Of a stretch of DNA of 62,888 nt, positions 1-62,888 are shown one piece after another. Position 1 is the stretch's first letter; each line of letters starts with the position of its first letter. Source of the DNA: Spirochaetae bacterium HGW-Spirochaetae-2 (GTDB taxonomy: Bacteria > Spirochaetota > Spirochaetia > Sphaerochaetales > Sphaerochaetaceae); NCBI GenBank assembly GCA_002839355.1, contig PGXW01000039.1, forward strand, positions 1 to 62,888, written 5' to 3'. The notes below the pieces were generated by a model that was given only the letters and a program-made list of their open reading frames with translations, did not search any database and was not told the origin of the DNA. Position numbers and translations under genes: made by a program.

Positions 1-22
1 GGGGATGAAAGGTTTCGATTTC

Positions 23-59
23 CCAGGGCAGGCCCTGGAAGCAAGAGGCTTTGCCTCTT
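23..59. other. two tandem perfect hairpins
   Basis: Two perfect inverted repeats stand side by side. The first has 7-bp arms (23-29 and 32-38) with a 2-base loop. The second has 7-bp arms (43-49 and 53-59) with a 3-base loop. No T-tract follows, so they are not clear intrinsic terminators. They lie just upstream of the first gene and may end or stabilise a transcript entering from outside the window. Confidence 0.35.
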
Positions 60-100
60 CACCGCCCCATGGGGGGCCGTGTCTCACCTTACGTCCCCTA

Positions 101-655
101 ATGCTGCTGGTCCTTACCTGTGCCTTCCTTTCTCCCCTATCTGGAACCGCAAAGGACATATCGGCAGAGATCCACGTGTTCGCCGATGCTTGGTCCATCG
201 ATTCGGTGTGGATGTCCCATACCGGTATTCGTCTTGGAATTGGTGTGACCCATCCCGATGGAATCGGAGTCGAATTGCCTGTTTCCCTGCTCGTCGATCG
301 TACCGGCGGTGGAGAGATCCTGCTCGATCTTGCACTGAAGCTCGTGTGCCATCCATGGGGAACCGGTCCGTTCGTGGCGATATCCATGGCACAGGTCTGC
401 TTTTTCATAGGACAATTCATTCCCCAAGACTCACTGCATTATCTCAATGAAATTGAATTCGGCTATACCTGGAATTTTATTCCGGGGTGGTTTTTACGTC
501 CCTCGGTGATCTATCGGGATCCGTCCAACGGATTTCCCGAAAGCTACACCTATGTGCAGGCCTTGATACCGGCGTTCGGTAAATTCCAGTTTTGTATGAA
601 TGTCGGTTGGAGTTTTGCGTCGATTGTGGCATCGGATACCGTCGACGGTGTCTGA
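101..655 (+). CDS. hypothetical secreted or outer-membrane protein
   Basis: The reading frame is open from position 5, but the start is best placed at the ATG at 101, which begins a hydrophobic signal peptide (MLLVLTCAFLSPLSGTAKD). The mature part is about 160 residues, rich in aromatic residues and short alternating hydrophobic stretches, with phrases such as FGYTWNFIPGWFLRPSVIYR that resemble small beta-barrel strands. I recognise no family. It lies 14 bases upstream of a lipoprotein gene, so the two are probably co-transcribed. A role in the outer membrane is inferred only from composition and signal. Confidence 0.55.
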   Translation: MLLVLTCAFLSPLSGTAKDISAEIHVFADAWSIDSVWMSHTGIRLGIGVTHPDGIGVELPVSLLVDRTGGGEILLDLALKLVCHPWGTGPFVAISMAQVCFFIGQFIPQDSLHYLNEIEFGYTWNFIPGWFLRPSVIYRDPSNGFPESYTYVQALIPAFGKFQFCMNVGWSFASIVASDTVDGV

Positions 656-669
656 CATAAGGAGGAACC

Positions 670-1530
670 ATGAGAAGAAGGAGTATTGTTCTCACCAATG
701 TGGTGAGTCTGTGGCTGATCGTCAGTCTGTTGGGTTGTTCATTGGCGTGGGAGCCCGGAATGAATCCGCAACTGGACGAGAAGGAGATCGTGCCGATCGT
801 GGCAAGGGTTGTCGAGGAACAACTGGCAGTCGTACAACCGGTTCTCGATGAGCACGGGGTATTGTCGGCCACCGCAAGGAGCCTGGTCGGATCGGCGAGT
901 GGAACGATGATTGTCGAACACATGCTTGAAGAGGAAATGGGCTCCGACTATTTGCGGTTTTGCCATGCCGTCGCAAGTGGTGCCGATCCGTCTATCCTGC
1001 TTGGCGAGGCTGAAGGTCTGATGCCACCGGATGCATATACGGAGCTTTCGGCGAGGATGTCCACGACTGAACGGGCGATGCTCTCCTTCGGGGAGGCCCA
1101 TAGCCGTGCGATTCCTCCCAGCCAGAGGCCTGCATTCATGCGTGATTTGCAGAAACTGGTCACGAAGACACTGGTCCTCATGATTGCCGGAATCGTCTAC
1201 GCGTGCATTCCCAATATTGTCTTTTGGGGAAAGATTACAGCAGCGGCAGCGGTCTCGGTTGCCGCAGGAGTGGCTGCGACCACGATCATGTCGATATACC
1301 GGTATTACAAGTATGGGGACGAATCGTTGTCGAAATCCTTCCAGGAGTGGATAGTCGATGTCACCACAGATCCTGGAGCGGCTTATGCCATAGCCACTTC
1401 GATGATGACAGTCGGTAAAACCATGACCAACGGACCGGTGGTCACCGGTTTGATTCTGGTCGTATTCTCGATCTATCAGGTAATGGATATGGTAAAACCC
1501 CTGTTGAAGAAATACAACTTTAACGCATGA
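670..1530 (+). CDS. hypothetical lipoprotein with membrane segments
   Basis: This encodes 286 residues starting at an ATG four bases after a strong AAGGAGG. The N-terminus is a lipoprotein signal ending in SLLGC, with Cys23 as the lipidated residue. Residues about 160-205 contain two hydrophobic, Ala/Ile/Val-rich segments and residues about 255-280 a third, so the protein may also be anchored in or inserted into a membrane. No known domain is apparent. It follows the secreted protein at 101-655 closely and precedes pepT by about 90 bases containing a plausible promoter, so it is probably the last gene of its transcript. Confidence 0.6.
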   Translation: MRRRSIVLTNVVSLWLIVSLLGCSLAWEPGMNPQLDEKEIVPIVARVVEEQLAVVQPVLDEHGVLSATARSLVGSASGTMIVEHMLEEEMGSDYLRFCHAVASGADPSILLGEAEGLMPPDAYTELSARMSTTERAMLSFGEAHSRAIPPSQRPAFMRDLQKLVTKTLVLMIAGIVYACIPNIVFWGKITAAAAVSVAAGVAATTIMSIYRYYKYGDESLSKSFQEWIVDVTTDPGAAYAIATSMMTVGKTMTNGPVVTGLILVVFSIYQVMDMVKPLLKKYNFNA

Positions 1531-1559
1531 TGTTGCGGCACTCGATAGGGGGGATTGCC

Positions 1560-1588
1560 TTGCGAGGGTTCTTTAAATATGGGATACT
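1560..1588 (+). promoter_or_regulatory. sigma-70-type promoter for pepT
   Basis: A TTGCGA hexamer (1560-1565) and a GATACT hexamer (1583-1588) are separated by 17 bases. Each matches consensus at 4 of 6 positions. Transcription would start near 1595, about 28 bases before the pepT ATG and upstream of its AGGAG. Confidence 0.4.
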
Positions 1589-1623
1589 ATATGCACTTTG
1601 TTACTTCAGGAGAACCAAGAACC

Positions 1624-2877
1624 ATGACCCGATCCCCCCTATCACAGAATATCTTGAATCGGTTCCTCAAATATGTCGCCATCGATACAATGAGCGATCC
1701 GCATATAACCGACCACCGGCCGACCAGTGACGGGCAAATCGAATTGTTGCGACTGTTGGAATCGGAATTGCGTGCTTTGGGAATCGGAGACATCGTATTC
1801 GATCCGAAGGGCTATCTTGTCGCGCGGATCCCTTCCAATCTTCCAAAGGGGAAGAGTGTACCGACGATAGGGTTCATGGCGCATGTGGATGTTGCCGACG
1901 ATGTGGCAGGCAATGGTGTCAAAGCCCGTGTGATAGATTCATACGATGGTAAGGATATTGTCCTGAACCGGGAATATTCCATTACGAAGGACGACAATCC
2001 GTTGTTGGCCGGGTATGTCGGACAGCAGTTGGTGGTTACCGACGGGACAACCCTCCTTGGGGGAGACGACAAGGCGGGAGTCGCGATTCTCATGGCGCTT
2101 GCCGAACGGTTGGTTGCCAACGATGCCATTGGGCATGGTGAGGTGGAACTGGTATTCACCTCCGATGAGGAGACGGGTTCGGGCATGGATGCATTCGATG
2201 TCGGTATGCTGAGATCCCGTTGCTGTTATACGATCGACGGAGGTGAACGGGGGGAGATTGAAGCCGAATGTTTCAATGCGGCGACCGTCGAAGTCGATTT
2301 CCAAGGGATTCCCTACCATTTGGGTGCGGCCCGTGGACGGATGGTGAACAGCGTCTCCATGGCTGTCTCGTTTATCGCCTCGTTGCCTAGGAGTGAGAGC
2401 CCAGAGGCGACCGACGGGCGATATGGCTATTATTGTGCCGAGGAAATCAAGGGTTCCAGCATCCATACGCATGCAATCTTCTATCTGAGGGACTTTGAAC
2501 TGGAGGGGTTGGAGCGCAGGATCGATGTGTTGCGTAGTCTTGCCGCAACAACCGAGAAATTGTTTTCCGGTGGAAAGGTCGAAGTGAATTCCAAGATTGT
2601 GTACCAGAACATGTATGAAGCAATCAAGAAGGATCCCGCCATCATGGAAGCCATTTGGAAGGCTGGGGAAAAGTTGGGTGTGAAGCTGCATGAGAAGATC
2701 ATACGGGGAGGAACCGATGGAGCGAGGCTGGCACAGATGGGGATTCCCGCTCCAAATATCTTTACCGGCTCACACAACCTCCACTCCCGATTCGAGTGGG
2801 TGGCCGTTGGAGCCATGGAGGAGTCGGCGTTGTTGGTGGAGCAGATCATTGCCCATTGGGCGGGAGTCGATGCTTGA
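1624..2877 (+). CDS. pepT: peptidase T (tripeptide aminopeptidase)
   Basis: This is a cytoplasmic dizinc aminopeptidase of family M20B that removes the N-terminal residue from tripeptides. The product is 417 residues, close to the usual length of about 410. Visible motifs are MAHVDVADD (first zinc His and Asp near 87-89), GGDDKAG (bridging Asp near 150), TSDEETGSG (catalytic Glu pair near 183), and SHNLHSRFEW near the C-terminus with the last zinc His. The ATG at 1624 is preferred over upstream in-frame codons because AGGAG lies 11 bases before it and the protein then begins like family members. The downstream gene starts inside its stop codon. Confidence 0.92.
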   Translation: MTRSPLSQNILNRFLKYVAIDTMSDPHITDHRPTSDGQIELLRLLESELRALGIGDIVFDPKGYLVARIPSNLPKGKSVPTIGFMAHVDVADDVAGNGVKARVIDSYDGKDIVLNREYSITKDDNPLLAGYVGQQLVVTDGTTLLGGDDKAGVAILMALAERLVANDAIGHGEVELVFTSDEETGSGMDAFDVGMLRSRCCYTIDGGERGEIEAECFNAATVEVDFQGIPYHLGAARGRMVNSVSMAVSFIASLPRSESPEATDGRYGYYCAEEIKGSSIHTHAIFYLRDFELEGLERRIDVLRSLAATTEKLFSGGKVEVNSKIVYQNMYEAIKKDPAIMEAIWKAGEKLGVKLHEKIIRGGTDGARLAQMGIPAPNIFTGSHNLHSRFEWVAVGAMEESALLVEQIIAHWAGVDA

Positions 2878-4019
2878 GGAAAAGGTCTTGGCGAATACTG
2901 TTGCTGACGGTGGTCATACTCTTTCCGGTGTTTGCACTTGGAGCAAGTACGGATACCGCGCGATTGGAGATCATCGTTCCACCCTCAGTGGCAGTTTCGT
3001 CGGATGTATTGCGTGCATCTACCAGCGTTGTCGCCGGTCGCGAATTTGATTGGCGGCTTGCGTTCAGCGATTCGGCCACCGAAATATTTAGGATCGAACT
3101 CTCCGAAATCATCTACGACGACTCCCTGTTTACCGGAAAACACCTGTTGCAAGTGACCGTGGGAATCGGTTGGCGTGATTCGGATATCATCCGGACAATT
3201 GCCTGTCTTGTTCCCGAGGGAACCTCTTGGGAAACCGCTTATCGGCAAGAGTTGGCAAAGCTGTTTCGTTCCGATATGAGTGATGTTTTCCCTTCTTCCG
3301 ACGAATCAAGACTTTCACATGCCATGGCTTCCGGATATTGGACAACCTCGGATGCCACCGAATTGTCTGTTGGCGAACGGGTTTGGGTTACCGATACCCA
3401 GGGAACTGCGGTTGCCCTGATGACGGTGGTCGATCGGTTCGATTTTCCAGGAGAGTCCGAACAACCGGTTGCGGTTACTGAATTCAGTCCACTGTGGGCC
3501 AAACGGCCGATTGTTGTAGGAATGCCCCTGGTGAGACAGAAGACCGCCCTTTCACTCTCCATGGCATTTCCTGTCTCGTTGGAGCGCATCGGTATGGAAG
3601 CAGCTGTCGAATTGCCGATCAGAGGAACGTTGTTCCGGTTCTCGGGTAAAGCTGGAGTCGATACCCTCATGGACAATTCGGCTTACGAGGTAATGGCACA
3701 GGCTGGTCTGGTTTCCCGGTTTGCTCTCGGGATATTCGGCAAATCGCCCGATGTATTGGGGTCTTGGTGGTCAAATTTGCAAACCGCGGCACTTTTCCAT
3801 GTGGGAGTCGGAACCCGGTGGCATGCTTCCGATGGGTTCGGGCTTCTTCTTGGTGCCGAGGTAGAGCTCCAAGTGTCCCACCAAAGTTCAGCCCATTGGT
3901 ATTGGGGTGTATCGGTCGGGTACAGGTATCGGGTACTGGTCGAATCGGGATTCGGTTCGTCAGTACAGGGGAACGAACGGGGAATTACCCTCTCGCCGAT
4001 TGCCGGTTGGCTGTGGTAG
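2874..4019 (+). CDS. hypothetical exported protein, TTG start
   Basis: A TTG at 2874 overlaps the pepT stop (TTGA), has a GGGAG upstream, and opens a clean signal peptide (LRKRSWRILLLTVVILF then PVFALGA). The mature protein is about 357 residues. The second half has glycine- and aromatic-rich alternating segments ending in a hydrophobic C-terminus (SPIAGWLW), which suggests an outer-membrane barrel. I cannot assign a family. The overlap with pepT points to translational coupling, and the next gene is a lipoprotein 12 bases downstream, so the two may work together in the envelope. Confidence 0.6.
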   Translation: MRKRSWRILLLTVVILFPVFALGASTDTARLEIIVPPSVAVSSDVLRASTSVVAGREFDWRLAFSDSATEIFRIELSEIIYDDSLFTGKHLLQVTVGIGWRDSDIIRTIACLVPEGTSWETAYRQELAKLFRSDMSDVFPSSDESRLSHAMASGYWTTSDATELSVGERVWVTDTQGTAVALMTVVDRFDFPGESEQPVAVTEFSPLWAKRPIVVGMPLVRQKTALSLSMAFPVSLERIGMEAAVELPIRGTLFRFSGKAGVDTLMDNSAYEVMAQAGLVSRFALGIFGKSPDVLGSWWSNLQTAALFHVGVGTRWHASDGFGLLLGAEVELQVSHQSSAHWYWGVSVGYRYRVLVESGFGSSVQGNERGITLSPIAGWLW

Positions 4020-4031
4020 ACTACAGATACG

Positions 4032-5426
4032 ATGAGAAAACCAGTAGCCGTCCTATTGCTGTTGCTTACAATCCTTGCCATGGGGTGTTCTTCCTTGAGC
4101 ACATGGGTGAAATCCAACATGGAAGGTGTTCCTGTATGGGTGTACGAACCGCAAGTATCGAGGACGCAGATTGCCTTTGTCGGCAAGGGAACCGCAACGA
4201 ACGAGAATCGCGCACGTGTCCTTGCCTACGAATCGGTGCTCTCACAGCTGTCGGTGTACATCGGTGAGGATGTGACGGGAAGACATATAGCGGAACTATC
4301 TTCGCGGAATGCAATAGAGAGTTATCGTTTGAAGGTGACACAGGAATTCGTCAAGGTAAACGAAGGTTCGGTCGACGTCTATTTCCTGGCTATCGCAGAC
4401 AGTTCGGTGCTTGAGAAGGCCCGCACCGATTCGGAGGTCCAACTGTTGGAGAAGCAACAGGAGATGGATAGGTTGTCGGCTCTTGGGGCGAGGGCTTTTC
4501 GGGAGAACAAGGACATCGTGGCGGCCAAGCAGTATCTGGGTATCGCCAAAATCGCAAGTGCGTTGCCCGTAGACCGCGGAGCGAAGCGCTACGATGAATC
4601 GATAGCTCGGATTGGAACCATCCTCCAGGCCTTGACTCTCTCGGTATCGGTCGGGGACCCTTCGCTTCCCACTACGGAGGCAACTCTGAGACGGGGAACC
4701 AGGACGCTTTCACCGAGAGTGGTGGAAGCCCCGATCACCGTTCGGACCACTGCCCGCAATGGAATGGGAGAGCCGTATGCGGACTCCCAACGGTTCGTGA
4801 CGAACAACAACGGTCAGTTCACCTATACTACGAACAACCCTTCCCTGGTGGGCCAAGGCGATCTGGTCCTGTACATCGATCTCGACGCCGAATTGGAATT
4901 CTTGAAGCACTTCGACCCCGACGTCCATGCACAGTTCACACAGATGCTACAAGCGAAGCAAGTCTATTACCCTTATGCAAGGATATCGATTGTCGGAAAC
5001 CAACCGTTGGTGGTTGCGGTGTTTGAATTCTCCCTGCAGGGAGACCTGCTCGAATCGGTTTCGGCGAATACTTCGATTGCGCAAAACTTGTCGAAAGATG
5101 GAGTCGTTGTAGCAGTCGCCTCTCCACAACGTACTGACGACGATCTGGAGACGCTGGCAGTGCTCCGTTCCACCTATCCGAACAGTACGTACGCCTTGTT
5201 CGGAAATGCCGGTATCTCGCAGAGCAAGTCGACAGACAATGGTGCAACCGTGACAGTCATTGGAGAGACCTTTCTGCTAAATCTGAGAACCGGTGCGGTT
5301 GTCGGCTCGACAGGCAATGTGACGGCCAATTCGGTTGCCTCGACCATGGATGGGGCGCAACGTTCCGCGTTCGCCCGTTTTGGTACCATAACCGCATCGT
5401 TGATGTACCGGTACCTGTACCGGTAA
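4032..5426 (+). CDS. LPP20-like lipoprotein
   Basis: This encodes a 464-residue protein with a lipoprotein signal (LLTILAMGC, Cys19). Residues about 35-130 (PVWVYEPQ..., then GKGTATNENRARVLAYESVL) resemble the LPP20/LptA-like lipoprotein domain, where the protein typically begins with W-x-x-x-P and a run of alanine-rich helix. The remainder is not recognised. It includes repeated beta-rich blocks and a C-terminal SAFARFGTITASLMYRYLYR. It probably sits on the inner face of the outer membrane. It is the last gene of the envelope cluster, and its stop lies in a hairpin shared with the convergent phosphodiesterase gene. Confidence 0.6.
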   Translation: MRKPVAVLLLLLTILAMGCSSLSTWVKSNMEGVPVWVYEPQVSRTQIAFVGKGTATNENRARVLAYESVLSQLSVYIGEDVTGRHIAELSSRNAIESYRLKVTQEFVKVNEGSVDVYFLAIADSSVLEKARTDSEVQLLEKQQEMDRLSALGARAFRENKDIVAAKQYLGIAKIASALPVDRGAKRYDESIARIGTILQALTLSVSVGDPSLPTTEATLRRGTRTLSPRVVEAPITVRTTARNGMGEPYADSQRFVTNNNGQFTYTTNNPSLVGQGDLVLYIDLDAELEFLKHFDPDVHAQFTQMLQAKQVYYPYARISIVGNQPLVVAVFEFSLQGDLLESVSANTSIAQNLSKDGVVVAVASPQRTDDDLETLAVLRSTYPNSTYALFGNAGISQSKSTDNGATVTVIGETFLLNLRTGAVVGSTGNVTANSVASTMDGAQRSAFARFGTITASLMYRYLYR

Positions 5427-5438
5427 CCTTACGGTTAC
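5423..5438. terminator. hairpin between convergent genes
   Basis: A perfect 6-bp stem (GTAACC / GGTTAC) with loop TTAC covers the stop codons of both convergent genes. No T-tract follows on the plus strand, and on the minus strand the T-run precedes the stem, so efficiency as an intrinsic terminator is doubtful. Confidence 0.3.
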
Positions 5439-6187
5439 AGAAAAAGTCCCGGATCGTTCGAGATGATTCCATCGACTCCGAGTCCCATCAACCGGTCCCC
5501 GACAGACTTGTCGTTGACTGTCCAGGTGAGCACCGGATACCCTTTGTGTTCCCTGAATTTTCTCAACATGGCCGCATCGACCTGCTTATGGTCCGGTTTG
5601 AGTACTGTAGCTCCCGCGACATGCCGACCCCACCCGTGCTGGAGCGGCTTGGGGACATCCTCGGATTCGCAGTAGATGACAGCCGTCGGCAAAGCATGCC
5701 CGGAGGCACGGTTGAAATAGCGGACAGCGAATGGATTGAACGACGAGACCATGCATACTTTCTCCAAACCATGCTTGCGGATGGTCTCCCAGGTCTTTTC
5801 GCCAATCCTGGTGTCCTTCCAGCCTTTGACCTTCAGCTCGATATCGTAATAGAGCCGATCCCCATGCCGATCGAACAGTTCGTCGAGGAGGGGAATACGT
5901 TCACCAGCAAATTCGGCACCCTTGTGCGAACCGACATCGAGTTCCGACAGCTGGCTGTAATCGAGATCCTCTACAACCCCATCAGCACCAGCCAAGCGCT
6001 TCAGGTCGTGGTCATGGATCACCACCAGCTCGCCGCTTCTACAGACATGGATATCCAATTCTACCCCAGGAACGCCACGATCGACACAGAGATCGAATGC
6101 CTTCATGGTATTTTCCGGCGCAAGATCGGAATATCCCCTGTGACCGAACACCAATGGCCGTTTGGCATGTCCGAACAAGCTGTTCAT
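5435..6187 (-). CDS. glpQ: glycerophosphodiester phosphodiesterase
   Basis: This hydrolyses glycerophosphodiesters, such as deacylated phospholipid headgroups, to glycerol-3-phosphate and an alcohol. The 250-residue cytoplasmic-type protein shows the GDPD signature: GHRGYSDLAPENT near the N-terminus (catalytic His), ELDIHVCRSGELVVIHDHDL (metal-binding Glu/Asp and second catalytic His), and DIELKVKG further on. There is no signal peptide, so it resembles UgpQ more than periplasmic GlpQ. The ATG at 6187 is chosen because AGGTGG lies nine bases upstream. It would feed glycerol-3-phosphate metabolism together with glpK at 12.4 kb. Confidence 0.88.
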   Translation of the reverse strand: MNSLFGHAKRPLVFGHRGYSDLAPENTMKAFDLCVDRGVPGVELDIHVCRSGELVVIHDHDLKRLAGADGVVEDLDYSQLSELDVGSHKGAEFAGERIPLLDELFDRHGDRLYYDIELKVKGWKDTRIGEKTWETIRKHGLEKVCMVSSFNPFAVRYFNRASGHALPTAVIYCESEDVPKPLQHGWGRHVAGATVLKPDHKQVDAAMLRKFREHKGYPVLTWTVNDKSVGDRLMGLGVDGIISNDPGLFL

Positions 6188-6212
6188 ACTGCTATTCCAC
6201 CTTTTTTGCATA

Positions 6213-7055
6213 TCAATTGGCGAAACCACGCAAGAGGGTGATCTCCTGTTTCCAGAGCTCGGGATCGGTGGTCTCCAGGATCAATGGGATTCCTTCGAAC
6301 CGGGAATCGGTCATGAGGGCCTTGAACGGTGCTATGCCCAGGTTTCCCTGCCCCAACGGAGCATGCCGGTCCACATGGCTGTCGTGAACGCTTTTCGCAT
6401 CGTTCAGGTGCATGCCCATGAGCCTGTCGAATCCGATGATCCGATCGAAATCGTCCATGACCGCGGCAAACGTCTCGGCAGTCCTGATATCGTATCCGGC
6501 AGCAAAGATATGGCACGTGTCTATACACACGCCGAGGCGATCGGTGTGTTCCACCCGTTCAATGATGCGGGCAATTTCCTCGAATGTGCGACCGAGTGCG
6601 GAGCCCTGGCCGGCAGTGGTCTCAAGGACAGCGCTCACCCCTTCGGTCTCGGCCAAGGCCTCGTCGATGCCTTGCGATATGAGCAGCATGCAGTCGTCCG
6701 GATCGATCTGCTTGAGGTGTGCACCGGGATGGAAATTCAGCCTGTCCAAACCCAACAGTTGGACCCGCTTCATCTCATCGATGAAGGAATCGACACTGAT
6801 GCGCCGCTTCTCGGGATCGGGATTTCCCAGATTGATCAGATACCCGTCGTGGGGAAGCACTTGTCCTGCCGAGAAACCGGCATCCGCCATAGCCTTCTTG
6901 AACAAACCGATCTGTTCCTCCGTAAGAGGCGCGACTTTCCACTGCTTCTGGTTTTTCGTAAACAACGCGAACGCGTTCGCCCCGATGTCGATCGCATGCT
7001 GAATCGCATTGTGCACACCGCCCGAAGCACTCACATGAGCTCCTATATAATGCAT
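6213..7055 (-). CDS. nfo: endonuclease IV (AP endonuclease)
   Basis: This cleaves DNA 5' to abasic sites in base-excision repair, using a trinuclear zinc centre in a TIM barrel. The 280 residues match the usual length. Visible motifs are GAHVSASGG at the N-terminus, LNFHPGAHL (zinc His), VLETTAGQGSALG (zinc Glu), GVCIDTCHIFAAGYD, MHLNDAK, DRHAPLGQGNLG, and PLILETTDP near the end. An AGGAG lies six bases before the ATG. It sits directly upstream of the phosphodiesterase gene in the same direction. A uracil-DNA glycosylase, which makes its substrate, is encoded at 16.4 kb. Confidence 0.95.
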   Translation of the reverse strand: MHYIGAHVSASGGVHNAIQHAIDIGANAFALFTKNQKQWKVAPLTEEQIGLFKKAMADAGFSAGQVLPHDGYLINLGNPDPEKRRISVDSFIDEMKRVQLLGLDRLNFHPGAHLKQIDPDDCMLLISQGIDEALAETEGVSAVLETTAGQGSALGRTFEEIARIIERVEHTDRLGVCIDTCHIFAAGYDIRTAETFAAVMDDFDRIIGFDRLMGMHLNDAKSVHDSHVDRHAPLGQGNLGIAPFKALMTDSRFEGIPLILETTDPELWKQEITLLRGFAN

Positions 7056-7156
7056 GGCAGACTCCTCATGGTTCGAAGGTACGTAAGAACCGGAGGGTTG
7101 TCAATCCAAAGAGGGCGTGGTAACTTCTCTCAGTGTCAAGACGACAGGAGGTACCA

Positions 7157-10100
7157 GTGGGTGTACTAGTGGATGAGCCGGAATTATCGATGATGCCAGG
7201 AGACGAAATCTATGGTTTTGTCCTTGAATCGATCGACGTGCTCGATGACTATCATGGGTATGGTTACTTCTATCGACACCGGATCACCGGAATGGAAGTC
7301 TACCATGTCGCGAACAAGGACCCCGAGAATTTCTTCGGATTCATCTTCAAGACACCACCGGTGAACGATTGCGGCACTCCGCACATCATCGAACACTGTC
7401 TTCTTGCCGGTTCCAAACGGTATCCTGTCCGCGATCCATTCATGTCCCTGCTCAAGGGAAGTGCCAATACATTCATGAATGCCATGACCTATCCCGATTA
7501 TACGGTCTATCCGGCAGCTTCGCCATTGCTCAAGGACTACAAGCACCTGTTCGCGGTGTACGCCGATGCGGTTTTCAATCCCTTGTTGCGCGAGGAAACC
7601 TTCTGGCAGGAAGGAATCCGCATCACAACGGACCCCGAAGGGAATCTGAAGTTCGACGGTGTCGTCTACAATGAGATGTTGGGGGAATTGTCGGACCACG
7701 ATGCGATCGTAGGCCGTCAAAGTATTCGGAGTCTCTATCCCGATACGCCGTATTTCTATGAATCCGGTGGGGATCCCAGCCATATCATCAAGCTGAACTA
7801 CCGGCAGTTCGCCGGCTACTATGCCTCGCATTACCATCCTTCGAATTGCCGATTGTTCCTCTACGGCGACCAGAACGCCACAGAGCAGCTTGCGTTGCTG
7901 GATGACCTGTATCTCGCCGACTCCAGTGCCATGAGCAGCCCGGGTCCGACGCCTCTGGCAAAAGCTTGGAACAAACCGAAGACAGTCTATGCCACCAGTC
8001 CATCCGAATCTGATTCTGAACTTGGGAACGATGCCTCGGTCACGATCAGTTGGGCAACTTCCACTGTGGAGGATCCGGTGGAAGTCCTCACATTGACTAT
8101 CCTGACAGATATCCTGTTGGGGAATCCGGGTGCTCCGTTGTACAAGGCTATCATCGATTCAAGGCTGGCAAAGGATATCTCCCAGGTCAGCGGTATGGAT
8201 ACCAGTTTCAGGCAGATGCCGTTTACCGTCGGATTCAAGGGAATCGATCCCCAAAAGGCTCAGGAAGCCCAGGAGCTTGTGCTCAAGACCCTGACCGATA
8301 TCGTCGGTAAGGGAATTCCGCGCCAGTTGGTGTTAAACGCAGTCAAACGCCAGGAGTTCCTGCTGCAGGAACTAACAGGTGACATCCCTGTCGGCTTGCG
8401 TGCCATGAACCGCGCCACACGCGGATGGCTGCAGAACCTCAAGCCACACGTCACTGTCGGTATCTCCTCGGCCTTGGAGCGGTTGAAGACATTGATCGTC
8501 GCTTCGTCTCCTCAGGAGGGTGAGCTGTTTGCCCATGTGGAGATGTCGGACGGCGCGAGAGGATATTTCGAACGTTGGATCGCCAAGCATCTGCTGGACA
8601 ACCCCCATCGCTGTCTCTTGGTGGTGAAACCGGATCCGAAGCATACCAAGCTCATGGACGAGCTGATGCGACAACGGTTGCTGGAGGTCCAAGAATCACT
8701 GGGCAAGGACGCCTTGGTGCAGTTGGACTCGGATACCCAGCGCTTCGTCAGATTCGAAGAACAACGCGATACCCCCGAGGCCATGGCCACTATTCCCCGG
8801 TTGGTCAAGGAAGACTTGCCGGAGACGATACGTGTCCTTCCCCAGCACCAGGGCGAAGCCGGTGGTGCGCCCCTCTATCTCCAAACGATGGAAACCAACG
8901 GAATTGTCTACACCGACGGTCTGTTCTCGGTGGGAGACCTGAATGAAGAAGAACAGTTGCTCCTTCCCCTGCTCACCAGGATGCTCCATATGACGGGAGT
9001 AGGGGATATCCCGTATGACCAGATGGCGGTTCGTATCCGCGAGAAGACTGGTGGACTCTATTTCTTCCTGGAAAGCTCTTCCATCCTGCAGTCGGCGGAA
9101 TTCTCCCTGTCCGCGCTCGTGTTCCGGATCAAATGTCTCGAACGGGACCAGGAGGAGGCACTGTCGCTGCTCTCGGATATCCTGAGGAATGCGAATCTCG
9201 GTGATGCCGAACGATTGTATGCCGTGATCCGCGACCTGATAAGCGACTACGAGTCGAATGTCTCCAGCGCAGGCCAAATGTACGCATCGCAACGTGCCGC
9301 AGGTCACTTTTCACGCATACTCAAGCAAAACGAGATGTGGAACGGCATAGACCAATGGTTCCATCTTGTCGGGCATGACCCGGAGGATCCGGCCACGTTG
9401 CAGGCGATAGGCTCCTCACTCGAGACTTTGCGCACCAAGATTGTGGATAGGGACCGGTTGACTTTGCACCTCTGCACATCGGAGCACCTGTTGGCGGCGG
9501 CAGAGCAAAGCGTGAGGACCTTCGCGCAATCCATTCCCGAGCATCTGGTGTCTTTACGCGAACACACGAGGGATACCAGTCCTATCGAAAAGAGGACCGG
9601 CCGGGAGTTGGAGCTCTTCAGGATACCTTCGTCGGTCAGTTTCAGCGCCATGGTCTGCCGCTCTTGCGAACCCTTCGAACCGATGCAGGCACACCAGACC
9701 GTCCTGGCCCATATATTGACTACGAACCATTTGTGGGAACAGGTGCGGGGAGTCGGTGGAGCATATGGGGTAAGTGCCCATATCGATATGCTTGAACGGC
9801 TATGTATTTTTTCCAGCTACCGTGACCCCCGCATCGACGGGACCTTGAACGATTTCCGTTCGGTACTCGGGCGTATCGCCGGGGATGGGGTCGATCAGGA
9901 GTTGGTGGACCTTGCCATCATATCCATAATCAGCCGCGAGCTTAAGCCCTATTACCCGAAGGATGCATCCATGATCGCGTTCCGCCGCGCCCTATTCGGG
10001 ATTACCGATGTGTTCCGCAGCGACAGGAGGGGGTGGATTCTCGGGACTACGGTGGATGATGTGCGAAGTGCCGCCAAGGCATTGTTGGATTCCATGGATG

Positions 10101-10201
10101 CATATGCCAGTTCGGTCGTCATAGCTGGCCAGGAGTTGTTGGAACGGGAGGCATCCGCAAGCGAGCGGATGCGTCTGGAATCGGTCAGACTTCCGATGTA
10201 G
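7157..10201 (+). CDS. M16C metallopeptidase (presequence-protease type)
   Basis: This large zinc peptidase of the inverzincin group is related to mitochondrial PreP/Cym1, and to the spirochaete and clostridial M16C enzymes that degrade short unfolded peptides. The 1014 residues form a clamshell of four repeated domains. The inverted zinc motif HIIEH is at residues 76-80, with a downstream conserved VYNEMLGELSD that supplies further acidic ligands. The GTG at 7157 is chosen because a perfect AGGAGG lies five bases upstream. No signal peptide is visible, so it acts in the cytoplasm. Its 3' end overlaps the convergent hydrogenase-like gene by 17 bases. Confidence 0.9.
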   Translation: MGVLVDEPELSMMPGDEIYGFVLESIDVLDDYHGYGYFYRHRITGMEVYHVANKDPENFFGFIFKTPPVNDCGTPHIIEHCLLAGSKRYPVRDPFMSLLKGSANTFMNAMTYPDYTVYPAASPLLKDYKHLFAVYADAVFNPLLREETFWQEGIRITTDPEGNLKFDGVVYNEMLGELSDHDAIVGRQSIRSLYPDTPYFYESGGDPSHIIKLNYRQFAGYYASHYHPSNCRLFLYGDQNATEQLALLDDLYLADSSAMSSPGPTPLAKAWNKPKTVYATSPSESDSELGNDASVTISWATSTVEDPVEVLTLTILTDILLGNPGAPLYKAIIDSRLAKDISQVSGMDTSFRQMPFTVGFKGIDPQKAQEAQELVLKTLTDIVGKGIPRQLVLNAVKRQEFLLQELTGDIPVGLRAMNRATRGWLQNLKPHVTVGISSALERLKTLIVASSPQEGELFAHVEMSDGARGYFERWIAKHLLDNPHRCLLVVKPDPKHTKLMDELMRQRLLEVQESLGKDALVQLDSDTQRFVRFEEQRDTPEAMATIPRLVKEDLPETIRVLPQHQGEAGGAPLYLQTMETNGIVYTDGLFSVGDLNEEEQLLLPLLTRMLHMTGVGDIPYDQMAVRIREKTGGLYFFLESSSILQSAEFSLSALVFRIKCLERDQEEALSLLSDILRNANLGDAERLYAVIRDLISDYESNVSSAGQMYASQRAAGHFSRILKQNEMWNGIDQWFHLVGHDPEDPATLQAIGSSLETLRTKIVDRDRLTLHLCTSEHLLAAAEQSVRTFAQSIPEHLVSLREHTRDTSPIEKRTGRELELFRIPSSVSFSAMVCRSCEPFEPMQAHQTVLAHILTTNHLWEQVRGVGGAYGVSAHIDMLERLCIFSSYRDPRIDGTLNDFRSVLGRIAGDGVDQELVDLAIISIISRELKPYYPKDASMIAFRRALFGITDVFRSDRRGWILGTTVDDVRSAAKALLDSMDAYASSVVIAGQELLEREASASERMRLESVRLPM

Positions 10202-11537
10202 ACGGTTTCTGGTCCTTCTGGATCACCTCGCCCCAAATCTTCGCGAGATTGTTCAATCCGTGGGGATCGGTCAGTTTGAGAACTACACATCGGCGGATGC
10301 TTGCATTCGCCTTTGCGATATCCTCTGCGAGTGAACGGCAGGTTGGGCATCCGCAGAGCCCGCAATCTATACCGGGCAATACCTCTGTGATCCGTTTCAC
10401 CTTCTCCAGTTTTCTGATCGCCATGGTAACGTCCCTATCGAGTTGCAGCGAATGTTTGGCGACGATACGGTCCGTCTTTAAGTTGCGGATCAATTGGTCG
10501 GAGAAAGAAAGGATCCGTGCCTTGTCCTCCTCGTGCAATTCCTTGGGCAAGGTGGCCGCATGGTGCTTGATTCGTTCGGTTGCGAGAAACCTGTTCCGAG
10601 GAGTCAGGATACCCCCGGTACAACCGGTATCGCAGGCTCGCAATTCCAGGAAATCGAGGTTCTTGTGGCGGTCATCCTCGACCAGTTCCAAGAATTCAAT
10701 CACATTGTGCACTTCATCCACAGACAGCGTACGACCCTGCATCATGGCGCTCTCACCCTTTGTGAGGCTCCACAGGAATGCCGGCCCGGTAATCGCCGGT
10801 CGTTCCCATCGTGAAAGCTCCTCGCCTTTGCGGTTCGGATGTTGCGCCAGATAGGCCTGCATGAGATTGAATACGTAGTCGAGATTCAATCCTCCCTGGA
10901 TCAATCCGCTCGTCGCGGAACCGGGCGTCTTGATCTGCGCGTACTTGGCGGCGCATGGCGTGATATAGAACACCCCGATATCCTCGGAGTCGATGCCCTC
11001 CGATTGCAGCACCACGCGCGCATAGAGTGCGGCGATCTGGGCAGGTGTGCGCATGAGGTTCACATTGGGAAGCAGGGCGGGATACCGCAATTGGATCAAT
11101 CGTACCACCGCGGGGCAATACGATGAAACCACCGGATGTTGATCGGCATAGACACTGATCTTCTTGCCCAGGGTTTTCAGGATATCGACACCCGATTCGG
11201 CATAATGGACATGGGTGAACCCGATGTTGTGCAAAGCGTCGACCATAGCTTCTTCGGAAACGTCGTCTTCGAATTGCCCGATCAGCAATGTCGGGAGTAT
11301 CGCTACACGATACTTGTAATGGAATATCTGTTGGAAATCGTTCTGCTCGATGACTATCGCATTGTGGGGACATACAGCCATGCACTGTCCGCAATCGACA
11401 CAACGCTCCGGATCCACCTGTGCCTTGCCCCCGGTTATGCGGATCGCCTCGGTCGGGCATCGCTTCATGCAGTGTGTGCATCCCTGGCAGAGGTCCTTGC
11501 GGACCATGAGGGTATGGTGGAAGGGTTGGTCACGCAT
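10185..11537 (-). CDS. [FeFe]-hydrogenase-like iron-sulfur protein
   Basis: A 450-residue protein with two 4Fe-4S ferredoxin motifs (Cys17/20/23/27 and Cys46/49/52/56), a hydrogenase large-subunit domain, and a C-terminal CxxCxxxxC cluster (Cys392/395/397/400 plus Cys417) of the Fe-S domain type. H-cluster signature P1 reads SSYCP (139-142): the cluster-binding Cys141 is present, but the proton-relay Cys before it is Tyr140. P2 reads TPCAAK (Cys195) and P3 reads ACDTGCTGG (Cys302, Cys306). The four cluster ligands are kept, so it may bind a cluster, but catalysis is probably weak. Loss of the relay Cys is typical of sensory hydrogenases. The gene overlaps the HATPase gene by eight bases. Confidence 0.8.
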   Translation of the reverse strand: MRDQPFHHTLMVRKDLCQGCTHCMKRCPTEAIRITGGKAQVDPERCVDCGQCMAVCPHNAIVIEQNDFQQIFHYKYRVAILPTLLIGQFEDDVSEEAMVDALHNIGFTHVHYAESGVDILKTLGKKISVYADQHPVVSSYCPAVVRLIQLRYPALLPNVNLMRTPAQIAALYARVVLQSEGIDSEDIGVFYITPCAAKYAQIKTPGSATSGLIQGGLNLDYVFNLMQAYLAQHPNRKGEELSRWERPAITGPAFLWSLTKGESAMMQGRTLSVDEVHNVIEFLELVEDDRHKNLDFLELRACDTGCTGGILTPRNRFLATERIKHHAATLPKELHEEDKARILSFSDQLIRNLKTDRIVAKHSLQLDRDVTMAIRKLEKVKRITEVLPGIDCGLCGCPTCRSLAEDIAKANASIRRCVVLKLTDPHGLNNLAKIWGEVIQKDQKPSTSEV

Positions 11538-11961
11538 GCGCTGCCCCATTGGCCAAATCGAAACACATGTGTATTTTGGTCGGTTTGCCTTCTCCCGTGT
11601 CGATCGCCAGCCGGTCGGTATTTTTCCTGATATTGGCAAGACCCATACCAGCTCCGAATCCCATCTCCCGTACTTCGGTGGTTGCCGTCGACCATCCTTC
11701 GGTCATGGCAAGATCGAGGTCGGGAATTCCCGGTCCTGTATCGCAGACCAGGATATCGACGGATTCGGGCTCCACTTCGCACGTGATGGTACCCCCGTAG
11801 GAGTGGGCCACCACATTCACCTCGGCTTCGTACAGGGCGACGATGATACGTTTGACATGCACCGGACCGAGATTGAGCTGTTTGAGGATTCCCTTGACCG
11901 TACTGGAGACCTTTCCCGCATTGGAGAAGTCTCCTGCCTGCACTTGAAACGAAACATGCAT
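11530..11961 (-). CDS. anti-sigma-type HATPase (Ser kinase-like)
   Basis: A 143-residue stand-alone GHKL ATPase domain like RsbW/SpoIIAB. The N-box reads ALYEAEVNVVAHSYGG, the G1 box DTGPGIPD, and the G2 box FGAGMGLANIRKNTD. Proteins of this type phosphorylate anti-anti-sigma partners or bind regulators. Neither a sigma factor nor an STAS partner is seen nearby. It lies between the DRTGG gene and the hydrogenase-like gene, with its last codons overlapping the latter. The partnership with a possible hydrogen- or redox-sensing protein is inferred from gene order. Confidence 0.82.
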   Translation of the reverse strand: MHVSFQVQAGDFSNAGKVSSTVKGILKQLNLGPVHVKRIIVALYEAEVNVVAHSYGGTITCEVEPESVDILVCDTGPGIPDLDLAMTEGWSTATTEVREMGFGAGMGLANIRKNTDRLAIDTGEGKPTKIHMCFDLANGAAHA

Positions 11962-11970
11962 CCGATACTC

Positions 11971-12315
11971 CTAATACACCGGTTGCAAGCCCTTGCTGAA
12001 GAGCAAGCCGCTTGAACGGAACATGGAATAGGGGGTAGTTATAACTGTAATACCATGTTCTTTCGCGAGGTCCAGCATGGTTTTGGTCGGCCGTTTGTTG
12101 CGGACAAACAGAATCTGCAGGATATCGGACATTTCGGCAGTCCGTATCGCCTGATTGTTCGAAAGCCCGGTTATGAGGAGGATATCGTCCGCCAACAATG
12201 TCAGGACATCACTCATCAAGTCGGACGCGAACCCGAGATGCACTTCCCGTCCAAGGTTGTCCTCTCCGCACAAAACCGTCCCATCCACTATTTGCACAAC
12301 GTCCCTCAATGTCAT
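11971..12315 (-). CDS. DRTGG-domain protein
   Basis: A small 114-residue protein made of one DRTGG domain, recognisable by the Leu-rich start (MTLRDVVQIVDGTVLCG), the central LADDILLITGLSNNQAIRTAEM, and the C-terminal FVRNKRPTKTMLDLAKEHGITVI. DRTGG domains occur beside CBS domains and in phosphotransacetylases and are thought to bind a ligand, but the ligand is unknown. It is the first gene of the three-gene minus-strand module with the HATPase and hydrogenase-like protein, nine bases upstream of the HATPase gene. It faces glpK across a 120-base divergent gap. Confidence 0.75.
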   Translation of the reverse strand: MTLRDVVQIVDGTVLCGEDNLGREVHLGFASDLMSDVLTLLADDILLITGLSNNQAIRTAEMSDILQILFVRNKRPTKTMLDLAKEHGITVITTPYSMFRSSGLLFSKGLQPVY

Positions 12316-12436
12316 GTATTTGCACCTCGGAAGCTAGTATACCATGCACTTCGGGTAGTGTGTCAAATTACCTGTGGCGGGTTTCTGCGTTTGCCGATAT
12401 ACTGTAGCATGACGTCCACACCAAGAGGAGGATCCT

Positions 12437-13954
12437 GTGAAATACGTCGGCGCGTTGGACCAGGGAACAACCAGCACCAGATTCATCCTGTTCGACCACA
12501 GTGGAGCCCTGAAGGCCTCCCACCAGTTGGAACACCAGCAGATTTTTCCCCAGCCCGGATGGGTGGAGCATAATCCGTTGGAAATCTGGAACAATAGTAT
12601 CGAAGTTATCGGGCAGACGTTGTCCAAGGTTCGTGCGAGCTACAGGGACATTGCGGGAATCGGCATCACCAACCAACGGGAAACCATAGTCGCCTGGGAG
12701 CCTGAGACGGGCGTTGTACGGTACAATGCCCTCGTTTGGCAAGATCTGCGCGGCAGCGACTTTATAGAACGCTTGAAAGCGACCGTCGATATCGAGAAAC
12801 TCCAATCGAAGTCGGGCCTGATACCCAGCTCCTATTTCTCCGCTTCGAAGATCGTATGGATGCTCGACCATGTCGATGGCTTGCGTGCCGACGCCGAGCA
12901 GGGAAAAGTGGTGTTCGGAACCATGGACAGCTACCTGGTGTGGAATTTGACAGGTGGACCGGGCAAGGGTGTCGTCGTGACCGATGTCACCAACGCAAGC
13001 CGGTACCTGCTTATGGATATCTTGAGCCTCGAGTGGGACGATTGGTTGCTCGGTCTGTTCGGCATACCCCGTGCCAGCCTTCCCAGGATTGTCAGTTCGT
13101 TCGGAGAGATCTACGGCGATACCGACACTTCCGGACCATTCAAGGGTCCTGTTCCCGTATGCGGTATCCTTGGAGACCAACAGGCGGCACTGTTCGGTCA
13201 GGCGTGCTTCTCCGCGGGTCAAGGGAAGAGTACGTACGGCACCGGGTGTTTCCTCCTGACCAATACGGGAGAGACTCCCAGTTTTTCCTCACGGGGACTG
13301 CTTACCACAGTTGCCTATAGGGAAGCGGGAAAACCTGCCCGATATGCACTGGAAGGCTCTATCGCAGTTGCTGGTTCGTTGGTACAATGGGTCCGGGACA
13401 ACCTCAAGATCGTCAAGAGCGCTCCCGAGGTCGATACCATGGCAGAATCTGTTCCCGACTGTGGCGGAGTCTATATCGTGCCAGCCTTCTCCGGGCTGTT
13501 CGCTCCCTATTGGCGAAGCGATGCCCGCGGAGTCATTGCAGGCTTGACAGGATTCGCGACAGCGGCACATATATGCAGGGCGGCGTTGGAAGCGACGGCT
13601 TTCCAGGCCAAGGATATATTCGATGCCATGGAAGCCGATTCGGGGATCAAGGTGGAAGTCCTGAAGGTCGATGGAGGATTGACCAACAGTCGACCGCTCA
13701 TGGAATTCCAAGCCGATCTGCTGGGGATTCCCGTCATCCGTCCGCAGGTGGTGGAGACGACTGCGCTTGGGGCCGCGTATGCGGCGGGTCTCTCGAGTGG
13801 TTTCTGGGAGTCCTTCGAGGAATTGTCGAGGCATTGGAAGGAAAAGTCCCGTTGGGAGCCGGCGATGGATAATGCGGTGAGGGACCAGAAGGTCCAATTC
13901 TGGAACAAGGCCGTCCAGCGAACACTCGGATGGGTTACGGAAGAAGACGAATAA
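12437..13954 (+). CDS. glpK: glycerol kinase
   Basis: This phosphorylates glycerol to sn-glycerol-3-phosphate with ATP. The 505 residues match the FGGY-family glycerol kinase length. Visible motifs are the N-terminal ATP-binding LDQGTTSTRFILFDHSG, the GITNQRET segment that contacts glycerol, VCGILGDQQAALFGQ, GTGCFLLTNTGE, and the C-terminal VDGGLTNSRPLMEFQADLLG. GAGGA precedes the ATG. No glycerol facilitator or glpD is next to it. The next gene, cdaA, begins 12 bases downstream, so glpK may be co-transcribed with the c-di-AMP genes. Confidence 0.96.
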   Translation: MKYVGALDQGTTSTRFILFDHSGALKASHQLEHQQIFPQPGWVEHNPLEIWNNSIEVIGQTLSKVRASYRDIAGIGITNQRETIVAWEPETGVVRYNALVWQDLRGSDFIERLKATVDIEKLQSKSGLIPSSYFSASKIVWMLDHVDGLRADAEQGKVVFGTMDSYLVWNLTGGPGKGVVVTDVTNASRYLLMDILSLEWDDWLLGLFGIPRASLPRIVSSFGEIYGDTDTSGPFKGPVPVCGILGDQQAALFGQACFSAGQGKSTYGTGCFLLTNTGETPSFSSRGLLTTVAYREAGKPARYALEGSIAVAGSLVQWVRDNLKIVKSAPEVDTMAESVPDCGGVYIVPAFSGLFAPYWRSDARGVIAGLTGFATAAHICRAALEATAFQAKDIFDAMEADSGIKVEVLKVDGGLTNSRPLMEFQADLLGIPVIRPQVVETTALGAAYAAGLSSGFWESFEELSRHWKEKSRWEPAMDNAVRDQKVQFWNKAVQRTLGWVTEEDE

Positions 13955-13966
13955 TACGAGGTGGGA

Positions 13967-14782
13967 ATGTTTGCAGGCATAATGACCACGATATGGAATA
14001 TCATCGCACCCATTGTGGAGATAGGGACACTAACGTACGTGTTCTATCGTTTCCATGTCTCGGTGGCGCAGACAAAGGCGCAGCAGATCGCGAAAATCGT
14101 ATTCATACTGGTCGCCGGTTACAGTCTGGCCCGATTGCTCCATTTGGAGACCTTTCTCTGGCTCTACCGGTACATGACCATTCCCATGGTGATCTTCATG
14201 TGCGTGGTGTACCAACCTGAATTGCGGCGCGCGTTCACCCAATTGTTCAGCGGGCGCAGCGGACTATTCAGGATGGGAACTCAGACAACCGCCGAGCAGA
14301 TCGATATCATCCTCAATGCCTGCAATGTCCTGGTATCCAAGAATCGGGGAGCCCTGATCGTCTTCACCCGGCATCTCGGAATCAAGGGGGTCGTAGATTC
14401 GGGTACCCGGTTGAACGCGGACCTCTCCTCGGCGTTGATACTCACCGTGTTCGACCATGATACTCCGTTGCACGATGGTGCCATGGTCATCCAGAGTGGG
14501 AAAATCATTGCGGCCGGTTGTTACCTTCCCCTGAGTGAGCAGACCGATATCAAGAAGAGTTTCGGAACCCGCCACCGTGCCGCCCTTGGCCTTGCCGAGG
14601 AATCGGATGCCATCGTGCTGATAGTCTCCGAGGAGACCGGGGCGATCAGCCTCACCTACAACGCGAACCTCTATTATGACCTCGATTCGCCCACCGTGAA
14701 ACGGATGTTGCTGGCATTGTTCAGCTATCACGATATCACACCACAAGATATTACGGAGGCACCGACTGATGAAACCGAATAA
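13967..14782 (+). CDS. cdaA: diadenylate cyclase CdaA
   Basis: This makes cyclic di-AMP from two ATP at the inner membrane. The 271-residue protein has three hydrophobic segments within residues 1-85, then a DisA_N domain with the DGA motif (LHDGAMVIQ, about residue 169) and the RHR motif (GTRHRAALGLAEESD, about residue 201), both needed for catalysis. The start is uncertain: GTG 13961, ATG 13967 and ATG 13982 are all in frame, and a GAGGTGG lies immediately before 13967. The ybbR gene overlaps its 3' end by 14 bases, as in Firmicutes where CdaR (YbbR) modulates CdaA. Confidence 0.93.
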   Translation: MFAGIMTTIWNIIAPIVEIGTLTYVFYRFHVSVAQTKAQQIAKIVFILVAGYSLARLLHLETFLWLYRYMTIPMVIFMCVVYQPELRRAFTQLFSGRSGLFRMGTQTTAEQIDIILNACNVLVSKNRGALIVFTRHLGIKGVVDSGTRLNADLSSALILTVFDHDTPLHDGAMVIQSGKIIAAGCYLPLSEQTDIKKSFGTRHRAALGLAEESDAIVLIVSEETGAISLTYNANLYYDLDSPTVKRMLLALFSYHDITPQDITEAPTDETE

Positions 14783-15212
14783 ATTGTGGCGCACGATGCT
14801 GTTCAACTGGCCGGTCAAGGTGTTCTCCCTATTGTTGGCCATCAGCCTCTACCTGGTGGTCAACTACGCGACATTGGATCAACGCACGGTGGAAATCCCC
14901 CTGCATGTGATTCTGCCCGATACCTTTGTGGCCACCAGCACAGTACCGGAATCGGTGACATTGAAGATCAAGGCCGACGAACGGTATATCGGCATGGTCG
15001 ATTCCACTGCGATCAAGGCTACCGTCGATTATTCGATGGTGGATACCGAGGGAGTTTCCAGTGCTCCTGTGGTTCTGGTAGCACAGCCATCGTTCTTCGA
15101 TATCGAGATTTCGTTCTCCACCGATCCCGAGACAATCAAGGTATACTTCCAGAAGTCGGAATTGCCTGCTCAGGTGGAGGCGAATCAGGAATTGGGTGGT
15201 ATAACGTTGTGA
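14769..15212 (+). CDS. ybbR: YbbR-domain protein (CdaR-like)
   Basis: A 147-residue protein with one N-terminal membrane anchor (about 12-30, VKVFSLLLAISLYLVVNY) followed by about one to one and a half YbbR repeats, recognisable by the pattern of short beta-strands (TVEIPLHVILP, PESVTLKIKADERY). It is shorter than Firmicutes CdaR, which has three or four repeats. The gene overlaps cdaA and its stop overlaps the acpS GTG, so the three are translationally coupled. The expected role is binding and modulating the diadenylate cyclase from the outer side of the membrane. Confidence 0.85.
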   Translation: MKPNKLWRTMLFNWPVKVFSLLLAISLYLVVNYATLDQRTVEIPLHVILPDTFVATSTVPESVTLKIKADERYIGMVDSTAIKATVDYSMVDTEGVSSAPVVLVAQPSFFDIEISFSTDPETIKVYFQKSELPAQVEANQELGGITL

Positions 15213-15604
15213 CCACGGCAAAAATTCATGGCGTCGGTATCGATGCGGTTTCTATCGAACGGATGGATTCCGACCGCATGGGTGCCCATGTGCTCAACAG
15301 GATGTTCCACCAGACAGAGGTTGACCAGGCAATGGCCATGGATCAAGGCCGGGCCCAATTCCTCGCCTCCCGGTTTGCCGCGAAAGAGGCGTTGGTCAAA
15401 GCCTTGGGAACAGGATTCAGGGGGATTTCCCCCTCCGAGATCGCTGTCAGGGTCAATTCGATCGGCAAACCCGAGATTGTCTTGGAGGCGGGGATACTGG
15501 AACGTCTCGGATTCGATTCTATTGTGATCCATCTCTCCTTGACACACGAAGGGCCATTGGCTATAGCTTTTGTCGTGGTGGAGGATGTCGATGGCGCGTT
15601 CTGA
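15209..15604 (+). CDS. acpS: holo-[acyl-carrier-protein] synthase
   Basis: This transfers 4'-phosphopantetheine from CoA to acyl carrier protein. The 131-residue product has the typical start GVGIDAVSIERM (magnesium-binding Asp) and the core SRFAAKEALVKALGTGFRG, with the conserved W/F-KEA motif, followed by GKPEIVLE and VIHLSLTHEGPLAIAFVV. The GTG at 15209 overlaps the ybbR stop (GTGA). The gene overlaps truA by 14 bases. The position between ybbR and truA fits a tightly coupled housekeeping operon. Confidence 0.92.
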   Translation: MTTAKIHGVGIDAVSIERMDSDRMGAHVLNRMFHQTEVDQAMAMDQGRAQFLASRFAAKEALVKALGTGFRGISPSEIAVRVNSIGKPEIVLEAGILERLGFDSIVIHLSLTHEGPLAIAFVVVEDVDGAF

Positions 15605-16403
15605 CTGGAGGAGACCTTCCGAATTCCCATTGCCCGAAGGATATCGGAGAATCAAGATCATCGTCAGTTACGACGGGTCGGGATTTTCCGGATGGCAACG
15701 GCAACGGGGTGTCCGGAGTGTACAACAGGAAATTGAGAAAGCCTTGGGCAAGATGCTGAAGGTGCCGGTCCGTATACACGGCTCGGGGCGGACCGACGCC
15801 GGCGTTCATGCGATCGGACAGGTAGCCCACTTCGATATCGAGAACCAGAGTGTTCCTGTCGAGGTATTCCCCGTCGCGCTCAACCATTTGCTGCCGCTCG
15901 ATATCAGGATTACCGGCAGTGCCCAGGAAGACGAATATTTTCATTCCCGTTTCACTTCGGTGTGTCGGGAATACCGGTATTATACGAAAGTGTTAGACGA
16001 TTATACCCCGTTCGATAGGAACAGGGTCTGCCGCATCCGCAAATTTCCTCCATTGGAACTGTTGAACGGATATGCTGCCTGTATTGTCGGTACCCACGAT
16101 TTTTCCACCTTCAGTGCCGCTGCCGACCAGAGCCATTCAAGGGTCAGGGATATGTATGGCAGCTCCTTCGGCTTCGAAAACTCGCAGTGGGGGGGGCAGA
16201 TATTGGTCTATACCGTACGGGGGAATGCGTTTCTCATGCACCAGGTTCGTTCCATGGTCGGAACCATGCTGCAATTGGGGGAAGCGCTCGAACCCGTAGA
16301 GGAGTTCGAACGGCGGATGCTGTCCAGGAACAGGAAGGAAGCCGGCAAGACGGCTCCACCAGGAGGACTGTACCTCCATAGGATTGAATATGACCCAAAA
16401 TGA
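15591..16403 (+). CDS. truA: tRNA pseudouridine(38-40) synthase
   Basis: This converts uridines 38-40 of the tRNA anticodon arm to pseudouridine. The 270-residue protein has the catalytic motif GSGRTDAGVHA with nucleophile Asp69, the preceding YDGSGFSGWQRQ, FHSRFTSVCREYRYY, and the C-terminal GNAFLMHQVRSMVGTML. The ATG at 15591 follows GGAGG by six bases. It overlaps acpS at its start and the uracil-DNA glycosylase gene at its end. Confidence 0.96.
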   Translation: MARSDWRRPSEFPLPEGYRRIKIIVSYDGSGFSGWQRQRGVRSVQQEIEKALGKMLKVPVRIHGSGRTDAGVHAIGQVAHFDIENQSVPVEVFPVALNHLLPLDIRITGSAQEDEYFHSRFTSVCREYRYYTKVLDDYTPFDRNRVCRIRKFPPLELLNGYAACIVGTHDFSTFSAAADQSHSRVRDMYGSSFGFENSQWGGQILVYTVRGNAFLMHQVRSMVGTMLQLGEALEPVEEFERRMLSRNRKEAGKTAPPGGLYLHRIEYDPK

Positions 16404-17154
16404 GCGGGAGGACGTACGTAGATCGGTTGAAACCAGGTTGGGACAAGCATGGGCGCTGTTTCAGGAGGTGCAGGACTATGTCGGCGAAACTCCTGGCGTA
16501 GCCGCCGGGGTGCCCGATTTCCACCAACGTGCGCTCGAGATTGTTCCCGATCCGCAACAACAGGCTGCCGATGCGTTGCAGCGTGTCTCCTTGTCGCAGA
16601 TCGCACAACTGGTTGCGAACTGCTCGCTGTGCGCCTTGGGTAGCTTGCGTACACATGCTGTTCCGGGTGAAGGTGTGGCCAATGCCCGCCTCATGGTCAT
16701 AGGTGAGGGTCCTGGCGCCGAGGAGGACCGAACTGGCCGTCCCTTTGTCGGCAAAGCCGGAAAGTATCTCGACTCGTGGTTGACAGCAATCGGTTTGGAT
16801 CGTTCGACGAATGTTTTTATCGCCAATATCGTGAAATGCAGGCCGCCGGAGAATCGGGATCCGCTCCCACAAGAGGCGCAAGCCTGCATTCCATACCTGA
16901 AACGACAGATCGCGTTGGTCAAGCCGGACGGCATATTGTGTGTCGGTAAAGTTGCGGCCCACTTCCTGTTGGGACGTGAAGACGCATTGCATGCATTGCG
17001 GGGAACCATCCATCGGTTCGAGGGGCTACCTGTCGTGGTGACCTATCATCCTGCGGCGGTCCTGAGGAACCTTCAGCTCCGCGGGTCTGTGTGGGAGGAC
17101 CTCAAGCGGACCGCGAACGTCCTCAATCTGCCTGTGCCCAACTCGGGGAGGTAG
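16390..17154 (+). CDS. udg: 4Fe-4S uracil-DNA glycosylase (family 4-like)
   Basis: This removes uracil from DNA, creating abasic sites that Nfo can process. The 254-residue protein has an extra N-terminal segment of about 65 residues, then the cluster ligands Cys78, Cys81, Cys150 and Cys166. The active-site motif is GEGPGAEEDRTGRPFVG (near 106-122), with NIVKCRPPENRDPLP and the C-terminal VTYHPAAVLRN loop. The ATG at 16390 is preceded by AGGA. It overlaps truA by 14 bases and is followed three bases later by priA. Confidence 0.9.
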   Translation: MTQNEREDVRRSVETRLGQAWALFQEVQDYVGETPGVAAGVPDFHQRALEIVPDPQQQAADALQRVSLSQIAQLVANCSLCALGSLRTHAVPGEGVANARLMVIGEGPGAEEDRTGRPFVGKAGKYLDSWLTAIGLDRSTNVFIANIVKCRPPENRDPLPQEAQACIPYLKRQIALVKPDGILCVGKVAAHFLLGREDALHALRGTIHRFEGLPVVVTYHPAAVLRNLQLRGSVWEDLKRTANVLNLPVPNSGR

Positions 17155-17157
17155 GCG

Positions 17158-19137
17158 ATGTATGTCTCCGTACTGCTGAACAACCCGCTCGGACAACGGT
17201 TCACCTATTCGGTTCCCCCCGACTGTGTTGCCCAGGTGGGCATGCGAGCTGTAGTGCCGTTCGGCAAGCGTGAGGTCACCGCCTACATTGTCGATGTACA
17301 CGAGACGATTGAAGTTGCCACCTATGCCATCAAACCCATCAAACGTGTGATCGACAAGGAACCACTGTATGGTGGGCGTGAAATCGAACTGGCCAAATGG
17401 ATGGCCCGGTTCTATCTCTGCAGCGAAGGGGAAGCGCTTGGTAGCATGATCCCAAGCGGGAGACGCGATGTCGAACCCGCCTTGCTTCCCATGGATGAGG
17501 ATAGCGTGGCTATCGGGGACCATATGCTCTCGGACGAGCAACAGTCCACCCTTGACGCTATCCTCGCCAGTTCCCAACCGATGCACTATCTCTATGGGGT
17601 GACCGGCAGTGGCAAGAGCGAGGTATTCCTTCGCATCGCCGAAAACGTGATCGCAAAGGGTCTGCAGGTAATCTACCTGGTGCCTGAGATTACGCTGACC
17701 CACCAATTGGCCAGGCAGGTATCCAAGCGGTTCGCGGGTCGGGTCGCCATTCTCCATTCCGGCATGACACCTTCGCAACGGTTGTCCGCATGGCGCAAGA
17801 TCAAGCGTGGCGAAGTGCAGTTGGCTATCGGCGCCCGGAGTGCCGTATTCGCACCCTTCGGACAGTTGGGGTTGATAATTATCGATGAGGAACACGAGAA
17901 TTCCTACAAGTCGGGAAGCAATCCTCGATACCATGCCCGGCAAATTGCCCAGAAGAAGGCATTGGAAGCCGGGGCGGTCATGATCATGGGTAGCGCGACT
18001 CCGTCATTGGAAGCACATCTGATGATGGAGGAGAAGAAGGTCGTCCGCCACGTCCTTTCCCGCCGGGTCGCCGGGGGTGTTCCCCCCCAGGTGACGGTGG
18101 TGAACATGCTGGCGGAGCAACGTATGCTCTCCAAAAAGCTGATGGGAGAGATGAAGGCGACGCTTGCCAAGGGTCGTCAGGTTATCCTGTTTCTCAACCG
18201 TAGGGGGTTCTCCCACTACTTCCACTGCCGCAGTTGCGGGTATGACATGGTCTGTCCACACTGTTCCGTCGCGCTCACCTACCATAAGGACAAGCATAGG
18301 ATGGTCTGCCACTACTGCGGATTCTCGCGCAACCCCATATCGGTTTGTCCCGAATGTTCCTCCGTGGACGTCGGTTACGGTGGTTTCGGCACGGAGATGG
18401 TGGAAATGGAAGTCGGCCAATTTTTCCCCCAGGCCCGTATCGCCCGGTTGGATACCGATTCGGCCAAGGACAAGCCGATGGTCGCCACCGTGCTCCACGA
18501 GTTTCGCGAGGGTAAAATCGATATCCTGTTGGGAACCCAGATGGTTGCCAAAGGGTTGAACTTTCCCCTGGTGGACCTGGTGGGGATCGTCTTGGCGGAC
18601 AGCGCCCTGAACCTTCCCGACTTCAGGTCCCAGGAGCGGACCTTTTCCCTTATCGTGCAAGTCAGCGGCAGGGCAGGACGCTACAACGATGCGGGAAAGG
18701 TCGTGGTCCAGACCTTCCATCCCGACAACACGGCGATACGGTTGGCGACCAACGGCAATATCGAGGAATTCTATCGCCAGGAATTGGCAGCGAGAAAGGA
18801 AACAGCCTTTCCCCCCTACACCCGGTTGGTGAACTTCACCATTCGGGGACGAAGCAAGGAGAAGACTGAAGTGGAAATCGAACGGTTGAGCCACATGGTC
18901 GAATCCTTCCTCCACGGACTTGCCGAATCCAATGTTCCGCCGAAGCAGATTCCCGACATACTCGGCAGCGCTCCCTGCCCGTTGGAGAAGATAGCCGGCA
19001 ACTGGAGGCATCATCTTGTCCTGAGGGGCTTCGAGCCCTCCCGCGTCCTCCAAATCGCCACCGGTGTGTACGAGCAATACAAGGCGCCTTCCGGAATGTA
19101 TCTGGAAATAGACTTGGATCCATTGCAGATGCTCTGA
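17158..19137 (+). CDS. priA: primosomal replication protein N' (PriA helicase)
   Basis: This 3'-5' helicase restarts stalled replication forks. The 659-residue protein has a PriA N-terminal DNA-binding domain, Walker A GVTGSGKS near 147-154, Walker B IIIDEEHENSYKSG near 245, a Cys-rich zinc insertion (CRSCGYDMVCPHC ... CHYCG ... CPECS near 355-402), and helicase motifs V/VI (LLGTQMVAKGLNFP, VSGRAGRY). The length is slightly under the E. coli 732. It starts three bases after the glycosylase gene and is probably in the same transcript. Confidence 0.96.
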   Translation: MYVSVLLNNPLGQRFTYSVPPDCVAQVGMRAVVPFGKREVTAYIVDVHETIEVATYAIKPIKRVIDKEPLYGGREIELAKWMARFYLCSEGEALGSMIPSGRRDVEPALLPMDEDSVAIGDHMLSDEQQSTLDAILASSQPMHYLYGVTGSGKSEVFLRIAENVIAKGLQVIYLVPEITLTHQLARQVSKRFAGRVAILHSGMTPSQRLSAWRKIKRGEVQLAIGARSAVFAPFGQLGLIIIDEEHENSYKSGSNPRYHARQIAQKKALEAGAVMIMGSATPSLEAHLMMEEKKVVRHVLSRRVAGGVPPQVTVVNMLAEQRMLSKKLMGEMKATLAKGRQVILFLNRRGFSHYFHCRSCGYDMVCPHCSVALTYHKDKHRMVCHYCGFSRNPISVCPECSSVDVGYGGFGTEMVEMEVGQFFPQARIARLDTDSAKDKPMVATVLHEFREGKIDILLGTQMVAKGLNFPLVDLVGIVLADSALNLPDFRSQERTFSLIVQVSGRAGRYNDAGKVVVQTFHPDNTAIRLATNGNIEEFYRQELAARKETAFPPYTRLVNFTIRGRSKEKTEVEIERLSHMVESFLHGLAESNVPPKQIPDILGSAPCPLEKIAGNWRHHLVLRGFEPSRVLQIATGVYEQYKAPSGMYLEIDLDPLQML

Positions 19138-19140
19138 ACG

Positions 19141-19170
19141 TTGACGGTTGGACCGTTTTGCGGCTATTAT
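19141..19170 (+). promoter_or_regulatory. promoter for def, possibly leaderless
   Basis: TTGACG (19141-19146) and TATTAT (19165-19170) are separated by 18 bases. A transcript would be expected to start about seven bases after the -10 box, which is the def ATG at 19177. There is no Shine-Dalgarno sequence before that ATG. Confidence 0.5.
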
Positions 19171-19176
19171 TGAACC

Positions 19177-19677
19177 ATGTTGGATATCTATACACTAGGT
19201 GAAGAAGTATTGCGTGAGAAGACGGAGAAAATTACCGTTTTCGACAACGCGTTGGCAATATTCGTGGATGCCATGTTCGAGACCATGGCTGAAGCCGATG
19301 GCATCGGATTGGCAGCTCCGCAGGTAGGTGTGCTCAAGCGATTGTTCGTGGTCGACACCCATCGTCCCGGTGAGCGCATGGTGTTCATCAACCCCGAGAT
19401 TATCGAGACCAGCCAGGAGCAGGGGCTGTATGAAGAGGGGTGCTTGAGCATTCCCGGCATGTACTATGATATCGTCAGGCCATTGGAAATAACCATTCAG
19501 GCACAGGACCTCTCGGGAAAGGCGTTTGTCAAACATATCGGCGGGACGTTGGCTCGGGTCGTGCAGCATGAGAACGACCATCTCAACGGCATCCTGTTCA
19601 TAGACAGGATGGACGAGGAAGCTCGGGAGAAACTGGTGGCCTCGTACAACAGGCGAAACAAGAAACGAAAAAAATAG
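19177..19677 (+). CDS. def: peptide deformylase
   Basis: This removes the formyl group from the N-terminal Met of nascent proteins. The 166 residues are the usual length. All three motifs are present: GIGLAAPQ (42-49), EEGCLSI (86-92, metal-binding Cys89), and HENDH (131-135, the usual HExDH with Asn at the variable position). The C-terminus is a Lys/Arg-rich tail. The adjacent fmt gene adds the formyl group and starts 12 bases downstream, the common def-fmt pairing. Confidence 0.96.
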   Translation: MLDIYTLGEEVLREKTEKITVFDNALAIFVDAMFETMAEADGIGLAAPQVGVLKRLFVVDTHRPGERMVFINPEIIETSQEQGLYEEGCLSIPGMYYDIVRPLEITIQAQDLSGKAFVKHIGGTLARVVQHENDHLNGILFIDRMDEEAREKLVASYNRRNKKRKK

Positions 19678-19689
19678 TGGAGATACTGC

Positions 19690-20655
19690 ATGGAATGTTC
19701 CGATTTGCGGATTCTGTTCGCAGGTAATCCGTCGATAGCCGTGCCTGCCCTTGAAGCCCTCTCAGAGGATTTCACGGTGGTTGGGGTCCTGACAAATCCA
19801 GACAGGCCGGTTGGACGTGGTCGCCATATGGAAGCACCCCCAGTCAAGGAGACGGCGATCCGGCTCGGGATTCCAGTACTCCAATATGAACGGCTCTTGG
19901 GTGATGCCCGCATGCAGGTTACTGCCTTGCAGCCGAATTTCCTGGTCTCGTTCGCTTGCGGCCACTATTTCGGTCCGAAGTTCCTCGCACTGTTTTCCCA
20001 GGGGACGGCGAACATCCACCCATCGCTCCTACCGAAATATCGTGGAAGCGCCCCGCTGCAATTCGCCCTACTAAACGGAGAATCGCACACGGGAATCAGC
20101 ATCCAACGGATCGTCGCGAAAATAGACAGCGGCAATATCCTCGCGCAGGAGACCCTGTCTTTGGATGGTACCGAAACCACACAGAGCCTTGGTGAAATCG
20201 TGGCGGTGCGTGCACCCGCCCTCATAACCGATACGTTGGAGCGGTTGTGCGCGGGCCGATTGGTTGAAACCGTACAACGGGAAGAGGACGCCACGTTCTC
20301 ATCTTTGCTGAGCAAGTCGGATGGCCTCGTCGATTGGACCGGTACCGCACGATCCATCCATTGCAAGGTGCGTGCGTATGCTCCCTGGCCGAAAGCGTAC
20401 ACAACTTACCAGGGAGTACAATTGATGATTGCATCGGTATACGGACCTGTCGATACGGCGGGAGAAGAACCGCTTCCGCCCGGTACTGATTGTGGAACTG
20501 TCGTGAGACATGAGAAGGAAAAGGGCTTGGCGATAGCTTGCAAAGACGGTCTGCTCTATGTGGATCGACTCCAACTGGCCCAGAAGAAGGAAATGGACAG
20601 CGCTTCTTTCATAAACGGTAATCCCCGGATTATCGGATCCGTGCTGGGAACGTGA
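19690..20655 (+). CDS. fmt: methionyl-tRNA formyltransferase
   Basis: This formylates Met-tRNAfMet using 10-formyl-tetrahydrofolate. The 321-residue product is of standard length. It has the N-terminal Rossmann start ILFAGNPSIAVPALEAL, the catalytic region containing ANIHPSLLPKYRGSAPLQFA (the His-Pro-Ser-Leu-Leu-Pro signature), and the C-terminal OB-like domain starting at GLVDWTGTARSIHCKVRAY. It is paired with def. Its stop overlaps the first possible start (GTG 20652) of the patatin gene. Confidence 0.95.
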   Translation: MECSDLRILFAGNPSIAVPALEALSEDFTVVGVLTNPDRPVGRGRHMEAPPVKETAIRLGIPVLQYERLLGDARMQVTALQPNFLVSFACGHYFGPKFLALFSQGTANIHPSLLPKYRGSAPLQFALLNGESHTGISIQRIVAKIDSGNILAQETLSLDGTETTQSLGEIVAVRAPALITDTLERLCAGRLVETVQREEDATFSSLLSKSDGLVDWTGTARSIHCKVRAYAPWPKAYTTYQGVQLMIASVYGPVDTAGEEPLPPGTDCGTVVRHEKEKGLAIACKDGLLYVDRLQLAQKKEMDSASFINGNPRIIGSVLGT

Positions 20656-20657
20656 AT

Positions 20658-23009
20658 ATGACAAGAATACGAGGTCGCATGAGAGCCGTTCTGTTGTCGT
20701 TGCTGTTGCTCGTTACCCTCGCGTCTCCACTTTCAGCGTATGAATATCGTAGCCTTACCCTCGGCGATCGCCAGATTGCGATCACCACCTATGGACTGAG
20801 CCCGGCGCAACGGAACCTCCGGCCGAAAGTCGCGCTCGTGCTTTCGGGGGGAGGGGCCAGGGGGTTCGCCCATATCCCGATCATCGAGGCGGTCGAGCGT
20901 GCGGGTATTCCCATCGACATGGTCTTGGGAACCAGCATGGGTAGCCTCGTGGGAGGTCTCTATGCAGCAGGATATTCGCCGGGAGATATGCGAAGACTCA
21001 TCGCTGCATACGACATGGTCGAGCTGTTCGCACTTTCGGCCTTACCACCTATTCCGCTTGACCCGACACCACTGCGACGCAATCGTGACAATCTGTTTAT
21101 CATCGGGTTCGATCGTGGTGGACTCGGAACCGCTTCCGGGATATTGGGCGACCAGCGGATACTGCAAATGCTCAACGATTCCCTGTCACGAGTCGCTGGA
21201 ATCGTGGACTTCGACGATTTGGCAATTCCTTTCCGCTGTATCGGTACCGATTTGGTCACGGGAGAAAAGATTATCTTCTCTTCCGGATCGTTGGTGACCG
21301 CGATCCGAGCCAGCATTTCGATACCATTGGTATTTACCCCGTATCCTGTCGACGGGCGTATGGTGATCGATGGTGGGCTGGTGGACAATATGCCGATCAA
21401 TCTTGCCAAGGAGATGGGTGCCGATATCGTAATCGCTGTCGATGTGAATGCAGTCGATTATGACGTGACAGCACAAGAGCTTGAATCGCTTACATCGATC
21501 CTTGCCCAGCTGGTGGTGATCCTCACGAAAAATACAGTCGTAGACCAAGTGGCTGGAGCAGACCTGTTGTTGAAACCCTCGCTGTTGGACCATGGACTCC
21601 TCGATTTCGCCGAGGTCGACGATATTCTCGTTGTAGGGGAAACCGAAGCTGCGTTGCACCTGGAGGATTTTTCCCGGATTGCACGGACCATCGGTACCGC
21701 CCGGCCTTTGAATGTCCTGGATCCCAATCGGTACGGACCCTACTTCAGCTTGCCGGACGTATTTGTCCGAACTGTATCGCACCGTTCGTTGCAAGGTGCC
21801 CAGTTTGAATCCAAAGCCGGCTTCGACCTGTCACAGTTCAATCGATTTGCAGGGTTTCCCTTGGATTCCATGCGCAAGTCGCAGCTCAACGCACAATTCG
21901 ACGAACTACGATTGTCGGGAAACTATGCGACGGTCTCATACGACTATACCGACGCAAGCCTCGGAAGATCGGGCTCGGTCTGGGGTAATCTGGAGATACA
22001 GACGCGCCAGTTCGCACCGAGGAGATCCTCGGTCTCCGCCGGTGTGTTCGGTACACTATCCTTCGTATTTGAGCCGGAAGAGACACCGTCATTCGAGTTC
22101 AAGCCCGACTTCTCGATCAGTTATTCGCTATACAAGGTTTTCGCCTCTCCAACCACGTGGTCGGTCCGGGTGTCGAACGACGATGCCTTGCATGTTGCGA
22201 ACCTGCTCATGTATGGGTTTTCCGACAATTGGAAGATTGGCAATGAGATCAGCTACCACAGCGGAGGTCTGCATCCGTTGAACCTTCGCTCCACCTTCAT
22301 GGACGAACAGGTGCAGGACAGGATGCTCTCCACCGAAATCATACTACAACATCAACCGTCTCCCAGGTTCCTTATCCAGACGGTGGCTCTCTTCGACTAC
22401 CTGTGGTTCGGTGATCCTTTGGTAGGTCAGGGTGGATTCCTTCCCTCGGTCCATTTGGAGAGTGTCTACAGCACCATGCCCTTCGGATTCTTTCCCCATC
22501 GTGGGACGCGTATGGATCTTTCCCTGGATGCGGAATTCAAGTCGGACTTGGGCTACAAGCTGGAAAGCCGACTCCAGAAGGTCTTTCCGATTGGGGATAG
22601 GAATGCCCTCTGGATCGACTTGCACGGCGGTCTTTCCCATATCCATGTGCCCCGGAAAGAGTCCTATTTCGATTTTGGCGGTTCACGTGGCATGCCGACC
22701 TATCCTTCGACCACCTTGGTCGACGATATGCTCTTGTTTCGGGTGAAACACCTGCATTGGTTCTTTGAAAAGCCGGTCGGTCTTATCCTCCAATCCATGC
22801 TCACCGTCGGTTCGTATGGGCAAACGGTAACCGGCCTGCTCACCGATGATCCCACATTGACAAACCTTGGAACCCCCTTTTCCACCTTCGGACCACTTGA
22901 AGCGAGTGCTTCGGTTGCCTTGGGGTTCTCGTTCGAAACGCTGGATTTGTTGTTCGGGTGTGCGATCGATGCCGAACTCAATGTATCGGTGTTCCTCGAG
23001 GTGCTCTAA
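20658..23009 (+). CDS. patatin-like phospholipase with outer-membrane barrel
   Basis: A 783-residue exported protein of the RssA/NTE type fused to a BamA-like barrel, related to PlpD-type autotransporters. It has a signal peptide (about residues 1-28, ending SPLSA), then a patatin domain with the oxyanion loop SGGGARG (63-69), the nucleophile motif GTSMG (Ser93), and the catalytic Asp in VIDGGLVDN (about residue 237). From about residue 370 onward it is aromatic-rich, strand-like sequence ending in a barrel-type C-terminus. There is no clear POTRA unit. ATG 20658 is used, but ATG 20679 with GAGG upstream would also give a good signal peptide. It probably acts as a lipase at the cell surface or periplasm. 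Confidence 0.85.
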   Translation: MTRIRGRMRAVLLSLLLLVTLASPLSAYEYRSLTLGDRQIAITTYGLSPAQRNLRPKVALVLSGGGARGFAHIPIIEAVERAGIPIDMVLGTSMGSLVGGLYAAGYSPGDMRRLIAAYDMVELFALSALPPIPLDPTPLRRNRDNLFIIGFDRGGLGTASGILGDQRILQMLNDSLSRVAGIVDFDDLAIPFRCIGTDLVTGEKIIFSSGSLVTAIRASISIPLVFTPYPVDGRMVIDGGLVDNMPINLAKEMGADIVIAVDVNAVDYDVTAQELESLTSILAQLVVILTKNTVVDQVAGADLLLKPSLLDHGLLDFAEVDDILVVGETEAALHLEDFSRIARTIGTARPLNVLDPNRYGPYFSLPDVFVRTVSHRSLQGAQFESKAGFDLSQFNRFAGFPLDSMRKSQLNAQFDELRLSGNYATVSYDYTDASLGRSGSVWGNLEIQTRQFAPRRSSVSAGVFGTLSFVFEPEETPSFEFKPDFSISYSLYKVFASPTTWSVRVSNDDALHVANLLMYGFSDNWKIGNEISYHSGGLHPLNLRSTFMDEQVQDRMLSTEIILQHQPSPRFLIQTVALFDYLWFGDPLVGQGGFLPSVHLESVYSTMPFGFFPHRGTRMDLSLDAEFKSDLGYKLESRLQKVFPIGDRNALWIDLHGGLSHIHVPRKESYFDFGGSRGMPTYPSTTLVDDMLLFRVKHLHWFFEKPVGLILQSMLTVGSYGQTVTGLLTDDPTLTNLGTPFSTFGPLEASASVALGFSFETLDLLFGCAIDAELNVSVFLEVL

Positions 23010-24007
23010 TGGATCAACTGTGGCGTGACTACAAGACCTACCTTCACCTGCGGTATGGACAACGGGTATACCGCATCGGCCTGGATGGCGGATTCTCGTG
23101 TCCCAATCGGACGGCCAGCCGTGGAGGAGGTTGCATCTATTGCGATGCCAAGGGTTCTTCGGCGGTCTACCAACGGAGGGATGAAAGCCGGTACAATCGC
23201 AGCAGTGCCTTTGTGGAGAATATCGACCAGCTGGGCAAGCCGGAACCATCCCTTTCCCTGGAGGACCGCAAACGTTCGTTGACAGCCCAGATACGGCATG
23301 GCTCCGATTTTCTCGACACGCGGTATCCCGATTCGGCGAAAAGCATCTACTTCCAGGCTTTTACCAGTACGTACGATGAACCAGAGGTGTTGAAGCAATT
23401 GTATGACCATGCCTTGCAGACCGGGGAGTATCGGGAATTGATAGTCAGTACGCGCCCCGATTGTCTGGAAGACCCGATAGTCGGATTGCTGGCTTCCTAT
23501 AGGCAGCGGGTGGATGCGGTGTGGGTGGAACTTGGCCTGCAAAGCGGAAACGATGCGACCTTGCGCTGGATAGGGCGGGGACACACAGTTTCCGATTATC
23601 TGGACGCCTGTGAAAGGTTGCATGCAGCCGGGATCGAGATAAGTACGCATGTGATCCTGGGATTTCCCCTGGAAGGCGATGCCGAGATCCTCAATACGGC
23701 GAAAGTGATTGCACAAAGCCACCCCGAAGCGATAAAGATCCATAATTTGCATGTGGTTGCCGGTACACGCCTCTATGAGCGGTATCTAGCCGAGAATCTG
23801 GCGGTTTCGGATATGGGAGAGCATGCACGCCAGACAATCCTGTTGCTCAGGCATATACCCGCCGATATTGTGATCCAGCGGTTTCTTAGCGACACCCCCT
23901 CGCACCGCTTGGCTGCCCCCAGGGACTTCGGTGACAAGAATACCTTCGTGACAGCCTTGCGCAACGAGATGGTTCGCTTGGGAGCCACACAGGGGGATGC
24001 GTTGTGA
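23009..24007 (+). CDS. radical SAM protein, YhcC/TIGR01212 type
   Basis: A 332-residue radical SAM enzyme of the YhcC family. The iron-sulfur motif is CPNRTASRGGGCIYC (Cys31, Cys42, Cys45), the long-spaced form typical of this family and the Elp3-like group. Further features are VWVELGLQSGNDATL and HVILGFPLEGDAEI, shared with Elp3-like SAM domains. The function is not established. The ATG overlaps the preceding stop (TAATG), and GAGG lies ten bases upstream. The VanZ gene begins inside its stop codon. Confidence 0.85.
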   Translation: MDQLWRDYKTYLHLRYGQRVYRIGLDGGFSCPNRTASRGGGCIYCDAKGSSAVYQRRDESRYNRSSAFVENIDQLGKPEPSLSLEDRKRSLTAQIRHGSDFLDTRYPDSAKSIYFQAFTSTYDEPEVLKQLYDHALQTGEYRELIVSTRPDCLEDPIVGLLASYRQRVDAVWVELGLQSGNDATLRWIGRGHTVSDYLDACERLHAAGIEISTHVILGFPLEGDAEILNTAKVIAQSHPEAIKIHNLHVVAGTRLYERYLAENLAVSDMGEHARQTILLLRHIPADIVIQRFLSDTPSHRLAAPRDFGDKNTFVTALRNEMVRLGATQGDAL

Positions 24008-24441
24008 AAATACGTGTGCTGCGGTTTTTCCATTGGTTCGGACTCGGTTCCAGCCCGCTGGTCCTGCTTCTTGTCACCGTGCTGTCCCTGTTGCCCTCGA
24101 GTGGATCTGCCGGCCTGATTTCCTGGCTTCCGTTTGGAGACAAGGGTGCCCATGCGCTGGCGTATGCGGCTTTGGGTTTCTGTATGTTCTGTGCGGTGGC
24201 TGCAAGGGGCGAGACCTGGCATCCAGGTGCGGTCATCGCGACAAACCGTTGGAGAATCGTTGCGATAGCGGGTTTGCTTATCGCGATCGGTCTGACGATA
24301 GAGCTTGTACAACCCCTGTTTGGCAGAAGTATGGAATTGCTGGATCTCGTTGCGGACGGTATCGGAGGCATTCTGGGGATTGCCGTTGGTATCCTGCTCT
24401 TGGCACTGGGATCGTATTGGGAAGAAAGGAGAGGGGGATGA
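24004..24441 (+). CDS. VanZ-like membrane protein
   Basis: A 145-residue protein with four hydrophobic segments (about 15-33, 50-65, 84-100, 118-138) and the VanZ signature: LLPSSGS early, DKGAHALAYAALGF after the first helix, and LTIELVQPLFGRSMELLDLVADGIGGILG. VanZ confers teicoplanin resistance in enterococci, but most homologues have no known role. The GTG start overlaps the radical SAM stop (GTGA), and the fumarase alpha ATG overlaps its own stop. Confidence 0.8.
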   Translation: MKIRVLRFFHWFGLGSSPLVLLLVTVLSLLPSSGSAGLISWLPFGDKGAHALAYAALGFCMFCAVAARGETWHPGAVIATNRWRIVAIAGLLIAIGLTIELVQPLFGRSMELLDLVADGIGGILGIAVGILLLALGSYWEERRGG

Positions 24442-25343
24442 TGAACCACCAGCAGAAGGATGAATTGACCGGTGCCGTACGCGACGCGCTGCTGCATGCG
24501 GTGACGCATCTGGAGCCTTCACTCATGACTCGGTTGGATTGGATGCATAGGGAAACGATGTCCGCAACAAAGGTGTTGGGAGCGGATGATGCCAAGAAGG
24601 CTCGCTACGAGGCCTCGTTGGAAGTCCTTGAGATGATTCAGGAAAACCTTGCCATTGCCGATGCAACGGGTTTGCCTATGTGCCAGGATACCGGTATGGT
24701 GGTCGCATTTGTCGAGATGGGAAGCGATGTCCATTTCTCCATGCAAGAGGTCGGCGAGGCTCTGGACAACGGCATCGCGCTGGCGGTGCGTGATGGATTC
24801 TTTCGCAATTCTGTTGTCTCCGATCCGGTGTTCGATCGGGAAAACACACGGACGAATCTTCCCGCGGTCGTGCATTGGTTCCCGAAGGAAAGCGGAGGAT
24901 TGACTATCCGTATGATGCTGAAAGGATTCGGAAGTGAGAATTGTTCGGCTTTGGCGATGTTGAACCCGACCGCCGGTGTCGAAACGGTACTTTCGACTAT
25001 CTTGGATATGGTCCGCAAAGCTGGTGGCAAGCCATGTCCTCCCATCGTCCTTGGAGTCGGGCTGGGAGGAACGGCGGAACGTGCACTGCTGCTCTCGAAG
25101 AAAGCGTTGTTGCGCGAAGTCGGTTCGACCAATCCCGATCCCCGATACGCCAGGCTGGAACAACAATTGTTTGATTCTATCCAGGACCTGCACATCGGAC
25201 CTGGAGGCTTCGGTGGCCCCTTGACCGCATTGGCCGTAGCTGTGGAACATGAACCGACCCACATCGCGGGCTTACCTGTCGGAGTCTCGATCAGCTGTTG
25301 GGCGGACCGCAAGGCGGTGGTCCAGTGGGGAGGTGCGCAATGA
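24438..25343 (+). CDS. fumarate hydratase class I, alpha subunit
   Basis: This is the N-terminal half of the oxygen-sensitive 4Fe-4S fumarase (or tartrate dehydratase) that interconverts fumarate and malate. The 301 residues carry the three cluster cysteines Cys82 (LPMCQDTGM), Cys169 (SENCSALAML) and Cys200 (GKPCPPIVLGVG). Two ATGs (24438 and 24441) follow GGAGAGGGGG. The beta-subunit gene overlaps by four bases (ATGA). An iron-sulfur fumarase fits an anaerobic lifestyle. The substrate could also be tartrate, which sequence alone does not settle. Confidence 0.9.
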   Translation: MMNHQQKDELTGAVRDALLHAVTHLEPSLMTRLDWMHRETMSATKVLGADDAKKARYEASLEVLEMIQENLAIADATGLPMCQDTGMVVAFVEMGSDVHFSMQEVGEALDNGIALAVRDGFFRNSVVSDPVFDRENTRTNLPAVVHWFPKESGGLTIRMMLKGFGSENCSALAMLNPTAGVETVLSTILDMVRKAGGKPCPPIVLGVGLGGTAERALLLSKKALLREVGSTNPDPRYARLEQQLFDSIQDLHIGPGGFGGPLTALAVAVEHEPTHIAGLPVGVSISCWADRKAVVQWGGAQ

Positions 25344-25864
25344 AACGGGAAATTCTGCTTCCGTTCGATGCCGAGACAATCTCTTCATTGAAAGCCTTCG
25401 ATCGTGTACTGTTGAGCGGAACAGTGCTGGTGGGGCGTGACCAGGTCCATCAACGGTTGTCGTTGCTGTTGCAAAACGGAGAGGACCTACCGGTTCCGTT
25501 GCAAGGCGAGACCATGTACTACATGGGCCCCTCTGCGACGCCCGATTCCATGGTGATCGGGTCCTGCGGGCCCACCACTTCCGCTCGGATGGATCCGTTC
25601 GTTCCAGCCCTCATGGAAGCGGGATTGGTCGCCACGATCGGCAAGGGTCCCAGGAGTCCCCAGGTAACCGAAGCCATCAAGAGGCATGGTGGTTTGTACC
25701 TGATTGCATTCGGTGGTTGCGGAGCCCTGTATGCAACCAAAGTGGTGTCACAACAAATCCTTGCATTCGGGGAGTTGGGGCCAGAGGCCCTGGTACGACT
25801 GGAAATACGGGAATTCCCTGCGATTGTTGGTATCGATAGTCGTGGAAATTCGGTATTTTCATGA
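25340..25864 (+). CDS. fumarate hydratase class I, beta subunit
   Basis: A 174-residue partner of the alpha subunit, matching the C-terminal half of class I fumarase. Characteristic segments are LLSGTVLVGRDQVHQRL, YMGPSATPDSMVIGSCGPTT, GLVATIGKGPRSPQV and IAFGGCGALYATKV. It starts at an ATG overlapping the alpha stop, so expression is coupled and equimolar. A run of seven T follows the stop, but I see no strong stem before it. Confidence 0.9.
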   Translation: MKREILLPFDAETISSLKAFDRVLLSGTVLVGRDQVHQRLSLLLQNGEDLPVPLQGETMYYMGPSATPDSMVIGSCGPTTSARMDPFVPALMEAGLVATIGKGPRSPQVTEAIKRHGGLYLIAFGGCGALYATKVVSQQILAFGELGPEALVRLEIREFPAIVGIDSRGNSVFS

Positions 25865-25936
25865 TTTTTTTGTAGACTACAGCAAACTTTGCGTTTACCA
25901 TGCACAAATGGGGTTGGGGAATAAGGACGTTCAAGC

Positions 25937-26812
25937 GTGATGGTGTGGCAACAGAAATATATTCCCGGACTACTCGTTCTAACCCTACTCGTCAGTATGA
26001 CCCTTGTCACAGGATGTGTGGAGAAATCGGACGGTACGTCTCCCGCCTCCAGTCCGGCCCGTACCCAGAATCCTACAGGTCCTACACTTGCTGCAGGACC
26101 GGGATCCAAGGCGACGGATACGACTGTGGTTGCAGACGACGGTGCCGATTCGGCAGCTTCGGTATCCAAGAATTCGATGATCGAATACCTTCCTCCGCCC
26201 GGAACCCTCGAGGAACGTTTCAGCTATACCTACGGGTACCTGCTCATGGTGACGGCGATGCGGGACGTCCAAGGGATCGATCCGGTCTACTTTGCCCGTG
26301 GTGCGTACGATTCGGGAGTCTCGAACGATCCATTGATAGTGAAATCGTCGATGAACTCCGTGTTGTACGAGTATCAAGACAAGCTGATCAATGAGGCGGC
26401 GCGACGTCTGGAAGAGTTGGCCAAGAAGAATCTTGAGGATGCCGAGAGTTTCCTTGCGGTGAATGGCAAACGGGAAGGTGTCACGACCACGTCCAGTGGA
26501 CTCCAATACGAGATACTCAAGCATACCGAGGGTCCCATGCCTTCGGGAGCCGACACTGTCAAAGTCAACTACCGGCTCACCTATCTGGATGGCCGTGAAG
26601 GCGATGCCTCGATACGGGGAATTCCCAGTGTATTCGACCTCTCCTCCTTGATTCCGGGCTTTCGCGAAGGGCTCATGCTCATGTCGGTAGGTGCTCAATT
26701 CAGGTTTTATGTACACCCGAACCTTGGCTACGGAGAGACGGGTTCGACAAAGATCGAACCGAACACCCTGTTGATATTCGATGTGGAACTGGTCGCGATC
26801 GAAGCCCGGTAG
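25937..26812 (+). CDS. FKBP-type prolyl isomerase lipoprotein
   Basis: This accelerates cis-trans isomerisation at proline in exported proteins. The 291-residue precursor has a lipoprotein signal (LLVSMTLVTGC, Cys27), a Ser/Thr/Ala-rich linker, an FKBP_N-like helical dimerisation region (about 75-185), and a C-terminal FKBP domain (about 190-290) with SGLQYEIL, VKVNYRLTYLDG, LIPGFREGLMLMSVGAQFRFY and NLGYGETG. The usual FDSS is replaced here by DASIR plus SVFDLSS, so the active-site loop is atypical. The GTG at 25937 has AAGGA nine bases upstream; the next codon is ATG and could be used instead. Confidence 0.87.
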   Translation: MMVWQQKYIPGLLVLTLLVSMTLVTGCVEKSDGTSPASSPARTQNPTGPTLAAGPGSKATDTTVVADDGADSAASVSKNSMIEYLPPPGTLEERFSYTYGYLLMVTAMRDVQGIDPVYFARGAYDSGVSNDPLIVKSSMNSVLYEYQDKLINEAARRLEELAKKNLEDAESFLAVNGKREGVTTTSSGLQYEILKHTEGPMPSGADTVKVNYRLTYLDGREGDASIRGIPSVFDLSSLIPGFREGLMLMSVGAQFRFYVHPNLGYGETGSTKIEPNTLLIFDVELVAIEAR

Positions 26813-26816
26813 GGGA

Positions 26817-26835
26817 TTCCAGCTGTACACTGGAA
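26817..26835. terminator. bidirectional hairpin between convergent genes
   Basis: A perfect 6-bp stem (TTCCAG / CTGGAA) with a 7-base loop lies between the FKBP gene and the convergent HAD gene. AAATTT follows, so it is a weak intrinsic terminator at best. Confidence 0.4.
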
Positions 26836-26841
26836 ATTTGG

Positions 26842-27537
26842 CTATCGGGTGCCCAGAATATCCAAAAGCTCTTCCAATCTTGTTATCTCATACGTGGGTC
26901 TGACCATGGGATCGGTGGTCATGCCGAACCTGTTTATCCAGCAGGTATCCAAACCCGCGTCGATTCCCCCGCGGATATCGCTGGTCGGACTATCACCGAT
27001 CACCAACGGTCGTTTGGCAGGAGCTCCGGTACTACGCACCATAGACAAGGCTTTTTCGAAATAGCTCGGATGGGGCTTCTGTATGCCTATCTCCTCACTG
27101 ATGACCACTGCGGCAAAGTAGTCTTGCGTGCCGGTGGCGACAAGCCGTCCGCGTTGCACGGTCGATATGCCGTTCGTAATCAGACTCATGGGTATATTGC
27201 GGCTTTTCAACTCATCCAGGACTGGAATCGCATCGTCATAGAGATGGTAGGATCGGGAAAGCATGACTGTGTACCTTTGTGCCGTCAGGCCGGGATCACC
27301 TTGCAGGCCATAGCGGGAGTAGAAGCGGCGAAACCGCTCCGTCTTCAGCCGGTCCATGGTGATGAGCCCTTGTTCAAACTCGAGCCAGACGCCGTTGTTT
27401 ATGCGGCTATACGTATCGATGGCTTCGTCGGAGGGCTCGATTCCCAATTCTTCCAAGACGTGCGATAGGGCCCATCTTTCGGCGGCTTCGAAGTTGAAAA
27501 GTGTACCGTCGGCATCGAACAACAAATGATCGTACAT
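26842..27537 (-). CDS. yjjG: HAD hydrolase, YjjG-type nucleotidase
   Basis: A 231-residue HAD phosphatase of the YjjG/noncanonical pyrimidine nucleotidase type. Motif I is LLFDADGTLFNF (Asp8 nucleophile, Asp10), followed by an alpha-helical cap (about 15-90), motif II in PMSLITNGISTVQRGRL, motif III Lys in GIQKPHPSYFEKAL, and motif IV GDSPTSDIRGG. AAGGA lies seven bases before the ATG. YjjG hydrolyses nucleoside monophosphates including damaged pyrimidines. The exact substrate here is unknown. Confidence 0.82.
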   Translation of the reverse strand: MYDHLLFDADGTLFNFEAAERWALSHVLEELGIEPSDEAIDTYSRINNGVWLEFEQGLITMDRLKTERFRRFYSRYGLQGDPGLTAQRYTVMLSRSYHLYDDAIPVLDELKSRNIPMSLITNGISTVQRGRLVATGTQDYFAAVVISEEIGIQKPHPSYFEKALSMVRSTGAPAKRPLVIGDSPTSDIRGGIDAGLDTCWINRFGMTTDPMVRPTYEITRLEELLDILGTR

Positions 27538-27741
27538 ACAATTCCTTTACATAGTTGCATAAAAAGGTGATACTGCAACTATACCGGGACGGCTGGACAA
27601 TGGCAACGCCCAGGTGATCTGTAACAGCATAAGCTTGTGGCTGAGCTTGGAGCGGATCGGACGGAGGGCATCTGTTCGATAGGCCCAAGAAAAGTAAAGA
27701 ATAGGATGTTACAGATTACTGAGCTCTGTGGGAGGAATCGA

Positions 27742-28329
27742 ATGAAACTGAAAGGACGATGGATCGTACAATTGCTGATAGCAATACTTGTGGTCATAGT
27801 GGGCATTTTCATACTTGCCCGGCAGGACCTTTTCATACAGGTCTTTATCATTGTCTTGGGAATCGTAGCGATCATAACGGGAATCGGTTCGCTGGCGACC
27901 ATGAACAGGTATTCGTTCGGACGGTTCAACCATGCGACGACGCTGGTGAAGGGAGTGTTGGGTATCATAATCGGTGTTTTGGCTGTAATCATGCCCTTGG
28001 CGACCGGAGAGGCAATGTGGACGATCATCATCTATGTCCTGGCCGCCCAAATGGTGATATCAGCCATTGTCATGATCATCGATGCGTTCGCCGTTCAGGC
28101 AGCCGGGTTCCCCGCGGCCCCGTTGGTCACCGAAGGACTGGTATCGCTCGTATTCGCCGTGATGTTGTTCCTGTTTCCCCGTAGCGTGGCGGACTTGCTG
28201 GTCATAATCCTTGGCATAACGGTGATCGTGGTGGGACTCACACTTGCCCTGGTGGCTTTCATGGCCCGGAAGAAACGTACGGGTGTGACGGTCGAGGCGG
28301 CCGATGTCGAAATCGATGAAACGCCATGA
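27742..28329 (+). CDS. HdeD-like membrane protein (DUF308)
   Basis: A 195-residue protein made almost entirely of six hydrophobic segments in three tandem pairs, each pair resembling the DUF308 repeat (WIVQLLIAILVVIVGIFIL, then VKGVLGIIIGVLAVIMP, then VTEGLVSLVFAVMLFLFP). HdeD in E. coli is linked to acid resistance at high cell density; the molecular role is unknown. The ATG at 27742 is chosen because GGAGG lies seven bases upstream. The C-terminus is a charged acidic tail. It ends six bases before the -35 box of the his promoter. Confidence 0.82.
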   Translation: MKLKGRWIVQLLIAILVVIVGIFILARQDLFIQVFIIVLGIVAIITGIGSLATMNRYSFGRFNHATTLVKGVLGIIIGVLAVIMPLATGEAMWTIIIYVLAAQMVISAIVMIIDAFAVQAAGFPAAPLVTEGLVSLVFAVMLFLFPRSVADLLVIILGITVIVVGLTLALVAFMARKKRTGVTVEAADVEIDETP

Positions 28330-28334
28330 TGCTC

Positions 28335-28363
28335 TTGACACAAAAGATTGCCTTCGGTAGTGT
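28335..28363 (+). promoter_or_regulatory. his operon promoter
   Basis: A perfect -35 TTGACA (28335-28340) and a weaker -10 TAGTGT (28358-28363) are 17 bases apart. The predicted start of transcription falls at or next to the leader-peptide ATG at 28370, so the leader would be translated from a leaderless message. No Shine-Dalgarno precedes that ATG. Confidence 0.6.
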
Positions 28364-28369
28364 GGATTT

Positions 28370-28420
28370 ATGAAAACAGTATTGGCACTGCATCACCATC
28401 ACCACATCTCGGAATCTTGA
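28370..28420 (+). CDS. hisL: his operon leader peptide
   Basis: A 16-residue open frame, MKTVLALHHHHHISES, with five consecutive histidine codons at 28391-28405. It sits between a sigma-70 promoter and a perfect intrinsic terminator directly upstream of hisG, exactly like E. coli and Salmonella hisL (seven His). Scarcity of charged His-tRNA would stall the ribosome over these codons and favour the antiterminator. The frame is too short to be found by ordinary gene calling. Both its content and its position support it. Confidence 0.9.
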   Translation: MKTVLALHHHHHISES

Positions 28421-28472
28421 TGGAATGCGTGTGCGTTGACAGAGTACTTGACGACTCCGCATTTCGCGGAGT
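28385..28472 (+). promoter_or_regulatory. histidine attenuator: alternative RNA hairpins
   Basis: Four RNA arms can form mutually exclusive structures. Arm 1 (28385-28393, overlapping the first His codon) pairs with arm 2 (28425-28434) over 9 bp with one bulged base. Arm 2, from 28422 to 28429, can instead pair with arm 3 (28458-28465) over 8 bp with one G-U. Arm 3 overlaps the 5' side of the terminator stem (28454-28460). A ribosome stalled on the His run covers arm 1, frees arm 2, and thereby blocks the terminator. Confidence 0.82.
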
Positions 28473-28480
28473 TTTTTTTT
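28454..28480 (+). terminator. his attenuator terminator
   Basis: A perfect 7-bp GC-rich stem (ACTCCGC at 28454-28460, GCGGAGT at 28466-28472) with a 5-base loop is followed by nine T (28472-28480). It stands 19 bases upstream of the hisG ATG and after the hisL stop, so it ends transcription before the structural genes when histidine is plentiful. Confidence 0.92.
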
Positions 28481-28498
28481 ACCCTGAGGAGGGCTTGC

Positions 28499-29336
28499 AT
28501 GGATACACGATTGAGGATCGCGGTACAGAAAAGTGGACGGTTGAGTGAGAAATCGTTGCAGATCATGTTCCGATTCCAGGTTGCTCAAGGAAGAGGCTGA
28601 GAATTTTCCCATCGAATTCCTCTACCTGCGTGACGACGATATTCCACGGTATGTGCACGATGGAGTCGCCGATATCGGCATTGTCGGCCGCAACGAGCAC
28701 GATGAGCAGAACCTTCCGCTGGAGGTATTGCGCGACCTCGGCTTTTCCAAGTGCCGACTTTCCATTGCGGTTCCACAGGGATTTGCCTACGATGGCCTGA
28801 AATCGCTTGAAGGCAAGCGGATCGCGACCAGTTATCCCGGTATCCTCGCACGCAAGCTCGAAGAAGCGGGTGTGGATGCCCGGATCTACGAGATCTCCGG
28901 TTCGGTCGAGATAACCCCCTCGATCGGTGTTGCCGACGCTATCTGCGATTTGGTGAGTACCGGAGCCACCTTGGTGAGCAACGGGTTGCAGGAAGTTGAA
29001 GTGATTTACCGTTCTACGGCAGTCATGCTCGTGCACCCCGGATTGGTCGAAGCAAAGCGCGTTATCCTCGACCGCCTGTTGCTGCGGATCGATGCCGTGA
29101 TGCGTGCCGACGATTACAAGTACATCATGTTCAACCTTCCCAAGGAACATCTGGACCAGGCGGCAGCTATCATTGGCGGTATGAAAAGTCCTACAGTCAC
29201 TCCACTTCTGGACAGCGGTTGGTGTGCAGTCCAGACGGTTGTCCGGGAGGAACGGTTCTGGGATGTCCTGGAGCAGTTGAAGAATTTGGGGGCACAAGGA
29301 ATTCTGGTTACGGCTATCGAAAAGATGGCCGACTGA
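28499..29336 (+). pseudogene. hisG: ATP phosphoribosyltransferase, frameshifted
   Basis: HisG catalyses the first step of histidine synthesis. From the ATG at 28499 (GAGGAGG upstream) the frame reads MDTRLRIAVQKSGRLSEKSL, the true HisG start, but hits a stop near 28600. The rest of the protein continues in another frame from about 28572 (SRLLKEEAENFPIEF, then YLRDDDIPRYV) to 29336. Compared with HisG proteins, about ten residues between KSLQI and SRLL are missing, so this is a small deletion with a frame change rather than a single-base error. The C-terminal part includes the PII-like feedback domain of the long HisG form. As written, no full HisG can be made. Confidence 0.85.
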
Positions 29337-29351
29337 AGGGAGGATAGCCCG

Positions 29352-30674
29352 ATGGGATTGATGGAGCGGATAATCGATCCGAAACCCGAGGAGATCGCAA
29401 GACTGTTGGCCCGACCGGCGTTGGAGGCGGAGTCTGTCGCCTCGGTCGTTGCCGAGATCATCGAAGAGGTTCGGCTTCATGGCGACTCTGCCCTGCTGGC
29501 CTACGCCGAGCGGTTCGACCATGCGCGGTTGGAATCGTTGACGATTCTTCGATCTGCCATGGAGTCTGCCAAAGGAAGTCTGGATGAAAAGCTGCGGAGT
29601 GCCATCGATCGTGCCAAGCGGAATATCGAACGGTTCCATGCAGCGCAAAAACCGAGGGACGAACAGGTGGAGACCGAACCGGGAGTGTACTGTTGGCGCA
29701 AAAGCATCCCATTGGAAACTGTCGGCATCTATGTGCCGGGCGGAAGTGCCCCGTTGTTTTCGACAGTCCTCATGTTGGGTATTCCGGCACAGTTGGCCGG
29801 ATGCAAGCATGTGGTTCTGGCCACACCTCCCAGACCAGATGGAACGATCCACCCAGCGATATTGTATGCCGCATCCATAAGTGGCGTAACGAAAATCGTG
29901 GCCGCGGGGGGAGCTCAAGCTATCGCCGCACTTGCCTACGGCACAGAAACCCTTCCCGCAGTGGACAAGATATTCGGTCCCGGGAACCGTTTCGTCACCG
30001 AAGCCAAACAGCAGGTTTCAGCCCGCCGATGTGCCATAGACCTTCCGGCCGGTCCGTCCGAAGTCATGGTGGTGATCGATGCCTCCAGCAATCCCCTGTT
30101 TACGGCGGCGGATCTTCTCAGCCAGGCTGAACATGGTCCCGATAGCCAGGTGATCGTTGTAGTCAGCGCCGATGATGTCCAGAGCGGCCACCAACTGGTC
30201 GATGCCGTCGAGCGGGAACTCGAAGCTCAATTGGCATATCTGCCACGCAAGGAATTGGCGCTCCTTTCACTACAGCATGCCAAGGCTGTGGTCGTTACGG
30301 ATATCGAGTTGTTGCCACGTGTGATCAATACCTATGGTCCGGAACACCTCATTGTCAATACTGCCGACTTTGCGCTGGTCGAGAACCAGGTGAGGAACGC
30401 CGGCTCGGTATTTCTCGGCGAATGGACATGCGAGTCGGCAGGTGATTATGCTTCGGGTACGAACCACACGTTGCCTACCGCAGGATGGGCCCGTTCATAC
30501 AGCGGTGTCTCCCTGGACAATTTCTATAAGAAGATCACCTTCCAGCGAATCACCAGATGCGGTCTGCAATCCCTGGGGCCGGTGATAGAGACCATGGCGA
30601 AAGCCGAATCGTTGGAGGCCCATGCCCAGGCTGTACGGGTACGATTGTCAAGCATCAAAGGGGAGCAAGAATGA
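29352..30674 (+). CDS. hisD: histidinol dehydrogenase
   Basis: This oxidises histidinol to histidine in two NAD-dependent steps with a zinc site. The 440-residue product is of normal length. Family segments are YVPGGSAPLFSTVLMLGIPA, AGGAQAIAALAYGTET, DKIFGPGNRFVTEAKQ, DLPAGPSEVMV, LLSQAEHGPDSQ and TYGPEHLIVNT, with the zinc-site His in SGTNHTLPT. It starts 15 bases after the hisG stop with GGGAGGA before the ATG. The hisC ATG overlaps its stop. Confidence 0.96.
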   Translation: MGLMERIIDPKPEEIARLLARPALEAESVASVVAEIIEEVRLHGDSALLAYAERFDHARLESLTILRSAMESAKGSLDEKLRSAIDRAKRNIERFHAAQKPRDEQVETEPGVYCWRKSIPLETVGIYVPGGSAPLFSTVLMLGIPAQLAGCKHVVLATPPRPDGTIHPAILYAASISGVTKIVAAGGAQAIAALAYGTETLPAVDKIFGPGNRFVTEAKQQVSARRCAIDLPAGPSEVMVVIDASSNPLFTAADLLSQAEHGPDSQVIVVVSADDVQSGHQLVDAVERELEAQLAYLPRKELALLSLQHAKAVVVTDIELLPRVINTYGPEHLIVNTADFALVENQVRNAGSVFLGEWTCESAGDYASGTNHTLPTAGWARSYSGVSLDNFYKKITFQRITRCGLQSLGPVIETMAKAESLEAHAQAVRVRLSSIKGEQE

Positions 30675-31753
30675 GCGGATACACTATCAAGGAACTCATG
30701 CGGCCGAACATTGTCTCGTTGATTCCTTATTCATCTGCCCGCAATGAATTTACCGGGACAGCAAAGGTGTTTCTGGATGCCAACGAGAATTGGCGTGACT
30801 TTGTCGGGAACGTGGGGAGGAACCGGTATCCCGATCCACAACATAGGGATTTGAAACGTTCGATTTCCACGGTCATGGGGTTGCCGGAGAAGAGCCTGGT
30901 CCTGGGAAACGGCAGCGATGAGATGATCGATGTACTGTTCAGGATCTTCTGTGTCCCGCACAAGGACAAGATATTGCTGATGTCGCCCACCTATGGAGCT
31001 TATCAGGTGTTCGCCGATATCAACGATATAGGGGTATCACATTGCCCCTTGAAGACAGATTTCTCTCTCAACCTACGACATATGGATACCGTATGCCATT
31101 TGGTGAACAACGGAACCCCGGAATCAGGCATGCACAAGATGCTCTTCATCTGCTCTCCCAACAATCCGTCCGGAAACAGTTTTCCCTTGGACCAGATTGC
31201 GACGATTGCCCAGAGGTTCAAGGGAATCACCATAGTCGATGAGGCCTATTTCGAATTCTCGGGCAAGGAATCGGCGATCACCCTCATGCGGGATTGTCCC
31301 CGTCTGGTTGTGCTCAGGACCCTCTCCAAAAGCTGGGGGCTTGCGAATGCACGGGTGGGAATCGCGGTCGCTCCACCGGAAATTGTCGAGGCCATGCACA
31401 AGGTCAAGTATCCCTACAACCTCAGTGGTATCGCACAGGAGCTCGCGATCGAAGCCTTGGAGCACGCACAGGAAGTGTACCGGAATATCGAGGGGACCAT
31501 ACAGGAACGGGAGCGTGTCGCCCAACAGCTGCAGAAGTTTCCTTTTGTGAAAGAGGTTTTTCCCAGCGATGCGAATTTCCTGTTGGTCCGGGTACTCGAT
31601 CCGGATGGACTGTGCTCCTCCCTGCGGGAGAGGGGAATCATAATCCGGAACCGTTCCACCGTACGCGGCTGTTTCGGCTGTGTACGGATCACCATAGGCA
31701 ACAGAAGTGAAAACGATTCGCTGCTCAAGGCGATGGAAGAATTGGAGGGTTGA
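30671..31753 (+). CDS. hisC: histidinol-phosphate aminotransferase
   Basis: A PLP enzyme converting imidazole-acetol phosphate to histidinol phosphate. The 360-residue protein has the typical start (ANENW near 37), LGNGSDEMIDVLFRIF (PLP-binding loop), SPNNPSGN, IVDEAYFEFSG, and the PLP lysine in RTLSKSWGLANARVG (about residue 220), plus RGCFGCVRITIG near the C-terminus. The ATG overlaps the hisD stop (ATGA). It is in the his operon. Confidence 0.95.
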   Translation: MSGYTIKELMRPNIVSLIPYSSARNEFTGTAKVFLDANENWRDFVGNVGRNRYPDPQHRDLKRSISTVMGLPEKSLVLGNGSDEMIDVLFRIFCVPHKDKILLMSPTYGAYQVFADINDIGVSHCPLKTDFSLNLRHMDTVCHLVNNGTPESGMHKMLFICSPNNPSGNSFPLDQIATIAQRFKGITIVDEAYFEFSGKESAITLMRDCPRLVVLRTLSKSWGLANARVGIAVAPPEIVEAMHKVKYPYNLSGIAQELAIEALEHAQEVYRNIEGTIQERERVAQQLQKFPFVKEVFPSDANFLLVRVLDPDGLCSSLRERGIIIRNRSTVRGCFGCVRITIGNRSENDSLLKAMEELEG

Positions 31754-31755
31754 TC

Positions 31756-32772
31756 ATGGAGCAATCGAAGCGTCGGGATGCGATACTGGCAATTGCATTG
31801 GATGGACCTGTTGTCGCAGCGGATTCGCTGACCTCATTTGCCGACATCATCTGGACCCCGGGTGTGTTCAGGGGCCTTGGGCACCTGGCGTCGGAAGGCA
31901 TATTTCAGCTTGCAATACTATTGCAGCGGGAGAAAGAGGCCTTCTATGCCGTGGAAGTTCTGCAACGGGTCCTCGATACCCTCGAGAACGAAGGTATTCC
32001 CGTGGCGCAGGTCGTATACGATGACCAACTCCCCTCGATCGGCTCCCCCGGTCCTGGTCCGGACGCCGAGCATTCCTGGATCATCGCTTCGGATCCCCAA
32101 GTGGTTGATGCCAATGGCGGGATGCAACCCCTGCCGTTCACCGGATGGCCCGATGTGGTGGCTAAGCTTTCCGGTTCAACCGGTAAGCTTCCACGCTCGG
32201 CCCGATTCGAACGCACGACAAAGGAAACATCCATACACATGGAACTGGATCTCGACGGCACCGGAAAAGGGTCCATTGCCACCGGATTACCATTTTTCGA
32301 CCATATGTTGCATCAGGTCGCTCGTCATGGCCGCATTGATCTTACACTTCAGTGCAAAGGTGACTTGGAAGTCGACGAACACCATACGGTGGAAGATGTG
32401 GCGATTGTGCTTGGACAAGCGGTTGCACGGGCCTTGGGCGATAAGCGGGGAATCGGCAGATACGGATTCGAACTGTTGCCGATGGACGAATGCTTGGCAC
32501 AGGTGGCCCTCGACTTCTCGGGTAGGGCTTGGTTCGTATGGGATGTGGTATTCACGCGTGAAATGGTGGGGACGTTCCCCACGGAATTGTTCTCCCATTT
32601 CTTCAAATCGTTCAGCGACGAGGCCAAGTGCAATCTCCATATGCAGGTAAGCACCGGGAATGCGCATCATCAGGCCGAGGCCCTCTTCAAGGCCTTCGGC
32701 CGGGCACTGCGACATGCTGTCTTCCGCTACCCCGGGAACGACGACTTGCCTTCCACCAAAGGAGTGTTGTGA
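31756..32772 (+). CDS. hisB: HisB: IGP dehydratase with degenerate phosphatase domain
   Basis: The C-terminal part (about 150-338) is an intact imidazoleglycerol-phosphate dehydratase with its metal histidines (FFDHMLHQVARHG, DEHHTVEDV, HFFKSFSD, NAHHQAEALFKAFGR). The N-terminal 150 residues align with the histidinol-phosphatase half of bifunctional E. coli HisB but are degraded. Motif I reads AIALDGP instead of xDxDGT, losing the nucleophile Asp. The TNQDG motif II is gone, and the CxH...CxC zinc loop is absent. The phosphatase activity is therefore probably lost while the fold persists. The ATG at 31756 follows GGAGGG by six bases. Confidence 0.93.
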   Translation: MEQSKRRDAILAIALDGPVVAADSLTSFADIIWTPGVFRGLGHLASEGIFQLAILLQREKEAFYAVEVLQRVLDTLENEGIPVAQVVYDDQLPSIGSPGPGPDAEHSWIIASDPQVVDANGGMQPLPFTGWPDVVAKLSGSTGKLPRSARFERTTKETSIHMELDLDGTGKGSIATGLPFFDHMLHQVARHGRIDLTLQCKGDLEVDEHHTVEDVAIVLGQAVARALGDKRGIGRYGFELLPMDECLAQVALDFSGRAWFVWDVVFTREMVGTFPTELFSHFFKSFSDEAKCNLHMQVSTGNAHHQAEALFKAFGRALRHAVFRYPGNDDLPSTKGVL

Positions 32773-33383
32773 TGTCCTCCATCGTTATCGTGAAATACAA
32801 TGCAGGCAATATCCGTTCGGTGCTATGTGCCCTCAACAGGTTGGGTCGCGATGCCACAGTCAGCGATGATCCGAAAGTCTTGCGCAATGCCTCCCGCGTA
32901 ATTTTCCCCGGGGTGGGTGAGGCGTCGTCGGCCATGCGGTACTTGCGACAGGTGCATCTTGACGAAGTGTTGCTGTCCTTGCAACAACCATTCCTCGGCA
33001 TCTGTCTTGGCATGCAGCTCATGTGCAGCCGCAGCGAAGAGAACGATACCGATTGCCTGGGCATATACGAGAGTCCGGTCGTACGGTTTACCGAGGAGCC
33101 GGGATTGAAGATTCCGCATATGGGGTGGAATACCCTTGGTCTCGGTGACGATCCGCTTTTTGCGGGAATAACCGATCCTGCATGGTGCTACTTTGTCCAT
33201 TCGTATTATGTGCCCGCTTCCAAGGAGACAATAGCCACGTGCACCTATGGGCAGAACACATTCAGCGCGGCTCTTGGAGCTGGAAATTATCGCGGAGTGC
33301 AGTTCCATCCGGAGAAAAGCGGACCGTTGGGCGAGCGGATATTGAAGAACTTCCTGGAAATTTCGGAGGACCGGCTATGGTAG
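32772..33383 (+). CDS. hisH: imidazole glycerol phosphate synthase, glutaminase subunit
   Basis: A class I glutamine amidotransferase that supplies ammonia to HisF. The 203-residue product shows the start IVKYNAGNIRSVLCALNRLG, the nucleophile in GICLGMQLM (Cys78), and the His/Glu pair in GVQFHPEKSG (His179, Glu181). Its ATG overlaps the hisB stop (TGATG), and its 3' end overlaps hisA by seven bases. Its partner HisF is damaged in this window. Confidence 0.95.
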   Translation: MSSIVIVKYNAGNIRSVLCALNRLGRDATVSDDPKVLRNASRVIFPGVGEASSAMRYLRQVHLDEVLLSLQQPFLGICLGMQLMCSRSEENDTDCLGIYESPVVRFTEEPGLKIPHMGWNTLGLGDDPLFAGITDPAWCYFVHSYYVPASKETIATCTYGQNTFSAALGAGNYRGVQFHPEKSGPLGERILKNFLEISEDRLW

Positions 33384-34120
33384 CGATACCCGCGATGGAT
33401 ATTATCGACGGATCGTGTGTCCGCTTGCGCATGGGCGACTATGCCAGCAAGCAGGTGTATGGTACCGACCCCACTGAAATGGCCAAGATGTTCGCTGATA
33501 CCGGTCTGTCACGACTGCATCTCGTCGACCTTGACGGAGCAAAGGCCGGGCGGGTCCGGAACCTGAAGGTCCTTGAACGGATAGCCGGAGAAACCGACCT
33601 GGTGATCGATGTCGGGGGAGGCCTGCAGTCCCGTCAGGATTTCGATGCGGTATTTTCGGCGGGTGCGGCGATGGCGACCGTAGGATCCTTGGCTGCACGC
33701 AACCGTGAGCTGACGCTCTCCTTGCTCCAGACCTTTGGTCCGAAGCGGTTGGTGTTGGGTGCTGATTGCCGGGAGGGAAAGATCGCGGTATCAGGCTGGG
33801 AGACTACGACGGATCTGGCGGTGAATGACTTTGTCGCCACCTATCTGGCGGCAGGGTTTCGCACCGTGGTCAGTACCGATATTTCCCGGGACGGGATGAT
33901 GAATGGTCCTTCGGTGGAGCTGTACGAAGCATTGCTGGATGATATGGCAATACGGGAACTGTCCATGGAACTGGTCGCAAGTGGTGGGATCCGCAGCTTG
34001 ACCGATCTCGATATCTTGGCGGAGAAGGGACTTTCCGGGGCGATCATTGGGAAGGCGATGTATGAAGGGGCGATCGAACCGAAGGCCCTCGCCGCGTGGC
34101 AAGCTTCCCAGGGGGTATGA
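33377..34120 (+). CDS. hisA: ProFAR isomerase
   Basis: This TIM-barrel enzyme isomerises ProFAR to PRFAR. The 247-residue protein has the catalytic Asp8 in IPAMDIIDG, phosphate loops [10 protein letters not shown] and [11 protein letters not shown], and the second acid Asp130 in LVLGADC, with [14 protein letters not shown] following. GGAGGA lies six bases before the ATG, within the end of hisH. The damaged hisF starts one base after its stop. Confidence 0.95.
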
Positions 34121-34121
34121 A

Positions 34122-34870
34122 ATGCTGGCTAAACGAATAATTCCCTGTCTCGATGTCAGGGATGGCAGGACGGTCAAGGGTGTCAACTTTGTGAATTTGC
34201 GCGATGCTGGCGATGCCGTCGCGAGTTGACTTTTCTCGATATCACCGCAACGGTCGAGAATAGGGGAACCTTCACATCGTTGGTACGACGTATTGCCGAT
34301 GTCATCGATATTCCGTTCACCGTTGGCGGAGGAATACGGAATGTGGCCGATGTCGGGGCCCTGTTGGACGCGGGTGCGGACAAGATCTCCATAAACAGCA
34401 TGGCGGTGAAGGATCCCAGGATCATCGATACGCTGGCCAAGGAATTCGGCAGCCAATGTGTGGTCTGTGCGATCGATGTCCGTTCCAACCACTCTTTCGA
34501 TGTCGATGGGATGCTCGGGTGGGAAGTCTATGTGGCCGGAGGTAGGATACCAACAGGCATGGAGGCCCTTTCCTGGGCGGTGGAAGCCGAGGACCGTGGC
34601 GCCGGGGAGATCCTGCTCACATCCATGGACCATGATGGTACGAAAGGTGGCTTTGCGGTCGAACTGACGCGACGTTTCAGCGATCGTGTCCGTATTCCGA
34701 TAATCGCATCGGGTGGGGCTGGAGCGATGGAACATTTTACCGAAATCTTCACATCCGGCGGTGCGGATGCCGCATTGGCTGCCTCGATTTTCCATTTTCA
34801 CGAGATAGACATTCCCGAACTGAAGATTTTTCTGGAGAAACATGGTATACCTATACGCCTGAACCGTTAG
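34122..34870 (+). pseudogene. hisF: imidazole glycerol phosphate synthase cyclase, internal deletion
   Basis: HisF makes imidazole-glycerol phosphate using ammonia from HisH. The frame from 34122 reads a normal start ([20 protein letters not shown], with the catalytic Cys/Asp region) up to LRDAGDAVA and then a stop near 34228. The rest continues in another frame from about 34223 ([15 protein letters not shown]) to the end, with normal phosphate loops (GGGIRNVADVGALL, ASGGAGAMEHF). About twelve residues that normally join GDPV to ELTFLD (helix 1 and the start of strand 2) are absent, a deletion near 34 bases. The protein cannot be made as written, and even reframed the barrel would lack helix 1. 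Confidence 0.87.
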
Positions 34871-34886
34871 GTTGGAGGGAGTTTTG

Positions 34887-35495
34887 ATGCAGGTAGATTT
34901 TAATAAGGGTAATGGACTGGTACCGGCAATCGTACAAGATGCGGTGACACGTCGTGTCCTCATGCTCGGGTATATGAATGAGGAGGCTTTGACCATTACG
35001 CAAGAACGTGGCCTGGTGACTTTTTATTCGCGCACCCGACAAAAATTGTGGACGAAGGGCGAGACGAGTGGAAATTATCTTACGGTCCGAGAGATTGTCG
35101 CCGACTGCGACAACGACACCCTGCTCATAAAGGCGATCCCATCCGGCCCGGTCTGCCATACAGGTAGCGACACCTGCTTCGATGAAACCAACGATCCCGA
35201 GCTCATGACTTCAAGCGAATTCCTGCTCTATCTGGAGGAAGTCATCCACGACCGTCGGGAGCATCCGATCGAGGGTTCGTATACCAACCACCTGTTCTCA
35301 AGAGGCATCAACAAGATAGCCCAGAAGGTTGGAGAGGAGGCTGTCGAGCTCGTCATAGAGGCGAAGGACGACAACAAGCCTCTTTTCCTTGGCGAAGCCG
35401 CGGATCTCATGTACCACATGCTGGTGCTCCTTGCTCAGAAGAACATCAGGCTGGACGAGGTCATCGAAGTTCTCAAAGGGCGCCACTCCCGCTAG
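34887..35495 (+). CDS. hisI: bifunctional phosphoribosyl-AMP cyclohydrolase / PR-ATP pyrophosphatase
   Basis: This carries out steps two and three of histidine synthesis (HisIE). The 202-residue protein has the HisI domain first (MLGYMNEEAL, then FYSRTRQKLWTKGETSGNYL, then the metal-binding CDNDTLL and CHTGSDTCF), followed by the HisE domain (about 110-202) with the pattern HPIEGSYTNHLFSRG, KVGEEAVELVIEAK and EAADLMYHMLVLL. The ATG at 34887 is taken because GGAGGGAG lies upstream; an in-frame TTG at 34872 is less likely. It is the last his gene. Confidence 0.94.
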   Translation: MQVDFNKGNGLVPAIVQDAVTRRVLMLGYMNEEALTITQERGLVTFYSRTRQKLWTKGETSGNYLTVREIVADCDNDTLLIKAIPSGPVCHTGSDTCFDETNDPELMTSSEFLLYLEEVIHDRREHPIEGSYTNHLFSRGINKIAQKVGEEAVELVIEAKDDNKPLFLGEAADLMYHMLVLLAQKNIRLDEVIEVLKGRHSR

Positions 35496-35502
35496 GTCGC
35501 CC

Positions 35503-36435
35503 ATGGGAAAACCTGAAAGGAGCGCCCATACCAAAACCGGGGTGAGGATCTCCCTCATCTCCATAATCTCCAGCATACTGCTGTCTCTTCTGAAACTGAC
35601 CACAGGAATAATCGGTAAATCCTCGGCACTGGTCTCTGATGGGGTGAATTCCATCAGCGATGTCGTCAGTTATACGGTCGTCATGGGCGGAGTCGCAGCT
35701 TCCGATCGGGAAGCCGACAGCAACCACCAGTACGGACATGAGAAGTTGGAGAGCATCGTCTCGGTATTCCTTGCCCTGGTAATCTTCGGTACTGGAGTCG
35801 GTATCGGCTTGTCAGGCATACGGAATATCGGCCGTGTGGATACCTTGGCGATTCCCACCCTGTTGCCACTGCTCGGTGCAGGTTTTTCCATAATCACCAA
35901 GCTGTTGTTGTGGCAGCTGACGACACGGGCTGCGAAAAAGACGAGCCTAAACTCCTTGCGTGCATTGGCGACCGACCATTTGTCGGATGTCCTTTCCTCT
36001 ACAGGAGCCTTGGTCGGTGTAGTCGGCGCACGATTGGGATATCCGGTACTCGATCCGATCGCATCGGTCATAATCGCCCTGCTGATCGTGAAATCGGCTG
36101 TCGAGGTCTTCAGGTCGGCCATTTCCGTGCTCATGGATTCGTCGGTGGATAAGAATACGAAGGCCCAGCTTGAAAATGCGATCCTCTCGAATCACCAGGT
36201 GCAACGGATCGATTTGTTGCGGACCCGGACGGTGGGAGCCGGTTTTTGGGTGGAAGTGGAAATCTGTTGTTGCCGGCATCTGAGGCTACATGAAGCCCAT
36301 GATGTCGCAGAAGAGATCCATGATCGGATCGAGGGCAAGTTTCCCAAGGTCCGTCATGTCATGGTCCACACGAATCCCTGTAGCGGCGACGCCGAGTTCT
36401 GCAGCCGGTGCAAGGCCAAGGATTTGGTCGAGTAG
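35503..36435 (+). CDS. cation diffusion facilitator transporter
   Basis: This exports divalent metal ions (Zn, Fe, Mn or Co) by proton antiport. The 310-residue protein has about six hydrophobic segments in residues 20-210. The metal-site motifs are SDGVNSISDV in helix 2 and ATDHLSDVLSS in helix 5, with HQYGHEKLES between. The C-terminal cytoplasmic domain (about 215-300) has the ferredoxin-like fold pattern ending in FPKVRHVMVHTNP, followed by a Cys-rich tail (CSGDAEFCSRC). It starts eight bases after hisI, so it may be co-transcribed. The metal cannot be told from sequence. Confidence 0.88.
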   Translation: MGKPERSAHTKTGVRISLISIISSILLSLLKLTTGIIGKSSALVSDGVNSISDVVSYTVVMGGVAASDREADSNHQYGHEKLESIVSVFLALVIFGTGVGIGLSGIRNIGRVDTLAIPTLLPLLGAGFSIITKLLLWQLTTRAAKKTSLNSLRALATDHLSDVLSSTGALVGVVGARLGYPVLDPIASVIIALLIVKSAVEVFRSAISVLMDSSVDKNTKAQLENAILSNHQVQRIDLLRTRTVGAGFWVEVEICCCRHLRLHEAHDVAEEIHDRIEGKFPKVRHVMVHTNPCSGDAEFCSRCKAKDLVE

Positions 36436-36476
36436 ATCGGACCATTGCGCTGCCAATCGGCACCAAGACAACGTAT

Positions 36477-37685
36477 CTATGGCGTCTCCTTGAAAAAGCC
36501 GATTCCACCTTTTCCATTTCTTTTTACTTCATACATCGCCGAATCGGCATTCCGAACCAAGGTCTCACCATCTTTGCCGGTATCGGGGTATACGGCGATG
36601 CCGATGGATGAATCGATTGTACACTCCACTGTCTCGATATGCATGGGTTCTTGGAGCATCGTATGGATTTTCTCGGTAAGGCTCTCCGCAATCGCCATAT
36701 CCTCGATATCTCGGAATATAATCGCAAATTCATCTCCACCAAGACGTGCAACGATATCGGTCTTGCGGATACACTTCAATAGCCGGTCTCCTACCGCAAC
36801 GAGCACCCCATCGCCAATCTCATGGCCATAATTGTCGTTGATGTCCTTGAATCCATCCAAATCGATATAGAGAAGGGCGAACCTCCCGGCATCCCTTTCA
36901 CTCTCGGCTACCACCTGTCCCAACCGTTCGAAAAAGAATCGCCTGTTGGGTAGTCCGGTCAAGGTGTCGCAATTGGCATGCTTCTCCAATTCCATGGCCG
37001 CTTGATGAAGAAGACCCGATTCGTTCTGGATTTTCACATTCTCCGTTTCCAATGCGTACATTGCCATAATTTTCTTCAGCGAATAGAAGACCGTCCCGTA
37101 GGCGGCCAATGAAAGTGTGACCAGCAGGTATAGCGGCCATTTGAAGACAACCAATGAATTATGGATATCATCCGTGGCGTAGAAGTAATAGGCCAGGTTG
37201 AGGAAGATACAGACTACCAAAACCGAGAACATCGGCCAGTTGTTGACCACCGATTCATAGGACAGCCGCAAGTACTTTTGGAACAGGAAGATCACTGCAA
37301 TGTAGAGCACCAATCGAAGGAAGGTATTGGCATATGGGGGCATTGGCAATGATCTACTCAAGTCGAAGCTGAGGAAGATGATCATCATCGCGATATTGAG
37401 GGTAGTGAGAAACGTGAAGCTCCATTGCATGAAACTTAACCGTGTCATCGGTTTGAGGGCTAGGCCGACAACAAGAAACATGATTATGTCAAAACGGGAA
37501 AGTGCTGTAAGGTTTCCATGCATGTAGAACCAGATGGTGCTGGCCATATTAATGGTAAATACCGAGCTGGCGACTATGATGGTGATGTTGCGGCTGAATT
37601 TCGACCTGGTCAAGGTAAACAGGAGAATCACATTCATGACAGAGGAAACACTACCACGTAGAAGATTGATGACAAGGTCATTCAT
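36477..37685 (-). CDS. membrane diguanylate cyclase (GGDEF)
   Basis: This makes cyclic di-GMP. The 402-residue protein has about six hydrophobic segments (residues about 8-225) forming an MASE-like sensor, a short coiled linker, and a C-terminal GGDEF domain. The active-site motif RLGGDEFAII is intact, and RKTD five residues before it forms a product-inhibition I-site. LTGLPNRRFFFERL marks the start of the domain. AAGGAG lies eight bases before ATG 37685. It ends 41 bases from the convergent CDF gene and marks the start of the accessory part of the window. Confidence 0.9.
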   Translation of the reverse strand: MNDLVINLLRGSVSSVMNVILLFTLTRSKFSRNITIIVASSVFTINMASTIWFYMHGNLTALSRFDIIMFLVVGLALKPMTRLSFMQWSFTFLTTLNIAMMIIFLSFDLSRSLPMPPYANTFLRLVLYIAVIFLFQKYLRLSYESVVNNWPMFSVLVVCIFLNLAYYFYATDDIHNSLVVFKWPLYLLVTLSLAAYGTVFYSLKKIMAMYALETENVKIQNESGLLHQAAMELEKHANCDTLTGLPNRRFFFERLGQVVAESERDAGRFALLYIDLDGFKDINDNYGHEIGDGVLVAVGDRLLKCIRKTDIVARLGGDEFAIIFRDIEDMAIAESLTEKIHTMLQEPMHIETVECTIDSSIGIAVYPDTGKDGETLVRNADSAMYEVKRNGKGGIGFFKETP

Positions 37686-37886
37686 CTGGAACACTCCTTC
37701 GTTATCGGATGGTTCCTGGTGTTTGCTGCAATATTTGGGTTGCCTAGATAGGGAGCGTAGTCATGTAGAACTATTTCCAGCATTACCTATCCTTAAAAAA
37801 ACAGTATCAGAAATCTTCATTGCTATGGGAATTGTATAGAAGACCACATGACACTGCAAGCAAAAGGTGCCGGATACGCTTTAAAC

Positions 37887-38816
37887 TTATTGCATTTCGA
37901 TGCTCAGTTGCCAGAGTCTCTGTGCCACCATGGTATCCAACGCATGGGGTGCGGGGATTTCCTCGGTGGTGAAATTGAAGAATTTTCCGGTGATTCCTTC
38001 GACTTCGTTGGAAACGCCAAGGTAATAGAGGGCTTGGGCAGATAGTATTGGAGATCTTGCTGATGGGTTTATCAGCAGATGTTTGAAGAACCTGTAGATC
38101 CTGCCATTGTTCTCTCCCATGTTTGTCCGCACATCACCGGGGTGCATGGCATTGATCGTTACTCCGCTATCCTGGAAATATCGGGAGAATTGGAACATCG
38201 AGAGCAATTGTGCGGTTTTTGCCGAGCCATAACCCTTCAGGCCGGTATAGTGGTGTCGCTCCCAGCGCAGATCATCGATTCTCAGCCCGGCGAGCGCGAA
38301 GCGGTGGCCCTCGGAGTTGACATAGAGAATTCGACCATTTCCCTGCAGTCTCAGCTTCTCCTTCAGGCGGTAGTTGATGATGAATGATGCGAGATAGTTG
38401 ACTTGAAAGACTTCCTCGATATCGTCGGTGGTAAACCGAAGCTTGGTGTTGTACACACCGGCGTTGTGGATGAGTACCGCTATGTCACGACCTATATCGG
38501 CAAGCATATCGGCAGCCGCATGTACGTGATCGAGGTGTGAGAAGTCGGCTATAAAATAGGTACAGGGTACGTTGAAATCATGCTCGATTTCTTGTTTGAG
38601 GCATTCCGACTTTTCCTTGTTTCGGTTGATCAACAGTAGCTCAGCCCCATGTGATGCATAGAGCCGGGCTGTCTCGTAGCCTATCCCGGACGTGGCCCCG
38701 GTGATGACGACCAGCTTCCCATGGAAGTCTTTTTGTTCTTCCTTGGGTGCAGCCTTGTTATTCTTGAGCATGGCTCCGATATTCGACCATGTGTATTCTT
38801 TCAAGTATGGGTTCAC
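37887..38816 (-). CDS. short-chain dehydrogenase/reductase
   Basis: A 309-residue SDR oxidoreductase with the cofactor motif TGATSGIG (39-46), the NAG motif in LIHNAGVYN, the catalytic YGSAK (Tyr-x-x-x-Lys), and AMHPGDVRTNMG. It resembles the retinol dehydrogenase/WWOX-like SDR group. The GTG at 38816 is chosen because GAGGGGG lies eight bases upstream; the frame is open further, but that part lies inside the neighbouring gene. It follows the SnoaL-like gene by 13 bases and is probably co-transcribed. The substrate is unknown. Confidence 0.85.
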   Translation of the reverse strand: MNPYLKEYTWSNIGAMLKNNKAAPKEEQKDFHGKLVVITGATSGIGYETARLYASHGAELLLINRNKEKSECLKQEIEHDFNVPCTYFIADFSHLDHVHAAADMLADIGRDIAVLIHNAGVYNTKLRFTTDDIEEVFQVNYLASFIINYRLKEKLRLQGNGRILYVNSEGHRFALAGLRIDDLRWERHHYTGLKGYGSAKTAQLLSMFQFSRYFQDSGVTINAMHPGDVRTNMGENNGRIYRFFKHLLINPSARSPILSAQALYYLGVSNEVEGITGKFFNFTTEEIPAPHALDTMVAQRLWQLSIEMQ

Positions 38817-38829
38817 CTTCAATTCCCCC

Positions 38830-39270
38830 TCAACCGAATTTCTTATGCATGAATTTCCGATAGGCTTTGCCAAATCGGGGAATGTTGTCGAATATGTCTC
38901 CCCACAGGTCATAGTAATCGCGTTGTTCGATTATTTTTCCATGCTCGTTCAAGGTCACCCTGCTTGAGCCGTATACGGACGAGTTCGGATATTTCTTGAA
39001 GCTCAGACTCATTTCCCATTCAAGGAATATGATATTGTCGTTCTGGGCGATATTCTTGATATCCATTTTCAGGTTGTTGGACCGGGCAATCAGTCGCTCG
39101 GTCATGGCTTTGAATTCGCTTATCCCGTATATCTTTTGGACACTGTCCCAAAAATATATACCATCGTCATAATAGGGCAGGATGTGTGACCAGTCGGGCT
39201 TGCCCTCGGTATTGTAGATGTTGGTCCATAGGTCCTTTAGGTGTTCCTTGCTCTGTATGTACTGTTCCAT
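38830..39270 (-). CDS. SnoaL/NTF2-like protein
   Basis: A 146-residue protein with the cone-shaped alpha+beta pattern of SnoaL-like/NTF2 proteins: an N-terminal helix (KEHLKDLWTNIYN), a PYYDDGIYFWDSV segment, a helix FKAMTERLIARSN, and paired strands NIIFLEWEMSL, GSSRVTLNEHGKIIEQRDYYD. Such domains act as polyketide cyclases, isomerases or simply ligand binders. It is paired with the SDR gene, so they probably act on the same small molecule. No catalytic residues can be assigned. Confidence 0.72.
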   Translation of the reverse strand: MEQYIQSKEHLKDLWTNIYNTEGKPDWSHILPYYDDGIYFWDSVQKIYGISEFKAMTERLIARSNNLKMDIKNIAQNDNIIFLEWEMSLSFKKYPNSSVYGSSRVTLNEHGKIIEQRDYYDLWGDIFDNIPRFGKAYRKFMHKKFG

Positions 39271-39441
39271 GCTGTGCTACCTTGATCCTTTCATCAGTTG
39301 TATCATATTTTTTCGACTTCGGTCATAAAAAAATGGTATTGCCATCGATTTGCTAGGACTTACGCACCAAACTTCATTTGATGGAAAAGAAAGATCCCGA
39401 GCGGGAATGGATAGGTCTTAACGTCCCTCTTTGGAGTTGTC

Positions 39442-39853
39442 ATGGATGCGATATCGATTGTATTGATGCTATTCGGCGTCTTGGAATTGTCAAACGTTCT
39501 TGTGCTCTACTTGGCTCCAGGATCAAAAAGAGGAAATAGCGTTGGATTTTTCGATGCCTATGAGAAGTCGAAATCCGACCCGGAAATCCATGCTCTTGTC
39601 ACATATCTTGTCAATTGGGTAGCCGGGACCAAGCTGATTGCCAAACGAAGCGAGTGGAAAGGGAGCATGGAATGGTCCACTCTCCCGAGCGAGTGAAGGC
39701 AACGTAGTATCCTTCCTTTTTATCGTCCTTCTCATCGGTGTCATCATCACCGGGAATGCCTCGACAAAGGTTTTCAGCATCATGATTGTGTGTTTCGTGG
39801 CATTTTTCTTTATTGCCCTGGTGGTATATCTGGTCGTCTTGCAACGGGCATGA
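39442..39853 (+). pseudogene. small membrane protein interrupted by a repeat
   Basis: The frame from 39442 encodes MDAISIVLMLFGVLELSNVL and continues to TYLVNWVAGTKLI with one clear membrane helix, then runs into a foreign, palindromic repeat (39635-39695) and stops at 39696. In another frame directly after the repeat, VSFLFIVLLIGVIITGNAST and VFSIMIVCFVAFFFIALVVYLVV continue to 39853 with two more helices. The two parts read naturally as one three-helix protein of about 115 residues broken by an insertion of about 70 bases. The family is not recognised. Confidence 0.6.
39635..39695. repeat. short palindromic repeat, uninterrupted copy
   Basis: The segment begins TGATTGCCAAACGAAGCGAG and ends TCCACTCTCCCGAGCGAGTG, with GAGTGG / CCACTC and GGGAG / CTCCC self-complementary arms. 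The same left and right halves flank the IS element at 43917-43943 and 45913-45932. This copy has 12 bases between the halves instead of the IS. It lies inside the small membrane gene above and destroys it. Confidence 0.65.
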
Positions 39854-40064
39854 CAAAGGAAATTGTCTGTACATGTCGATCCTTGATCTTCCTTCGGTCC
39901 AATCGATTGCAGAACAATGATACACGTGGACTTGTCGCCTCATGATCCGTTGGTATCAGGAGACCTCCTGTCCTGTACCACGACCGCAACACACCAACTC
40001 CACTCAGGATCAGTAGGATTGCCGTTATACATTCCGAGGCAAGGTGGAAAGTTATCCTCAACTT

Positions 40065-41189
40065 TCAAGAACGTGCCGAAAGCTTTTTCCGACCATTCAT
40101 ATACGAAGGGAGGACATGGGAGTAACTCTGGTTTTTCTTCAACACGATCTCCTCACACAGGTATTTCAGGAAATGGGGATGGCTGAAACCCTTGTGCACC
40201 AACATGTCCTTGATATTCTTGTCCGCCAGAAGCTTGCCCAGGATTCGGGCGGACTGACAAATCTCAGTCAGTTCTTTCAACTCCTTCCGATACGTTTTGG
40301 CTGTGAGCCCCGCCCCTACTTTGCTTCCGATAATCCGTCCCGCCAGCAATGCGGGATAGATTCCTTCTCCCAAAACAGAATCGACAAGACCTGTCGCATC
40401 TCCGGCAAGAAATATATTTCCGGAAGCCAATATGTTGGCAGGCTTTCCATTGGGGATGATCGCACCCTCCAGATGTGGCTCATCAATGTGCAGCCGAGCG
40501 AAGAGTTGCTTCGCCGCATCCAGTACCATGCCGTCCTTTTTCGTGCCTCCGACACCTACGGAGGCGTACCGGTCGGTATAAGCGAAACACCATCCGTATC
40601 CCTCGTCAATAAGATCCATATACAGATGGAAACCTTGCGGAAGTGAGGAGGAAATTGGCAAAGAATAATTCTTGCCGACACAGAAACCATCAGAGCGTTG
40701 GATGTCTCTATTTATATATTTCCTCACCATGCTATTCGCGCCGTCGGCACCGATGAGAATGTTGAAACGAAGCGTGTCGCCATTGTCGAGGAGGAGGGTG
40801 TTGTCATCGGCAATACAGGTTGCTCGAGTTCCCTCGATCAACTCTCCTCCCATTTCCAGGTATTTCCTACACAGCATATGGTCAAAGTCAAACCGGCTCA
40901 CCATATAGGCGTCCTGGGTGAGTTTTAGTTTCAGTTCGCTTCCATGGTGATGGATGAATACATCTGAAGATGGGTAGAAGATTGAGTTGTCAGTGGAATC
41001 GAAACCCAATGCCACAATCTCCCGAATGGCAGGATACGTGAGAAACCCTCCGCACAGTTTCTTCCGGGGAAAAACCGCTTTCTCTATGATCAGTACACTG
41101 AGATTCCTCTTGCGTAAGTGAATTCCGGCAGTTAGTCCCGCTATACCTGCGCCAACAATGACAATGTCGAATTCTTGAATTTTCATCAT
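40065..41189 (-). CDS. FAD-dependent geranylgeranyl-reductase-family protein
   Basis: A 374-residue flavoprotein of the geranylgeranyl reductase/lycopene cyclase-like family. It has the N-terminal dinucleotide motif IVGAGIAGLTAGIHLRKR, the family motif CGGFLTYPAI (PxxKxCGG-like: FPRKKLCGG), VSRFDFDHMLCRKY, LIGADGANSMVRKY, and the second FAD motif NIFLAGDATGLVDSVLGEG. Members reduce isoprenoid chains or hydroxylate/oxidise small molecules; the substrate here is unknown. Two adjacent ATGs begin the frame. It is single and divergent from the amidohydrolase gene. Confidence 0.85.
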   Translation of the reverse strand: MMKIQEFDIVIVGAGIAGLTAGIHLRKRNLSVLIIEKAVFPRKKLCGGFLTYPAIREIVALGFDSTDNSIFYPSSDVFIHHHGSELKLKLTQDAYMVSRFDFDHMLCRKYLEMGGELIEGTRATCIADDNTLLLDNGDTLRFNILIGADGANSMVRKYINRDIQRSDGFCVGKNYSLPISSSLPQGFHLYMDLIDEGYGWCFAYTDRYASVGVGGTKKDGMVLDAAKQLFARLHIDEPHLEGAIIPNGKPANILASGNIFLAGDATGLVDSVLGEGIYPALLAGRIIGSKVGAGLTAKTYRKELKELTEICQSARILGKLLADKNIKDMLVHKGFSHPHFLKYLCEEIVLKKNQSYSHVLPSYMNGRKKLSARS

Positions 41190-41527
41190 CTTGTTCTCTG
41201 TGCTGTTGCAAAGATCGGCTGGTTATCCCATACGCCTTGTGCGAACTATATCACGGATGGAACCTTGTGGAAATTTTCTTTTTTCCAAGCACCTGCGAAA
41301 CTGGTCGCCGATGGTTTGGGATTGCGTGCCTGCATACGGATATAGGAACGACTAAATCTGGTTATTCTGGATGGATCCACAACATCCTGTTGTCGCAGGA
41401 TACAGAAAACAGGCGAATTACAACAAAATGCTTAGGTGTTGACACGCGTTCTCATACACTCGTTCGATGGTACCAAACTTCTGCAAGCCGTATCTTATCC
41501 ATTGTAAAGCGTGAGGAGGATACTGGT
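41190..41527. other. 338-base divergent intergenic region
   Basis: This lies between the divergent flavoprotein and amidohydrolase genes. I find no gene or RNA in it. An AT-rich stretch around 41335-41440 could carry promoters for both directions, but no hexamer pair stands out clearly. GGAGGA just before 41528 is the ribosome-binding site of the amidohydrolase. Confidence 0.4.
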
Positions 41528-42961
41528 ATGACAAGAAGAAAATGTAAGAACTTCGTATGTGGATCTGTCTTGGTGTTCATGTTGCTGATGACGTCGTGTT
41601 TTTCCGGACCCCGTGCAGTTCGGGTGGAACTTCCAAAGATTCGGCAGGTGCATGCCACGCAAGCTTTCGTACATGCATCGGTGATTCCCATGACAGAGCC
41701 CGATACAGTTATCGACGATGCGATCGTGATTGTCGAAGGCCAAACAATTGTGTATGTGGGTACAGATTATGAAAGGATTCCAGTGACTGCGGATATTATC
41801 GACTGTTCGGGTATGTGGATAGTTCCTGGTTTAGCCGATGCCCATGTCCATCTTCTTTTCAATTCTCTCGACCCTCTGTTGTTTCTTGCAAATGGAGTAA
41901 CCTCGGTTCGCAATATGGCTTCTTTGACAGACTCCGGGCGTGATGATGCCAGGTTTGCCTTCAGCGACCACCTGGAATTCCGTGATTCGATCCGCAGGGG
42001 AGAAGTACTTTCGCCTTGGGTCTACCAAGCAAGCCCCATCCATGAGGCACGTACGGGCCAATATTTTGATAGGGCACTCTATGTGAACACAAATTCAGCT
42101 CAAGCAGGCAAGGAAGCGGTTCAAGAAGCCTACGAGAAAGGGTTCGACTATTTCAAGATATACAACAAGCTTCCATCGTATGCATTTTTCAATATTGTAC
42201 GGGAAGCAGAGGAGTTGGGGTTGCCAGTTGTGGGACATGTTCCACACGAGGTGTCTTTGGAAGCGGTGCTCGATAGCTCTTCAATGCATTCCATCGAGCA
42301 TCTCACCGGTTATATCAATCCTTTCGGCAAGATGAAGTTCAGTCCCGACAGGCTCGATGCAATCGCCAACCGCACTGCTGAAGCAGGAGTCTGGAACGTC
42401 CCTACATTGGAAGTATGGAAGAATATTGTCGCACCCGAACACATCGATGCTATCGATACCGATCCGTGGACTCGCTACATATCCACGCCCAATCGAAAAA
42501 TATGGTCAGGTTCGATCAAATCGTTTTCCAATCTGATCAAGAAGCAAGTGGAAGGCTACACAATCCTGCCATCCAGCCACATGGAGGATTTCGAATTGAT
42601 TGTGAAGGCTCTGATTGAAGCAAAAGCTCCAATCGCAGCTGGGACGGACAGTGGAACCCTGAACGTGGTTGCGGGAATTTCTTTGCATAGGGAATTGGAG
42701 GCTTTGGTGGAACTGGGAATGACTCCATGGGAAGCACTTGCCGCATCGACGATACATGCCGCCGAATGCTTTCACAGGGCCGGTGAATTTGGTTCTGTGC
42801 AAGCCGGCATGCGGGCCGACCTGTTGGTTCTTTCCAGCAACCCTCTCGAAGATATTGCAAAACTGCGCGATATCAAATTTGTTGTTGTACAAGGTGTGCC
42901 ATATAGCCAGTCAGAATTATCGGGCATGCTCGATCAATTGGCTTCAGCCAACTATCGTTGA
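41528..42961 (+). CDS. amidohydrolase lipoprotein
   Basis: A 477-residue exported member of the amidohydrolase superfamily, probably an imidazolonepropionase- or prolidase-like hydrolase. It has a lipoprotein signal (VFMLLMTSC, Cys24). The metal-site motifs are GLADAHVHLLF (HxH), VVGHVPHEV, SIEHLTGY (third and fourth His) and AAGTDSGT (catalytic Asp). The start codon follows GGAGGA by about eight bases; upstream in-frame sequence lacks a signal and is ignored. No substrate can be assigned. Confidence 0.85.
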   Translation: MTRRKCKNFVCGSVLVFMLLMTSCFSGPRAVRVELPKIRQVHATQAFVHASVIPMTEPDTVIDDAIVIVEGQTIVYVGTDYERIPVTADIIDCSGMWIVPGLADAHVHLLFNSLDPLLFLANGVTSVRNMASLTDSGRDDARFAFSDHLEFRDSIRRGEVLSPWVYQASPIHEARTGQYFDRALYVNTNSAQAGKEAVQEAYEKGFDYFKIYNKLPSYAFFNIVREAEELGLPVVGHVPHEVSLEAVLDSSSMHSIEHLTGYINPFGKMKFSPDRLDAIANRTAEAGVWNVPTLEVWKNIVAPEHIDAIDTDPWTRYISTPNRKIWSGSIKSFSNLIKKQVEGYTILPSSHMEDFELIVKALIEAKAPIAAGTDSGTLNVVAGISLHRELEALVELGMTPWEALAASTIHAAECFHRAGEFGSVQAGMRADLLVLSSNPLEDIAKLRDIKFVVVQGVPYSQSELSGMLDQLASANYR

Positions 42962-43071
42962 CCTGTCATATTTGAACATACGTCTGGGTATGATTGCCGA
43001 ACGAGTACTGGCAACGTAAGGTGTCCGATGGAACCTTCCATATCGAACCTTGGCTTGATATACTCCACTTC

Positions 43072-43968
43072 ATGACGATTGCCAGACTATCACACGTTTC
43101 CCATGCCGATATACATGCCGCTTTCACGCGTGCCTTCAGCGATTATCATATTCCGGTGAAGGAGACGTTGCAGGAGATGGCAGTGGCGAACATGCAGAGG
43201 GATATTGATTACGAGGCCTCATTCGGATCCTTTGCGGACGATGGTGAACTCACTGGGTTCATCCTATGCGGGGTCAGGAACGAGGACGGGAACTTGAGGT
43301 ATTACGACGGTGGAACCGCGATAATTCCCGAATGGCGCGGACGGGGCGTCGGTGGACTTCTCTTGGACACGGTATTGTCCGATGCGAAATCCCGAGGAGC
43401 GCACGAATTCGTCCTTGAGGTCATACAAGATAATCTGATGGCACGGAAACTTTACGAGTCGCGTGGTTTTGCCATTTCACGGAGTCTCCGGTGCTTTAGG
43501 AAATCGTTGGAAGAGATTCCTTCGATGGAATCCTACTCCTATACGATCGCTGCTCCCGAAATGGATGGATATCTGGAGGTTCGTGCTTCTCTTTCTCTCC
43601 CATACATACCTTCGTGGCAAAACACCAATGCATCTGTCGTCAATATCTTTGAACATCTCATAATTCGTGTATTGATCGAGGGTATGAATCCGGTTGGATA
43701 TTTTGTATTGCATCCCCATACAGGAGCTATCATGCAGATTTCAGCGGTGGGTGGATCGCCCTCCATCTACCGTGAGCTGTTGGCGCTTGCAAAATCCTGT
43801 ACGATTGTCGATATGGTGAAATGTATCAATATCGACGAATCCTCTCCATTCATCTCTTTCCTGGTAGAAGATGGATGGGATCCGTATGTCGACCAATATG
43901 AGATGATCACATGCTTTGATTGCCAAACGAAGCGAGCGGAAAGGGGGCTGTTTCAAAAGTCTGAATGA
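43072..43968 (+). CDS. GNAT acetyltransferase, tail altered by IS junction
   Basis: A 298-residue protein with an N-terminal GNAT domain (about 1-150) showing the acetyl-CoA loop PEWRGRGVGGLLLD and the C-terminal VIQDNLMARKLYESRGF. A second, divergent domain of about 140 residues follows (LIEGMNPVGYFVLHPHTGAI), like the tandem-GNAT proteins. The last 15 or so codons (FDCQTKRAERGLFQKSE) come from the short repeat and the left end of the IS element, so the original C-terminus has been replaced. The Shine-Dalgarno before ATG 43072 is weak. Confidence 0.75.
   Translation: MTIARLSHVSHADIHAAFTRAFSDYHIPVKETLQEMAVANMQRDIDYEASFGSFADDGELTGFILCGVRNEDGNLRYYDGGTAIIPEWRGRGVGGLLLDTVLSDAKSRGAHEFVLEVIQDNLMARKLYESRGFAISRSLRCFRKSLEEIPSMESYSYTIAAPEMDGYLEVRASLSLPYIPSWQNTNASVVNIFEHLIIRVLIEGMNPVGYFVLHPHTGAIMQISAVGGSPSIYRELLALAKSCTIVDMVKCINIDESSPFISFLVEDGWDPYVDQYEMITCFDCQTKRAERGLFQKSE
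43917..43943. repeat. left half of short repeat, next to IS
   Basis: TGATTGCCAAACGAAGCGAG, then CGGAAAG, matches 39635-39661 with one mismatch. The IS element starts directly after it. Confidence 0.6.
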
Positions 43969-44042
43969 GAATTCAGGCTGAGGACAGCTCGTTCTTCATG
44001 GGGAAATCCAATCTAATTGTCAGCAAGGAAAGAAGATGGGGA

Positions 44043-44072
44043 TTGCAAAGCAACCCCCAAATGTGCTATAAT
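44043..44072 (+). promoter_or_regulatory. transposase promoter
   Basis: TTGCAA (44043-44048) and a perfect TATAAT (44067-44072) are separated by 18 bases, upstream of the AGGAG and ATG of the transposase gene. It is internal to the IS. Confidence 0.6.
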
Positions 44073-44103
44073 ATCTTTAGCCAAAAAGAATTAGGAGCAC
44101 GAT

Positions 44104-45720
44104 ATGGATCTTACTTCATTTGGGAACCATAGTCAATTGCATCTGCACATCTCCTATGGGATCCCCTTCGAACTGTCGCCAAGTGAGGCGGCTATACTGA
44201 CGTTGCTCGAGCACGCCAGGTTCGACTTATTCACCAGCCGGCGCAAGAAGGGGGTCTCCGGCAGGCCGCAGGCGGTTGACGCGTACACCATGATGGTCAT
44301 CCTCCTGTACGCCCGCGCCGAGGGACGGTACAGCTGCAGGGGGATCGCGCGGCTATGCACGAGGGACCTGTTCCTCCAGGCGGTACTGGACGGACGGAAG
44401 GCCCCCGGCCACATCACGATAAACAGATTCATCAAGGAGAACCCGGCGGCCATCGAGGACATGCTGTTCCAGATGGCCGAGCGGCTCTCCGGCTTGGGTG
44501 AGCTGGGAAAGGACGTGGTGTTCCAGGACGGGACGAAGATCGAGTCCCGGGCCGGCAAATACACGTTCGTCTGGAAGGGCTCGGTGGAGAAGAACCTCGC
44601 GAAACTGAAGGTGAGGGCGCTGCGCCAGATCAAGGAGATCGGGGACCGCTTCGCCTGGGATACCGCCTGCGATGGTGAGGGCGACCTCCATGCGGCGCTG
44701 ATGTCGCTGAAGCGCAACCTGGAGCGGTCCGGCAAGCCGGTGTGCGCCGACGCACCCGGCAGCGGCCACCGCCTCTGTCCGGAGCAGAAGGCGTACCGCG
44801 ATGTCGTCGATTCCCTGTCCAGGCTGGACAAGTACAGCCACTATCTGGAGATGATCGGGAAGGACCGCAAGAGCATGAGCAGGACGGATCCCGAGGCGAC
44901 CTTCATGCGGATGAAGGAGGATGCGATGAACAACGGGCAGTTGAAGCCCGCCTACAACATCCAGACGCTGGTCGACGGGAACTACATCGTGGGCGCCTTC
45001 TCCAGCGCCGACCGGACCGACTACCACACCATGGTCCCCGCGCTGGAGAAGCTGGGCTCGTCGCTGAGCTGGAAATACCCGGCGTATTGCGCGGACAGCG
45101 GCTACGACTCGCTCGCGAACCGCCTGGCGCTTGACAAGCTGGGGATCAAGGACTACATAAAGCCGCAGAACTATGCGGTCTCCAAGACAAGAGCCTATGC
45201 GCAGGAAATCGGGCGCGTGGAGAACCTGGCGTATGACGAGAAGTCCGACACCTACACCTGCGCCAACGGCAAGAAGCTCTTTTTCGTCACGATGAAGCAT
45301 GCGGGGGGCCAGGACGGGTCGCAGGCGGCGACAAAGGTGTACGCCTGCAGGAGAGGCTGCAAAAGCTGCCCGGTGAGGGGGGAGTGCATGAAGAAAAGCA
45401 AGCTCCCCTACAAGAGGCTCGAGACCAACTTCCTCTTGGTCAAATACCGCAAGGCGGCCCTTGAGAACATCACCAGCGCGTTCGGCACGGAGGTTCGTAT
45501 GAACCGGAGCATACAGGCGGAAGGCGCCTTCGCCCAGCTCAAGGCCAACTGGCGGTTCAGGAGATTCCTGAGCTTCGGGAAGAAGCGGGCCTTCTCCGAA
45601 TGGCTGCTCATGAGCATGGCGATCAACGTGATCCATCTGGCGAACAGGATGGAGGAGGGGCTGGTGAGCACGCCGTTCTGGTATTCCCTGCCACGGGGGG
45701 AGACCGGCGGGGCTGTCTAG
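44104..45720 (+). CDS. IS1182-family DDE transposase
   Basis: A 538-residue transposase with the family N-terminal domain (ILTLLEHARFDLFTSRRKKG, VDAYTMMVILLYARAEGRYS), GHITINRFIKENPA, the catalytic core with DGTKIESRAGKYTFVWKG, DPEATFMRMKEDAMNNGQLKPAYNIQ, YCADSGYDS, and the conserved C-terminal EGAFAQLKANWRFRRFLSFGK with the last catalytic Glu region. A CRRGCKSCPVRGEC zinc-binding-like cluster lies near 420. It appears complete and probably functional. AGGAG lies eight bases before the ATG. Long frames on the opposite strand are shadows of its high G+C content. Confidence 0.93.
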   Translation: MDLTSFGNHSQLHLHISYGIPFELSPSEAAILTLLEHARFDLFTSRRKKGVSGRPQAVDAYTMMVILLYARAEGRYSCRGIARLCTRDLFLQAVLDGRKAPGHITINRFIKENPAAIEDMLFQMAERLSGLGELGKDVVFQDGTKIESRAGKYTFVWKGSVEKNLAKLKVRALRQIKEIGDRFAWDTACDGEGDLHAALMSLKRNLERSGKPVCADAPGSGHRLCPEQKAYRDVVDSLSRLDKYSHYLEMIGKDRKSMSRTDPEATFMRMKEDAMNNGQLKPAYNIQTLVDGNYIVGAFSSADRTDYHTMVPALEKLGSSLSWKYPAYCADSGYDSLANRLALDKLGIKDYIKPQNYAVSKTRAYAQEIGRVENLAYDEKSDTYTCANGKKLFFVTMKHAGGQDGSQAATKVYACRRGCKSCPVRGECMKKSKLPYKRLETNFLLVKYRKAALENITSAFGTEVRMNRSIQAEGAFAQLKANWRFRRFLSFGKKRAFSEWLLMSMAINVIHLANRMEEGLVSTPFWYSLPRGETGGAV

Positions 45721-45912
45721 CCGCATCCGTCGTTCACCACCGCATTCAATCGATCAAGCACCACCGCTTCCCCAGGCCTTGGATACGCATGTGCTTCCCA
45801 GGAGGGCCCTTTCGCTGAATACCCATTGTTCAAAGAAAATGCAGCGCCTTTGGGTATTGGGCACTGCATCCATCGAGTTTTGGGCTGCAAAAAAAGTTAA
45901 TTTTGAAACAGC

Positions 45913-45932
45913 TCCACTCTCCCGAGCGAGTG
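45913..45932. repeat. right half of short repeat, next to IS
   Basis: TCCACTCTCCCGAGCGAGTG is identical to 39676-39695. It follows the right inverted repeat of the IS directly. Confidence 0.65.
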
Positions 45933-45956
45933 TAGGGAACAAAAGGTTGCATACCT

Positions 45957-45970
45957 CTCCCCTTGGGGAG
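45957..45970. repeat. 14-bp GC-rich palindrome
   Basis: CTCCCCTTGGGGAG is self-complementary apart from its central TT and resembles the small palindromes scattered in many genomes. No T-tract follows. It lies in the remnant-rich gap after the IS. Confidence 0.4.
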
Positions 45971-46019
45971 GGAAAGAAGTCGCCAACTGTTCTGTCGTGG
46001 TAGTAGGTATCCATATGTG

Positions 46020-46090
46020 CTTAGAGCTGTCCCGGGTTGTTCCTGATCCTCTTCATCGCAGGATACTCGGAACCTACCGTCTGTCCATAG
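46020..46090 (-). pseudogene. serine recombinase fragment
   Basis: Read on the minus strand, this encodes VYGQTVGSEYPAMKRIRNN, nearly the same as VYGRTTGAEYPAMERIRNN in the recombinase fragment at 58244-58552. Only about 23 codons remain. It is a decayed copy of the same recombinase family that is also split around the HD-GYP gene. Confidence 0.6.
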
Positions 46091-46190
46091 AACGAATCTT
46101 CTGAAAACTTTTCATAGGATCAAAATTCCTGTCATTGTGTAAGAGTTCGAATCCGTGTTCAATGCACGATGTTGCGAGCTTTTCAAGGTT
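46074..46190 (-). pseudogene. VapC toxin C-terminal remnant
   Basis: The minus-strand frame ends CIEHGFELLHNDRNFDPMKS, closely matching CIEYGFELLHNDRDFDQMES at the C-terminus of the intact VapC at 48055-48447. The N-terminal two thirds, with the first catalytic acids, are missing, so this is a leftover of a second vapBC locus. Most of the region between 45933 and 46520 consists of such remnants plus sequence in which I see no gene. Confidence 0.65.
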
Positions 46191-46520
46191 GGTATGCATG
46201 GTACAGACAATGATACCCCGCTTGTTGTTGATGCTTGAATCTTCACATTCCGCCTTGGTGGACGCACCGTGAAGTCTCCACCCGACACCGATTGTCACAG
46301 GAGACTCCGTTGACACCGATTATGGTTTTACTCAAGTAGATAGGGAATGGAAGAAAGATAATAAATAAAGCTACGCTTCCATGAAATTCTCGAATATAAT
46401 TCAATGCAAGTACAAGTGAGTAGCACAACAGAAAAAAAGTCACTCTTAATACTTCCAGTTGCATTTGAGTTGCTTGAAAGATCGATGTGTACCACACCAT
46501 CACCGGGCAGGAGGGACTCC

Positions 46521-47855
46521 ATGATAAAACGAATTATCCCATTCTTTGCTTTAACTTTATTGCTAATAAACTTCATTGGTTGCACGACCTTGTCAAAACA
46601 GGACGCTGCAGGATCGGCTGGTGTGCAACCGCTTTGGGATGCAGGAAGCACACGAGACAAGATTATCGTGGTCAGCGACCTTCACACTGGCTTTGAAGAT
46701 GCCTATGCGGAGATTCTGGAGAATCGACCGTATCTCATCGAATTCCTGCAACGCATCGCTGTGACTTCAGATGTTCGGGAAGTAGTGCTCAACGGTGATA
46801 TCCTTGATGAATGGTTCCTGCCGCTCTCCTTTGTTGAAATCGACAGGGCGGACTTCTACCGAAAGAACATCGAGAACAACAAAGATTTAGTGGATGCCTT
46901 CAAGCACGTCATGGATGCAGGTATCAATTTGGTATATGTCGTCGGAAACCATGACATGTCAGTCAACGTCCAATACATCGAGGAGGCGATCCCAGGCATG
47001 AAAGTCTGTTCGCAACACCTTGGAGTCGGGTTGTATCGTACCGGTGACCGAAATGAAATCGTCATTGAGCATGGCCACCGGTATGATGTGTTTTCGGCAC
47101 CAGATACCATAACCAATGCTCATCTCACCAACGGCCCTACCATGTTTCCTCCGGGATACTTCTACGCTCGATTCGCAGCAGACTGGGTACTCAAGGGGAA
47201 ACCTGCCTATAGGGCTAGCCTGCCGGTGATCGAGACTGTTCCAGACCGTGTGAACGATCCTGACCAATTCGGAGCTTATGCCTATTATCGGACCATGGAA
47301 ACTGTGTTCAAGAACATCACTCCAACCGATGGATTCGGGGACAAGCTTTTGGATATGCGCATTGATGGATACAACGATACCTATTCGATTCAGGATTTGT
47401 ATCCGGTACGTAACGAGCAGGGAGAAATTTCTGCTCCCGTACTCTTTCCGAACTATCAACGGACATGGGACGCCCGTCAGAAGGCCAATGGGGTACGTGT
47501 GAAATCCAGCTTCTCAGAAGCAGCCTTGGGTGCACTTGACAGCAAGTATTTCGAAAGCCAGGCTCGAACGCAGTTTGAAGTCGACAACGCTCAAAGCGAT
47601 ACTAGCGTAGTAATCTTCGGACACACCCATGTCCCATTGTTCTACGACTATGGCAATGGCCACTACTACGTGAATACTGGTACTTGGATCGACCACAACA
47701 CCAATTACAAGGAGAAGGATGGTAGCCTCCTCAGCAGGACGTTCGCGGTGGTGACTACTGGGCCTTCTTCCACTGCGATCGATATCTATCAATACCAGAA
47801 GGATGGCCAGCTACGCGATCTCAAGAGTCAGTTGATCGCTGACCATGAGAAATAA
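46521..47855 (+). CDS. metallophosphoesterase lipoprotein
   Basis: A 444-residue calcineurin-like phosphoesterase carried on a lipoprotein anchor (LLLINFIGC, Cys21). Dimetal motifs are in order: VSDLHTGFED (Asp, His), NGDILDEW (Asp), GNHD (Asn-His), HGHRYD (His) and FGHTHVP (GHxH). Members of this family cleave phosphomono- or diesters, nucleotides or UDP-sugar lipids; the substrate is not evident. ATG 46521 follows AGGAGG by about seven bases. It is the only intact gene between the IS-linked remnants and the toxin-antitoxin block. Confidence 0.87.
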   Translation: MIKRIIPFFALTLLLINFIGCTTLSKQDAAGSAGVQPLWDAGSTRDKIIVVSDLHTGFEDAYAEILENRPYLIEFLQRIAVTSDVREVVLNGDILDEWFLPLSFVEIDRADFYRKNIENNKDLVDAFKHVMDAGINLVYVVGNHDMSVNVQYIEEAIPGMKVCSQHLGVGLYRTGDRNEIVIEHGHRYDVFSAPDTITNAHLTNGPTMFPPGYFYARFAADWVLKGKPAYRASLPVIETVPDRVNDPDQFGAYAYYRTMETVFKNITPTDGFGDKLLDMRIDGYNDTYSIQDLYPVRNEQGEISAPVLFPNYQRTWDARQKANGVRVKSSFSEAALGALDSKYFESQARTQFEVDNAQSDTSVVIFGHTHVPLFYDYGNGHYYVNTGTWIDHNTNYKEKDGSLLSRTFAVVTTGPSSTAIDIYQYQKDGQLRDLKSQLIADHEK

Positions 47856-47934
47856 GCGACAGATATAGGTACCAGCTACAGAATCCTCGTTGTCAACATT
47901 TGGTTATGTTGTGGTTACGTTATGGTTTACGACA

Positions 47935-48012
47935 TCAAGTCAACTCATTCTCCTCGAGCATCGGTTTGAACAATTCATCGTTGAAGATCAGATGGTCCAG
48001 TACACCGTGTAT
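47935..48012 (-). pseudogene. radC 3' end fragment, copy A
   Basis: On the minus strand this encodes VLDHLIFNDELFKPMLEENELT and a stop, the typical C-terminus of RadC/MPN-domain proteins. Only about 25 codons remain. Two larger copies in the same direction lie at 50368 and 57909. The sequence has drifted more here than in the other two, so it is probably the oldest copy. Confidence 0.72.
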
Positions 48013-48054
48013 ACATTACTTTGCCTGCTCGTTTCTCATGTTGTTCTTGAGAGC

Positions 48055-48447
48055 TCAGTGCCTCACCCGCAACCCAAGGATCGACTCCATTTGATCGAAA
48101 TCCCTGTCATTGTGCAGTAGCTCGAATCCGTATTCAATACAAAAGGTCGCTATGAGTACATCGATGGTTTTCCGAATAGTGATTCCCTGCTTTCGTAGCT
48201 TTCGGAAGTTCTGTGCAGCCATCAGAGCTAACTCTTTGCCGACAAGATCATGATACTCGAGAGCATCCATCATGCGCTTCGCAAGCTGAAACTGTGTGTC
48301 GCTTCGAAATCCCTGGAGGAATTCCACCATGATCAAATCGCCGGTGGCCACTCTATTTTGTCGCAATTCGCTATCGAGAATGTCTGTCTGAGGAGTAATC
48401 GCTCCGTTCACATAATCGATCCAAACGGATGTATCTGCGACAATCAT
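48055..48447 (-). CDS. vapC: VapC toxin (PIN-domain RNase)
   Basis: A 130-residue PIN-domain endoribonuclease, the toxin of a type II module. The acidic catalytic set is complete: Asp5 (VADTSVW), Glu42 (MVEFLQG), Asp96 (TIDVLIA) and Asp114/116 (HNDRDF). Such toxins typically cut initiator tRNA or rRNA. Its ATG overlaps the vapB stop by four bases. A decayed homologue lies at 46074. Confidence 0.92.
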   Translation of the reverse strand: MIVADTSVWIDYVNGAITPQTDILDSELRQNRVATGDLIMVEFLQGFRSDTQFQLAKRMMDALEYHDLVGKELALMAAQNFRKLRKQGITIRKTIDVLIATFCIEYGFELLHNDRDFDQMESILGLRVRH

Positions 48448-48638
48448 ACGTTGGTTCTCATTTCGTCAAGATCGCCTTCCCACTTCAGTTTTCCCCTGAG
48501 TTCTCGAATCTTGGCTTGTTTCTTCATATGGATGAGGAGTTTCAATCCTTCCTCAACCGCCTCTTTCTTGGTTCTATAGCCTGAGACGAGTAGTGCTTCA
48601 CTCATCAGTTGATCATCAATAACAATATTTGTACGCAT
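48444..48638 (-). CDS. vapB: VapB antitoxin
   Basis: A 64-residue ribbon-helix-helix-like antitoxin (MRTNIVIDDQLMSEALLVSG, then YRTKKEAVEEGLKLLI) with a C-terminal toxin-wrapping tail (IRELRGKLKWEGDLDEMR) typical of the VapB/DUF2191 group. GGAGG lies five bases before the ATG. It would neutralise VapC and repress the operon by binding the inverted repeat upstream. Confidence 0.88.
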   Translation of the reverse strand: MRTNIVIDDQLMSEALLVSGYRTKKEAVEEGLKLLIHMKKQAKIRELRGKLKWEGDLDEMRTNV

Positions 48639-48656
48639 GAAGGCCTCCCGAGTTCG

Positions 48657-48704
48657 ATGTGTATCATTATTGGGAACTATACACATTGAATCTGGTAATG
48701 TCAA
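48657..48704 (-). promoter_or_regulatory. vapBC promoter and operator
   Basis: On the minus strand, TTGACA (48704-48699) and TATAGT (48681-48676) are separated by 17 bases, a near-consensus promoter. A perfect 8-bp inverted repeat (ATGTGTAT at 48657-48664, ATACACAT at 48679-48686) with a 14-base spacer covers the -10 box and the start region. It is a plausible VapB binding site for autorepression. Confidence 0.7.
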
Positions 48705-48739
48705 ATCTTGCGCTGGCATCCGGTATCCTCTTTCCCTAT

Positions 48740-49579
48740 TCAGGATGTCAACGGCCAAAGTAGGCTGTGAAGTACTTCGATGATCGCTTCATAAGTAATA
48801 TTATAAGCATAGGGGAACTTACTCTGATATTTAGTCCATCTTTCACGGAGATCTCGGCTTTTGGATATATTTTTGAATATTGCCTCTTTATCGGCCAGGG
48901 TCGATGTACTTTCCCGATGGTTAGCCGTAGCAGTAAGCGCTTCCCAAAAAAGTGCTTTGTCATACTTTTGTGTGGTGCCCAATATATAGATGTCGTAATA
49001 ATCTCTCGGGCGCGTGCTGAAGATACCGCGGCTTAGAATAGTCTCTACTTTCTCGGCCATAACCGTCTCTATGTTATAGCCCCAGATACTGATACGGATA
49101 GATTCGTTAAAAATTCCAGTGAATTCATAAGGAACAGCGGAAGGTGTCAGGACATCTCCGGTAGAGATATCGATTGAAAGCGGCGTAATGATTGTGTCAT
49201 ACCGTGCATCCATACGAACACAGAACCCACCGTAGCGGTCATCCTTGCGGATTGGTGTTACGGAAACAACAGAAAAATTAACTTCATCATCCAAAGCTAC
49301 GCTGCAGATGCTCTGAACTGATTGTGTTATTTGATCTTCAGTGAAGATCACATCGCGAAGCGTCGTGTCCAGGTCCATGGTTGAGCGGATATCCAAGCCC
49401 ACAATGGTTGCGATAAGCAGCCCTCCCTTGATTACGAATTTGTCCTTATGTTCAGATTTGGACAAACGCTCCAAGAATCGCTCGAACATGTAGTTCTGCA
49501 AGACGACTTGTGCTGCAATGCCATGTTTCTTCGCGTAGTTGTTGATTCGAGCCTTCAGGCTCATGGTTGTAGAACTCAT
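48740..49579 (-). CDS. abiEii: AbiEii toxin (nucleotidyltransferase)
   Basis: A 279-residue type IV toxin of the nucleotidyltransferase-like AbiEii/AbiGii family, which causes growth arrest and can abort phage infection. The catalytic signature is KGGLLIATIVG followed by RSTMDLDTTLR (Gly52-Gly53, Asp69 and Asp71), with the later conserved MAEKVETILSRG and RPRDYYDIYIL. Its start overlaps the antitoxin stop by four bases. Composition is more AT-rich than the core genes, consistent with acquisition. Confidence 0.9.
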   Translation of the reverse strand: MSSTTMSLKARINNYAKKHGIAAQVVLQNYMFERFLERLSKSEHKDKFVIKGGLLIATIVGLDIRSTMDLDTTLRDVIFTEDQITQSVQSICSVALDDEVNFSVVSVTPIRKDDRYGGFCVRMDARYDTIITPLSIDISTGDVLTPSAVPYEFTGIFNESIRISIWGYNIETVMAEKVETILSRGIFSTRPRDYYDIYILGTTQKYDKALFWEALTATANHRESTSTLADKEAIFKNISKSRDLRERWTKYQSKFPYAYNITYEAIIEVLHSLLWPLTS

Positions 49580-50121
49580 AACAGCACCTCCATATATCGT
49601 CTTAGCGATTTTTCAACTTTCAGGCTCCTTGCATAGTCTGTAAGAAGATTCAAGTTTTTGTTCTTGGAAGCCGCATAGTTTTTTACGGCGCTGATCACGG
49701 TTTCCTCATCACATCGGGTACGGCTGCGAAGCAAATCACAAATAGTGCGTTCCATGTTGTAGCACCGCACCGAGTTACCGAAAGTTGTCTTCTTCACAAT
49801 CATTCCAAGTGTATGCAGCTCTGGCTTGATATAAAAACAAATGCATGAGTTCTTGATAGAGGCCGGCAACGCTGTATCACTGGGAATGGTAACGGCATGT
49901 CGGAACGGTGTGCGTTCGGCCAGTCCGTTCAAAAAGAGTGCAGTGTCATGGGAAAAAATTATTTTTGACGAGCGAAGCATGAGCGCATGCATATCGTCTT
50001 TCAAACTACCCGGAAGAGTATAGACGCCATGGCCACATCTTTCCAAAAGGCCGGCATGAACATAGTTCGTGATCAACGTTTTTGAGAATCCCATCTGTAA
50101 CACCTGTGATGTGGTAATCAC
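49576..50121 (-). CDS. abiEi: AbiEi antitoxin/repressor
   Basis: The antitoxin of the AbiE pair, 181 residues from GTG 50121, with an N-terminal winged-helix (VITTSQVLQMGFSKTLITNY, LLERCGHGVYTLPG) and the C-terminal antitoxin domain. The frame stays open upstream and encodes a segment typical of the family (KTINSRIYEEIKKNNN) beginning at 50169. An AAAGGAG is correctly placed before an ATC at 50172, where other members have the initiator Met. So the real start is probably 50172 with a non-AUG codon, and GTG 50121 is the conventional fallback. AbiEi represses its own promoter. Confidence 0.85.
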   Translation of the reverse strand: MITTSQVLQMGFSKTLITNYVHAGLLERCGHGVYTLPGSLKDDMHALMLRSSKIIFSHDTALFLNGLAERTPFRHAVTIPSDTALPASIKNSCICFYIKPELHTLGMIVKKTTFGNSVRCYNMERTICDLLRSRTRCDEETVISAVKNYAASKNKNLNLLTDYARSLKVEKSLRRYMEVLL

Positions 50122-50195
50122 GTTGTTGTTTTTCTTGATTTCTTCATAAATTCGAGAATTGATTGTTTTGATTTTGCCGACTCCTTTGTTAGTTT

Positions 50196-50238
50196 ACTTT
50201 TGTATAGATATCATAATCAATTTCTATACAAAAGTCAA
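50196..50238 (-). promoter_or_regulatory. abiE promoter with inverted-repeat operator
   Basis: On the minus strand, TTGACT (50238-50233) and TATGAT (50215-50210) are 17 bases apart. A perfect 13-bp inverted repeat, ACTTTTGTATAGA at 50196-50208 and TCTATACAAAAGT at 50223-50235, flanks the -10 box with a 14-base spacer. This matches the known arrangement in which AbiEi binds paired inverted repeats to repress abiE. Confidence 0.82.
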
Positions 50239-50367
50239 TTTTCAAGCGAGCCTTGGTACCATAAAGGATATCTTCGTTCTCCACATTAGGTCATATGGTG
50301 GGACGAAATGATTGGACATCCTTATGGAATCCTTTTTCATCGATTGATTTCACGATGGTTTATACTA

Positions 50368-50606
50368 TTAGGACAACTCATTCTGCTCCAGCATCGATCG
50401 GAATCCTTCGTCGCTGAAGATCAGGTGGTCGAGCACCCGGATACCGAGCAGCTCGCCCGCCTTCAACAACCGTTGCGTGACATTGATATCGTCATTGCTG
50501 GGAATGAGTATGCCACTGGGGTGGTTGTGGGCTACAATCACTGCGGTGGCCCGTTCCCTGAGCGGATTGCTGAATACCTCCCTCTCAACGCCGATGGAGA
50601 TACATT
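50368..50606 (-). pseudogene. radC 3' end fragment, copy B
   Basis: On the minus strand about 78 codons of RadC remain, reading GVEREVFSNPLRERATAV, then IVAHNHPSGILIPSNDDINV with the JAMM/MPN metal motif HxHPSG and downstream Asp, then VLDHLIFSDEGF to a stop. The N-terminal two thirds of RadC are absent. Nearly identical over its whole length to copy C at 57909. It lies between the abiE operon and the sulfur operon. Confidence 0.8.
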
Positions 50607-50623
50607 AAGTACTACTATTTCAA

Positions 50624-50671
50624 AGAAAAAAACAAACCTGTTGCTCGGGAGTGTCAGCCCGTGCAACAGGT
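50624..50671 (-). terminator. terminator of the sulfur operon
   Basis: On the minus strand a 9-bp stem (ACCTGTTGC / GCAACAGGT), extended by CGGG / CCCG after one mismatch, is followed by a T-rich run (complement of 50624-50635). It begins about 37 bases after the trxB stop. Confidence 0.87.
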
Positions 50672-50708
50672 CTTCTGTGTGCATGAAAATTCCATCTGTG
50701 AGTATAGA

Positions 50709-51953
50709 TTACGTGTATTGTTCTACCATTTTGGAGATGACGGCACCTATATTAGAGAAATCCTCTATGTGCTTGATTACTTTTCCATCCTTCAAGAAAA
50801 TCAGTGATGGGCTTTGTGTGTACTCGAGGCGACATGCTATTCGGTCAGATTTATAGATGTCTATTCGCCTGAGTTGCACTTTTCCATCGAATTCTATCTG
50901 GGCTTGCTCTATCCTCGAAAGATATTCACGATCCAGCGCTTCGATAGCATTGTACACAAAAGCCATGATCAACCCTTTTGCCTCGAAGATCTCCTTTTGG
51001 ACATATTCGAGTTCCTCGACATATTTTTCTGCCATGAAGCCGGCGATCGCACCGTCTCCAACGGCGGTTGCCACCTGTCTGAGTATCTTGTCACGACAGT
51101 CTCCGACTGCATAAATACCCGGAACATTGGTTTCCATCGCTTCATTCGTCACTATGTAGCCCCGATTGTTCATGGTGACCAGTCCTTCGAAATATTTGGT
51201 GTTCGGTATGTATCCGATGAACAGAAAACACGTATCGACATCGACAGGGAGAAGCTCACCAGTCTTGATGTTCTTCAGAACGACGGTCTTGAGCATCTCT
51301 TCACCTTCGAATGAATTGACAACGGTGTTCCACATGAATTTCATTTTCGGATTGGCATATGCTTTCTCCTGAGCCACCTTGTTCGCATCCATGGTACCCT
51401 CATCATGAATAACCGATACAATGACTTCGGAAGCGAATTTGGTCAGGAACATCCCCTCCTCAATAGCCGCATCACCGGAGCCGATGACCATAATCTTCTT
51501 CCCGGTATTCCTTGCTGCATCGCAGGTCGCACAGAATGAGATTCCCTTGTCATTGAGGAATTGGCCTTCATTGGCGGCCCCGGTGAGTCGGGGCTTGTTT
51601 CCTGTTGCAATAATTACAGACTTCGCATGATAATTTGTCCTGAAAGTTGACACGATCTTTTCGTCGCAATCAACCATCACCGAGCGCACGTCAGTCAATT
51701 TGACTGCAACATTGAATCGGCGGAATTGCTTGTCGAACCGTTTCATCAGATCGATGCCATCCACAGGTTCCGGGAAGCCAGGGTAGTTCTCAATCTCACT
51801 CGTATACGTAGCCATACCGCCGATGAGTGATTTCTCTATCAACAAGGTCTTCAACCTCGCCCTTCCTGCATAAAGGGCCGCTGTCAAACCTCCGGGTCCG
51901 CCACCTATCACCACCACATCATAGTATTCCTTTTTTTTCTCTCTTGTTTCCAT
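50709..51953 (-). CDS. trxB: thioredoxin reductase with cysteine-less thioredoxin domain
   Basis: A 414-residue protein. Residues 1-320 are a thioredoxin reductase: FAD motif VVVIGGGPGGLTAALYAG, redox CxxC in GISFCATCDAA, NADPH motif MVIGSGDAAIEEG, and IYAVGDCRDK. The C-terminal 85 residues look like a thioredoxin fold (DGKVQLRRIDIYKSD, then SPSLIFLKDGKVIKHIE), but the position of WCGPC reads FVYNAIEALD, without cysteines. The extra domain probably docks a partner or substrate rather than exchanging disulfides. The ATG overlaps the yeeE stop (TAATG). It is the last gene of the sulfur operon and may recycle thiols or sulfane sulfur. Confidence 0.87.
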   Translation of the reverse strand: METREKKKEYYDVVVIGGGPGGLTAALYAGRARLKTLLIEKSLIGGMATYTSEIENYPGFPEPVDGIDLMKRFDKQFRRFNVAVKLTDVRSVMVDCDEKIVSTFRTNYHAKSVIIATGNKPRLTGAANEGQFLNDKGISFCATCDAARNTGKKIMVIGSGDAAIEEGMFLTKFASEVIVSVIHDEGTMDANKVAQEKAYANPKMKFMWNTVVNSFEGEEMLKTVVLKNIKTGELLPVDVDTCFLFIGYIPNTKYFEGLVTMNNRGYIVTNEAMETNVPGIYAVGDCRDKILRQVATAVGDGAIAGFMAEKYVEELEYVQKEIFEAKGLIMAFVYNAIEALDREYLSRIEQAQIEFDGKVQLRRIDIYKSDRIACRLEYTQSPSLIFLKDGKVIKHIEDFSNIGAVISKMVEQYT

Positions 51954-52663
51954 TACACGATACCTGAACTTTTTTTGTTTCCCCACCACTGTGCGAGCAG
52001 GTAGATCAGTGCCAAAAGGCCAAACTGGACGATGACGGCAGGGATCCAGCCGCCCAGTACATCCGGAAGGAATACTGCCGTACCTTTCAGAATTGGGACG
52101 GAATCCATCGGGACCATGATGAATACACCCAACATGGATCCTATGACAAAGAATACGAATGCCAGCCATTGCTGGGCAAACCCTTCACCCATTCGCATGA
52201 GCGTCCCAGAAGCACACCCTCCCGCGATAACCGCTCCAATTCCAAACAGAAATGCGCCTATGGCTGTATTTACTCCAGCCGGTTTGACGTTTCCCGCCAC
52301 CTTCTTAATGTCGAATGCCGACAGATCCAAGCCGAATTTCGACATATTGATCGCCATGAACAGCAGTGAAGACACTGCAAGGCCGATGATCACAGCTTTT
52401 GTGAGCAATGTTCCACCGGTAAGCATTGGATCCCTAAGGGATGCCGTGAAGCAAAATCGTGATCTCTGCAGGGTGTAGCCCAATAGTACACCGATGATCA
52501 AGATGAATCCTGCTTTGGGGTTCGTATTCTGAAAGAGCGCGGATACAAGCAGGATTACTGCGATGAGCACAATCCCAAGTGTGATCTGTATTGTTTTCTT
52601 CCTTCTGCGTTGTTCCGGTGTGGTTTTTTTCCTACTGGAAGTTCTTATTGTTTGTTCACTCAT
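51953..52663 (-). CDS. YeeE/YedE transporter, first half
   Basis: A 236-residue inner-membrane protein with about six hydrophobic segments. It has the family motifs SRFCFTASLRD and GGCASGTLMRMGEG, whose cysteines relay sulfur in thiosulfate transporters such as TsuA. The N-terminus is a charged cytoplasmic stretch (RKKTTPEQRRRKK). Full-length YeeE holds two such units; here they are two genes. It starts 20 bases after the second unit and overlaps trxB. The substrate could be thiosulfate or another sulfur (or selenium) oxyanion. Confidence 0.83.
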   Translation of the reverse strand: MSEQTIRTSSRKKTTPEQRRRKKTIQITLGIVLIAVILLVSALFQNTNPKAGFILIIGVLLGYTLQRSRFCFTASLRDPMLTGGTLLTKAVIIGLAVSSLLFMAINMSKFGLDLSAFDIKKVAGNVKPAGVNTAIGAFLFGIGAVIAGGCASGTLMRMGEGFAQQWLAFVFFVIGSMLGVFIMVPMDSVPILKGTAVFLPDVLGGWIPAVIVQFGLLALIYLLAQWWGNKKSSGIV

Positions 52664-52682
52664 TTATTAATCTCCTCAACTG

Positions 52683-53210
52683 TTACATGAACCATTTCTT
52701 AAGCATCTTGCTGCCTATGAATGCACCCAGAAAAATGAAGACCATGAAAATCCAGCCGGCTAAGGAGAATGCAGGTATACCCGAGAAGAAATTCCCGATG
52801 TTGCATCCTCCCGCAATCCTGGCGCCTATTCCCATCAGGAGTCCTCCAAGAATGGCCGCGACAACTTGCTTCCTACTTTTGATTTTCTTGTACTTGAAGG
52901 ACGCGGCAAGAAGGACGGAAAGCAATGCTCCCAGCACAATGCCCAAATTCGTCAACGATACTTGGCTGTTTGCGAAGATATATTTCCCAACCGCCCCGTT
53001 GAACCCGGGAAAAGCATCCGCGTTGATTCCAAACCAAGAGAGCACCTTCCCTCCCCAGACGTGGAACACCCCGGTAACTCCCCAAGCCTGGCCGGTCACC
53101 AATACAAGCGATACGGCCAAAATGCTCAACAGAACCGCACCGGTAGTGTACGACCATTCCCTCTTGAAATAAAATTCCCATAAGCTCTGTTTCTTCTCTT
53201 TCTCTTCCAT
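52683..53210 (-). CDS. YeeE/YedE transporter, second half
   Basis: A 175-residue membrane protein with about four or five hydrophobic segments and the family motif GGCNIGNFFSGIPA. It complements the neighbouring gene to form one transporter. ATG 53210 (MEEKEKKQS) is preferred over the upstream in-frame codons, which lie inside tusA territory. An AAGGGG lies about 11 bases upstream. It follows tusA by 26 bases. Confidence 0.8.
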   Translation of the reverse strand: MEEKEKKQSLWEFYFKREWSYTTGAVLLSILAVSLVLVTGQAWGVTGVFHVWGGKVLSWFGINADAFPGFNGAVGKYIFANSQVSLTNLGIVLGALLSVLLAASFKYKKIKSRKQVVAAILGGLLMGIGARIAGGCNIGNFFSGIPAFSLAGWIFMVFIFLGAFIGSKMLKKWFM

Positions 53211-53236
53211 TTGAATAGTTACCCCTTTGTTCCAAG

Positions 53237-53464
53237 CTATTTGGCCTTTTCGATGATGATATCCCACTCTCCATCGTCAATTTCTTCGAGTTCTACATTA
53301 TGTCCTGCTTCCCTAGCCCAATCGGGGACATTCTTCATGGCGCAGCTGTGATCGATGTGGACGATCAACACATCACCGATCGCCATCGTCCCCAAAGCGT
53401 TCTGGGCCTTGATCAAAGGGACCGGACACGCTTCACCCAAACAATCCAATTCTTTTTCTGCCAT
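53237..53464 (-). CDS. tusA: TusA-like sulfur-carrier protein
   Basis: A 75-residue small protein of the TusA/SirA family, which carries persulfide sulfur on a cysteine. The signature GEACPVPLIKAQ is present with the acceptor Cys13, preceded by ELDCLG. AGGAG lies about seven bases before ATG 53464. First gene of the sulfur operon; TusA is a common partner of YeeE-type transporters and accepts the imported sulfur. Confidence 0.92.
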   Translation of the reverse strand: MAEKELDCLGEACPVPLIKAQNALGTMAIGDVLIVHIDHSCAMKNVPDWAREAGHNVELEEIDDGEWDIIIEKAK

Positions 53465-53501
53465 AACAAATCTCCTGTATAAATGTATTTGAATCATTCA
53501 A

Positions 53502-53517
53502 TGCAGGAATTGTGCCA
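53502..53517 (-). promoter_or_regulatory. sigma-54 promoter of the sulfur operon
   Basis: On the minus strand the sequence TGGCACAATTCCTGCA matches the sigma-54 consensus (TGGCAC, then TTGC), with GG and GC exactly ten bases apart. It stands about 38 bases upstream of the tusA ATG, giving a transcript start near 53490. A sigma-54 activator gene lies just upstream. Confidence 0.82.
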
Positions 53518-53771
53518 ATGAGGATAATTTTAGGTAAAAGACTTATGGAAGTTGTTTTTTCAAGCGTATTTGCTTGATTGGCCTATGTCTTGTATGCTCC
53601 ACATGATGGATAAATATTTACCGATAATAAAATAACGATATGACTGTCCGCTATGTGCCACTGAGCTATATTCGCGTATGTCCACGTGATTGGGAATGGC
53701 GTTATCGATGTCCAGCCCTTGAAGTGTCCGATATTGGAGTCATAGTCCGGATTCGGGCGCTCTTCCGAACG
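53518..53771. promoter_or_regulatory. upstream region, probable activator-binding sites
   Basis: These 254 bases separate the sigma-54 promoter from the end of the activator gene. No gene is seen. Short recurring words (TATGTGCCAC, TATGTCCACG, TCCACATGATGGA) could be binding sites for the activator, since sigma-54 enhancers usually lie 80-200 bases upstream. The exact sites cannot be settled by eye. Confidence 0.35.
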
Positions 53772-55160
53772 TCATGGGCGCAATCCGAATTTGAGTAATC
53801 TCCGATCAAGTGCTTGCCTGCTCAAGCCGAGCAAGCCTGCGGCTTTCGTCATATTGGAATCGGAAAATTCCAAGGCCTTCAGTATTGCAGTCCGTTCAAG
53901 GGCTTCCAGGTCCAGTTCATCTGGTTGCAGTGGAGAAGGGAGCACCGGATTCCTGTTAGTGCCAACAGTCCGATGTTCTGTTTTTCGAGGGGGAGTCAGC
54001 ACGATCGGATTCGTACCGATAATCAGAGCTTTTTCAACCATGTTCTTCAATTCCCTGACATTTCCGGGGAACGGGTAGGCGGAAACTTCTTTCAGACTGT
54101 CGCCATCGATCACCAGATCCTTCCTTCCCATTCTCTGTCCGAGGTTCTTTAAAAAATAGGCCACCAGAAGAGGGATGTCCTCAGGTCGTTCGCGAAGCGG
54201 TGGGATTTGGATCTCGACGACAGATATCCGGTGATAGAAATCAAGCCTGAATTTCTTCTGGCCCATCATTTCCTCAATGGGTTGGTTGGTGGCACAGATG
54301 ATCCGTACATCGACGGGGACTTCCTCATCAGATCCGATGGGCTTGACAAGCTTGTCCTCTATCACCCTCAGCAGTTTGGTCTGCGCCTCATAGGACATGT
54401 CCCCGATCTCATCGAGAAAAAGCGTTCCGGTATCAGCAGACCTGAAAAATCCTTTCCTCAATTCTTTGGCATCGGTAAAGGACCCCTTCAGGTGTCCGAA
54501 GAACTCACTTTCAAAAAGTTGGTTCGGGACAGCGGCACAATTAACCGGCAGGAACCTTCCATTTCTTCTTCCACCCTGAAGATGAATCAACCTTGCAACA
54601 AGTTCCTTTCCTGTACCGCTTTCTCCCGTGATGAGAACCGGACTGTCGGGATGTCTTGCTGCAGCTTCGATCATATTGGCCATATCACGCAAGGCTTGTG
54701 ATTTGCCGATCAGACACAACTCGCCCACTGCGATTATTTCGTCCTGAAGCGTGTCGCAGATAGTCCTCAGCATTTTTGCCGACCTGTTCACATCGAGAAA
54801 TTTTTTTGTTCTCTCAATTGATATCTGCATCTCGACGGGAGAAAACGGTTTGCGAAGATAGTCAAACGCCCCCTCCCGCATTGCTTCAATCACATTCTCC
54901 ATGTCGCCATGACCGCTCATCATGATTGCTTCGACATCGGGTTTCAGTTTCTTGAGTTTCTTTAGGAACTGTATCCCATCGTATTCAGGGAGCTTGATGT
55001 CGATGATTGCAATATCGATGCCACAGTTCCCGATCTGCGCCATCGCGGCACTGGGGGATTGCGCTTTGCAAACCTGAAAACCTTCAGAGTCCAGGTATTC
55101 GGAAAGCTCTTCCAAGAGCCTCTCATCATCTTCAAGAACAAGGATGGTCAATTTTCGCAT
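53772..55160 (-). CDS. sigma-54-dependent response regulator (NtrC type)
   Basis: A 462-residue activator. It has a receiver domain (1-120, phospho-acceptor Asp54 in IAIIDIKLPEYDG), a AAA+ sigma-54 domain (about 150-375) with Walker A GESGTGKE (179-186) and Walker B GTLFLDEIGD (245-254), and a C-terminal Fis-type helix-turn-helix (about 415-460, NMTKAAGLLGLSRQALDRRL). The sigma-54 contact loop reads GSFTDA (226-231) instead of GAFTGA. It overlaps the histidine kinase gene by 13 bases and is the obvious activator of the tusA promoter next door. Confidence 0.92.
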   Translation of the reverse strand: MRKLTILVLEDDERLLEELSEYLDSEGFQVCKAQSPSAAMAQIGNCGIDIAIIDIKLPEYDGIQFLKKLKKLKPDVEAIMMSGHGDMENVIEAMREGAFDYLRKPFSPVEMQISIERTKKFLDVNRSAKMLRTICDTLQDEIIAVGELCLIGKSQALRDMANMIEAAARHPDSPVLITGESGTGKELVARLIHLQGGRRNGRFLPVNCAAVPNQLFESEFFGHLKGSFTDAKELRKGFFRSADTGTLFLDEIGDMSYEAQTKLLRVIEDKLVKPIGSDEEVPVDVRIICATNQPIEEMMGQKKFRLDFYHRISVVEIQIPPLRERPEDIPLLVAYFLKNLGQRMGRKDLVIDGDSLKEVSAYPFPGNVRELKNMVEKALIIGTNPIVLTPPRKTEHRTVGTNRNPVLPSPLQPDELDLEALERTAILKALEFSDSNMTKAAGLLGLSRQALDRRLLKFGLRP

Positions 55161-57427
55161 ATCTTCTCTCCAACCGGTACGCTCACGGATACCAGAGTTC
55201 CCTGAGTTTGGGGGTAGATGTCAATGGACCCCCCGAATTCCTTGACAATGCCATAGGAAATCGAAAGACCAAGCCCAGTCCCTTTTCCCGCGGACTTGGT
55301 GGTGAAGAAGGGATCGAATACGCGGCTTAGGAGATTATCTGCGATTCCCGAACCATTATCAAGCACCTCAAGGATGATGGAGTTATCTCTCCTGAAGGTC
55401 GCGACGACTATGGACAAGGGTAGCGGGTCCGGATTGTTCCTGTCGTTATCATGCCTGTTCCGTTCCTCAAGCGCATCCTTCGCGTTCGAAATCAGGTTCA
55501 ATACGACCTGTTCGTATCTGAAGGGATTGCCGCATAATTGCGGAAGATTTTCGTCAAGCTGTGATCTGATATCGATTCCGAGGGTAGCCAACTGCACACC
55601 TATGAGAGAAATGGCGTTCTGCACGGATTGGTTTATCGAGAAGAGTATGTTGTATTCCGCACTCGACTCGCGGGCGAAAATCCGTACATGGTCGATAATC
55701 CGCCTCGTCCTTGCGATATCTCCGGATATGCTATCGATTTTCTTTTTGAAATAGTCGATGTCGATCGAATTGTCCGCGTATCGGTTGTACACGTTCTGGA
55801 TGGCGAAGGAGATGGAGTTCAGGGGTTGATTGATCTCATGCGCGATTCCTGCGGCAAGTTCTCCGATGGCAGCCATGCGGGACTGCTGGTAAGCCAACTC
55901 TTCTTGTTTCTTGCGACTGAGGACCTCGCTCTCAACCCGTTTCTCGAGTGTTTCATTCATTTTCTTCAGCGCTGTCTCCGCCTCCAGTTTGTCAGTGATG
56001 TCAGAGGAAATCCTGAGGATGTTCCTGATATGGTTGTTCTCATCGAGTATCGGGATCGAGAGGTGTTCCCAGCACTCATTTTTCATGCCCGATCCGTTGT
56101 CACGCATATAACAGATACTTTTGGAGGTCATGTGTTTCTTTCGGAAGGTCTCCTCGAGCAGGTCCCTCTCTACCTTGAAAAAGCCGTTATAGGAGGTTGC
56201 CTCAGAGAGTTGCCTGCCGATGATCTCTCCTTCTCCGGTTGTTTTCGCCCGGGCATTCGCCCACAATATCCTCGTTTCATGGTCAAGGTAGAAGACTATG
56301 CCCGGAAACCCGTCGATGATTGCCCGCAGTATCGTCTCCCGTTCTCGGAGATTCGCGATTATTTGGTTTATCGCTTTGATTATCGCTCTGAAATCAACGC
56401 CTGCTTCGTTCACATTGCCCCTATAATTCAAGTTGCCCGAAGTAATTTCCTTGCTGATCCGTTTGATCTGTTCGACCACACCCTGCAAAGGCCGAACCAG
56501 ATACCGCCTGATGTAGAGGAAGAGCATCAATACGATCGATGTGATGGTGATGATGGTCAAACCGACAAACAGATCGCGCATGTTGTTGATTTGTTCGGCA
56601 ATGCTGATACGGCATAATTCCACCTGGAAGAAACCAGCCACATTCCCTTGGAAATCATTGAAAGGGAGGATTCCCACACTGTAATCCTTCCCTTTCGGAG
56701 TCAACCAATACGAATCTCCCAACTCGATCTGCCGTATCTCATCAATGCTGGGTATATAGGAGGGGATGGACTCTGTGGATGAAAATTGAGAAAAGGTATT
56801 GTTTCCCGTCAATTCGAAACTATGGAAATCGCCGCAATACCGATCGGTGATCTTTTCTAAGAAACGCAGGAAATCCATACCGAACTCTATCGATCCGATG
56901 AATTCTCCATTTTTGAATACCGGCGTCATTACCCGAAGGCTGAACCCCTCTCTTCCCTTTTCAATCCCCCGCAATTCCTCGTGTTGTTCAATCATTGCCA
57001 TGACCATGGGTCTGATAGTTGTCAAATCCTCATCATCGTATTCAAGTTCTGGATTGTGGACCCTCAGAATCGACTTGCCTTCAGAGGAATGGATGTGATA
57101 CCGGAACACCTTGTCTCTAAAAAGTTCATATTCAGGAATAAGATGGCGATACAGCCCGTCCCGATCCTTTCGGGTAATCATGTCTTGGACTTCCGGATCG
57201 GAGGCTATCCTTTTCAGGAGTATAGACACATACTCCAACTCATCCTCCATCTCCCATTGGATGATGTGGAAGATACGCCGGAAATTCTCGTCCTCGCTGA
57301 TGGCAAAGACGCTTTTCGTGGTGTTCTGGACAATGAAGAAGAGCGGTATCAGCAGTGCTGGGAGTATTATAAGCACCATGATGACTGATTTTGTTTTGAA
57401 CGATAGATTTTTCACCATGTACCGCAT
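55148..57427 (-). CDS. sensor histidine kinase with dCache and PAS domains
   Basis: A membrane sensor of about 759 residues. It has one transmembrane segment (about 15-35), an extracytoplasmic double-Cache region (about 40-275), a second segment (about 278-300), a HAMP-like linker, a PAS domain (about 365-490), and a kinase core with the phosphorylated His in AAGIAHEINQPLNSISFA and an ATPase part with N-box NLISNAKDALEER, DNGSGI and GKGTGLGLSI. DctB/FixL-like in type. The start is uncertain (ATG 57427 or 57418; no strong Shine-Dalgarno). It phosphorylates the regulator whose gene overlaps its 3' end. The signal is probably a small extracellular ligand. Confidence 0.88.
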   Translation of the reverse strand: MRYMVKNLSFKTKSVIMVLIILPALLIPLFFIVQNTTKSVFAISEDENFRRIFHIIQWEMEDELEYVSILLKRIASDPEVQDMITRKDRDGLYRHLIPEYELFRDKVFRYHIHSSEGKSILRVHNPELEYDDEDLTTIRPMVMAMIEQHEELRGIEKGREGFSLRVMTPVFKNGEFIGSIEFGMDFLRFLEKITDRYCGDFHSFELTGNNTFSQFSSTESIPSYIPSIDEIRQIELGDSYWLTPKGKDYSVGILPFNDFQGNVAGFFQVELCRISIAEQINNMRDLFVGLTIITITSIVLMLFLYIRRYLVRPLQGVVEQIKRISKEITSGNLNYRGNVNEAGVDFRAIIKAINQIIANLRERETILRAIIDGFPGIVFYLDHETRILWANARAKTTGEGEIIGRQLSEATSYNGFFKVERDLLEETFRKKHMTSKSICYMRDNGSGMKNECWEHLSIPILDENNHIRNILRISSDITDKLEAETALKKMNETLEKRVESEVLSRKKQEELAYQQSRMAAIGELAAGIAHEINQPLNSISFAIQNVYNRYADNSIDIDYFKKKIDSISGDIARTRRIIDHVRIFARESSAEYNILFSINQSVQNAISLIGVQLATLGIDIRSQLDENLPQLCGNPFRYEQVVLNLISNAKDALEERNRHDNDRNNPDPLPLSIVVATFRRDNSIILEVLDNGSGIADNLLSRVFDPFFTTKSAGKGTGLGLSISYGIVKEFGGSIDIYPQTQGTLVSVSVPVGEKICEN

Positions 57428-57908
57428 GGTATCGCAGGTGGCTGCGAGAAACAAGAAGAAGGTGTCAGAAACAGTCTTCCAATCGCTGGTATCAGATCCG
57501 GGACGTATTTCCATTCAAAGAAGTGCGACACCAATGCGAAGGTAAATGAAAGTTTGGGTAGCATTTAGGCCACTTGCAATATTGCACTATAGTAATCGCA
57601 ACGAGGCACGACACACTGGTCATCTAGCAATGGGAGACCTTGTCCTCATCTCAAGAAATTGCACGTTATCATCCATATTCGAGGACGTGCCTTCCATCAA
57701 ATATTTTCCTTTCTTCAACAACGTCATGTATCAAACAAAATCTGAGGAATACCAGTACCTGAAAGGATATCAATGGTATCCGCAAACGATTGTGTCATTG
57801 GAAACACCTGACCAGACTCGCATTGGACAAGCATTGGATTCGCCTCGTCACCATATTCTTCCTTATGATCCGCTGAGACCGGTAGCGGTGTGACATATAC
57901 TATGAAAG
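57428..57908. other. gap with one weak open frame
   Basis: A frame of 115 codons (57546-57893, plus) starting MKVWVAFRPLAILHYSN matches nothing I recognise. It contains a plausible but unproven ATG and lacks a convincing ribosome-binding site. Otherwise this 480-base stretch between the kinase start and radC copy C shows no recognisable feature. Confidence 0.3.
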
Positions 57909-58154
57909 TTAGGAAATCAACTCATTCTCCTCCAACATCGACCGGAAAGACTCGTCGCTGAAGATCAGGTGGTCGAGCACCCGGATACCGAGCAGCTCGC
58001 CCGCCTTCAACAACCGTTGCGTGACATTGATATCGTCGTTGCTGGGAATGAGTATGCCACTGGGATGGTTGTGCGCGACTATGACTGCGGTTGCCCGTTC
58101 CCTGAGCGGATTGCTGAATACCTCCCTCTCGACGCCAATGGAGATACAATAAGT
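57909..58154 (-). pseudogene. radC 3' end fragment, copy C
   Basis: About 80 codons of the RadC C-terminal MPN domain remain, again with HNHPSG and the Asp that follows, ending ENELIS and a stop. It is nearly identical to copy B and in the same direction. It borders the far side of the sulfur/two-component block. Confidence 0.82.
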
Positions 58155-58243
58155 ATTTCTATTTTAAAGAAATAAGTAGGATACAGCTTGAGTTTTACCG
58201 TTACAAATTAGTAAACATATGTTTAGTAATAAATAAGCTTCAA

Positions 58244-58552
58244 TCACCTTTCCTTGGTTTGTTCGATGGCCTTGTGCCTACTCCGTTTCATGCTGTAATG
58301 GGTGCTCTTCCGGACCCTGTTCCCGTGCTCATCGAGCTCGATGTTTGATCTCATTTTCTTCATCTCTTGGACAAGGTCGAACGTCGCTTTCTCGATGAGG
58401 GGAGGGTGATGGTTCTCTGATCTTTGGACCTCATCCAGATTATTCCTGATCCTTTCCATGGCAGGGTATTCTGCACCGGTTGTCCTCCCATAGACGGGGT
58501 CCCCCGCATACTTTTCATTGGAGAGGATGTCCCCGATGGTGCTATTTAGCAC
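58244..58552 (-). pseudogene. serine recombinase C-terminal fragment
   Basis: A 102-residue frame reads TIGDILSNEKYAGDPVYGR near its start and HHPPLIEKATFDLVQEMKKM later, both characteristic of the recombinase and zinc-ribbon-linked regions of large serine recombinases. The catalytic N-terminal domain is not here. The matching N-terminal fragment is at 62131-62414 on the same strand. Between them lies the HD-GYP gene in the opposite direction. Confidence 0.78.
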
Positions 58553-59017
58553 GGATTGAGGGGGATGGATAGATTCAGACTATCAATCACATCGGGAAGA
58601 ATATTATTCTATGCGCTGCCTTCAATTCTATGGAATCCGTAGCAGAGATAATGTTATAGTAGTCCGCAGGGAGATAAGGGAAACTGGACTTGAATAAAAA
58701 ACATAATTCAATATTCCACCATCTGTACAGGAGTGTCTTGAGATAATGGATGCATCGCGGCAATTCAAAGCCCTTTATTATATGCATAATGTACTGGAGA
58801 TTTGTAGGACAAGCGCCATGGGAATTTACCAGCTTATTATGGAAATCTATATTGAAGATGAACAAAGAATTGTTCTTAAGTCATTTTTCAGCAAGACGCA
58901 ATGGAAAGATGCTGAAGCTTGCTTGTAAATACATTCCAGGGGTTACAGCCAATTCAAAAATATCCTCAATGGTTTAGGGGATAGAGGACTATTGGAGCAA
59001 AAAAAGGGATAGGGGTT
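58553..59017. other. 465-base gap before the HD-GYP gene
   Basis: Several frames of 60-90 codons overlap here on both strands (for example 58750-58977 plus), but none matches a family I know or has a clear ribosome-binding site. The region is AT-rich and contains runs of A that may be promoter elements for the sensor gene. Confidence 0.35.
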
Positions 59018-62000
59018 ATGAAAAGCGAGATTGGAAATAGCGATGACAACAATATTTTTAAAAATGACTCTTCTGAAGCATCTGTTGATGAAATACCATT
59101 TTTCTCAAGACAGATTTGGGAAAGGGCCATCAAATACCTGATTCCTCTGTTAATCGCCGCAGTGGTTGTGGGGTTTCTCGTATATAACAATGACAAGTTG
59201 GCTAGACTGAACTTTTTTCGGACCGAGCAGCATTCTTCAGTGTTGATTAGCAAGGATATATTGTCTGATGATATCTCTGGATTTGTTCGTAATGCCAAAT
59301 TCTACATAGAAGTCATGCAAACCAAAAATCTGTTTGATACCTCAGGCAACATTGATCCTCAGATAAAAGCTGAACTGACAAAAATGTTTTTGCTCAGTTC
59401 GGATACATTCAAAAGATACGACCGGATTCGTGTTTTGGACAACGATGGGATGGAAGTCATACGCGTTGACTATCATAACGGTGGTTCAGCGGTAGTGTCC
59501 GATGCTGAACTCCAGGATAAGGCGGACCGTTATTATTTTACGGAAACCATAAAGCTCGAGCCGGGAAAGGTTTTTGTTTCAGAGATGGATCTTAATGTGG
59601 AACAAGGTCAAATCGAACTGCCCATCAAGCCGATTATCAGAATTGGCACCCCGATTAGAAATGCAACCGGACAAACAGCAGGCATATTCATGCTTGATTA
59701 TCGGGCGGATATCCTTCTGGACCATATAAGCTTATTAGAAGTTGATTATGATACCCATGAATCGATGCTCCTTAACGCACAGGGATATTGGTTGTTGGGT
59801 CCCGAGGCCGATAAGGAATGGGGGTTCATGTACCCTGATCGTAAATCCGAAAACTTTGGGGCTTATTATCCAACTGAATGGGAGGAAATACTTAGCAAGG
59901 ACAATGGAAGCTTTGTTACGCCCAACGGATCTTTTTCGTTTCAAAGGATATATCCGCTAGCTATCGAGGAGGTCAATTTTTTTGATGGTGCAAATGAATA
60001 TTTCTGGATATGGGTTTCAAGAATCCCAAACACTGTTCTGTCAGCGGCAAACCTCAACTCCCTTTTAACAATATCGGTAATTACCATTCTTATTGTTCTG
60101 CTGGTGGCGTGCATCATCGTATTGAATTTGCGATCAAAGCATGCGATTCTTATGGAAAGAAACAACTTGAAGACATTGTATCGGTCCGTGGTCGACACCC
60201 AGCGGGAAATCATCTGCCGCTATCTGCCTGATACCACTTTAACTTTTGTCAACGATGCTTATTGCCGGGCTTTTGGGAAATCCAGAAAGGAGTTATTGGG
60301 TCTGAAATATCTGCTGTTTATCCCGCCTGAACTCCATGAAGATGAACTGGCATCGCTGAAACGTTTAACCCTTGCCCACCCGAGTGATACAAGGGAATTC
60401 GAAGTGATAGCTCCTGACGGCGACACCCACTGGCAAGAATGGACGGATGTTGCAATATTTAATGAATCAGGAGAACTCAAAGAGATCCAGGGGACGGGAC
60501 ACGACATCACCGAACGCAAACTGGCTGAAGAGGAAACGCGCCGCCACAGAGACAGGACAGTGGCCCTTCTACAGGCTTCCACCCGTCTCAATGCCCATAT
60601 GGAGATTCGGGATATATACCGGATAGTCAGCGAGGAAGTATGCAGCGCCCTTAAAGTTCCACTGTCTATCTTTTTGCGTTACGACAGTAAAACCCGGGGT
60701 TTCTGTTTAACCGAAGGCTCAAGCCTGGCATTGGAACTGGACCGTGGTAAAGAGTCTCTTCTCTGGAATGGCTTTGGCGAGGTTTTAATGAAGTCGGGCA
60801 AAACCGGTGTAGTCACTGATTCCACCCTGTTGGAAGACCCGGTCTTTGAGAGGCTTATACAGAAGCACGATATCAAAAGATTAGTTTACGTTGTCATAGA
60901 AAGGGAAGGCTCAACATTTGGCATCCTTGTAGCCGGAGCCAGAGAGGAGTTAACCCATTCCGATGACGCCATCGCCACCCTCGAAGGCTTGGCCAGACAG
61001 ACTGCTGCGGCCATAACCAACGTCCATCTGTTTGATGAGACACAAAATCGCTTGAACCAGGTGCAGGCTCTGAGAAATATCGACTTGGCCATCACCGGCA
61101 GCCTCGATCTGCGCGTTACCTTTCAAGTTGTCCTGGATGAAGTCACAAGAATGCTCAAGACTGACGCCGCCGCTATTTTACGCCTCGATCCGCACAGCGG
61201 CGTTCTGAAATATGAGCACTGGCGTGGCTTCCGCACCGAAAACATCAGCAAAGCCACCATCCGGTTGGGAGAAGGACACGGAGGCCATGTCGCTTTGGAT
61301 CGTCAATCGATTCATATCCCCGACCTGCGCGAAGTCGGGCAGGATCCGATTCTGAAACCCATCATTACCGATGAGGGTTTCGTTGCCTACTATGCCGTCC
61401 CCCTCATCGCCAAGGGTTCCGTCTTGGGCGTGCTGGAGGTTTTCCATCGGGAGTTGCTTGTTATCGATGGCGAATGGTTGTCCTTTTTGGAGACTCTGGC
61501 CGGCCAAGCGGCCATTGCCATTGACAATGCTGAACTTTTCACCAAACTGGAGCGCTCCAACGTGGAATTGCTCCGGGCCTACGATGCCACTATTGCAGGC
61601 TGGGCTCACGCACTCGACCTGAAGGATGATGAAACCGAGAACCACAGCCGGCGGGTTACCGAGTTGACCATGAGAATCTCGAGGAAACTGGGTATAAAGG
61701 AAGAAGAGATGGCCCATGTGCGCCGGGGTGCCCTCTTACACGACATAGGCAAGATGGGCATTCCTGACAAGATTTTGCTAAAAGCCGGCAAACTGACCGA
61801 TGATGAGTGGGGGATTATGCGCAAACACCCGGTGTTTGCCTTTGAGATGCTCTCGCCGATTGAATTCTTACGCCGGGCACTGGACATACCTTACTGCCAC
61901 CATGAAAAGTGGGACGGCAGCGGCTATCCCCGCGGTCTTAAGGGGGAGCAGATCCCCTTGGCAGCACGTATCTTCGCCATTGTCGATGTATACGATGCCT

Positions 62001-62122
62001 TAACCAGCGACCGTCCTTACCGCAAGGCCTGGTCAATGGAGAAGACACTCAAGCATATCCGTGAGCAGAGTGGCACGCATTTCGACCCCCAGGTGGTGGA
62101 GTTGTTTTTGCAAGAAATTTAA
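59018..62122 (+). CDS. dCache-PAS-GAF-GAF-HD-GYP sensor phosphodiesterase
   Basis: A 1034-residue membrane protein likely to hydrolyse cyclic di-GMP. It has a transmembrane helix (about 39-56), an extracytoplasmic double-Cache region (about 60-345), a second helix (about 346-368), a PAS domain (about 380-505), two GAF domains (about 515-670 and 680-835), and a C-terminal HD-GYP domain (about 850-1034). Motifs in order are ETENHSRRVTEL, LLHDIGKMGIPDKIL, MRKHPVFAFEML, CHHEKWDGSGYPRGLKGEQI and IFAIVDVYDALTSDRPYR, all intact. Composition and type differ from the core region. It lies between two halves of a broken recombinase gene. Confidence 0.93.
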   Translation: MKSEIGNSDDNNIFKNDSSEASVDEIPFFSRQIWERAIKYLIPLLIAAVVVGFLVYNNDKLARLNFFRTEQHSSVLISKDILSDDISGFVRNAKFYIEVMQTKNLFDTSGNIDPQIKAELTKMFLLSSDTFKRYDRIRVLDNDGMEVIRVDYHNGGSAVVSDAELQDKADRYYFTETIKLEPGKVFVSEMDLNVEQGQIELPIKPIIRIGTPIRNATGQTAGIFMLDYRADILLDHISLLEVDYDTHESMLLNAQGYWLLGPEADKEWGFMYPDRKSENFGAYYPTEWEEILSKDNGSFVTPNGSFSFQRIYPLAIEEVNFFDGANEYFWIWVSRIPNTVLSAANLNSLLTISVITILIVLLVACIIVLNLRSKHAILMERNNLKTLYRSVVDTQREIICRYLPDTTLTFVNDAYCRAFGKSRKELLGLKYLLFIPPELHEDELASLKRLTLAHPSDTREFEVIAPDGDTHWQEWTDVAIFNESGELKEIQGTGHDITERKLAEEETRRHRDRTVALLQASTRLNAHMEIRDIYRIVSEEVCSALKVPLSIFLRYDSKTRGFCLTEGSSLALELDRGKESLLWNGFGEVLMKSGKTGVVTDSTLLEDPVFERLIQKHDIKRLVYVVIEREGSTFGILVAGAREELTHSDDAIATLEGLARQTAAAITNVHLFDETQNRLNQVQALRNIDLAITGSLDLRVTFQVVLDEVTRMLKTDAAAILRLDPHSGVLKYEHWRGFRTENISKATIRLGEGHGGHVALDRQSIHIPDLREVGQDPILKPIITDEGFVAYYAVPLIAKGSVLGVLEVFHRELLVIDGEWLSFLETLAGQAAIAIDNAELFTKLERSNVELLRAYDATIAGWAHALDLKDDETENHSRRVTELTMRISRKLGIKEEEMAHVRRGALLHDIGKMGIPDKILLKAGKLTDDEWGIMRKHPVFAFEMLSPIEFLRRALDIPYCHHEKWDGSGYPRGLKGEQIPLAARIFAIVDVYDALTSDRPYRKAWSMEKTLKHIREQSGTHFDPQVVELFLQEI

Positions 62123-62130
62123 AACCTGGC

Positions 62131-62414
62131 CTAGTCGGGATGCATGGCGCTTCTTCGGATGCCCCATTTGATATTGGTGCTTTTGTCCTCGCTCTCCGCT
62201 TGGGCAAAGGCGGCATGGAGCGTCAACAGGAATCCTCCTGCTTCTCGAAATCCATCTGGGCCGAGAGGCTGTTCAGCTGCCGCTCCATCTTCGTGCTGAC
62301 GCGGCAGTACAATGCTACATGCTTTGGCTTGGGTGAACAACTGGCAGGTCTGATGCGTACAAAAAGTTTCGGTTCATCTTCATCCGACATGGTTGGTCCT
62401 GTATAGCACGGCAT
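62131..62414 (-). pseudogene. serine recombinase N-terminal fragment, broken
   Basis: On the minus strand, one frame (62414-62223) reads KHVALYCRVSTKMERQLNSL, the catalytic start of a serine recombinase with the nucleophile Ser in RVST. It then stops after QMDFEKQEDSC. In another frame the downstream part reads LHAAFAQAESEDKSTNIKWG to 62131. About 95 residues between are lost. The C-terminal half lies at 58244-58552. It is inactive. Confidence 0.8.
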
Positions 62415-62812
62415 GTATTGGATTGCTAGATTTAGACTATAAATCGATTTTTGTCATTTTTCGCCTGCAGGATCTTCTCGTTTTCTAATCTTAGGACACG
62501 CCAAACAGGTATTCAGAAGCTTCAGCCCTGGAACCTTCTTGATTCCTGAAGACCAGATTTCCATCATTAAAAAGCTATCCTTGTCGAAGGGGCTTTCATC
62601 ACTATCGCATCATTTGAATACAACTTTACTGGCGTTGTACAAAATGTAGTACAAACATGAATATGCAACGCCTGCCCTAATCTATGAACTGAAAAGAATA
62701 GTCTGTTCAGGAGCTGTCAAACAATCAAGGTTTTCCTGTAGTACAATAATATTGCATTTTACCGTATTATTTGTTTACATATTTTGTGAATTGCAGTATA
62801 ATATGTAGTACA
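62415..62812. other. 398-base gap with repeats and an IS promoter
   Basis: No gene is visible apart from the upstream part of the transposase transcript. The region carries three direct copies of TGTAGTACAA and a -35/-10 pair described separately. Confidence 0.5.
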
Positions 62813-62813
62813 A
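62635..62813. repeat. three copies of TGTAGTACAA
   Basis: The 10-mer TGTAGTACAA occurs at 62645-62654, 62737-62746 and 62804-62813. The first is part of a palindrome, TTGTAC (62635-62640) with GTACAA (62649-62654). They precede the transposase start and may be IS end or transposase-binding sequences. Confidence 0.5.
62774..62802 (+). promoter_or_regulatory. promoter of the terminal transposase gene
   Basis: TTTACA (62774-62779) and a perfect TATAAT (62797-62802) are 17 bases apart. The ATG at 62813 lies only ten bases beyond the -10 box. Confidence 0.55.
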
Positions 62814-62888
62814 TGTTTGTAAGAAAGAGCAAAGTAAAACAGAACGGCAAGTCCTACACCTATCTCCAGCTCGTCCACAACCGACGGG
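62813..62888 (+). CDS. IS1634-like transposase, N-terminal part
   Basis: The frame from ATG 62813 reads MFVRKSKVKQNGKSYTYLQL then VHNRR and runs off the window end. It resembles the start of IS1634-family transposases, which begin M-F-x-R-x-x-K-x-K-x-x-G-K-x-Y-x-Y-x-x-L-V. Only 25 codons are visible, so the family call is tentative and its completeness is unknown. Confidence 0.6.
   Translation, partial: MFVRKSKVKQNGKSYTYLQLVHNRR

Follow-up and report, generated by a model that had tools for sequence, protein, structure and literature searches.

Attenuators of histidine genes that depend on a leader peptide are known from Proteobacteria and some Firmicutes, and leaderless attenuators are known from Actinobacteria and Sinorhizobium. 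Among the Firmicutes they have been placed in the Bacillus cereus group, the Peptostreptococcaceae and the Erysipelotrichales (PMC9413887), and at hisS and hisZ of bacilli (PMC2965389). Leaderless leader peptides have been described for trpL in Sinorhizobium meliloti (PMC7298713) and for leuL, trpL, ilvL, metL and thrL in Streptomyces lividans (PMC8079986). A search of open-licence papers returned no report of a his attenuator or a leaderless attenuator in a spirochaete, and no report of a leaderless His leader in any organism.

The window (the whole stretch of DNA analysed, 62,888 nucleotides) belongs to a spirochaete close to the Sphaerochaetaceae. Its his operon is very probably controlled, as in related spirochaetes, by ribosome-mediated transcription attenuation via a leaderless leader peptide; this assignment is made from the sequence, and each sequence feature tested marks the element as a leader-peptide transcription attenuator. 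A sequence-only reading had already described the -35 box and a leader of 16 codons, five of them for His at 28391-28405, which was correct to the base. Its arm pairings 1:2, 2:3 and 3:4 and the nine-T tail were borne out by sequence and RNA folding, with the terminator stem at 28453-28473 and the T run at 28472-28480. Absent from it were the -10 box 6 nt from the leader ATG, the predicted leaderless character of the leader, which is the most unusual feature, and a frameshift in hisG. The features of the locus are as follows.

28335-28340, plus strand: -35 box TTGACA, identical to the consensus, read from the sequence
28358-28363, plus strand: -10 box TAGTGT, separated from the -35 box by a 17-nt spacer and ending 6 nt before the leader ATG
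28370, plus strand: predicted transcription start, the A of the leader ATG, from promoter spacing
28370-28420, plus strand: leader peptide ORF of 16 codons, MKTVLALHHHHHISES, with ATG at 28370 and stop codon TGA at 28418-28420
28391-28405, plus strand: His run of five consecutive codons, CAT CAC CAT CAC CAC, read from the sequence
28385-28393, plus strand: arm 1, which pairs with arm 2 and overlaps the first His codon, from RNA folding
28421-28434, plus strand: arm 2, of which 28425-28434 pairs with arm 1 and 28422-28429 with arm 3
28453-28465, plus strand: arm 3, the 5' arm and loop of the terminator, of which 28458-28465 pairs with arm 2
28453-28480, plus strand: intrinsic terminator (arms 3:4), with stem-loop 28453-28473 and T run 28472-28480
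28488-28493, plus strand: Shine-Dalgarno sequence of hisG, GAGGAG, read from the sequence and lying outside the terminator hairpin
28499-29336, plus strand: long-form hisG, with which the operon begins; a 23-nt deletion near 28565-28580 disrupts its frame
29352-35495, plus strand: hisD, hisC, hisB, hisH, hisA, hisF and hisI/E, the remainder of the hisGDCBHAFIE operon

A short ORF with consecutive codons for the regulated amino acid thus lies between the promoter and hisG. Five consecutive CAY codons occurred in none of 100 dinucleotide shuffles of the window; the window itself contains one other such stretch, at 56541-56555 (minus strand). The gene of a DUF308 membrane protein (27637-28329) ends just before the his promoter, and, judging by sequence only, several relatives share such a gene end upstream of hisG.

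By RNA folding, helix 1:2 joins 28385-28393 with 28425-28429 and 28431-28434, while helix 2:3 consists of 8 bp between GGAATGCG (28422-28429) and CGCATTTC (28458-28465), and the antiterminator reads GGAAUGCG:CGCAUUUC over the same positions. The antiterminator and terminator helices are mutually exclusive, arm 1 is close to the control codons while arm 2 lies at the stop codon, and the intrinsic terminator stands ahead of the first structural gene. The fold of the leader reached a z-score of -2.3 relative to shuffled sequences, 5 of 200 of which folded equally well. When a ribosome was made to mask the His codons, the antiterminator state was calculated at -15.1 kcal/mol and the terminator state at -13.0 kcal/mol. 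When the masking extended up to the stop codon, the terminator remained the sole predicted state.

These parts suggest the following sequence of events, in which the behaviour of the ribosome and the response to histidine are deduced from the arrangement. Transcription would begin with the A of the leader AUG, and the ribosome would therefore have to initiate on a 5'-terminal AUG without a Shine-Dalgarno sequence. With charged His-tRNA the ribosome would reach the stop codon and cover arm 2, and the 3:4 terminator would form. If no ribosome were present, helix 1:2 would form and the result would again be termination. If His-tRNA were short, the ribosome would stall on the five His codons and cover arm 1, leaving arm 2 to pair with arm 3. 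With helix 2:3 formed, RNA polymerase would read through into hisGDCBHAFIE.

Among named relatives, the nearest are Spirochaetales metagenome bins and Sphaerochaeta species; the earlier reading had considered his control of this kind noteworthy if the lineage was a spirochaete, and it is one. A His-run leader and a terminator precede hisG in 23 of 24 named Spirochaetales loci. Among 297 genomes drawn from across the class, 45 have a close HisG (E of 1e-136 or better), of the long type, and in 44 of them a short ORF containing a His run, plus a terminator, was present upstream of hisG; the sole exception, G266, has a close HisG without the leader. Together with the loci found earlier, the draw extends the element to 19 genera in 5 families. 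All 44 leaders analysed have a hairpin with a T run. The peptide varies between relatives (MNSLFAHHHHHHILTL, MKTIRTLHHHLFGFNQL, MERAKRHHHSLSES), while the His run and the arms are kept and the position of the run is fixed relative to arm 1.

Long HisG proteins that are more distant occurred in 12 genomes, 11 of which were inspected, and only G312 had a His-rich short ORF. There, at positions 218-295 of locus L188, hisG is preceded by a leader MNKAVLHLHIHHSHKSTRMGDVLVL that has a consensus -35 box and is accompanied by a terminator; the HisG of this distant spirochaete is of another kind, and the leader is perhaps an independent case. Short His-rich ORFs, often ending in HHFHHSS, were also seen 120-220 nt before hisG in many Bacteroidota (Cytophagales and others), namely at L059, L062, L065, L071, L076, L079, L093, L102, L110 and L111. 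Six of these loci were scanned against Rfam and matched no family. The Bacteroidota ORFs may possibly represent a separate family of His attenuators.

A MAFFT alignment of the 44 leaders was set aside, as arm 2 was out of register between clades, and therefore an alignment-free swap test and a sub-alignment of 12 sequences were used. Complementarity of arms 2 and 3 was stronger than with a shuffled arm 2 in 42 of the 44 leaders (mean z -1.67). In the swap test, carried out on 34 representatives with distinct arm 3, pairing energies averaged -12.5 kcal/mol for own arms versus -9.3 kcal/mol for swapped arms, and none of 20,000 permutations reached the true pairing; relatedness of the sequences inflates both the shuffle and the swap statistics. 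The 12-sequence alignment had 95.8% of its cells paired, as against 27-65% in controls with slid partners, and its double-change cells numbered only 3. Compensatory helices across clades included UGGAAUGCG:CGCAUUUCG, CGGGAUGCG:CGCAUUCCG, CUAAGUGG:CCGCUUAG and AUCUAGGC:GCCUAGAU. For L025, L027 and L040 the predicted 2:3 pairing was no better than chance. Taken as a set, the sequences indicate that the competing arms are conserved, co-vary and are under selection. The search of relatives for co-varying arms and His runs upstream of hisG that the sequence-only reading had proposed thus found both, and its view that ribosome stalling controls the his genes is the best reading of a His run, terminator and antiterminator arms that are conserved and co-vary in relatives.

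Transcription by RNA polymerase generally begins some 7 bases past the -10 hexamer. Because the -10 box at this locus ends 6 nt before the ATG, the expected +1 falls on the A of the leader ATG. Among 57 distinct leaders, all of which have a -35 box of TTGAC followed by A, C, T or G, the distance from the -10 box to the start codon was 6 nt in 41, 7-10 nt in 10 and 19-35 nt in 6; L167 has a GTG start at the same spot. The promoter scan was blind to this spacing, and the choice among several in-frame starts carried a small bonus for a spacing of 5-9. A scan of the first 26 leaders without the bonus agreed once the upstream in-frame ATG was taken. While hisG start codons have a Shine-Dalgarno sequence, the leader starts that abut a promoter mostly do not. 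Four leaders with a long UTR were scored, of which L023, L024 and L052 have a Shine-Dalgarno sequence and L027 has none. Judged by sequence only, the window leader has its predicted +1 on the start codon and no Shine-Dalgarno sequence. The -10 spacing predicts the start site, short of proof; were transcription to begin 1-5 nt further upstream, the RNA would have a very short UTR.

Genome-wide scans, which were pattern searches only, gave 39 occurrences of TTGACA-N16-18-TANNNT-N5-8-ATG versus 4 of the reversed pattern, and 19 versus 6 when the last gap was 9-12. The ATGs abutted by promoters include the starts of apparent glmS, alaS and rnhB genes. Because of the count of 39 versus 4 and these starts, leaderless starts look normal in this genome. 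Thirty promoter-abutting starts were scanned for other leaderless attenuators; several belonged to short ORFs, but a terminator-like T run came after none of them, so by that pattern the his leader is the only one of its kind in this genome. The window contains two further consensus promoters abutting an ATG, at 7067-7104 and 48665-48704, both on the minus strand. Judging from translations, one of the abutted ORFs is endonuclease IV-like and the other probably belongs to a VapB/VapC-type pair.

The same His attenuator might have an ordinary short 5' UTR, with transcription starting a few to tens of bases upstream, and not be truly leaderless. The start site is only predicted, 6 of the 57 leaders have a distance of 19-35 nt, and a weak GGA precedes the ATG of the window leader, all of which would suit this explanation. 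However, GGA-TTT-ATG leaves too little room for a Shine-Dalgarno sequence and overlaps the region predicted to be untranscribed, and a consensus -35/-10 pair abuts the ATG at 6-10 nt in 51 of the 57 leaders, at exactly 6 nt in 41. An ordinary UTR is thus unlikely. It is still less probable, and indeed very improbable, that the switch acts on translation by hiding or freeing the ribosome-binding site of hisG with no termination of transcription. The alternative folds do sit just before hisG, and PMC9413887 describes translational variants of leader-peptide attenuators, but a G+C-rich hairpin with a nine-T run is present here, hairpins with a T run recur in 44 of 44 leaders, and the hisG Shine-Dalgarno sequence at 28488-28493 is outside the hairpin.

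Control by a T-box or by a protein-binding (HisR-like) leader, with the His run incidental or part of a metal-binding peptide, is scarcely credible at this locus. In many Firmicutes, his genes are under T-box or repressor control (PMC9413887). An Rfam scan of the window, however, gave no family at the gathering score, T-box included, and the same held for T-box and other families in 20 related or comparison loci; the His run, moreover, keeps its position relative to arm 1 while the remaining peptide varies. Eleven spirochaete relatives matched no Rfam family, RF00514 included. The one Rfam hit in the leader to outscore RF00514, Hrs1 on the minus strand (21.7 versus 56.4 bits), was rejected as the reverse complement of the terminator.

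The genes hisD, hisA, hisF and hisI/E were assigned by Pfam, and hisC, hisB and hisH were named from their translations. The reading frame of hisG starts with ATG 28499, shifts after about codon 22 and closes after 33 codons at the stop codon 28598-28600, and the downstream portion lies in the frame of 28545-29336. The 23 nt missing here are present in relatives, including L003 of the same genus, and the genome has only one hisG match. Because hisG is frameshifted, the function of the operon in this genome is uncertain. Either a genuine mutation or a fault in the assembly could account for the deletion; in the former case the operon of this strain may have lost the ability to make histidine, though the attenuator is intact.

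Beyond this genome, histidine synthesis is probably controlled across a spirochaete lineage of at least 19 genera and 5 families by an attenuator that depends on leaderless initiation, in which the ribosome would load on the 5'-terminal AUG just as this leaves RNA polymerase. Because of this mode of loading, the switch would sense the capacity for leaderless initiation besides His-tRNA. Leader-peptide attenuation of his genes would thereby be extended to spirochaetes, in about 20 genera, and be coupled to leaderless translation starts. The system offers a natural setting for asking how early a ribosome on a 5'-terminal AUG can still control transcription, and the relatives with a longer UTR and a Shine-Dalgarno sequence are built-in natural comparisons. 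The leaders can also serve as the seed alignment of an RNA family absent from Rfam.

Among spirochaetes, the available part of PMC5243855 reports many leaderless transcripts in Leptospira interrogans, with about 440 mRNAs having UTRs under 10 nt; Leptospira is a distant lineage, and that part describes no attenuator. The comparison with known His attenuators in the sequence-only reading was incomplete in leaving out the Firmicutes cases. As far as the available parts of PMC9413887 and PMC2965389 describe them, these resemble the spirochaete element in placing a run of three to five His codons upstream of his genes, with attenuator, terminator and antiterminator helices after the run; they belong to another phylum and have no reported leaderless start. 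As predicted for the present leader, the leaderless leaders of S. meliloti and S. lividans are transcribed from the leader ATG, lack a Shine-Dalgarno sequence and carry a short ORF with many codons for the amino acid whose biosynthetic, transport or synthetase gene follows. They lie in other phyla and concern amino acids other than His, and their starts were mapped, whereas that of the present leader is predicted. The enterobacterial his attenuator (RF00514) has the same His-run peptide, competing 1:2, 2:3 and 3:4 helices, intrinsic terminator and complete operon with hisG first. No sequence relation to it was recognised, the window leader scoring 15.4 bits and falling outside a family with a gathering score of 49, and it differs from the spirochaete element in that the promoter of the latter abuts the leader start codon and so would make the leader leaderless.
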